Positions 1 to 64,000 of a stretch of 64,000 nucleotides of DNA are shown here, in pieces. Origin of the DNA: Glandiceps talaboti (taxonomy: Eukaryota; Hemichordata; Enteropneusta; Spengelidae). A model generated the notes under the pieces. That model was given only the letters and a program-made list of their open reading frames with translations. It was not told where the DNA came from and did no database searches. Every line of letters starts with the position of its first letter. The first letter of the stretch is position 1. The DNA lies in the NCBI RefSeq assembly GCF_964340395.1, contig NC_135556.1, positions 6,617,501 through 6,681,500 of the forward strand. The letters are read 5' to 3'. The position numbers and the translations under genes were made by a program.

Positions 1-338
1 TTTCATATATTCATCGAAGACATATGTTGTTAATGTACCAAACATTATCATATCCATCGATATCATGGCTCCAAAGCCTAATCAGTTGTGTCTTGCTGTG
101 ACGCTAGATTTTAAATCATTGTATAGAGTGTCGAAACAGATGTCAAGTGTACATGTACATCGACATAGTAATAGATCAATCATTAACTGTAATCACCATT
201 CAGATTGCAACAATATGAGGTTCACTTTCATGTATGTTACTGCAGACTGTGCCTATCCATAACCTTGACCGCGTTATTTAGAGGTGATGGACAGGAAAAG
301 AAACACGGTACCGTGAAAAATAAAAAGTAGGTCAAATG

Positions 339-339
339 C

Positions 340-380
<41 letters not shown>
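339..380. repeat. (CAA)n microsatellite
   Basis: An uninterrupted CAA run ends directly at the left inverted repeat of the MITE at 380-685. The A-rich start of that element may have seeded the expansion. Confidence 0.95.
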
Positions 381-685
381 AATTGTTTCTGGTCAGGACA
401 TTTTGTCTAAAGTGGTGCGACGACGCGACTTTTGTTTCTTCTCAACAAACAAGTCACTCAATCTACTACATGTATTTATGGCAGTTACTGTTCTTTTTAT
501 TTAGTACTTTAGAGCAAATGTGTGTGCTTGTTCATGATTAGCTCTACAGATGTCTTCAGTGAAGTAGGGAGGGTTATTTTTGTGTTCCCCCACGGATCTA
601 CAGACTGCATGGGCTGGACAAATACAAAAAAGAGACCGATGCGAGGTATTTAATTGATGCGCGCGCTGACCACAAATAATTTTCT
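380..685. mobile_element. MITE copy 1, GAATTGTTTCTGGTCAG family
   Basis: About 306 bp. The left end reads AATTGTTTCTGGTCAGGACA; the right end (CTGACCACAAATAATTTTC) is a decayed inverted copy. The interior aligns by eye with copies at 27828-28140 and 32741-32923 (shared ACTGTTCTTTT, TTTAGTACTTTAG, CTTGTTCATGATTAG and TATTTAA..GATG stretches). There is no coding capacity, so it is a non-autonomous DNA element. No target duplication is visible because the left flank is a microsatellite. Confidence 0.75.
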
Positions 686-1665
686 TTTGTCTAACAGTAA
701 AACAAGCGGGTAGTAACTTTGTATAGTTGAGTATATTAATATCTTACCCTCGATTCTCGGTATGGATGTTGTAAATAATAATGGGAAAAATAAGCGAGTA
801 TGGGCAGAACCTATTAGGTTGATGAGTTGAATGAACTCAAGGCATTCACTATTGTTAGGAATGTAAGTTGTTATGATGGGAGAGGTGAAAGGAAAGAATC
901 TATGAATCGTCCTCCTTGATAAGACAATCAACTTCCGTTTCAGATAGAGAATATATTATTTTGCCTATATTTCTCTCACAGACTGCAGAATTGTACTTTC
1001 TGATGGTGTTACATACAGGTCATGTAACAGTTCCCTCCATAATCATAGTTCTATGAACATATATGTGTGTGGGTGGTGGGGATGGGGGTTGTCGTAACAC
1101 ATGTTTGATCTCCGTATAATTCACATAATTGGTTGCATAATTCACATATACAAGAGGAAAAAAATGACGCTATATTATCATGCCCTCGACAATACATAAA
1201 ACTGAGTTAGCCCTAAATCAACCATTGAACCTATCTCCAGATAGTACGTGTATAGGCCTACTGCATAGTCTCCAACTTAAGGAGAATAAGATATGCACGT
1301 AGAGCTCTAAAAAGGTCATAAATCATAATGGTCGCTGTTACCATAAACATGTTACTTGTGTTTTATAGCCAAAAATATAGTCACTTGGTTGTGCTCACAA
1401 ACGCCATAGTAGGCGAATCGTCTGTTGTCGCAGTAATGAAATATTCATTATCGATAGATAGATAGTACGTCCTATATCATTAGTTTGTTTCTGAGAAAAG
1501 AAATTACACGAATTGAAGAACCATTATAATAATACCTTACTGAGAGAGAGAATAAATATAATACCAAATAAAAAAAGTCCCCTGAAGTGTGAAACTAGTC
1601 GATGTTGTAATCATTTTCCTCAGACAGAATAATATCACACACGCGAGCGCGCACAGACACATAAA

Positions 1666-1668
<3 letters not shown>

Positions 1669-1715
<47 letters not shown>

Positions 1716-1723
1716 TACATACA

Positions 1724-1752
<29 letters not shown>
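1669..1752. repeat. (AC)n followed by (ATAC)n microsatellite
   Basis: About 20 AC dinucleotides pass directly into about 10 ATAC tetranucleotides. The same AC/CATA pairing occurs in reverse order at 9572-9699. Open frames across it are only repeat translations. Confidence 0.97.
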
Positions 1753-1754
<2 letters not shown>

Positions 1755-2141
1755 GTATGCATGTTTCTGGCGATGAGAATCGATTGATTTGATTTTGATT
1801 TTTGATTGATTGAGGTTGAAGGAGGAGGAAATCGTTTTCCGTCTCGGAACGCTGGAACGCATTGGAATTGATAAATTATTTACATCATTTCCTGTCTAAC
1901 TACGTTTATTCTATATTTCAGGCGTGTTCTATTAGCTTCTTTTTGGTTCCCGTGAATATTAGAACTTTATTTAATACGCACACAACCGTCAATCTCATGC
2001 GGTTGTCTTTCTATTCAGATGTGGTCAGGTGTTAACCTACCATGTCGAGTCTTGAATTCCTTGATAAAGAATTTTTAATCGAAACATTGGATGGTATCTA
2101 TTTATTCGGACTCTCTCACTCTTTCCTTATGCATTTCTTTC

Positions 2142-2233
2142 TACATACATACATACATACATACATACATACATACATACATACATACATACATACATAC
2201 ATACATGCATGCATGCATACATACATACATACA

Positions 2234-2264
<31 letters not shown>

Positions 2265-2277
2265 CATACATACATAC
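2142..2277. repeat. (CATA)n microsatellite with GCAT interruption
   Basis: A long CATA tetranucleotide array, interrupted by a short GCATGCATGCAT segment near 2206 and a single-base slip near 2235. Confidence 0.97.
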
Positions 2278-2979
2278 ACGCACAACCCCTCACCATGTTT
2301 ATAAGTAAGTGAGTGCGAGGGTATTAATATACCTTACTGAGAAGCCTGTTACGACTGAGCGATATCGTGTATCTTACAGTCTACCCTGTGTCAAATGACA
2401 TAAATTGTCACTTCAAATATGTTACATTAGCCATATCGTGAATTATTCACTAGCCCGTAGATAGTTGGTTGCAAGCAATGTTTGGAACGAGTTTGTACGT
2501 TTACCTGTATGTGTACATTAGGCCTAATAAAATAATTGTGTGGTTCAGGTTACACTCAATTTTAGAATAGGTGGGGGTAGGTAGATTTTTTAATTTTATT
2601 TTATTACATATTGTTTTCATGTGTGAGTGTCTAGTTCAGGTTTTCCACTGTTTTCCAAATGGTCTCTGTGTTTTTCATTTCATCCTATTAGGTGTAAAGC
2701 CATTACAGATTGGAAGAACAGTTTTAGAGCTTCTTTTTAAGTTGACGGCAGTTTCCTCATAGTTCTCGCGAGACTTCACACAATTTTTTGGCAATTTTTT
2801 TCTTGAATACATAAAAAAAGTTTAGGGTCTTCAATGAAAAGCTGGGTGGCGTCGGGTAACCGGAACCAAACAATTATTTTTTAGGCTTTATCATATGAAT
2901 CCCCCTGTAGGTCCTGTATGATTGGTGTCGAAATGTTGTATAAAGCTCGTCTTGCAGTGGTCTTGATTTGATTTCCACA

Positions 2980-2980
<1 letters not shown>

Positions 2981-3019
<39 letters not shown>

Positions 3020-3090
3020 CCTCCCTCTATGTCTGTCTGTCTGTCTCTCTGTCTGTCTCTCTGTCTGTCTGTCTGTCTCTTTCTCTCTCT
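2981..3090. repeat. (GTCT)n microsatellite, degenerate
   Basis: A TCTG/TCTC-rich tetranucleotide array with CCCTCCCTC and CTCTCT interruptions. The interruptions suggest it is older than the pure CATA arrays nearby. Confidence 0.95.
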
Positions 3091-3936
3091 AGATGGTACG
3101 ATATCTAAAAATCTACTACATTGTTATGAATTTTGATACAATGAATTTTAATGAAATGTATATGCATCTTTTAATATACAAAGCACAATATCAAAATACT
3201 ACTCATCTTATTACGAGAGGTTCCAAGTTTTATCAAGAGATGGTGACTTTAATGTCCTGGCAATTTCAGTTAATGCATGAATGCACAACAACCATAAGTC
3301 TGGCTTTCTTGATCTTGTGAGAGTTTTTTTGCTTACACCTAGTAAGCAGGCTAATGGTGTGCAAATGGATAAAAATAAAAATTGCAACAAGACTTACAGG
3401 TCATTAATATGATTTGATCGCAATGCGAAGATCCAAGACACAGTTATGCTTTTATAAGGCTTAGATGGATTATCTTGTGTACTGAAAAAAGTCCAAGCAG
3501 AGAACGTTTTAGGGACAATGTATAAAACATAACGGACAGTATCTTTTTAAGCCAAGAGGGGGGGGGATATTGAATTACAGAGATGACGATGTAGGCAAAT
3601 GATTAATTCATCACATGTAGCAAGAGATTTAGTTTACAAGTCAAATAATCCGTCTGCCTTGTAGAGCCGTTATAAGCTATCGTATATGTTTCAGGACTTG
3701 CCCGGAGCAATATTCACACGACCAAGTTCGTCTCACCATTATTCATTTGTCGTTATTTCGTTTGCAGATAAAAAAATCGATAAAATTTTTCGATTAGTGA
3801 ATAATTAAGAAGTCATCATAACTGAGTAGATAGATGGCTTCTGTATATGACATTTGAGATATGATTTGTTGACTGGAAGATTATAAGTGAAGTTATCATG
3901 CTATTAAATGTATGGCTGAAGTGCAAAAAACTCCTT

Positions 3937-4000
3937 CTCCTCCTCCTCCCCTCCTCCCCCCTCCTCCTCCTCCTCCTCATCATCATCATCCGATAATTAA

Positions 4001-4096
<96 letters not shown>
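3937..4096. repeat. CTC-rich tract and (AT)n microsatellite
   Basis: A CTCCTC pyrimidine tract and a short CAT run are followed at about 4003-4096 by a pure AT dinucleotide array of about 94 bp. A similarly long AT array lies at 32947-33039. Confidence 0.97.
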
Positions 4097-4098
<2 letters not shown>

Positions 4099-7000
4099 AA
4101 ATTTAATTCTTATAATTACTTTAAAAATTAGATTACATACAAATGGACAAGTTCAATTTGAAACCTTTGATTTTCAGGAAGTGGCGGATTCTTTACTTTG
4201 ATCGGAAGAACAAACTAGGCAAAGTAAATCATCCTAAACTGCAGAAGGCTATGCTTAATCTCAAAATTTGCCCTGTCCTGTTTTTAATGATATCGTAAAT
4301 GCATTTTCGAGAACATGACACCGAGATATAACATTTCAATATCGGTAAAATGTCCAATTATTTTTGTCCTAACGTGAACGGCACATATATTTTTTCCATA
4401 TCACACATATTTGTATAGTGCAATGTGTCAACCAATGCCTTGCTACAATGATTGTAACATGACATAGAGAATAATTAGGACATTTGGGGCATAGTGAAGC
4501 CGAAAAGCCATATCAAATTTCATTTTTTGTACCCTCACTTTTATTTCTGTATTGTGCCATAATAAATTCACTATATAAATATCTATTCAGTAATTGTGAA
4601 TTGATCATTAGGGTTCGTTGTACAGTGAATAAAGTCGTACCCACATATTTTAAAGCAAATAATAGTAATGAAGATTATATTTTGAAAATATCATGACTGT
4701 GCAGTTAGGTTGTTTTTCTCAGCAATATATGAAAATTACCAAATGATAATGCTGATTTCAAATATTCAAATAAGGATACTACATTCACATATTTTATAAA
4801 AGATATGTCAATTTCTACCTTTAATTTGTTTCCGGTGAGTAAGGTTATATTTACTCTGGGAATGATTTTGATTAAACGGAGATTAATGCACAATACACAA
4901 CAAATTAATTAATCCACCTTCACGGAATGCATAAAAAGCCCCGTCCTCGTTTGACTAACTTTACAATGTGTTCTTCCTTAAAATGTGTGTTGGCAAAATG
5001 ATAACCTTGTATCTCATTCTCGCATTGTTGAAACAGTTAAATGTTCATTTCATGTAAGGAAATTGCTAGTGTTGTATTGCGGAGTATGGTCACTATGAAA
5101 TAGGAAATAACTCATATCAGTACCTGTTGATCCACTGAACACGGCATGCAGTATACGTACCTAGCCACACTGTCACCATTTCGAGCAGTGCACACACTGC
5201 GAGGCCCAAAAGCTATGCTACTAGTTGTATCTATTGGTTTTGGGCACAATATTTAGAACCCCTCATTGAAATCTTATTAATGTTACCATGGATACTTCTT
5301 TCATGGGGAGACAATGTAGATAGTTTTTATACAACTTGTAAAATTTGGTACAATTTGAACTGTAGGCTTTATGATACGTAAACACTCAATAGAGTCAGTG
5401 TGACTAGAGACTAATACTATAAAACTAGTATAGTTGGTGAGACAGCTGAAAAATAATCTATTTTTGGTTGAATACATCTACAGAAAAACAAACTATAAAT
5501 TCATTAATTTTAATTTGGCAGGACGTTACTATACTGATACAGGGATGTGTAATGGCTGGGGGTTCCATTGGGAATGAATACATGTGTCAGAAACTCCTAG
5601 ACCCCTAGTCCTGCTTGCAGATGGTGCACCATTTCGCTCGCATCTGGCAACAATGTGTATCATGCAAACCAGCGAAAGGTAAAAGGCAATATTCCAAGCT
5701 GAGAGATGGCGATATTGAACTAATAGAACCTTTGAAAAGGTCTTCCATGACATACCGAGCACTAAAGGAAAAAAATAGCGGAGTATGATGATATTACCAA
5801 AGATGTTTCTATCGGTACATTCGGATGAGTGGTGAGAAGTTGATTATAAGGTGCACTAGGTGGTATGTCGTACGGTCTTGGCCCAGTGAAGAAGAAGTAT
5901 TTTTTTCACTGTCTATTGTCCATGACCAGTCGCACGGTCACGGCCCGGTGAAGAAGTGTTTTTTTTCACAATTGTCATATGGTCGTAGCCCCATTTTTAA
6001 ATACGAGAAGTAACTTTTTAACTTTTTTTCTCCACGATCGGTTGTACGGTTTCTAATAATTATCATTGATGTTTTTAGCATGGTTTTAGCATCGATGAGA
6101 CATCACTGGTTTGAGAAAACGCGCACAAACAATCAAATGATTGACCTAGTGCTTTGGCCCCATCAATCGCCCTCTAGCTCTGGTGACACTGCTGACCTAT
6201 CGAGCGACATGCGACCATAGTAACAAAGCAAAAACCCAAACAAAGTATTTCATTTAATGGCGATATGGAATTATGGTCGGTATGTAAATTTCATGTGAAT
6301 ACCATACGAGTCATTGTTTTGAAATAATGCAATTAAAGTTTCCAAGTGTCATGTCAGTTTCATTTCGAGCAGTCGAAATCAAAGCAACTAAGGAGAAAAT
6401 TAAAAGAAAATGCTTTTGCTTGTTTGTGGGGGGTACTCAACTTGGATGACTTGTGTAGAAGCAGACATTTATGACCTGGGGGTATCTCAGGTAGAAAGCC
6501 TTGGATGTATTCAGACGTTACGGTTAATCGTGCAATAGTTCGCAAACTCGTGTAATCAGCCCTTTTTTACGGCCTCGATGTAGTTTAGAAGTTCCGAATC
6601 AATTTTTTAAATGGTTTTCCCTTGTTGGCATTCTATTCTGGTATTACTCCTTAGCATGCCACCACGCTACCTCAACCCGCCTTAAACGATGACATTTAGT
6701 AGATTGAGAGATGAAATTCTAGCATCAGACACTGGGCGTAGTGTTATCTTTTTGAAATGGCCGACTCCAACTTTTCAGTTTCGCACGTCAATGTTTTTGC
6801 TTGACCGGCAATATAGGGAGTGTGGTTGTTGATACATTTCATAAATTCTAAAATTTATAAGACAGTTTATAAGACAGTTCCTCTTTAAGTCATGGTAGTA
6901 AAGCGAATTTTCTTCGCAAGGACTTCTGAAACTCATACGAAATTACCTTCCGTTCACCCTAAATCTCCAATTCATGAGTACGTACAGCGACCGAAAAACA

Positions 7001-7958
7001 TATAACACTTCACTTCCAAGCACGGGTTTGTTTCGCGTTCGAATGTTGACAAGAGCGCCCGTTTCAGTCTGCGCCGAAAGTCGCGTCGTTGACGTAATTC
7101 GAATTTGACACCTCCAACCTTAATGTTTCTTTATTTCTTGTTTCCATCCAAATAATCCGAAAATGATAATGCTAATCCCACAGATGTGTTTGTTAGCTTT
7201 TGGGTTTAGTGATGCCATATTATACGTTGAGGTAACTTGAGTCGAAAATATATATAATAGTTAGTTGTGATGAAGTATGAAAATACCAGTACTCAAATCT
7301 TCAATCACAGATTCGTCAAAAATAGATGTCCTTGGTTGTGCGTAACAGATCATGTTTAAGATTGATCGCTTAGAATATTTAAGTTTAGGGAAAACTTTAT
7401 TCATAATATCTTGATGTGGTGGGCAATGTTGCCCTTTTGATGGACCATTCTTCCAAAATAAAATATTCCACCACTTCCGACAAATGAGCGGTATAATATA
7501 GACAGAAATCCATTGTCCATATTATCTGCCTGTAGAAATAAGGTATTATTATGTGTATTGAGATCATCATACTCAGCACGCTAAGTAGGTTTTATTTTAT
7601 GTATACAACTGTGTGATGAATTTAAAACAGTAATGGTAATATTCTGAATAAAATAATATAAAATTGACATCTGCCGGCATTGTCTGTGTAAAATGAAGAT
7701 TTGTAACATTTACAATACTATCGCAAATTTCTTTTTCTAAATCCTTGAGTAAATTTGAACTTGACCTCACATACCGTTTGTAAGATAAAAATAACACAGC
7801 ACGGTTATTAAACAATGATACAGTTTGCCAGAGAACAGATGGGTTGTCGGGTCAACCTATGTCGCACTGGCTTTATTGCGTAGATGGATTCCTGTGATGA
7901 CTCCCGGGAGACGAATTCTAATGATGTTGCTGATGACGTAGTTAAGGAATTCCAACGC

Positions 7959-8261
7959 CTATATGCTATTTAAACTAAAGAAGTACCTATCCATGTCACA
8001 TGTGGCTTCGTCTCCGTTCAAGAGGATTAGGAACGGGAGCTTATACGTACCAAGACATGGTATGGATAAATGAGTCATTTCATCTAACCTATCGAATGTG
8101 AAGTGTTGTACGGCCTTTATATCATGATATAAGTATGTTATATTTAGACGTTGCCTACTTTTACGTGGTACGTTTGAGTTGTACATGGTGGTGTAATAAT
8201 CGTACTTGTGGTGATTATACCCAGTAATAGGGAGCACGACGAAGAGGGCTAATGTTGCCAC
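7959..8261 (-). CDS. Possible ORF/exon, unknown product
   Basis: A 100-codon open frame on the minus strand, 56 bp upstream of and divergent from the GPCR start. It begins MATLALFVVLPITGYNHHKY and has one N-glycosylation sequon (NIT). A CTGTAG acceptor-like trinucleotide context precedes the first in-frame GTG/ATG region, so it could be an exon rather than a complete gene. I do not recognise the family and see no conserved domain. Chance openness is quite possible, so treat it as a candidate only. Confidence 0.2.
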   Translation of the reverse strand: MATLALFVVLPITGYNHHKYDYYTTMYNSNVPRKSRQRLNITYLYHDIKAVQHFTFDRLDEMTHLSIPCLGTYKLPFLILLNGDEATCDMDRYFFSLNSI

Positions 8262-8317
8262 CTACAGAATTTGAAAGCAGATCATCTAATCAGTGACTTG
8301 GAGCACAACGTACAGGT

Positions 8318-9316
8318 ATGGCGAACGGGTCTATTCGGACTGATTTTGAGAAACATTTTGCCGTCGTTGTGCAATCGAGTATAGCAGTATTGACAGTTCT
8401 CAATAACTCTCTCGTAATATTGGCTATGGTCCTCTTCAAGTCTCTCCGTCGAAGGAGGTCTAATTTTTACATACTGAATTTGTCGGTAACAGACTTTTTG
8501 GTCGGCGTGTTTATCCTCCCATTGAGTGTTCTCTATTCATACAAAGAAGAATGGCCGTATTCGTCGGTTGCCTGCAGAATTTATCAAAGTTCCCTCATTT
8601 GCATTTGCGGGGAATCTATTTTTGGTCTGGTTTTGGTCAGCGTTGACAAGTATGTTTTCATAACCTCACCACTTCATCATCACAAGTATTCGTCGTATCA
8701 TCGGATATTTACTGTCATAGCTACAAGCTGGGTGATTGCTGGAATGTATGCATTCATACCGACCATGACATATGTGAATATTAATTCAAAGAGTCATAGT
8801 AATCAATATCCGCTGTGTCTGCCTTTAAAGCCATGGTTCGCCGTGTCCTCTCTAATCATTCACTATATACTCCCGTTTAAAGTCATTTTCTATGCAAATT
8901 ATCACATTTTTCAAGCGATACAGAATCAAAAGAGGTCGGAAGGCACGTTTCCAGTTGATAATATCCCGGATGAAAATGCTGACCCCAAGACAATACAGAC
9001 CGTAGATATTCGAAATATCAAAACACATACACATCATCGCACACTAACGTGTGGGGAGGTCAAAGCGATTAAGGGCACATTACTAGTTGTTTTGGTTTTG
9101 ACGCTGATGTGGCTGCCGTATTTTATTATTCTCACCGTCGACACCATTTGTTTTTGTGTTGGACCGCGGTTCTTTGAAGGTTTGCATTGGGTGGCATTTA
9201 CTAATTCAGCAATTAATCCATTACTGTATGCCTATAATAAGGACTTTCGTGAGGCGTACCGGAAGATCCTGTGTTGTTATTGGAGGAGGCACCGAGGCTC
9301 GGATAATGCCTCATAA
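8318..9316 (+). CDS. Intronless class A (rhodopsin-like) GPCR, orphan
   Basis: A complete single-exon seven-transmembrane receptor of 332 residues. Class A landmarks are in order: N30 (1.50), D59 (2.50, LSVTD), C86 (3.25) paired with C167 in extracellular loop 2, D110-K111-Y112 in place of DRY, W138 (4.50), P186 (5.50), W265-L-P267 in TM6, and NPLLY at 300-304 (NPxxY) followed by an amphipathic helix 8 and C319-C320, a likely palmitoylation pair. The N-terminus is short with one sequon (N3-G-S). The start has G at -3 and +4. TM6/TM7 look like the amine/adenosine-related receptors, but position 3.32 is L93, not the amine-binding Asp, so an aminergic ligand is unlikely. It should act at the plasma membrane through G proteins; ligand unknown. 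Intronless orphan expansions of this class are common in invertebrate deuterostomes. Confidence 0.93.
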   Translation: MANGSIRTDFEKHFAVVVQSSIAVLTVLNNSLVILAMVLFKSLRRRRSNFYILNLSVTDFLVGVFILPLSVLYSYKEEWPYSSVACRIYQSSLICICGESIFGLVLVSVDKYVFITSPLHHHKYSSYHRIFTVIATSWVIAGMYAFIPTMTYVNINSKSHSNQYPLCLPLKPWFAVSSLIIHYILPFKVIFYANYHIFQAIQNQKRSEGTFPVDNIPDENADPKTIQTVDIRNIKTHTHHRTLTCGEVKAIKGTLLVVLVLTLMWLPYFIILTVDTICFCVGPRFFEGLHWVAFTNSAINPLLYAYNKDFREAYRKILCCYWRRHRGSDNAS

Positions 9317-9571
9317 AGAAACCACTTGGGGCAGTTTGTTTACAATATGGGATAGGTTTGTCAGAAACCTTGAATAGTTAATTACCTTGATAATCATCTG
9401 TATAAATATTCAATTAGATTAAACACATTCAAAACACTTCGTGTATTGTCTCTTAAATGTCAAAACATTCATTAATCAATTTACAAGAACTCGTGTGGAA
9501 TTTAAATAGATGTTGTGTCATAAACATTCTATCTACCAACCTACCTGCCTACGGACATACAGCCAGCCTGA

Positions 9572-9602
<31 letters not shown>

Positions 9603-9605
9603 CAT

Positions 9606-9699
<94 letters not shown>
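9572..9699. repeat. (CATA)n followed by (CA)n microsatellite
   Basis: CATA tetranucleotides to about 9623, then a pure CA run to about 9698. Open frames across it encode only Tyr-Ile-His-Thr repeats. Confidence 0.97.
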
Positions 9700-10568
9700 T
9701 ACAGATCTTGTACATATACATATACCTTAACATTTCTACTAAATATTAAATTGTTAGTTAGTGCATCTTGAGAACTGGTGCTTTTCTCTTTAAAGGTTTC
9801 TTTCGAATTCCAAATATTCGCTTCACCGTATCTTATTTAAATCGTGGGTACAGCATCTCATATATTGTCATTAAATATTTATTATTTATCATTAGTTATC
9901 AAGGACTCTATTATCTGTATGTAACCTTGAGTCGTTATGCTTTAGTTCACATCATGTATAAATATAATTTTGACTAGTGATGATGAGGAGTTGCCAAGAC
10001 GCTATTGCATATCTATACATAAACTATTTAGGTGTGGAGACCCATTCTGAGATAAGCTATACAATTATAATTACGTCATGCACTTTAGTCATCTCAATTA
10101 TTTGATAATTAATTCTAAATTTAACTATTGTGAAGTAGACAGATGTGTGTGTAAGGTGGTAATTTATTATCAACCTTTGAACTCATCAAGGCATTTAAGG
10201 TAATTGACTTGAGTATCAATGACTTTATTATAGGGTAGAGCTGTCAAGTTTTATTTTCAAAAAGCGAGAGTGAAATACTATATTCAATTTGTCGACTGCC
10301 TTTAATATCTCGATTTGATTTGGGGTTGTGTTACTGAGCATCGTTACTGAGCAGATTGATTTTATTTTTTTCAGTTCAACAAAGTTGTAACTAAAGAAAC
10401 AAAAATGAAAATGTATCCACAGCCAATAATCTTTGTGGGGAAAAAACAGATCAAATACAATATCACAAAACAGCGACAATGACAATTTTATAAAATTTTC
10501 GGGTACCATTCTTATTGATTGCTTTTTGCATTTAGAGTAATTACCATAATATATATTGTTGATATGAC

Positions 10569-11166
10569 TTAAAGAGGAACAAAGGTGGCGTTGATTTTAT
10601 CTTCCCTATATGTTTTTACAGTCAGGAGTCCCAAAAATATCATTTCCACCAATTGCCAAAGCAGTGTTCGGGCAAGGGTTCAAGGGGAGTTGAGATCCTA
10701 AGTTTGTTTACCTCCCATGATGCCTCGCCACCATATATAGCAACAGGTCCCTTTTGAGTCAGATTTTCCAATTTTCATCATTCTAACTCACTATACGAAA
10801 AATCGATTTTATCTACCGTTACCTAACCTTTTACCACACTGTGATCTACCTGACCATCATGTTTGTGCAGGGCAGGGTTAGTATGAGACGAAGTGCCACT
10901 TTTGACGTTCTGCAGCCCTCCCTACCCCCAACCCCCCAGGGGATAGATCATCATGAGCACATTAGGTCAAGGGTGTCTTTGTCTCATATTCACCACATTT
11001 CACACAGTCTTTGCACATGCTTTACTCCGGATTGAAAGATGTGGTCAAATGAGATTGTTCGTATATATTTCAGAGAGGCCCCGCGATGAAATGTTGGTAT
11101 GATATTTCCGTGTTTCCTAAATGAAGCTAAGATGAAATCATCAACCACATCTTTGTTCCTCTTTAA
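10569..11166. mobile_element. TTAA-bounded non-autonomous DNA element
   Basis: About 598 bp including TTAA at both ends (10569-10572 and 11163-11166). Inside the TTAA the termini are inverted repeats: AGAGGAACAAAGGTG on the left and, on the complementary strand, AGAGGAACAAAGATG on the right, with weaker pairing continuing for about 20 bp (GTTGAT...ATCTT). TTAA target duplication is typical of piggyBac-type elements, but the terminal bases do not match canonical piggyBac ends, so the superfamily is inferred only. No transposase reading frame is visible. Confidence 0.65.
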
Positions 11167-13964
11167 CTAAAGAATGTCGTCTCCTTGGCGATTTAATCAT
11201 ACTATAGTATAGACTGTAATATCCTATAGAAAAAGAGAACATGAGGTTGGATCTTTATTTAATTCCATGACAACTAACTATTCGACTGTCCTGAATGAAA
11301 TGCAATGACATTGACAAATTTGTACAGTAATTTGTATAATCTAAAACCAGATTATATCCCGACAGAAATAAGTCGACATTTTGCCATTTCATTACACAGG
11401 TGAATATAATGTTTTTATCTTAACTCTTCAGTGAATTATTTTAATGGGAAAATAGTTAGAGAGCACATAGATTTTGCACAGCACAATTGGAAACTTCAAT
11501 TCTCATTATTTGCTGACAGGTGTATCTACTTTGCATATGCCTAAGGGGCCATATCAATAGTGCAGTGTAGGATGAAAGAGTAAATTCTTTTAGTTAGGCC
11601 GAAGATCCACCCCTTCTATATTAATAGAGCAAATTGAAAAAAATTGTTTCAGACAGCGCAATCAATTGTCAGTATATATATAGAAGTATGTAGTGCCATT
11701 AATACAAAGCCAGTATGTAGTGATGAAAAAATATTTCTTTTGTTGACACTTTACTTTATATTAGTGTGCCATGCATTTACTAAGCAATTATTCTTCCATT
11801 TCTCAATTTGACAACATTTTTAGAAATAATTGTATTTAGGGTTACAAAACATAGTATTCGGTGGCCATATTAGATTCTAAAATGACTAAATTTGGATATT
11901 GTGACCTCTATTTCAAAAGTGTGCACAGTGACCCCGGATTTTTTTTCTTCATTTAATGTCATGGGTTAGGGTAACAGGAGAAATTTCAATAATTTATATC
12001 TGATGCGCATTTCAAAGTGTAGAGAAAGCTACCTTATAATCACCCATCCTATGTTGTTTTTCTACTGGGATCAAACTCTCACGACATGAGAACATACCTC
12101 CAAAATCCATTAAAGTACACTGTATAAATTCTGTCGTTTACATGAACAAAGCTTAATGGACAGTAACAGGTACATGCATGCATGCAAAATACTGTTTTTA
12201 TTTTCTTGTCGACAATGCAAATTTTCACACAAAAAAACGTTTCGTTGTTAATTGAACATATACATTTATGGTTATAAAATAATCACATTGCGTTGTACTC
12301 TATAATTATGGGTACATGCTTTCCGAACAACGAGACCGTTTATATTTGAGAGGTAGAATTCTGAACAAGTGTTATCCCATAAATCGTGGTATATGTTTAT
12401 GAACTAAAGCGTTGTATAAAAGTCGATATCTAACGCTTACAATACATGTCGAAAGACGATGAAAACAGTTTTAAAGGCTTTGGCAGCAAGTTGACAGAAG
12501 CTCGAGCTCTTAAGCAGACAAACTGTCGGAAATTGTATAGAGAACGAGTGTTGTTCGCGACAGTGAATGACAGGTTGTTCACAGCAAGAGCCTAAAACCT
12601 TTCCTGATTCAGAATCCTTAACATGGTATTAGAATTGTAAAATACAGCGTACAGTTATCAATAAACATTGAGTTCGTTCCCACCTGCGCACTTACAATAA
12701 TTAGACACATTGTAAATACAGTTCAAATCTGTCTAGGGGGTATTTGACAACATTTGTATGGTCAATGTGTCCTTCACTATACAATGCAAATGAACAAGGA
12801 TGTCGTGCTTCAATGTCAGCGTTTTTTAATTGATCCACTCATGGCATCTCCTTGCTGGATGGGCTGACCTCTGATTATAATTTATATAAGTACTATTGCA
12901 ACATGCTTGTCATGATGGATATATTATTTCATTGAACCAAAAACATATCCACAAAACATATTGTCCATTCTGGAGAAATATGGCAATATGTTGACTGCCT
13001 ATTCTGGAGAAATATCATGGCAATATGTTGACTGATTTTTTATTCAATTTACTTTGAATAATAACATGTAAGCTTATGTGTTTACGTGATGACACGGTGC
13101 AATGTTTCTGTGGATGTTAAAAATGAAAGCTGGGTATACGGAAACAATCCCCAGTTAGTTGGTTTACCTCCGCGGAGATTTGAGGAAACAGATAGCTTGT
13201 CACAACGTTCCGCTTGGTCGCCTTCTAAATTAACCAATTCCAATTGCAATTATCTTGAATGTACTTTATATAATCACAATATGTTAATTTAAATATTACT
13301 TGTCGGATATCCGAGTGCCAACCAAATTACTTGTTTTTCGCAGTAGAAAGTTAATCAAATAATATTAATATTTGAAAAGGTTATGTTTTCGCATTCTCGG
13401 AATTCTGTTTCAGACCCAAAGGGTCACGAAGGGAAAAACGTGTTGATTCATTCCCGTATCTTACACCATTAATGCATTGCTACGATGACAGATTTTGACA
13501 TGTAATATAACAAGCCACAAAATAGAATGGCAGGAAAGAGGCACTCAACTGAATAAATACAACCGGAAAACGCTTAAGGCAAATCAAGGGTCTGCCTCAG
13601 AGTGTAGCACTTTCGTATATATTTCTGTTTTTTACAATTACACTGTAGTAACACTAGTCGTCAAAATTCAATCTTTCAATAACGAATGAGTGAAAGAAGG
13701 GAGACCTTGTTTGGTTACATTTGTAATCACTTAAGCTGCAGATGCAGCCAACGGGCAGATTTGTAGTTTGTATTAATTATATGTTGTTTCAGACCAAAAT
13801 GGCGTTTTTAATAGAATCCACCCCCCCCCCCAACAAAAAATATTGTGGGGAGGGTTTTAGCTGTTCTTATGTACCTTCCCACTGGCGGTGAAAGATATCT
13901 GCCCTCCCTCCCTCCCATCGGGTTTAAAGTTGCCCGCCAGCCCACTGCCCACCAAAAATTTTGA

Positions 13965-14063
13965 TCTAATATAATATAATATGACATAATATAATATAAT
14001 ATGATATAGTATAATATAATATAATATAATATAATATTATATTATTAAAATTATATTATATTG
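13965..14063. repeat. ATAAT-type AT-rich satellite-like tract
   Basis: Irregular repeats of ATAAT/ATATA pentamers, ending in a short inverted ATTATATTATTAAAATTATA segment. A sister tract occurs at 23503-23562. Confidence 0.9.
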
Positions 14064-15304
14064 CAGAAACTGACAAATACAAAACTCGCACCTAAAACAC
14101 ATTTTTTAAATTCTTAGGATGGATAGTAGGAAACCATTGTGTAACATGAAATGACTGACTCTATTGAATGTCCGACAAAGTAATTTCCCAAAAACTCTAA
14201 TTTATGGCCCCAGTCAGACTGTTCTATTCATCTCACACACAGTATGAAACGTGATGATTTATTATATACATGGCAGGAGCTATGCAATGACACTGGATAA
14301 CACAGCAATATAATACCAGCGTACTTACACAGTGGGCTGAAAATTGCATTGTATTTCTCATGACAATTTAATGAATAGATCTTGATACATTTTATTAATG
14401 AAGATGGTTGTATTTCTGACGACACTTAAAATTAAAATCAATTAAAATTGACAATCTGCTCGAAAGTTTATGTGACGTCATTGAAATCATCAGTGTATTC
14501 AAGGTCATGAGCCAAATAAAAGTTACCTTTCTTGTAAGATCGTGATAGTGTTGACGTCATGACAAATAATGCAACCTTCAAGTCTGTCGTCAAACGTCGT
14601 CCATCGTATCATATAAATTACAGCAAATGTATATCGCGCTGCTCAAATTTAAAATGAATTATTCAAATGGACTACGTGTTTCGTCTTGTTTCAGATGATG
14701 ATAACATGAATACAAAGGTTAACATGAATAAAACATATTTACGAATCGTGTGCCGTTACAAACTCTCTACAGATATAGTAACACGAATTTTAACAATTGA
14801 GAGATAAGGTTTACCATGTTATTTTTTCAAATTATTAGCGTCAAAACATACCTGATGCCAATCACCACTTCATACCTTCATAATTTCGTGTAGCGACTAG
14901 TTAGCTATAAATACTAGGAAATCATAATTTGACATACTGAGCAGGTATTTTCTTTTACATTCATACATATGTCTGAGTAGACCCTGGTGTATTTATCGAA
15001 TGAGAATGGAAAAAGAGAGAATGTTCACCTCCATTACACATTGCTAAAGTCAACATTATTTATTGATTTACAAGGCTAGATTTTGTACACCTCATCATTA
15101 CCATTAAGTTAAACAAGGATATGATAGTGAAAAATAATAAAACGGCATATTGCGAACAAAAAATATCTCAGTTAGAAAACATAGCAAACTAGTAATACCA
15201 GTAATGCAGGAAAAACTAAAAAGTCTTCTAGCTGTTGTGAATACAGTATTACATGAAAAACAATCAGAAACTAATGTGTGAGAAAGATCGAATATACTAG
15301 AACG

Positions 15305-16463
15305 TTAAAGAGACACTCGCTTGGTTTATAACATTTTTACTCAAATGACATTACTTTCACAAAACCCAGATTAAAGTAAATAATTGTATAATGTTAATCT
15401 CGACACGTGTCTTCTATGACATTACAGTTGTTTCCAGGCATTGTTTGAACAGTTGAGTACATTGTATGGATTCCTCCGACATTTTTATGCGTATAGTAAA
15501 TTACATCATTGAATTGGCTATGGTTTACTAGGTGTGAGTTCAGTCAATTACAAATGATGGTTTAAACTGACAGTATAATTACTCCAAGGTTTAAATAAGT
15601 ATGCTTTGATCAGTAAGTAGAATACTAGGAATATCTTTTGAATGTGCAACAAGTTTCTTTTTAATATTAAGACAAAATACTTATTAACTCACTTTGTGCC
15701 CCTTTAATTCAACAACTTCAGAAGACCTAGACGTAGTTGTTTGTAAATACAATATAATGCAAGAAAACGTGTGCTCGTTACGTCGAAATGAGATACCTGT
15801 GCTACATTCTGTATATCATATCATAATCTCACCAGAGACACAGATTTCAGTAAAACTCAAACCGAGAAAGAGAAAGTTAAATTTTAAACAACTAGGACTT
15901 TCTCTTGCGGCTGTATCGGTTATTATTAACAGAAAAATGGCATGAATTTAATGATGGAAAGGAAAATCTAAAAACTGCTATAATATTTATGACTTTAGGT
16001 TCGTTTAGATCCACGGAGTGACAAAACTAGAGGAAATTGCCAGTGGTACATGTATGCGGCATGTATATTTTACACTGTTTTTTAGGGTGTGGAAAACTGA
16101 CGTGGCAAACGTTGGTGTGGTACATCTGTAGAGACTGACGGTCGTCACAGGTTAGGTCTATACGGTTTTTTCCGGTCTAATATTTGACAAAATTCAAAGT
16201 TATTCTACTTACTGAAGAATACATAACATTACGTGTTACTGACTGAACTCGAACTCGGCATTCAGGTATAAACAATACGATGACGTAATTTCTTATGCTT
16301 ATAAAAGAAATGTACAGGAACTCCCTGCTATGTAATCAACAGTTCTAACAGCGCCAGAAGACAATTGTAATGTCATTGAAGGCATGCATTGACAATAACA
16401 GTATACTAGAGTATTTTCACTCTAGTTAAAATTATAAGTTAAATTCAGCGTGTGCCACTTTAA
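15305..16463. mobile_element. Possible TTAA-bounded inverted-repeat element
   Basis: TTAA at 15305-15308 is followed by AGAGACACTCGCTTGG. TTAA at 16460-16463 is preceded by a segment whose complement reads AGTGGCACACGCTGAA. Roughly 17 of the first 22 bases match. An alternative right boundary is the TTAA near 15704-15707, whose complement reads AGGGGCACAAAG. I see no transposase frame. It may be a longer relative of the element at 10569-11166. Confidence 0.4.
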
Positions 16464-17836
16464 TAAATGAAAAGGGTGATTGCATTACATCGATGCTTAT
16501 AGACATTTGGTAAAACAATATGTAAGAGATCGTGATGCAGGACATTTTGGAAGGAAACAATAAATAATAAATCAGATCACTTGAAAGCATAAAATAAAAT
16601 AGTTTATTTATAAACAGTTATGTTTCCTTAGAATCTTGCACAACACATTTTCCTTCCCTTTCAATCAAATAAACATGAATTGACACATGTGGTTCACATA
16701 TATTTTGCTTTTATCTTATGATTTATCAAATGTATTCATAAAATGTTATATAAAGGGTATGCTTTATGTATTATGAACATTCAATAATCTACCTTTTTTC
16801 AAGATTTGATACAACGTGAGGCTTGATCGATCACATTTTATCTACATCACTGTATTCTAAAACATATGTACGGCTGAATTTACAGAAATATTGACAAGCT
16901 GCAAAATTAAATAAACTTCACTGTAAAATAAGTATGTAAGTAATTTCTGAGTCACCGTGATTGTGGTAGGCTACATCAACTTTTACTCAATATTGGAGAA
17001 TTAGCATATACTACCTTTCGTCAGATTCAAAATTCTAAGTGATATTTGTATACGCAAGTCATAACATGAATGTATATGGGTAAACATAAACTATGAGAGG
17101 ATAGGTGATAGCGTGCATACTATATAGGTCAATCAACGCTCAGGTGCTTAGCGGTATGGGTTACTATTCAAAAACCAAGAAGGGCGCCCTCAAGTGTTAG
17201 CGCTCGATGTTTAATAAATAATTAGTCCTTAACGTTAAATTTTCCCTCACAATATTTTTTTAATTTACAAGCGTAGATTTAATTAAACTACTGATAGTTC
17301 CGTTCACATTTTGATCTTTATGAAATCAAAAGCAATTAAAATGCAATTACATGTAATTAATTGTATGTCCTTCCACAATTTGTTGTTTTGACTGGCAGTT
17401 TAATTAAAATTGCAATTAATTAAACTAAAGTGTTCCCTCTACACTTTGTTCTTGTAAATTAAAAAGTAATTAAAAATACAAAGTAGCCATAATTTTGTCT
17501 TATAAATAAAAAATGGTGATTTACAGATGGAATTTCATTAAATCACTGACCACTCCAATGGGCAATGGTTAAATTTTTCATTCAGCGTGGCTTCAATGAA
17601 ATTTTCTCTAAATCTGTAATCGGTTTCCACCAAAAGCTTCACCAAAGTTGGTCCTTGCCAGACTCACAGACAGGCAGTCGGCCAACCAGCCAGCCAGACA
17701 GACAGACAAGAGTAAAAATATAACCTTCGTCTAAACACCGTTGGCGGAGATCGATAATATTGTACGGTAGACTAATTTTGTAGTTTGTAGAGAGACGCCC
17801 TCTCCGTTTGAAACCCATAGCAGCAGCTCATCAGAG

Positions 17837-18021
17837 TCAAAGCAAGAATTTAAAAACAATAGAAAGAGTAAGAAGATGGTGAAGCAAAAACGATGCTGGT
17901 CTATCAGTGCTTGCTTTGACGAATATTACGTCATCGCATGTTATTTCTCCACAATAAGGACCACCGGTGGATTCGTTCTGGACACAAAATTGCACTGCCG
18001 TGTATCCATGACAAGCTACAC
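17837..18021 (-). CDS. AGA: AGA exon 11: C-terminus with hydrophobic tail
   Basis: After CTGTAG| the frame reads [17 protein letters not shown], aligning with human [20 protein letters not shown]. It then runs through [10 protein letters not shown] to an unexpected ending, [22 protein letters not shown]-stop. Human AGA stops soon after the last cysteine. The phase fits exon 10 exactly (TAC G|GT GTA). Confidence 0.8.
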
Positions 18022-21000
18022 CTACAGATCGAATAAAAACCATATGACATCATCAAATAAATATGAGATAATTAGATGTTATTTCCCAATAGTTTTCTTC
18101 GTTAAGCCAAGGAAAAAAAACGAATGGCCTTTATGGCTTTTTTTTACAACTAATTCAACATTTACCCTAATTATAATGCATATGATTTTCCTGATCCAGT
18201 GTAAATCGAGATGAAAATTAAGAAAATTACCATCGCCATGCATAATCAAACTAATAACGGTATATTTCGTGTTAGGGGAGTCGGACTATGCAGGTATACT
18301 TCTTGACTTTTTTAATTTTTTTAGTTTATGCATCGAGTACAATATTTTATTCTACTCCCAGTATTCAGCTTACCTACCAACCTGTTTAAATATGGACATT
18401 TTTTCATTGTTGAAATGAATATCATAAATTCACTGATCAACTGCTATAATACCTTTACAGGCTGTATTGAAAAGTTGAATACTGGTTTCAATGCACTTTG
18501 GGGGATAGAAAAAGAAACTGCAATCATAGCTCAGAACTGCGACACTTAAAATAATAAAAAAATACAGATATTGTCAATTTCAGATCAACCACTGAGCTCT
18601 TCAAATTTATCATTGATTTTGCCAAACCAGAATTTATCAGTAAAGTGGGACTTTCAAACATGCTTCAGGGGGAGACCAGAAATTGACGAATAGATGAAAC
18701 AAAGATACTCAAATATTGTCATAAGGGATGTACATATTCAATACACCATAGTTGCTAAACATGAAGCAGTCGTGCTGTGTTCATCAGCTGGGCAATCAGC
18801 TATTAAAATGAAAGTCTGTTTTACCAAAGTTAATATTATCAGACTGAGGTTTGTGTACACACAGCCCAAGGACCAAAACTGATACTTTGGAAAACCACTT
18901 AGATAATTTATCAGAATAGCAAAGAGGGTTTATCAAATTCAATAAATATTAAACACAGTATTTTGTAAACATTATGTTTTCTGTTCATTTTCTAAATATT
19001 TTTTCACTTGAATGTCACGTAATTTCAGAAAATAAAATCCAGTCCCTTTGCTTTCCCAGTGAATTAGCCCACTGAATTTAATTCAAGAAAAATGACTCCA
19101 AATGAAATTAAAACTGATATCACTAATGGACATGAAACAGACAGTAGTGCAATATGAATTATTGAAAGTGACAGAGAAACTGACAATGCTGAAAGTACTT
19201 TTGATAATAGTGATAGTGATACTGAAGAAACAATTCCTGCACACTCTCGAGGGCAGGATTTGCAACTCATTTTCACCTAGTTAAAAAGAATGTGGGTTTT
19301 TCCCATACCCCCCCCCGAAAAAAAAATACAGCGGAAAGATTTTCCTGGGAAAAATTGATGCCCCCCCGAAATAAAATCTGTACACTCCCCTTACCTCTAT
19401 TTTCTTCGTTTATTGTCGTTTGTTCGTTTTTATTGTTCCGGGAGTGGGAGGCGGCGATCACACCAAAAACAATAAAATCGAAAACAAACGATAAAGGAAG
19501 AAAATAGAGATAGATAAAGTAATTAAACAGAGTCGTATTTACCACATCAGATCTTAATCAGATTGAAGTACAATGTACGAATATCACTTGACACAATTAA
19601 AGGTCTTGCGCCCAAGGCTTTTTGGTCAACTTCCGAACTTCTCAACATAAAAATACTTACCGTACTCCCCAGCTTTCGATGCTGCAATCATAGCGCCATT
19701 AAACTGAGGATACTTGGCAGCGATTCTCTGTAAGGCGTCATGGGCTGCTAGTGCTGGAGGCATGCCATTCCGCATATTTTCAACCGTCTGATAACTGTGA
19801 ATGATAGATATGAGAACGTTGACAATATCTGATTTAGAAAGTTTCGTGATCTCACTATCTCAAGATGATGTCATGAAAAGCCTTGTGACGTTTGATTTGT
19901 TCGGAGTGATCGCCGCCTTCCCACGGCGATCACTCCGAACAAAACAAACGTCACAACACGATGAATAGAGGTAAATAAGGATATCTAGCCGCTTTCACCA
20001 CATCGGATTTTAATCAGATTGGGTATTCTCCTACCTTGGAAGGAATCTGATCATTATGTCACCATCGCCAGTCGCTGCAGCGCCCCCAACGTCATTATCA
20101 GCATAGGAACCTGCGCCTGGTATTGGTGAATCTCCCACACGACTGAAATTTTTTTTTAAAAAAACATTTGTTGAAGACTTTGTTCAATTATTTACTGGAT
20201 CAATGAATCGAATAGAAACGACCAAACTTATTAAATATTCCACTATTCGAACTATGAATAAATTCATTCATTGATAAATTAAACTTGACCTACCCTGGGA
20301 TTTTGTGGTTAAGGCCATTGGTGGAGGCACCAACTGCTACATTTGACTCTCCATCGATAACAACAACTCCTGTACAAAAAAACACAAGGGTGGGGGGGAG
20401 AACTGTCTGTAAGTGATCCTCGTAATATTTATTATTATTGACATCCCACTAAAAAGTATTTGAATATGAAGTTGTTATTTTAAACATTGTGCCATGGAAC
20501 CGTCGTGGACTAATGGACAAAATTGTTATGTATTATAAAAAGTGCTTCCATAGGAAAATAATGGAGAACGGGCACGTTCACAATTAGTACTGTATTTTGT
20601 ATTGTTTGTACGACAATAAAAATATGCAAAGTAATATTTTGTTTCATTACATACGGTAAAATATCCTTGGGAAAGAAAAGCAAACAAACAAACAAAACAA
20701 AAAACAAACAAACAAAACTCAAAACAAACAAAAACAAACAAACAAACTAAATTTTACCGTATGGAAGATTGCTTCTGGTCTTTTTCGAAAATATGAAGGG
20801 AATTTTAGTGTTCACTGTTTTATCAAATCTTAAGGAATTCGGTAATCTTTTATTTTTCCATAAAGTTTAAAGAATTGGCGGCCATATTGAATTCTAAATT
20901 TAGACTTCATATTCTGGCCACTATCTTTAAAAAAATATACGGTGGCCCCTGATTTGAAATTGACAGAAATCACTATTTAGACGAAATAATTAGATGATTA

Positions 21001-24000
21001 CCTATTGTATCGTGGTTATATGGTGTGCTATATTCTTCCGTTTGAAGCTGTGCTGTCGCTGAAGTTTGTTTTGGTGAGTACGGGCCACAAGACTCGCTGG
21101 GATCGGGTTCAACATCCTGTAGGAAAACAGTTTGAAAAAAACACCCCGCATCATAACATACACATGTCAGCCTCGACAATTCTGAAGAATGTTGCAGTTG
21201 AAAGCTGGATAAGACAACACATTTTACAAAAAAGGCTATATTCTAGACTACTGTAATGTACGCCGCCGGTGTCGGGACGCTCAATCATCGGCCCTTTCAA
21301 AGACCACGGCCGTTGAGGGCGTAGCGACACGACAGTTTATGTACATACAAAATATGTAATCTGTGGATGAATATACGCCTCGGGGACTAATTTCCCGGAA
21401 AATCAGAGTTCTCTATTAAAGTCTTTCCAAGTTTTGCCATAAAAAAGCTTGTTTCTTGTCTTTTTGAAACAACAATTTAAATTAATGATTTCGGGTTCAC
21501 CATCTTCAAGGTGTTCTCAAAGAAATGGACAATCGTTCACTTTCCCACAAAGTTAACACAGTATTCGGCGGCCATATTGGATTCTTGATATCATTTGACA
21601 TCTATTCAAAGTAACAGCATGCATTGTTTAAGAATTTTAATCCGAGGCGCATACTACGTTACACTGAAATGTCATCAGACAGAACTCAGCGACTATAGAT
21701 CCACAGAGATTTTAACACGTGACTAGTACAATACAACTTCAGACTAGTCTAGTTAATATACAGTATCGTTACCATTTACACCTCCACTCACAGTATAGTC
21801 AAATTCATTACTCTAGAAGTCTTAAGATGCATGAGATGCAATTTAAAATTCATCCACAGCCACCCACACAGTCATTAACATCATGTCTTTGTTAATCAAT
21901 CTCAAAATTCTAACCAATAACACAGTCCCTCATAAAGTTAATGTTTATTGGGACAGTTATATAATATTCAAATATGGTATATTTGTCAGCTCAGGATGCT
22001 ACTTATACACTGTTTACATCACTGTAGCAGTTAGGGTTCACTGATTGGATAAACAACTATTTGTGCTGATTGAGGGAATTTGACCAGGCATGGTTTTAGT
22101 TAGAAACCATGTTGGCATCCAGACTAACTTCAGACGTGGTCTGAGATACAACTTACCACCCAGAAGTTCGGGCTGCAGTCGTTATCTTTCCAATTACCGT
22201 ACACCTCCCTATATACAAATAAGATAAACAAAAATAAAAAGAAGCAAGAGATGATAGAAATCATATGTAATGCAATTACAGCGAAAATAATGTTGGTTTG
22301 GTGTTTCATTCACGTAACATGACATTTAATACACACACTCGGACAACTTCTAAATCAAATCAAATCAAATCAAATCAAACCAAACCAAACAATTACAAAG
22401 GTGCCGTGCAACAGTCAAGTTGATATATTGATTATCAGTTAGAAAAAAAACCAATTGTAGTCTTTAAAGTCCTTGTGTAATGTTTTCCTTAGAAGTCTGT
22501 TTTTACTGCACAGTGAAAGAATAGCAATGCTCATCACTGTTCAATATGATTGGGTGGATCCTATCGTGTTTATTGTGTCTCTGTTATTGTTAGTCCGGAA
22601 TTGAAATGTGTCTAATGCCCCATGAGTGAAACACCAAATCAACATCATTTCTACTGTAAGGTAGAATGGTCGTTGAGGGCGGAACTGTTCAAGAACTCCT
22701 CGCCAGTTTAATCAACAATTTTTGATTTTGTTTAAGGAGTAATTAGATTCCATTGGAATTTTATTGAAATTCGTATACGTTTTCATGATCATAATAAGTA
22801 TGATAAGACATTCGATAGGTCCATCTATTTTTGAATAAATGGCTCATTATAGGTTAGTTATTATACATACTCATTATAGGACTTCAGTTAAACATTATTC
22901 ACACATAATGAATGGCCAGAGGAATATAATGATTACCTGTTATACTCAGTTGAGAGGTTCTCTGCCTTCAGACCAACAAAATCAGTAGCAAAGTCAGTTG
23001 CTAGTAAGAATAGAGGAATGACGATAACTGAGTTCACAACTAGCAATGTATGTGTATATACTTGCAGACACTTTATCAACAAGTCGCTTGTATAATAGAA
23101 GTATTCAGCTACACGGTATCATAGCATAGCAAGCATGTCAAAATACCCAAATTGTATAGAAAGTACCCCTAGTGTGAATCTGAAGAGTACTCCAAATATA
23201 TCAGAATTGTATTTTGCGTTAGCCCAAAGTGTACCAAGAGTAGGCCTATCCAACATTTATACAAAGCGTACCAAAGTTGTACAAACATTGTTTTCTCATT
23301 AATACTTCTAAACTTTTATCAAAAAGCGTAATCAGTGTATTAGTATCATACGTGAACAAAAAGTATCCAAGCTTTACCCGTAAAAGTTTGATCATGAAAT
23401 TATTCCCGTCACTTTTGACAAATGACATGGGAATATAGTGAGTGTGGCCGTTCAATAACCAACCAACCATGCATGCATATCATAACATAATAACATCATG
23501 ACAATAATAATAATAATAATATAATATAATATAATATAATATAATATAATATAATATAATAATATGTTTATCGTAAAATACGTTCCATTGAGACAGTTTA
23601 AAAGAATTATGTAAGTGAGATTTACTCAAATGTGCACCATGATGCATTTTATTTGTGGGTTATACTTCCATGATTTCAGACATTAACTTTTAGTAAACTG
23701 TCATATCGGCCGTGATATTTTGATTCGTTGTTGGGTGCTGGTTAACATGACGTGATAAGTGTTGATTTACTTATTGACTTTTTTATATAGCAGTAAGCCG
23801 CACATTCGGAATAATCTTACCGAGGTCGCCAACTATCAACGAATGGAGAGTGTAGTCTAGTACATGTCTTGCCACTGATGTCGCTCGTTTTATTCGTCTG
23901 ATTCCCCCTACGGCACCAACATTGTGAGTTATCCTGAGATTTAAGAAAAACGGTCAAGACTAATTATCTAACTTTTAAATACCAATTTGATACCAACGTA

Positions 24001-27000
24001 CGAACAAAAAAAACGCCTACTCTTGGCCAAATCAACATATAACTCACATACCCAATGTTTTGGCTGATAATACGTCATAAGGGTAGGGATTTGATGTCTA
24101 TGGTTTCTGAAAATGAACTTACCCATCCATAATCATGGCATCAAGAGTAGCTTCACCGTTTTCATCTACCCTGTAATATAAAATATACATCAAATGTTGT
24201 AAATACCTCGGCATAATAAAATTGTCTGTGTACATATTAATTATCGTGGTCACTGTCACTGATAATCGACTTGTAAACGTATTTGCTGGTATTTGCGTTT
24301 GTATTTAAACGCGTAAGCAAGCTTATATGCAATTTATCATCGCACTGTACATGTACAGTACAGTACAGTACAGTACAGTATGGTACAGCCTACAGGACAG
24401 TACGTTACGTTACGTTACGTTACGGTATGGTACGGTGCAGTACAGTACAGTACAGTACAGTACAGTACAGTACAGTGCAGTGCAGTACAGTACAATACAG
24501 CCTACAGGACAGTACGTTACGTTACGTTACGTTACGTTACGTTATGGTACGGTGCAGTACAGTACAGTACAGTACAGTACAATACAGTACAGTACAGTAC
24601 AGTGCAGTGCAGTACAGTACAGTACAGCACTGTAGTACAGTGCAGAGAAGTGCAGTGCAAGACAGTTCAATTCATTTCAGTATGGTACGGTATGATATAG
24701 CGTTGTGTTGTGTTGTGTTGTGTTGTGTTGTGTTGTGTTGTGTTGTGTTGTGTTGTTTTTGGAAGTATCATACTTTAACTTCGTCAATAGATACTTACTT
24801 TCCTTCATATCCAACACTGTATCGACATACAGACGGATAGTCTTCACAAAACGTACATCCATTTTCTACAGCGTCCAGTGCACTTCCCCCTTCCATCAAT
24901 GTATTGTATGCTGAGAGGTGATTGAAGAAAGTGGCGATCAGTTTTATATTTTCACGAAATATTCTACATTTCGCCGGGTTAAATTTGGTAAAAAGTATGC
25001 AAAATGTATATATTAATTGATCATTCATTGACAACTACACGTGACCAACTTAAAGTAGTGCCAGTGGCACCGCAGCATAGTTGAGTATTGTATTGGGTTG
25101 ATTCCATTTTGTTACTACAGAGCAGCTGAATAATTAATATTGTTTGCAGTTGACAGTGTCATTAACGACTGTGGCTTTCCTGGTTTCGATATAAGCACCT
25201 AGAAGTGTACCCGAAAAATTATTGGCACCATGTCTGAACATATAATTATAAATGCTGCACCCTACTCTGAACCATTCCAATCAGAGTGTAATCATGCAAA
25301 TCAACGTCAACGTCCAAATAATAGATACGACAAAATCAACCCATCACGTGACGCCAATTCAACTGCCTGTCACAAGATCATTAGTCGGTCCAGGGTAGAG
25401 GCTAGAAACTATTATTGTCAGTCAAAATAACAGTAAGTAAAGTCAGTATGATATAGACTGTATTTATATCATATCAATACATAGTTTTAGCTTGTTTCTG
25501 TCCAAAATGATCTTGCCTAAGTGAGATTGCAGGATTGTATCCACGGAAACGAAGCCAACAATGTACCATTCGGAATGCAATGCATTGAGAACTGTGAATA
25601 ATATCGCCGTATTAAAGTGAGAACAAAAACGGTTGGCATTTCGACTAGATTCGACAAGTGTGACGTGATATATTTTCTTCACTGATAATATTACGACTTT
25701 GTATAAATCAGTCTCGAACTAATGTTTAATCATATAAGTTAATTATACACTCATAGAAGAGAGTAATACCTGAAATATGTTTTAGTGTCTCTGAAGACAA
25801 ACAAAACAGGGACATTGCTAAGATGGTTAGAATCTAGATTAATAAAAGAGTATTATAATTAATCAATTGCCCTTGTCCTGTTCTCCTAAAGAAATAACTC
25901 GTCTAAGACAACATACTAACAATAATGAAGATTAAATTGAGTTGAGACGAGGGACACAATTGAGTGTTTTGGAGAATCTAGACATGGTTTATAAGAACCG
26001 TTTGTAAAATGTTCTTACAGTGTGTTGGGTCAAAATCCACAAATGATAGCCATTATGTAGTATCTCGTTATATTTTATCACCATGGAGATGTAAAATATG
26101 CGATTTATGTGGTTCTTAATCGACAGCCATTAGCTCCAAAGCCACCCTTATATATCTATGCTCTTTTTTTTGCAGCCAATTTAATGTTCATTGTAAAATA
26201 AAACCGTGACAAACACTGCAATTTTCTTATTCTAGCTGATGGTCGACAGCAAAGTAAGAGAAAAAAAATAAAGACATCACGTTGACCCGTTTACATCGCT
26301 CCTCGTACCCTGGTTATCTCAACTACTGTGTACATGAGATAAATGGAGTACCTAGAGCGCTGTAAAGAGGCTAATCGCGCATATAAAGTTGCTGGATTTT
26401 TCACAAAGTTATCAGTTTATTGAAACTGATAACCTCTCGCACTTCACAACCATAAAGAGATCAGGATATAAGCTATCTACATTCCCACATCAAAAACACA
26501 AATAGGGCAACTGATAAAATAAAAATGTTGTCGGGACACAGTCTATCATGTAAATATAATTTACTGTTTTTAATGTTCAGATCATGGCACAGCCTTGTAA
26601 ATCACCAACGAGTAAGTAAGTAGATTGTGACTATATTGAACTCAGTGTAGCTTAACCATGTCCATAGATTAAATTAATAGGTGCACTTAATGTCAATTTG
26701 CAAATTCCGGAAGATTAGGGTGGAGACGCTCATCAGCGGTTGCTATATATTTGCTAAGAAAAAACCATATAATGCATAACTGATCATAATGAGTCAATAC
26801 CAGAGATAATACGGATGGCTAGAGGCTATCCGGGGCTCCGAATTTTAAAATCTCTCTTCACTTCGCTATCTTGGTAACACTGACAGATTCGAAGCCACCG
26901 TGGCCACGGATACCGTCTAGATTAAAGTGCGCATATTTGGGGTGTAAATTAAAATGAGTTCCCGCGGAGGTGGGATATTTTTTCTGCAATATAAGGATAA

Positions 27001-29336
27001 TATATATAAAGAAATATGCGACAATGCGATAGAAGTTTTTTGTCACAAACACTATTGGCCCGGGACTACCACATGGTGTGTGTGGGGGGGGGGGAGATAA
27101 TATTGATGATCACCAGATTTAAACTGAATGCCCGATCCGTAAGGGTGATCTTGCAATTTCATGATTTATGCAAGAAATTTAGCTCTACATCTGTGATTTT
27201 TTTTGAAGTCTCAGTGAGTTATTATCAAAAATGTTGTTCAATGCTCGTATCCTATTCTCAACACAGGAAAGCTTGCCATCCTTGACTTTCGTGATCCCCT
27301 ACATTCAGGAGTGTGGACAATTACTTATTGTTTACGAAATCATATATATTACATTACACACATACCATTAACTACATTAAAACAATATTCCATTCACAAC
27401 AACAGTTCCAAGTAAGCTGTCTTTTGAAAATAATGTACCACACATTACACTTAAGAAAAAGAAGGCAATTTAAATTGTGTGATTTTAAGTCATTTCTTCA
27501 GAGTATATATTATTTAGAAAGAAGGGACAGTTTGTCACAATAATTTAATCTAAATACCAATGAATATCACTGCTCAAATTTATAATTTGTTTTTATCAGA
27601 CAAGGACCAAGAACATGAAAATTAGTGAACATATCATTGCATAAAAACTTGGAGAAATCCCAATCTTGTTACCACTTGTTCCATTTTTACCTTCCGTAAG
27701 GAATATTATTAATATTATTAATATTATTCAATATAATTTAAAACATACATTTGCGATACTAAAGCACACCTGTCCTGAAAATATTAATGATGTAGCTTTT
27801 AGTTTTAATAAGTTATTGAAAGAAAAAAATTGTTTCTAGTCAGGAAATGTTGTCTAAAGTGGTACGACGATGCAATTTCTTTTATGTTACTAAGTCTACT
27901 ATTCATTGCAGTCACTGTTCTTTTGATTTAGTACTTTAGTACTTTAGCTGTATTTGGGACAGATGTCAAAGGCTTGTTCATGATTAGTTCTGCAGTTGTC
28001 TTCACTGAAGTGGCAATTAATGTAGGGAGAGTTACGTTTGTGTTTTCCCAGACTAAATTGGCTGGACAAACATGGAAAAAAATTGACTCGGGAAAAGGTG
28101 GGAGTATTTAAGTGATGTGCCCTGATCAGAAACCATTCTCTTTTTTTTCCCTTTAAAACTGTTTCTAGGTTGAGTGCTAAGCTACAATGTTCACATTACA
28201 TGTTCTGGTTGGCCAGGAGATTGCTACAGCAAGGGGCAAACAGCAATCAAGAAAAACTTACAAATGATAGTCATACAAACTTAAAACTAATTTGTATGAA
28301 ATTACTTTTACTGGCTGTGTATAATGTTTTCTTCTGCTATATCAAATGACAGCAATAAACATTGTAAACTTGATACTGAAAGCTGACATTTGATGCCCAT
28401 GATTGTAATTATTTTCAGATTAGCACAACAAGTTATTTATTCTCCATGTCTGACTGGGGAGAAATACATCGACCGCGACCGTCCATGACATGCCAGTGAC
28501 CACTCAGTGTCTAATGATTCGCATGTCACGGTCAACATCATGCAACACGATCCTCTAACACGGCTTTTTTGGAATCAAAATACACATGTTCTCATTTTGT
28601 TTCCGTTTATCTAGCCCATTCACATATTAAAAGCATACTCCATCTTTTAAAACTTGGTTTAAAATAGCTTCTGTGGCAGACAGATGTTTCGATTTCCCGT
28701 AATAAGTTACGGCCCTGAGTGTAAGTATTTCGGTCACGTCAGTAATGAGGTTAGAGGTCACGAGTCTAGTCACGGTAGACAAAACACGTAAAGAGAGACG
28801 TCCATTTCAGCATTTCATCTACCCTGTCTGATGTTTCAATTCAACGGTTGATCAAAGTTGATCTTTTTGTTGCAATGTTCATTTTATAAATAGTACTGTG
28901 CGTTTGTCTCTGTACCTTATGTTTGATGTCAACGACACTGTTCCCTATTGTCGGAGTCAGTTCATTTATCTTTCACGTTAGGTTACACTTGTAAACACAC
29001 AGCGTTGTGGCGCTATAGAAAATCTCAGCCAAGCTAAAGTTGCGAGCAACTCACCATATTGATTGACTATTATGAACAATGCACATATTTCTGCTATCAA
29101 AATTATAGCCTATAGGGGCGCTTTGTCAGTTCAACAACCAGCGGCTCATTATTATATGCTTGCAATCGAAAAACAACAACAACAACAAACGCACACTGTA
29201 CATGTAACCTACCAACATGTGTCGCATTTGGATATTCCCAGGTGACGATAACTACAGGCAACTCGGCAGCCCATCCTGTATTGATACACAGAAGATGAAA
29301 TATTAGCGGTATCACTATACCAGATTTCTCCATCAT
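17837..29336 (-). CDS. AGA: Aspartylglucosaminidase (N4-(beta-N-acetylglucosaminyl)-L-asparaginase), 11 coding exons
   Basis: A lysosomal N-terminal nucleophile hydrolase that cleaves the GlcNAc-Asn bond when N-glycoproteins are degraded. Exons, 5' to 3' on the minus strand: 29213-29336, 24799-24910, 24123-24170, 23821-23933, 22937-23000, 22157-22208, 21002-21116, 20294-20369, 20035-20142, 19661-19794, 17837-18021. All junctions are GT-AG and phases close to 1131 nt (376 residues; human AGA has 346). Visible landmarks are a signal peptide (about 1-24), W33 in [21 protein letters not shown], the autocleavage/nucleophile site HDT-IG with T208, the substrate loop [11 protein letters not shown], and ATGDGD. 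The precursor should self-cleave before T208 into two chains. Oddities: a 4.3-kb first intron, a 1.6-kb last intron with foldback repeats, and an extra hydrophobic C-terminal tail. The family call is very secure; the last exon is slightly less so. Confidence 0.95.
19395..19509. repeat. Foldback repeat, copy 1, in AGA intron 10
   Basis: Begins CTCTATTTTCTTC and ends GAAGAAAATAGAG, with an imperfect inverted interior (TTTATTGTCGTTTGTTCG against CGAAAACAAACGATAAA) and a GGAGTGGGAGGCGGCGATCAC centre. About 31 bp beyond it lies CCACATCAGATCTTAATCAG, which is repeated after copy 2. Confidence 0.65.
19661..19794 (-). CDS. AGA: AGA exon 10
   Basis: Encodes [20 protein letters not shown] and onward to [15 protein letters not shown] (human FFGAVICANVTGSYG). 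The donor is G|GTAAGT. Confidence 0.95.
19883..19956. repeat. Near-perfect hairpin, copy 2 of foldback repeat
   Basis: Arms of about 31-33 bp run from TTGTGACGTTTGATTTGTTC to the complementary GAACAAAACAAACGTCACAA, around an 8-nt loop. The inner stem is GGAGTGATCGCCG/CGGCGATCACTCC. About 41 bp downstream comes CCACATCGGATTTTAATCAG, nearly identical to the sequence following copy 1, so both belong to one family. Confidence 0.8.
20035..20142 (-). CDS. AGA: AGA exon 9: substrate-binding loop
   Basis: Encodes [20 protein letters not shown] then [15 protein letters not shown]. Arg and Asp of RVGD correspond to the human residues that grip the substrate's alpha-carboxyl and amino groups. A foldback repeat copy ends just 11 bp beyond its donor. 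Confidence 0.96.
20294..20369 (-). CDS. AGA: AGA exon 8
   Basis: Encodes [20 protein letters not shown] and HKIPG, the beta-strand pair after the nucleophile (human STNGIKFKIHG). Confidence 0.95.
21002..21116 (-). CDS. AGA: AGA exon 7: autoproteolysis site
   Basis: Encodes [16 protein letters not shown] and ends NHDTIG. T208 of HDT is the predicted N-terminal nucleophile exposed by self-cleavage after D207. The donor follows ATA G. Confidence 0.95.
21244..21345. mobile_element. TAGACTG-type foldback element, degraded right end
   Basis: The left end reads TAGACTACTGTAATGTACG, close to the terminus of the element at 43130 (TAGACTGTAAGATACG). The interior forms an imperfect hairpin (GTGTCGGGACGC...GCGTAGCGACAC) and shares GGCC..TTGAGGGCG with the 43130 element. 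The right terminus has decayed and no target duplication is seen. It lies in AGA intron 6. Confidence 0.5.
22157..22208 (-). CDS. AGA: AGA exon 6
   Basis: A 52-nt exon encoding [17 protein letters not shown] (human: LARNCQPNYWRNV). The acceptor is TATATAG| and the donor GTG|GTAAGT. Confidence 0.88.
22937..23000 (-). CDS. AGA: AGA exon 5
   Basis: Encodes [20 protein letters not shown], matching the human ATTFAQSMGFINEDLST segment. The donor is AG|GTAATC. Confidence 0.9.
23503..23562. repeat. (ATAAT)n tract in AGA intron 4
   Basis: AAT trinucleotides are followed by about 10 ATAAT pentamers. Confidence 0.95.
23821..23933 (-). CDS. AGA: AGA exon 4
   Basis: Encodes [20 protein letters not shown] and the helix that follows, corresponding to human [20 protein letters not shown]. 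The donor is G|GTAAGA. Confidence 0.93.
24123..24170 (-). CDS. AGA: AGA exon 3
   Basis: A 48-nt exon encoding [16 protein letters not shown], equivalent to human [12 protein letters not shown]. The donor is GG|GTAAGT. Confidence 0.93.
24355..24757. repeat. Pentanucleotide arrays (CAGTA)n, (CGTTA)n and (TTGTG)n in AGA intron 2
   Basis: CAGTA runs alternate with CGTTA runs. A boundary segment GCCTACAGGACAGTACGTTA occurs twice, about 117 bp apart, so a compound unit was itself duplicated. A TTGTG pentamer run of about 55 bp follows. The long open frames across it are only repeat translation. Confidence 0.95.
24799..24910 (-). CDS. AGA: AGA exon 2
   Basis: Residues 42-79. Carries [14 protein letters not shown], the most recognisable N-terminal block of the family, and paired cysteines ([11 protein letters not shown]). 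The acceptor is CTCTCAG| and the donor AA|GTAAGT. Confidence 0.95.
24911..29212. other. AGA intron 1 (4.3 kb)
   Basis: I see no exon of another gene. It contains the MITE at 27828-28140. The rest is unique AT-rich sequence with a short poly-G tract near 27086. Confidence 0.6.
27828..28140. mobile_element. MITE copy 2, GAATTGTTTCTGGTCAG family
   Basis: About 313 bp. The left end is AATTGTTTCTAGTCAGGAAA; the right end CTGATCAGAAACCATTCTC is its inverted copy. The flanks are A-rich on the left and T-rich on the right, as in the 32741 copy. It aligns along most of its length with copy 1 (380-685). Confidence 0.78.
29213..29336 (-). CDS. AGA: AGA exon 1: signal peptide and mature N-terminus
   Basis: Encodes residues 1-41: a hydrophobic leader ([19 protein letters not shown]), then [16 protein letters not shown], matching the start of the mature alpha chain. 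Two adjacent ATGs begin it; the first is chosen. The donor is G|GTAGGT. Confidence 0.9.
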
Positions 29337-31136
29337 GAAACCAACGATGTGCAACTGTAGACCACTAAAGGCACACAACTTGAATGTGCAGAAAAAGTAT
29401 GAACAGTGACTCTTTGTTGCTAAAATGTTAGCTGACACCGTAGGCCTGAAATGTACATGTAGCTGAAAGAACTGGTATAGCTTTTATAAGCCACCACCTA
29501 ATATGGAAATTAGATGTCACGTGATGTAGTAGAGAAACACAATCTGTAACATCTGCCATAACTTACTAGTACTAGTAGTACAATTGAATATTGTATTAAC
29601 GTATATATTTAAGACTATTCAATGAAAACCGCAGGTGACTTAAAGGCCCATGATTCACTCCGAGGTTCTCGCATTAATGCTATCTTATCAGTGATCTTAT
29701 ACGAATTAAACAGGAGTCTTTGACATCAAGCATATATTTTGTTTTTGTTGATTTGTGAAGAAAAAAAATACTTTAACAAATACCATAGTCGATCCTGCTA
29801 TATGTAAGCAACGAATGGCACTGTTAACAATGTACTATTTTCGTTTCATTTTATACTAACACAACCTAGTGCAGCGTGCGAAATTAACGCCGGTCCTTCG
29901 GCCCGAGACCAACAGATTTCCGTTCGGACCGACAGTTTTTTCAGAATTACAACAACGTATCGGTCCTTATTATGACCGACTGAAATTTGGAGTAAATAAT
30001 AACATTTATTCAAAGATATATCCAATTTCACCTACATGAATCTGATCTTGTGTTACCTATTTCACAGGGCTATTTCACTCTCGACATGCATCTCGTTCAA
30101 GTCAAGCGACACAGAGCTAGCTCGCTCCGTGTTGTTGTCAATTAAATGTTGATATCATGTCTACATACATGATAGCATTTGCTGTATGAAATTATGTTAG
30201 CAAACACATGATTGGCTGAATTTCTCTTTATTTTTGTCTTGTCTAATCAGAACGTCTTAGACATTCAGACTCATTTTACGCATCCAGCGCATGCGTCTTT
30301 TTCCGCCATGACATCGTAATCATTTTATCATTGTTGTAAAGTTTACTGTTCGAAGTGTATGAAACTTTTAACGTGCTTGAGACAGTTCCACATTGTATTT
30401 ATAAAGTATGTGGCGATATTTAATGAGCTTCCGAAGAAGAAGACGAAACAGACACTGTTTTTTTTAAAGGCTGGTATTAAAGCCGGTAAATGTTAGCGGG
30501 TTTCCCGATCAATTTACCGGATTCCCCCATGTGTGTGGCCATGATCAAAACAAACTGACGGAAAACATATAAACTACTCTGAAAAAAGGCGTTTTAACTA
30601 ATAAGGAAGGCGGGTACACTTCGTAAAATATCTTCAGTACGGTAGTTTTTTTTTGTAAAAATAGTTTTAAAAAATGCGTAGTCTGATTGCTTTCAATTTG
30701 ATGAATATGATGATGTACGTCCTGTCATGTTGTAATCAACGTAAAAACTTAGAAATGTTGCATTTTTGTTGCCATTGTTGTATCTGGAAAATTACTGCAT
30801 CATGCCAAACACGGGTTCATAGTGGATGACACATTACAGTACAGTTACCATATCACGTTCCCACGTCTGAAAAAAAATCGCACTGCACTGTAAGACATGT
30901 TTAGCCATGATAGTTATCTTCATCATGGTCAGATTTCTTACACAAACAACCAGTGACGATACTCAATACACCACGGTAGGGTATACGGGTAGGGCTATGG
31001 GGGGGGGGGGGGTGGCCCTTCTGTAGACGAGGAAGACGAAACCGCTCCGTGTCACTGTGTGGATGGAAATTGAAATAAAGCAAATACACAATTTTCAAGA
31101 GGGATAGTTATGTGACAAAACCTTCTGCTATGATGA

Positions 31137-31418
31137 ATTTGTGGGTCTACGTTCGCTAAGAGTTGGAAAGCTACATCAGCTGTTGCCACATACGATGAAT
31201 CTGACATTGGATTATGTGATTCAGAATTTAGTGAATCGTACAGAGAGGAAGGAGAGGACTGTGATCTCTTAGAGATTGCAGATAATGTAGATTTATTGAT
31301 TCATTCACCCATATTATCTACAATCTATGGATATGTATTTCTATGGTGGAACGAATACATTCAGTCTCAGACCACTATAGTCTATAGGAACAGATTATGC
31401 GAGAATGAATATTCATAG
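31137..31418 (+). pseudogene. Acidic open stretch inside the hAT-like element, unknown
   Basis: A frame open from just after a stop at 31134 to a stop at 31416, with no early ATG. It reads as coding-like acidic sequence (ATYDESDIGLCDSEFSESYR then EEGEDCDLLEIADNVDLL). Because it sits inside a DNA element it could be a remnant of an element-encoded protein. I cannot match it to a hAT transposase domain. Confidence 0.2.
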
Positions 31419-31451
31419 TCTCTGGGTTCATAGTTACAAATGAAAACCTCT

Positions 31452-31518
31452 ACTCACAGAGTCAAAAAGTACTTGCTTGTGAAAATTTACTTCCAAGTTA
31501 TTTTTTGACTCTGTGAGT
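31452..31518. repeat. Short hairpin within the hAT-like element
   Basis: ACTCACAGAGTCAAAAA pairs with TTTTTGACTCTGTGAGT around a loop of about 32 nt. Confidence 0.8.
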
Positions 31519-31939
31519 GTAAATTTTATGAAATAATAGTGGATAGTGAACAATTCGTTGTTCTCTCTTTTACTTTTATATCTAAAGATATGTTGTATCA
31601 TATAAAAGTTCAAAATCATTTAATCTGTAAATGGGGGGGGGGGGGTGTAGATACAGGTCGTGAACGTGAACTGCATTGAGTATGGACCAGCAGTTTTCCT
31701 TAAGGACCAGCAGTATTTGCTACATGTCGGTCCTTATGACCAGTAGTCATTTTCCCTTAAGTTCCCACACTGACCTAGTGTAGAGCATGGTGTCTGAAGG
31801 TTATCCGTGGCATAGTCTCTAGACTACTAAAAACCACCCCTCGCGGTTTATTATACCCCCCCCCCACACACACACACACTTACTCGATTCAGGTTATGAC
31901 ATTATCGACAGCTACCCCCACTCCAACCCCTGTAAAGAT

Positions 31940-31975
31940 CAAACAAACAAACAAACAAACAAACAAACACAAACA
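31940..31975. repeat. (CAAA)n microsatellite
   Basis: About nine CAAA units, the same motif as the one starting near 32637. Confidence 0.95.
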
Positions 31976-32441
31976 AACATGATACGACATGTTGTCTTTT
32001 TGCTGTACTAAGAGTACAACGAATCGTTTAATATCCGCAATAATATATTTTCATGTATATAATATCCTCTGTTATTCACAATGTATTGTACACATGACTT
32101 GTGTTCTAAGAGAGTACATATAGTGTATATTCAGTTGCTATGTCAGCTGTGAACTTGTCAACAATGCTCTGACTCGTGACAGGTCAATTTGAAGCACAAG
32201 TTTATATTCGTGATGGTGAAATTTGGGTATTTATCTTTATATGTTATAGATTAACTATGTATAATGTATGTTATTTACTAACTTCAAATTTCAATTCGTC
32301 ATAAGGTAACTATAACTCTGCACACTTTTGGTACATAAATCTGTTGATATATCTCTAACCGCGTTAATGTCCACAGGAACTTGAAATTGATCAATAAATA
32401 CACAGGCCTAAATACACAAATAAATGAACTAAAAAAACAGA

Positions 32442-32460
32442 TAGATAGATAGATACATAC

Positions 32461-32491
<31 letters not shown>

Positions 32492-32705
32492 TCAGGAGGT
32501 AGATAGATAGATACATACATCCATCCATCCATCCATCCATACATACATACATGCATACATACATACATACATACATACATACATACATACATACATACAT
32601 ACATACATACATACATACATACATACATACATACAATAAACAAACAAACAAACAAACAAACAAATAAATAAATAAATAAATAAATAAACAAATAAATAAA
32701 TAGAT
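32442..32705. repeat. Compound tetranucleotide block: (GATA), (CCAT), (CATA), (CAAA), (TAAA)
   Basis: Five tetranucleotide motifs follow one another, each apparently derived from its neighbour by single-base change. The block ends about 35 bp before the MITE at 32741. Confidence 0.96.
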
Positions 32706-32740
32706 AGATAAAAATTTATATATGACTAGGCAAAAAAAAA

Positions 32741-32923
32741 GAATTGTTTCTGGTCAGGACAGTTTACAGGACCCGATTTTTTATTTATTTATTTATTTAG
32801 TTCTTTAGAGCAAGTGTGTATATGGGGCAGATATTTGCTTGTTCATGTTGTCTCTGCAGTTGTAGTAAGACACTATAACACGGGGTATTTAAGTGATGCG
32901 TGCGCTGACTAGAAACAATTCTC
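32741..32923. mobile_element. MITE copy 3, GAATTGTTTCTGGTCAG family, internally shortened
   Basis: 183 bp. It has the best-preserved termini of the family: GAATTGTTTCTGGTCAG on the left and CTGACTAGAAACAATTCTC on the right, inverted with one mismatch. It retains the TTTAGAGCAA and CTTGTTCATG interior blocks of copy 1 but is about 120 bp shorter. It lies between the tetranucleotide block and an AT array. Confidence 0.85.
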
Positions 32924-32939
32924 CCTTTTTTTGGCCATA

Positions 32940-33040
<101 letters not shown>

Positions 33041-33239
33041 CTCAGTGAGTATCAATCTGCTAAGACAGTGCTCTATACCGCAGTGGCAGAGCGTAATAGT
33101 TTTGTATCAGACAAAACAAAACTATATTTTGAAGGCTTGGGCAAGTTGTTTTGAAAAGTACTTGCCCCAAGGGGCAAGGAGAATTTCTTATGATTATTGA
33201 TCAGGGATGAATTTTTGCCTGTGTTCATGCTGTACTTAT

Positions 33240-33340
33240 AGTGTGAAATGCATGTTAATTTTATGAAACATATATGGTTACGTTCATTATAGGACCACAT
33301 ATAAAAAAATACATGTTGGCAATTTTTATCTTCAAAATTA
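33240..33340 (-). repeat. Dispersed repeat, inverted relative to 36236-36340
   Basis: On the minus strand it reads AAAAATTGCCAACATGTATT ... AATTAACATGCATTTCACAC, matching the plus-strand copy 3 kb away over about 100 bp with a variable middle. Confidence 0.75.
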
Positions 33341-36057
33341 GTCTTAGGGGGCTAAAAATAAAATGTGGCCCCAAGACCCTATTCTTAACCATTGGTTAGG
33401 CAATGAAAACCCATGAATCCATGTGATTATAGTCAACTTCCATTGATATGGCCTTAGCAACAGCCATTAATGCCAGTATATTTTGCAAAGATAACAACAT
33501 TTTTGGTTAGTCAGGCCAAAAAAATATCAAAACATGTATGAAATATGCCTATCAACAAGACCATGTCCATAGCAACAGTCAGAACATTATGTATATTGTA
33601 AAGATAACAACAGTAATTGGTAGGTATATATAAGGGCAGCCTTAATTCTGTTTCTCATGACCCAAACGACCCTAAATGTCTTCAATTAGATGAAAACAAA
33701 TTTAAATCGACGCCCTATATGGCAGGGTTAGGAAAACCATGAGTGAATGAAAATTATTTTTTATCGCTGAAATTTTGGCAAATTCAATAAAACAAACAGT
33801 TCAAATGTTCCTTCTGACTTTACTTGCCATTTCTAAGTCATTCAGAATGTTAAAATATGATTATGAATCGAAGTAATTTAGTACATACATTAATGATAAC
33901 AAAGTGCATGTGTCATAAAGTTTGATAATACCGTATAGCCCTCATGAAATGCCTTTAACAACGATTCATTTACTTTTTAACATGATATTTCTACAGAACA
34001 TAGAGGGAGAACTGAATACAGAACAAATAACAAAAACGTTCTAACTGAAAGTAGCTGCCATATTGACTTTTTCCATTGCTCTAGAATGTATCTCAATTGG
34101 TCAAAAGTGGGGGTGAAACATTCTGAAGGTTTCTAAAGGTGTTTTACTGAGTGATGTTTCTTTTCTATCTAATATTTGCAGGAGGTCCAATTTATGTAAC
34201 TTGTATGCTAATATTGAGGTAAAATTTCAAATTTTGTGTAGACCTAAACTTGGACTCTATATCCTGTGTAGAATGTACCTGTCCAGCATTCAATACTACA
34301 TGTGTAGATACGTATTAAAACCAGATGCCAGATCTGAAAAGGAATATTTTTAATGTGTGTATGTACACTTGATAACAAGCGACTTCTGTCGTTTAGATTT
34401 CAAAATCAGTTAAAGAGATTTCGAAAAGGACCGTACACAAACGGAGTTGCAAAACTACAATCTCCACGATCACATCTGTTGTAAGTATTCATTGCAGATT
34501 TGAATGTCGTGTACTAGTATATGTTTTGTTGTATTGTCATGTGTGTTGGCGATTTTTCGCCCAAAACTCAACATATAATCTATACACTGAAAGTTTATTT
34601 TTAGGACCAGACAGACTATTACGTCGCATTATATAAGCTTACACTCAAATGTTATGTTACAACATGACCGCAACGTTCACAGGCACAGACAAACCGATAA
34701 AAGAGTCGCGTGAACCACAGACAATTACATGTATGTGCATGAACCTACAACAGAGGGGCGTGCCCGGTGTTGTTTTTGTACCAATATTTGTCAGTTTGAT
34801 AGTGATAAGAAGTAGCCTTTTTTTCGTTCTGATCACAGGCGTTTCTATATAACTCCTGCAATGGTAGTATATGTACAAATATACAGCGTCAAAATGATTT
34901 AATGTGTATGTATACATATAATGGGAATATTGATTAACGTTCAGTATATGCAGTTGTCATGGGGAGGGTCATGTTTTACAAAATGGGACAAAGGGGAGGG
35001 TCACTTTTTACGAATGGAGAATGGGGGGAGGGTCATGTTTTTCTTAACAGACCATGTGTGATTTCCTCCGCCCCCTGTAAATACTGAAGGCTCCCTAAAC
35101 CAACCAGAGTATTCAAAGTAACTGAAATAATTCATGGTTGGCGTACATTTTTGAAAGAATAGCAATCAGCAACATCAAACAATACAGGAAATCAAATAAA
35201 CCTGAAGCATCATACATAATATGGAAATGATATGCAAATAAATAAGCCAGAATTTATAATATTGTGATTAAAATGCAAAATTATACAACAGTCTACAAGT
35301 TTATCGTCTACAGGATGCCCATAAGTACATTTGTACACCGGCGTGGGCGTTACTTGTCAAGCGACAGTGATTAATCGGGCGATCAGCCAATCAGGTGTCC
35401 GCAAACTTCCCGCTTCAAAATCCAGGGAGCTGAGAATATGAGAAATACCATCCGGGTAATGAAAAGTCCATACCCGGAGTATATTAGACAGACATGGTAA
35501 TGAAAGTCAACATCCGGAGTATATTAGACAGACATTGACTCCCAACAGGAAGATGTTTGTATCGAAGTATCGAGTTTGTTATCAACCAGAAAGAGCTGTC
35601 AAAATGAATGATTGATGATGGCGAAAGCCCAACCAAATAAACGTCAATAGCTTGGTTAGTGTGTGTGAACCTTTCAGTAGCTAAGCATGTCTTGTCGAAA
35701 GCGACGCTTCGCTCAGTTTACATTTAAGAACATGGAGAGTACAACTTCATTGATGTATGTCTTCTAACTCGAATGTAAAAATATCCTCTGAGAAAATGCA
35801 CAGTACAGCAGACACTGTATTTGAGAACTTGTAGTGTGAAGTGAGTGTCTAATTTTGTTAGGGAGTGTATATGTGTATTAGCTACAGTGTATACATAGCC
35901 CGGAAGATATGCAGACATGCACGATGGCGCAGATACTGTTATTATTATTATTATTATTATTATTGTTGCGGTGGTATGATAGCAGTGTATGAGTTATCTC
36001 CGGAGTATATTGGAATTCGAACTCAATACACAACAAAGGAAATTAGCCGGTGTACAA

Positions 36058-36125
36058 AACAGATACAATCCGGCCAATATGCGCCTCGCTACCGCTCGAC
36101 GCATATTGGTCGGATTGTATCTGTT
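36058..36125. repeat. 26-bp-stem hairpin
   Basis: AACAGATACAATCCGGCCAA and onward to ATGCG pairs with its complement through CTGTT, with a single G/A-type mismatch and a 16-nt loop CCTCGCTACCGCTCGA. The compactness suggests a foldback element or a recent palindrome. Confidence 0.85.
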
Positions 36126-36235
36126 ACTTATACAGATATAAAGCAATCGTACAGTTCACATATTTTAATTTGCCATCAATATACAGAAAAACCATGATTT
36201 TACATCATTTATGAAATTGCTGCAAAAATTACCCT

Positions 36236-36340
36236 TAATATTGAAATAAAAATTGCCAACATGTATTTTTTAATTGCTCAGATGATGGGGAACACAATGA
36301 TATATGTTGGCAAAAATTAACATGAATTTCACACGAAACC
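36236..36340 (+). repeat. Dispersed repeat, inverted partner of 33240-33340
   Basis: Reads AAAAATTGCCAACATGTATT ... AAATTAACATGAATTTCACA. Similarity stops beyond the ~100-bp core on both sides, so these are two copies of a repeat rather than the ends of one large element. Confidence 0.75.
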
Positions 36341-37411
36341 CAAAAATCTGCCATATGCCCCCGCACTATTATCAGACACTACACATGTCTGATAGGACTT
36401 TGGATACATTGTATAACCAAGGTGCCAACAAGTCTGGAAAATTATAACATTGTAGCAATATTGAGAAGACGTCTTTCTTGACTGACCACTTTTCAAAACA
36501 ATCTGGACCAGCTGTTCTTGACATACTTTGTTTACTATATCAAGAAAACATACCCGGAATGACCAGTGACTCATTGAATATTGTTCATCAATAGTAAATT
36601 ACAGCATGATTTTTCAGGTTTTGGGTGTTTGAATCAACTGCAAATTTTACAACAGTCATTTTATTTGAAAATACTACTAGGAAAATATAAACAAATCATA
36701 CTGGGAGAAAAATAGTTGGTGTGGATGAGGATGGAAAGAAAATATATTGACATGGTCGAAAAGGAAATACTTACAAAGATTTTACATCAGTGTTGAAATA
36801 AATGTTAATTTTTATATTGATAGCTTATGAAAGTGCTGAAAAAATTATTTTAACAACTACTTTTTTACAAGTGAACAAAAAATTGTATGCTATGCTATAG
36901 TATGAATATTAATTAGGCCATGAAAATTGATATTATCTAGGACTCCTGTTTATTGTGTGGAGAACTTTTCAGTACCCACAGAAACTTTCCAAGTGACATT
37001 TTTTGATAATAAACAAAAGAAAGCCCAATCAATCGCAACAGTGCATTTGTAAGCCACACAAAAATACCCCACTATTTGGAATGGGCAAGCACTTTTTGAT
37101 TTGGGCAAGTACTTTTTGTTTTCTACTTGCCCAGTGGACAAGCGAAATGTTTTCATTATTTCGACCCCTGATATATATATAACAATCGGTCTTATCGTCA
37201 GCACCGGATAACTTGATAACGTCAGTTTACTAGCATGCTATTTATAACCTGATTTGGTGTTCGTAGTAGTCCGAGATAACTGTGGGACTCGTACACCTCC
37301 ACACCAGGTGATTATCTTTATTGGGCAGTCCAAATGATATATTTTCGCAGCTATTTGAATGTTTTATGTTGTTGGCGGGATATTAACAAAAATATAACTA
37401 TTTTTGAAAAG

Positions 37412-37421
37412 AAAAAAAAAA
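37412..37421 (-). terminator. Pol III terminator of tRNA-Glu
   Basis: A run of ten T on the minus strand begins 8 nt after the tRNA 3' end, as expected for RNA polymerase III release. Confidence 0.85.
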
Positions 37422-37428
37422 TTGTTAT

Positions 37429-37500
37429 TTCCCATGCCGGGAATCGAACCCGGGCCGCGCGGGTGAAAGCCGCGAATCCTAACCACTAGACCACATGGGA
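37429..37500 (-). tRNA. tRNA-Glu (anticodon UUC)
   Basis: A 72-nt tRNA. The acceptor stem TCCCATG/CATGGGA pairs fully, with discriminator A at 37429. The D-arm is GGTCTAGTGGTTAGGATTC (internal A box). The anticodon stem CGCGG/CCGCG encloses the loop CTTTCAC with anticodon TTC at 37465-37467. The T-arm contains GGTTCGAATCC (B box). The only differences I note from the vertebrate tRNA-Glu(UUC) sequence as I remember it are compensated or in the stems. No intron. A Pol III T-run follows at once, so it looks functional. Confidence 0.97.
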
Positions 37501-37579
37501 GAACTGAAATTGATTGGATTTCCATTATACTTGAATAATACTATTGAAATATCTCTCACCCTCTTTGTCTTTATAATAG

Positions 37580-37761
37580 AGCTAGAGCTGTCGTGTCCAG
37601 TCAAGAAACAAACCTATATAACTTCGGTAAATGGATCAATATGCCAGCCCCGGCCGCCACACCACCTGGGTCTGACTCGGGTTTTACGATTTGAAGCGCC
37701 ATCAACGGTAGGAAATATTGTCCGTCAAGCTTCAGATGACTCTTCAGATGACAAGCGCTAA
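37580..37761 (+). CDS. Candidate exon, unknown product
   Basis: After an ATAATAG|-type acceptor context the frame runs open to a stop at 37759-37761, ending VRQASDDSSDDKR. It is GC-richer than its surroundings. A 12-bp unit (CTTCAGATGACT) is repeated at the end, and an NRF1-like GCATGCGCATGCG palindrome follows immediately. I recognise no domain, and the open frame may be chance or promoter-associated DNA. Confidence 0.18.
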
Positions 37762-38891
37762 GCATGCGCATGCGAGTACAAACGTATACTAGCTGGAGAG
37801 GATGTAGAACATGAACATGTATGATGTAGAGGTACTTGTGCGCTGAAGTCTATGTAGATGAACACCGATCGTGTACTACCCCATGGTATACCGAAAAGTT
37901 GTATGAATAAGGTATTTAGGAAGGCACTATACCCCTTGACTACCTCCTGTGTACTACTATGTCACTAGCATCTGAATGATACATAACACTGTTATATACT
38001 GTAACATTTGTTGGGTCCCATCCGTCGTTGTCGTCAAGCCCAATCCTATAGTGAATATTGTCACCCGGGTGTTGGCATCATGGATCCTGTCTTCGATATG
38101 TGGCCATGTAACAGTTACTGCACATCGCAGTTGTTGTACGTATAATGTACATGCTGCAAGACCAGACGTCGTGTGTCCATGTCACAATGGATGTAAATTT
38201 ATACCTTTTCATGTTTAAATTATTTTATTCGTAAACAATATTTTCAAAGCTTACCTGAATCTACAAAAGTTATCTTTTTCTTTATTCAGGATTATTCTAG
38301 CTTGTAACAAGATAAATTCATATGTGTGCCTACATTTCAAGTTCTGTAGATCTACCGGATGACTTCAACTGGAAGAGTTATCATTGTCAAGGTATCTTCT
38401 AGTGATGACATATACATCAATATTTTTCAAGATGCAAATTTTCATACCAGAATTATAATCCTAATCCAACATAAGGCCTTTAATCAATCAGATTATACAT
38501 AATCTCAACAAAGAGTAGTCTATCCATCATTGAATCTAAAGATCTCTCTAATCTAGAGATGATTTATCACATTATGTTAACCCCCATTGACATCCAGAAC
38601 TTGGTGGTTGGAGGCCAGAGTAAACAGTGAGGGAAGATCATATGTCACTTCCCTATTAAGCCACACGACCAGGCCTAGGGCAGTCTAACAGTCAAAAGAA
38701 ACTTTTCATAACCAAATCTTAAAAGGATTATCTCCCATGTCATCCCCAATAACCACCAAATTATGAAAATACTGTGAAATATATCTTTCCAATACAGTTT
38801 TAAAAAATCTTAAAGGGCTATGTTTCAATCCCAGATCACCAATAAGGATTACATTCTTTTGGGTTCTGGTTGAAGTTTTTCTGTATCATTG

Positions 38892-39016
38892 TAGACTGGA
38901 ATCCATGCAGATGGGGATTTTAATGTTTGGTTTCCCATCTCATGAACAGTTTATCTAGCTAGGTGTGAGAGGGAAAACCAAAATTTAAAATCCCCATCTA
39001 CATGGATTCCAGGCTA
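38892..39016. mobile_element. TAGACTG-type foldback MITE with target duplication
   Basis: 125 bp. The arms are about 40 bp: TAGACTGGAATCCATGCAGA and onward through TGGGGATTTTAA, and an inverted right arm ending GGATTCCAGGCTA. A direct repeat TATCATTG flanks it (38884-38891 and 39018-39025), 8 of 9 if one more base is included. It lacks coding capacity. Mutator-like elements make 8-9-bp duplications, so a MULE-derived MITE is inferred. Confidence 0.78.
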
Positions 39017-39651
39017 ATATCATTGCTGAACAATAAGTTTTCACAATTATATTTTAATCCTACTCTGAAGGCAGTCTGTTTAACCATCTCAAGATGTGTA
39101 TTTGTAAAAAATCTGTACAATGAATTCTAAAATTAAAGTATGTAAATAATCAATGAGTTAAGTCATTTATAAGTCACCTAACATTGCACTAAGGTTTGAC
39201 TGAAAAATTGAAATAATTTCTTCAATAGATACAGCCCATTTCAGGTTAGTGTTCACTGATTCTGTTTGATAGCACCACGTAGAAATCAATAAGAAACTGC
39301 ACATTCTAAAACTGCACTTTTAAGATTGACTGAATACAGGTTCTTGCAATATTTGTCTAAGCTGAAATGCCACCATGCTGACATGAAATGCAGCCATCAA
39401 AACATTGGCAGCTGTCTGTCCATGTCTAGTATATTTACATGGTTATTTCATTTTGACAAAATGTAGCAAGAAATTGCAATCTTGGTATCTTAAAGTGTAG
39501 CTTGTACAGTTTCTTACTGTTTTCTGCGTGGATGTATCAAACAGAGTTAGTTGACACTAACATGAAACAGGCAGTACATGTACTCTGTAATTTTTATGTA
39601 TCCATTGCTTGCCCAGGAATGACATTAGTAAATGAACTTCCATCATCCTTG

Positions 39652-39801
39652 TTAATTCTTCTCCGTCAATCCCCATTCTTTTGCATTAGTCTTCCAGTAC
39701 TCCTCATAAGTCTTGAATGATGGATGATGTTGCCAGGCAACAACTTCTTTATGGTGCAACTCTTCTTCTGACACTCCATCCAGATCAAAAAAGTTGACAA
39801 T
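39652..39801 (-). CDS. VOC gene exon 6: C-terminus
   Basis: Residues 401-449: IVNFFDLDGVSEEELHHKEV, then AWQHHPSFKTYEEYW, and a stop after LTEKN. The acceptor is AACCAG|. Confidence 0.88.
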   Translation of the reverse strand: MVNFFDLDGVSEEELHHKEVVAWQHHPSFKTYEEYWKTNAKEWGLTEKN

Positions 39802-42800
39802 CTGGTTTAGATAAGAGAACAGAAATACAAAGATTGTAAACAAATGTAATACAATGTACTTTCTATCGAGAAGTCTTTAAAAGGGAAAGCCATTCCAGGA
39901 AGTAGATTTCATTAACTTTGGGTTGCACATTGAATATTCATGATTATTTATCTGAAGGATATAAGCTCTTAGGAGTCATGAATATTCAGTGTGCATCTAA
40001 TGAATATTCATGTCTGTTACGACCTATGACGCAATGGTTGGTGTTCCACTGAAAAAACAATAGAGGTGAAAACGCATTGTAATTACCAAGGTATCAGTTA
40101 CACTAACACTTTACCTTGAAGTCATTTTAACTTCTGGGAGATTATCACAGAATAAATAATTAATCATATACTAGTAATCAGTATGTATCAGCAGATAAAC
40201 TGACACTTGAGATTATTTCATTTAGATAAGGGGATTTTGTAATGGACTAAGTGTCTTTCAGGCTATGTTTAGTTGGAAGAGAAGAGTAGCCAAGGAAAGA
40301 AGGAAAACAGCAAAATCAGTTTTATTCCTCCACAAACAAATATAATAAAGAAATCAAATTATTGATAACATGTTTGTTGTGCTCTAAGTCAAAAGGATGC
40401 CCCAATGACACACCAAAATGCAGTGTTGCCCTATCCTGTATTATTTAGTGACTTACAAGAAAATTTGATTTCTATGTTGACCCACAACCATATTTTGCCT
40501 TTTATTGGTAAGCCATAACTTAAAACTCAAAAGAATGCCCTTATCAACATCAGTCTGTGGCAGGGATATATTGCCAAGGTCCTAAATGTCTACACTACCA
40601 CATTTTTTTTAAGGTTAAACAGAAATCTATCAATTCTGATTTTTTTCAACCTTGGAGGGCATTCATTGATATGATGACAACCAATCCTTTGCTCTACACA
40701 TTACATGTTAGATGCCTTCCAGGTGCAATTTGTATGACCGTTTGAATGCAAAATGATAATAAATAATGAGCCAAACTTTTGCATGTACATGTACTCATTA
40801 TAATCACAAATTTTGAGAAAATTGTTAGTATTCAAATTTTTTTTTGAATACTAATAATAAAACAATGGATATGAATGAAATACTAACAGGTTGTTGTACA
40901 AAGTTTGGACCATCAACAAATGCTTCAACCATGTTATTCTCTGGATCACAGAAATACAGAGCCCAGCAGTTGCCATGAGTAATAGGGATGACAGAATGTA
41001 CAGGTTCATGTTGCAACTGATCTTGTAATCTCCTTAAGTGATCAATAGACCTGAAATGGAAAAGATGACAGTCTGTTATTATAAGGATAGTATGAGGGAC
41101 GGTTACTTTGTATTTATCAAGAGAAATTGTGCGTGTAAATATGATGTCATTGCCAGAGATTTTCCCATAAACCCTTGCTGGAAATTCCAAAATGGCTGAA
41201 CACAAGTGTTCCTATCTATCAGTCTATTTGTATCTACTTGATTGACCTGTAAGGTAAAATCGACAGTCAAAACAGATACAATATTGTTTGAGACTGTCAC
41301 TTGCAGTAGCCGTGTACGATCATGGTGTGGTGCATGTTTTTGTTTTGCTTATCAAAAATATTTAAGGGGCACGTGTTGTCTTTCATATAGTCCTTGATAA
41401 GTACTCGTGAATCACCCTCTGCAAGAGACAGACACATGCAACAATTGTATCCATTCTGACTTTCAATTCTGTGCATTTGCTGTATTAGATTTAAAACACA
41501 AAACTTACTGTAGTCTAAATGATAACTGGTGTACTATTGGTAAGTCTAGATAAACTTACTGTACGTAGTCTAAATGATAATTGGTGTACTATTGGTAAGT
41601 CAAGATAAACTTACTGTAGTCTAAATGAAAACTGGTGTACTATTGGTAAGTCAAGATAAACTTACTGTAGTCTAAATGATAATTGGTGTACTATTGGTAA
41701 GTCAAGTCTAAATGATAACTGGTGTACTATTGGTAAGTCAAGATAAACTTACTGTAGTCTAAATGATAATTGGTGTACTATTGGTAAGTCAAGATAAACT
41801 TACTCTAGTCTAAATGATAACTGGTGTACTATTGGTAAGTCAAGATAAACTTACTGTAGTCTAAATGATAATTGGTGTACTATTGGTAAGTCAAGTCTAA
41901 ATGATAACTGGTGTACTATTGGTAAGTCAAGATAAACTTACTGTAGTCTAAATGATAACTGGTGTACTATTGGTAAGTCAAGATAAACTTACTGTAGTCT
42001 AAATGATAATTGGTGTACTATTGGTAAGTCTAGATAAACTTACTGTAGTCTAAATGATAACTGGTGTACTATTGGTAAGTCCAGTCTAAATGATAATTGG
42101 TGTACTATTGGTAAGTATAGATAAACTTACTGTAGTCTAAATGATAATTGGTGTACTATTGGTAAGTCAAGTCTAAATGATAATTGGTGTACTATTGGTA
42201 AGTCTAGATAAACTTACTGTAGTCTAAATGATAATTGGTGTACTATTGGTAAGTCAAGTCTAAATGATAATTGGTGTACTATTGGTAAGTATAGATAAAC
42301 TTACTGTAGTCTAAATGATAATTGGTGTACTATTGGTAAGTCTAGATAAACTTACTGTAGTCTGAATGATAATTGGTGTACTATTGGTAAGTCAAGTCTA
42401 AATGATAATTGGTGTACTATTGGTAAGTATAGATAAACTTACTGTAGTCTAAATGATAATTGGTGTACTATTGGTAAGTCTAGATAAACTTACTGTAGTC
42501 TGAATGATAACTGGTGTACTATTGGTAAGTCTAGATAAACTTACTGTAGTCTAAATGATAATTGGTGTACTATTGGTAAGTCAAGTCTAAATGATAATTG
42601 GTGTACTATTGGTAAGTCTAGATAAACTTACTGTACGTAGTCTAAATGATAATTGGTGTACTATTGGTAAGTCTAGATAAACTTACTGTAGTCTGAATGA
42701 TAACTGGTGTACTATTGGTAAGTCAAGATAAACTTCAGATAATGGTCTAGCTTCAATGAATTCAAATAGTCGATAGTCTCTTCCAATCATTCTTACTATG

Positions 42801-45708
42801 CGGTTGTTTCCTAGGTAACCATATTTTGCCGGGAAAAGTCCCATGATTCTAGAATAGAAGGCCACCATTCCATCTATGTTATGTACCTGTAACAATATAT
42901 TTGCAAATATAATATGTGGAGTAAAATATTGGATACTATACTGGATTAGCTGTACATCAGAAATGAACTTTTAGTACTTCAGTGTCATTCAAAGAAAAGA
43001 GCTCTAATCAAAATAAGCCCATGTTGAAGATATAGTTCCAAATAGTGTTGGGGAGCCCTCATGCATTGATCAACCCCTTTAAAGACCAAGACTTTTACGG
43101 GCACAAGGGTGGAGCAACACAGGTACAACTAGACTGTAAGATACGTCGTGACGTTTCGCCCTCACCGGCCTCCTCTCTCCTCTTGGGGGTTGGCCGATGG
43201 TTGAGGGCGCCCCGTCACGGCGTACCTTACAGACTAAGGTACAACATACCTTATAATCTAAGTCCTCAACTACTGTTTGTACCTTTTATACAAGTTATGA
43301 ATGTCTTTCAGACAAAAAGTGATGTGAGCTTCAAAATGGATAGATTGACTGAAGCCATTTCCAGTTCCCCAAGCCTGGCATTTCATGTACACATAAAGAG
43401 GCCATGTAACTTTAATTATCAAACAACACGGTGTGTAATACAAGTCTCTGCTGTTCCAACATGCTGTTATTAATCCCGATTCATTTGCCTACTTTCCATA
43501 TTTCATGATTTGTAACAGGTTCCGTTCTTCCACGGTCTGGTGTCGGCAGTTGCATTTGTTTACAAACTAAAAAACTAAAAGTTGGTAAAATCAGGATTAA
43601 GTTATATAATAAACAGTCTTATATAATTACCTTCATACTGACATGACTGAAACTGATATTTCTCTGCCAGGGATCATTGGCTTGGTCTTCAGCCCAAAAT
43701 TTTCCTGGCCTGTCAATGTCTTCCAGGAAAGGATATTCTTTCCTGAGCGAAGTGAGCCAATGTCGTCTTGTCTGGAAACCAGGCAACTTTGAGCATATCA
43801 TCTGAGTCTCCTCTTTAATACTCACAGAGTTGATATTGAATGGAAACTGAACAAAATCTTGAATGTGGTAGCCTAGAAATCAAACACATTCTTATATTTA
43901 GTGGTTGCATAACATTTGTGTGGCTAAAAGTGGAGATGGAGAAATCGGATTACCCTTGGCTTGTAAAATATCAGATGCCCAGAATTTCTTGATTAATAGC
44001 TTGGACAAGTGTAAGGAAAAAGTGTTCTAAACCAATTAAAAAAGTGCTTCTCTGAACTTACATTCAACAACCTCGAGCTCACAGTATGATGGCAAATTAA
44101 CCTGAGATTGACAGTTCAGGTTTTCTAATTTTGTATAAGGGGAGATACCTCGATTCAGAAAAAGACACAAGACAGTGTATGATAAATCTCCATGTGTGTG
44201 TCAAAATGAACAAAAAAAATCGTGTACAGATTTTCTTATCGCATATATAATCAAAATTAAAATCAATGGCAACATATCCAATTAAGAATGAAACGAGAGA
44301 CTGAGTGATCTGTTGTCAACAGTCAACATATCAAGGCGGACATCGGAAAGACAAAAGATTATAAAGTTGCACAACTGAGGGCGCTGTTCTACACAGCACT
44401 TCGATTTCTGCAAGGTCACAAGACGTCTGCAGCAGGACTTACAAACAACGTGCACACTCTTCGTAAAAGTACAGCCGTGCAAAAAATATCTTATGCAAAT
44501 ATACCCCTCCAAGTGTGATTATCATAGTAAGTTAGAAGTCCAGATGTTAGACACTGAACAGATTTTGGCAGCAATTAAGTTTGACACTTGTAAACAAATA
44601 ATCCCCCTTCACAAATAGTATATTTATATACCTGTTTCTACATATATCTTAATCATATCTCCATTATCATCTGTAATGAACACGGCCCATTGATCACACT
44701 CATTAATGGCTCGGAAATTCTTCACAGCAGGGTCATCCATCACCATTTCACCAACTTTACGAAGTGTTTCCAACGAGTCAACTCTGAAGGCATAGTAGTT
44801 AAGTTCATTGAACTCAACTGTTTCTGAACGATGATGTAATAGAGCTAGTTGGTGATGTTCTCGTGGATCCCTTGTGAAAAATGTTATTGGTACTTCTGGC
44901 ATCCATTTTTTGAAAAGACGAATCAACATCTTAAAAATAGACTGAAGAACAGGATGATTCAAACGTTGAGAATATTTGGGTGGTGGTGGAGCATTGACGC
45001 CTCCTTCATCTGCTATCTGTGTGTGACGAGAGTAGAATCATAACATAAAAACAAAGTAATTAACATTGTGTAATAAATGAATAAATAAACAAACAAAATT
45101 AATTAATTAATTAATTAATTAATATTTAATTTGACAGTGTTTCCCAAGTTCTGCATCATTGTTTTTGAACTTTTTGAAGTTTTTCCGACTCCAACTTGAA
45201 TACCCCCCGCCTTTTTTGTAGGTCTTTAGACTTTGCGCTTTGAATTAGAAAAGTCATCATTTGTCTTACAAGGTCATAGAGATTCGGTTATCTGTAGACG
45301 CGCCAAGTAATATCTTAATTTACAAGGTCAAAGGTGAGCATATTGACTCAACATTGAGACAACAACGGTACGTCAAAACTTTCAAATATATTGAGGATGT
45401 TACGATGAGGAGACACATATTTCAAAGAATCCATATCAAATTTCTTAACGTTTTTACTATTAAATACCATAATAATACAGTACTCTCGTATGCCTTACGT
45501 TCATCAGAAATAATTTTTGAAGCAGACGAAAATGTTCATTTGCTGTCCTTGGAAATGTTGCAATTCCGACGTGACTGTAGTAAACTGGCATAGCTAACTT
45601 GGTGTTGTTTCCTTCATCGTTTACGTATCGTAGCGGGGGTCGTGGTCTTGATACAAAGTATATGATGACGGCGATGAAGATTACAAATATCCACCCAGCC
45701 TTGCCCAT
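39652..45708 (-). CDS. Membrane-anchored two-domain VOC protein, extradiol-dioxygenase-like
   Basis: Six exons on the minus strand: 45499-45708, 44632-45016, 43631-43872, 42687-42886, 40888-41050, 39652-39801. GT-AG junctions and phases close to 449 residues. The N-terminus MGKAGWIFVIFIAVIIYFV is a signal anchor. Two glyoxalase/dioxygenase-fold (VOC) modules follow: about 42-200 (YSHVGIAT, DPREHHQLALL, YYAFRVDSLETL) and about 270-400 (FSHVSMKVHNIDGMVAFYSR). Module 2 keeps a 2-His-1-Glu metal set: H275, H339 (PIVHQLSFRL) and E388 (NNMVEAFVDG), with H371 and Y378 placed like catalytic residues of type I extradiol dioxygenases. Module 1 has Tyr and Lys where ligands are expected. The tail contains WQHHPSFKTYEEYW. 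Catalysis on catechol-like substrates is inferred, not shown. The most downstream ATG with a good context (A at -3) is chosen; an in-frame ATG lies 60 nt upstream. Confidence 0.87.
39879..40045. mobile_element. AAGGGGAATG-family element, copy 1 (partial)
   Basis: The left end AAAGGGAAAGCCATTCCAGG resembles the inverted end of the 51159 copy. The core GAATATTCATGAxT...ATCTGAAGG...AGTCATGAATATTC is palindromic. The following TCTAATGAATATTCATGTCTGTTA matches 51159-51414 in the same orientation. The right terminus is not identified. Confidence 0.5.
40888..41050 (-). CDS. VOC gene exon 5: third metal ligand
   Basis: Residues 346-400: SIDHLRRLQDQLQ, then ITHGNCWALYFCDPENNMVE, giving H371, Y378 and E388, the typical last strand of a ring-cleavage VOC module. 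The acceptor is TTTCAG| and the donor CCT|GTTAGT. Confidence 0.9.
41501..42735. repeat. Minisatellite derived from exon 4 end plus 5' splice site
   Basis: 26 copies of the core TGGTGTACTATTGGTAAG. Most units are 51 bp; seven are 36-bp versions lacking the ATAAACTTACTGTAG part, and two carry a 4-bp insertion (CTGTACGTAG). On the coding (minus) strand each long unit reads as VYLDLPIVHQLSFRLQ followed by the donor-like GTAAGT. The rightmost unit is the real exon end. Confidence 0.95.
42687..42886 (-). CDS. VOC gene exon 4: module 2, source of the minisatellite
   Basis: Residues 280-346, ending EVYLDLPIVHQLSFRLQ with the second predicted ligand H339. Its last ~51 nt and the donor CTACA|GTAAGT belong to the tandem array that continues through the next intron. 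Confidence 0.9.
43130..43236. mobile_element. TAGACTG-type foldback MITE with 9-bp target duplication
   Basis: 107 bp in VOC intron 3. The ends are TAGACTGTAAGATACGTCG and, on the complement of the right end, TAGTCTGTAAGGTACGCCG; the arms extend about 40 bp through GTGACG...GCCCTCA..GGCC. A perfect direct repeat AGGTACAAC flanks it (43121-43129 and 43237-43245). Confidence 0.85.
43631..43872 (-). CDS. VOC gene exon 3: inter-module linker and start of module 2
   Basis: Residues 199-279, including a charged linker and FSHVSMK, which supplies the first predicted metal ligand (H275). The acceptor is TTTCTAG| and the donor AAG|GTAATT. Confidence 0.88.
44632..45016 (-). CDS. VOC gene exon 2: module 1
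   Basis: Residues 71-199: a proline-rich linker (VNAPPPPKYSQRLNHP), a basic helix (KMLIRLFKKWM), then TRDPREHHQLALLHH and the second half-module ending DDNGDMIKIYVETG. The acceptor is CACACAG|. Confidence 0.87.
45499..45708 (-). CDS. VOC gene exon 1: signal anchor and first beta strand
   Basis: Residues 1-70. A single hydrophobic segment (about 6-19) is followed by RPRPP, then VYYSHVGIATF, the first VOC strand, with H46. The donor is AAC|GTAAGG. The orientation implied is type II or an uncleaved anchor with the enzyme in the lumen or cytosol; undetermined. Confidence 0.85.
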
Positions 45709-45968
45709 CTTTACGGAGCGATGCAAAAAAAAGTTACACACAGAAGTCAAGTCACCTGTCGACTGCACAAAACTTCAAAAGTACAGTTGTGTCATGAATA
45801 TATTAACCTTAGACCTTTATCCTACTGAACGAGGTCACTTGATGATGACATCATCGTTGCTGTGCGCATGCGTAATTTTGGCATATTTTCAATGGCCGGC
45901 GATCTTGTCGGTTGTTCTTGATCCACTGTGCATATTTAACCATCAAGTGTCTTCAGATATCTTACAAG
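45709..45968. promoter_or_regulatory. Likely bidirectional promoter, VOC gene / KIF3A
   Basis: 260 bp separate the two divergent start codons. It contains TGCGCATGCG (45863-45872), close to the NRF1 consensus, and a near-palindromic GATGATGACATCATC just before it, resembling a CRE/AP-1-type site. No TATA box stands out. Both 5' UTRs must fit here unless there are upstream non-coding exons. Confidence 0.5.

Positions 45969-64000
<18,032 letters not shown>

Follow-up and report, generated by a model that had tools for sequence, protein, structure and literature searches.

The fourth intron of a six-exon gene of the hemichordate Glandiceps talaboti very probably contains a mirage-type minisatellite, which arose from the end of exon 4 and is carried passively in the intron, the exon ending at the first of many repeated donors. 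The term mirage denotes tandem repeats lying across exon-intron boundaries, as reported, in the available portions of the accounts, for the Adh3, globin and troponin C genes of amphioxus (PMC3087553, PMC3902484). Such arrays illustrate one way of remodelling introns and exons, and they raise the question of how one donor is chosen among many near-identical ones. Within the window, the whole stretch of 64,000 nucleotides analysed here, the array runs from the end of exon 4 into intron 4 at 41501-42735 (minus strand); it is a long, well-resolved array of highly similar units, and both of its original flanks are readable.

The array and the exon end that it repeats

The host gene (39652-45708, minus strand) was modelled by eye and by script from GT-AG borders and an unbroken frame of 449 aa. 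Its first three exons lie at 45708-45499, 45016-44632 and 43872-43631, and exons 4 to 6 at 42886-42687, 41050-40888 and 39801-39652. The encoded protein resembles glyoxalases and extradiol dioxygenases (VOC). The Pfam profile PF00903 matched residues 273-388 with 22.0 bits against a cut-off of 20.6 (E = 2.3e-4), and a tblastn search with a C-terminal query of 169 aa retrieved 18 plasmid records encoding bacterial VOC proteins, the best match covering 98% of the query at 31% identity (E = 2e-17). A profile score above the curated cut-off and the existence of alignable relatives identify the product as a predicted member of the VOC superfamily. Since the NCBIfam dioxygenase models scored far under their cut-offs (at best 24.0 of 320.2 bits), we claim no narrower family. 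In prokaryote genome contigs and viral contigs, a search by short peptide pattern with a single query, which reaches close relatives only, confirmed no close relative of this protein.

Two VOC-like halves are apparent in the protein, encoded at 44632-45708 and 39652-43872 (minus strand). The Pfam match concerns the C-terminal half only; the same bacterial proteins can also be aligned with the N-terminal half, which retains a REHHQLAL motif absent from the C-terminal half. Around the gene, kinesin-motor-like gene pieces adjoin it at 47341-63256 (plus strand, by eye), an open frame of 339 aa at 8297-9316 (plus strand) resembles by eye a seven-helix amine-type receptor, and a tRNA gene at 37429-37500 (minus strand) is the sole Rfam match of the window at the gathering threshold.

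Exon 4 (42687-42886, minus strand) terminates with CTACA/GTAAGT inside the first unit, in frame with exon 5, which starts at 41050. Its last 49 bases (42735-42687) form the exonic portion of unit 1 and are followed by the first donor, GTAAGT at 42681-42686 (minus strand). To situate this border, seven of the 18 bacterial records were fetched and their proteins aligned with that of the window. In all seven, a single unbroken stretch aligns with the last residues of exon 4 (IVHQLSFRLQ) together with the first of exon 5 (SIDHLRRL); the junction is free of gaps in six, and the Streptomyces protein has two additional residues there. Two weak PDB matches also cover this region: catechol 2,3-dioxygenase 1mpy (E = 0.21) is ungapped across the junction; in 3zw5 (E = 0.11), a gap of one residue lies beside it. 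Because intronless bacterial homologues continue through the junction, unit 1 is the true exon end. The alignments give good support to the view that its exonic portion is old protein-coding sequence and that the array derives from this exon end and its 5′ splice site. The first-pass annotation, made by reading the letters of the window, had likewise described an array continuous with exon 4, its rightmost unit being the real exon end with a GTAAGT donor, and frame and alignment bear this out.

The same annotation had proposed His339, encoded in unit 1, as a metal ligand. The corresponding column reads N, N, Q, S, F, M and N in the seven bacterial relatives, with His in none of them, which is not what a metal site like that of catechol 2,3-dioxygenase would show. 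The adjacent position, Gln340, is Gln in all seven, and it is this residue that the CAG/CAA codon varying between array units encodes. In the weak match with 1mpy, His339 stands opposite the first His of HHVSF and Gln340 opposite the second, which we take to be the metal ligand. The role assigned to His339 is probably wrong.

The best row of Tandem Repeats Finder for the array (41512-42735, period 189, score 1758) excludes a chance product. Splitting the minus strand at ACTTACCAATAG delimited 26 units arranged head-to-tail, and a search with three errors permitted also gave 26, in line with the "about 25" copies first counted beyond unit 1. The first AAGTTTATC begins at 42735 and the last GTAAGTTT finishes at 41501, so that the limits given earlier for the array are exact. 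Seventeen units are 51 bp long, two are 55 bp and seven are 36 bp. The minus strand contains 19 copies of GTAAGT, one per long unit; the 36-bp units have none, 15 bp, donor included, being absent from them; the 55-bp units carry four additional bases ahead of the donor. The seven short units without GTAAGT had been recognized at first reading, the two 55-bp units had been missed. On the plus strand, TTGGTAAGT occurs 26 times and every unit contains ACTTACC, in agreement with the description of the array as donor-like on both strands.

Counting the last unit with its flank as one, 14 distinct unit strings occur in mixed order, with a mean identity of 97.7% over the first 33 nt. Unit turnover was judged from unit order and from identity at eight lags, with only a handful of variable sites. 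Of the 22 unit pairs at lag 4, the best of the eight lags tried, 5 are identical, as against 19 among all 325 pairs (binomial 0.008), an excess that fits a turnover of blocks of units. The exact array-unit pattern had no match in viral contigs, and inspection by eye of three stretches of the window, which contain four of its other short tandem repeats, revealed none that resembles an exon end. Long simple-sequence arrays (GTACA-type, ATAC/ATAA and AT) are present in the window at 24347-24756, 32441-32712, 4003-4095 and 32947-33039.

At its two ends the array has the exon flank on one side and the original intron flank on the other, with AAGTTT common to both at a distance of 51 bp. The exonic copy of this 6-bp direct repeat lies at 42730-42735 (minus strand). 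The last donor, GTAAGT at 41503-41508 (minus strand), is followed by a flank (TTTGTG...) that reads as the original start of intron 4. When the array is collapsed to a single unit, one AAGTTT stands in the exon, within TGAAGTTTATC, and its partner, 51 bp downstream in this collapsed locus, in the donor, within GTAAGTTT and GTAAGTTTTGTG. Priming of the first duplication by a direct repeat about 51 bp apart, as initially proposed, is plausible, but the nine-base AAGTTTATC named for that role is wrong. The AAGTTTATC at the intron start is a product of the duplication and the outer, original start reads GTAAGTTTTGTG; the stretch originally shared was therefore AAGTTT.

We propose that the array began with the tandem duplication of a 51-bp piece containing the last part of exon 4 and the beginning of its 5′ splice site, AAGTTT having probably served as the site of slippage or end joining. 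Growth to 26 copies would have proceeded by unequal exchange or slippage, the array gaining on the way the 15-bp deletion of the 36-bp units and the 4-bp insertion of the 55-bp units, and higher-order repeats of 87 and 189 bp would have formed. Most likely, the first donor still marks the end of the exon, the remainder of the array being carried passively in intron 4.

Products of the repeated donors

The donor of the array, ACA/GTAAGT, agrees at 7 of 9 positions with the 5′ splice site consensus MAG/GTRAGT. With so many duplicates, the early suggestion that they would either give alternative transcripts or be suppressed was a fair expectation. The protein product was computed for each of the 19 donors. 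Only the first leads to a full-length protein with its complete C-terminus. All 18 later donors lead to ...VYLDLPIVHQLSFRLQ followed by an in-frame stop, directly after unit 1 (...SFRLQ), and use of the last one would require an exon of 1378 nt. Splicing is probably normal, since the first donor gives an exon of 200 nt, whereas each later one lengthens the exon and brings a stop codon at once. Messages with a premature stop and two exon junctions downstream are expected to be degraded. A recursive splicing point was also considered and rejected, as the units read CTACAGTAAGT and not AG then GT.

Analysis of the changes found in more than one unit revealed CAG/CAA, TTT/TTC and CTT/CTA, all silent, and GAC/TAC, which replaces Asp with Tyr in three cases. 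CAG/CAA, reported at first as the only recurrent change, is thus accompanied by three others, one of them not silent. By hand count, 4 of 7 distinct changes are silent (chance 0.05 with equal rates, 0.13 when weighted for transitions), as are 3 of the 4 recurrent ones (0.04 and 0.09, respectively). The idea that selection maintains the peptide in the array was rejected: this silent share (P 0.04-0.13) is not convincing, and in-frame stops oppose it.

Three other explanations of the array were weighed against passive descent from the exon end. The peptide VYLDLPIVHQLSFRL, or a close form of it, is still readable along the array, as had been pointed out, and this legibility is what a coding repeat, or alternative exons giving a repeated peptide, would have in its favor. 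All 17 units of 51 bp end in TAA in the peptide frame, however, and the two units of 55 bp change the frame and run into a stop one unit later; the longest open frame in 41480-42740 is 33 codons on either strand, and the seven aligned bacterial relatives have no such insert. Given these stops and this open-frame length, we rejected a coding repeat, which is hardly conceivable; the legible peptide marks youth or homogenization, not coding. An assembly artefact, by which the copy number would be inflated or the array misplaced, is very unlikely, since 14 unit strings in mixed order, indel variants and clean end junctions are unlike a simple assembly loop.

A regulated device of the poison-exon kind is also improbable, if less so. 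The last donor, or others, would be left open and partly used, the resulting transcripts, with their premature stop, would be degraded, and array length would tune the output of the gene. All the alternative products do stop after SFRLQ, and the folding model described below predicts the last donor to be more open than the other 18 (0.080). Against this stand the 1378-nt exon that the last donor entails and the amphioxus mirages, which are reported, in the part of the account available, without disturbance of splicing (PMC3087553). Passive carriage of a duplicated exon end in intron 4 remains our preferred reading.

Predicted pairing between neighboring units

ACTTAC, present in every unit, reads as the reverse complement of the unit's own donor. 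As RNA, the longer form ACUUACC equals, we assume, part of the 5′ end of U1 snRNA. GTAAGT is intact in 19 of 19 long units and ACTTACC in 26 of 26, and 18 of the 19 donors have a hairpin partner of this type downstream; in the example at 42667-42686 (minus strand), GTAAGTTTATCTAGACTTAC, the donor of one unit faces the ACTTAC of the next. Each donor might then pair with the ACUUAC of the following unit over a loop of 4-8 nt, which would exclude U1 and keep the decoys silent. We regard such masking as unlikely, though the least unlikely of the alternatives considered, and it is an addition to the passive mirage explanation, not its opposite. As a corollary, the hairpin would weaken the true first donor, the last one remaining open, and splicing of the intron may depend on the array.

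When folded as 28-nt pieces, the three junction types reached -6.3 (7 of 200 shuffles as good), -6.5 (2 of 200) and -5.1 kcal/mol (5 of 200). Accessibility was taken as the probability of being unpaired, P(unpaired), in a folding model of the full exon 4-intron 4 RNA, with 41 GTAAGT sites elsewhere in the window as a reference. The predicted value is at most 0.0099 for 18 of the 19 array donors (0.0066 for the first) and 0.080 for the last, the most accessible of the array; the reference sites have a median of 0.052, and none comes down to the array median of 0.0027. At each of the four window settings, the last donor is more open than the internal ones, least clearly at the shortest (70/40), with an internal median of 0.011, an internal maximum of 0.040 and 0.12 for the last donor. 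The internal median was 0.0012 with the native sequence and rose to 0.018 once ACTTACC had been scrambled in units 2-26 (40 scrambles, range 0.0024-0.089), versus 0.0009 in control scrambles of other 7-mers (40 scrambles, range 0.00004-0.012). With two units alone, P(unpaired) of the first donor already falls from 0.053 to 0.0067. A known precedent, in the available part of the source, is exon 10 of tau (MAPT), the 5′ splice site of which lies in a local hairpin with a regulatory role (PMC6720520).

Several results weigh on the other side of this reading, which comes from an energy model in which the two scramble ranges overlap. Artificial six-copy arrays were built from the 41 other GTAAGT sites, and the collapsed unit was treated alike. 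In six copies of the latter, the internal donors (0.017) were matched or beaten by 6 of the 41 artificial arrays and the first donor by 2 of 41, and the fall from the single copy was matched or exceeded in 9 of 41. Artificial arrays thus also bury their donors, and tandem copying can do so without the ACTTACC motif. The hairpin of a single unit does not stand out from its shuffles, of which 104 in 200 are as good. ACTTAC is present in 114 of 7378 sampled 51-mers (1.5%) and in 2 of 41 units around outside donors; its occurrence here is a modest coincidence. As so few sites vary, intact stems prove nothing. Finally, the first donor, which must work, is masked too, and its predicted pairing sits badly with its role as the working site. 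The masking predicted by the energy model is backed by the controls only in part.

A stronger form of the idea appears distinctly less probable still: the unit would have happened to carry the U1-like ACUUACC, each decoy would have been born in a hairpin, and the array would for that reason have been tolerated. If true, this would explain the tolerance of 18 strong duplicate donors and predict that surviving mirage arrays are often self-complementary at their splice sites. Should the masking hold, it would provide a rule, readable from sequence, as to which duplications of splice sites persist.

Comparison with mirages and other repeats at splice sites

The unit of the present array spans an exon-intron boundary, unit 1 consisting of 49 exonic bases and the donor; a splice signal recurs in 19 of 26 units; and the identity of 97.7% together with the excess at lag 4 (the best of eight lags) points, within one haplotype, to concerted evolution. 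Judged on sequence-level features, it is a mirage, a kind of repeat already described in other genes.

With the amphioxus mirages, as presented in the available portions of their descriptions (PMC3087553, PMC3902484), the array shares the tandem duplication of a boundary with its splice signal, the repeated intronic splice sites and the concerted evolution of the units. These sources report instability in length and undisturbed splicing for the amphioxus mirages, and similar duplications for PGBD5. Two haplotypes of the BflGb6 mirage comprise 6 and 3 units of 150-160 bp, on the acceptor side, BflGb9 carries a 157-bp duplicate of the 3′ boundary of an exon, and the units of the Adh3 mirage measure 10-72 bp (PMC3087553, in the part available). 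In the present array, the units number 26, measure 36-55 bp and lie on the donor side. A pairing between donor and anti-donor is not mentioned in the available portions of these two accounts (PMC3087553, PMC3902484). The part that is new here is a testable idea on self-complementary splice-site arrays.

A minisatellite whose units carry splice donors was reportedly described by Turri et al. in 1995. In human IFI6, according to the available excerpts, a minisatellite supplies several splice donors (PMC4526556, PMC2572611), and two downstream repeat units serve as donors, leading to three mRNAs (PMC4526556). The present array resembles IFI6 in having minisatellite units with donors and differs from it in that any later donor brings a stop codon, all 18 downstream donors meeting one immediately where those of IFI6 give alternative protein-coding mRNAs. 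In human genes of segmental duplications, internal tandem repeats at exon-intron boundaries can alter splicing and have been linked to new introns and alternative transcripts, as far as the available part of the report goes (PMC2812944); here too a tandem array lies across an exon-intron border, one known from genomic sequence alone. Whereas tau exon 10 has one regulated hairpin, the array of Glandiceps talaboti would form an array of hairpins, by predicted pairing only.
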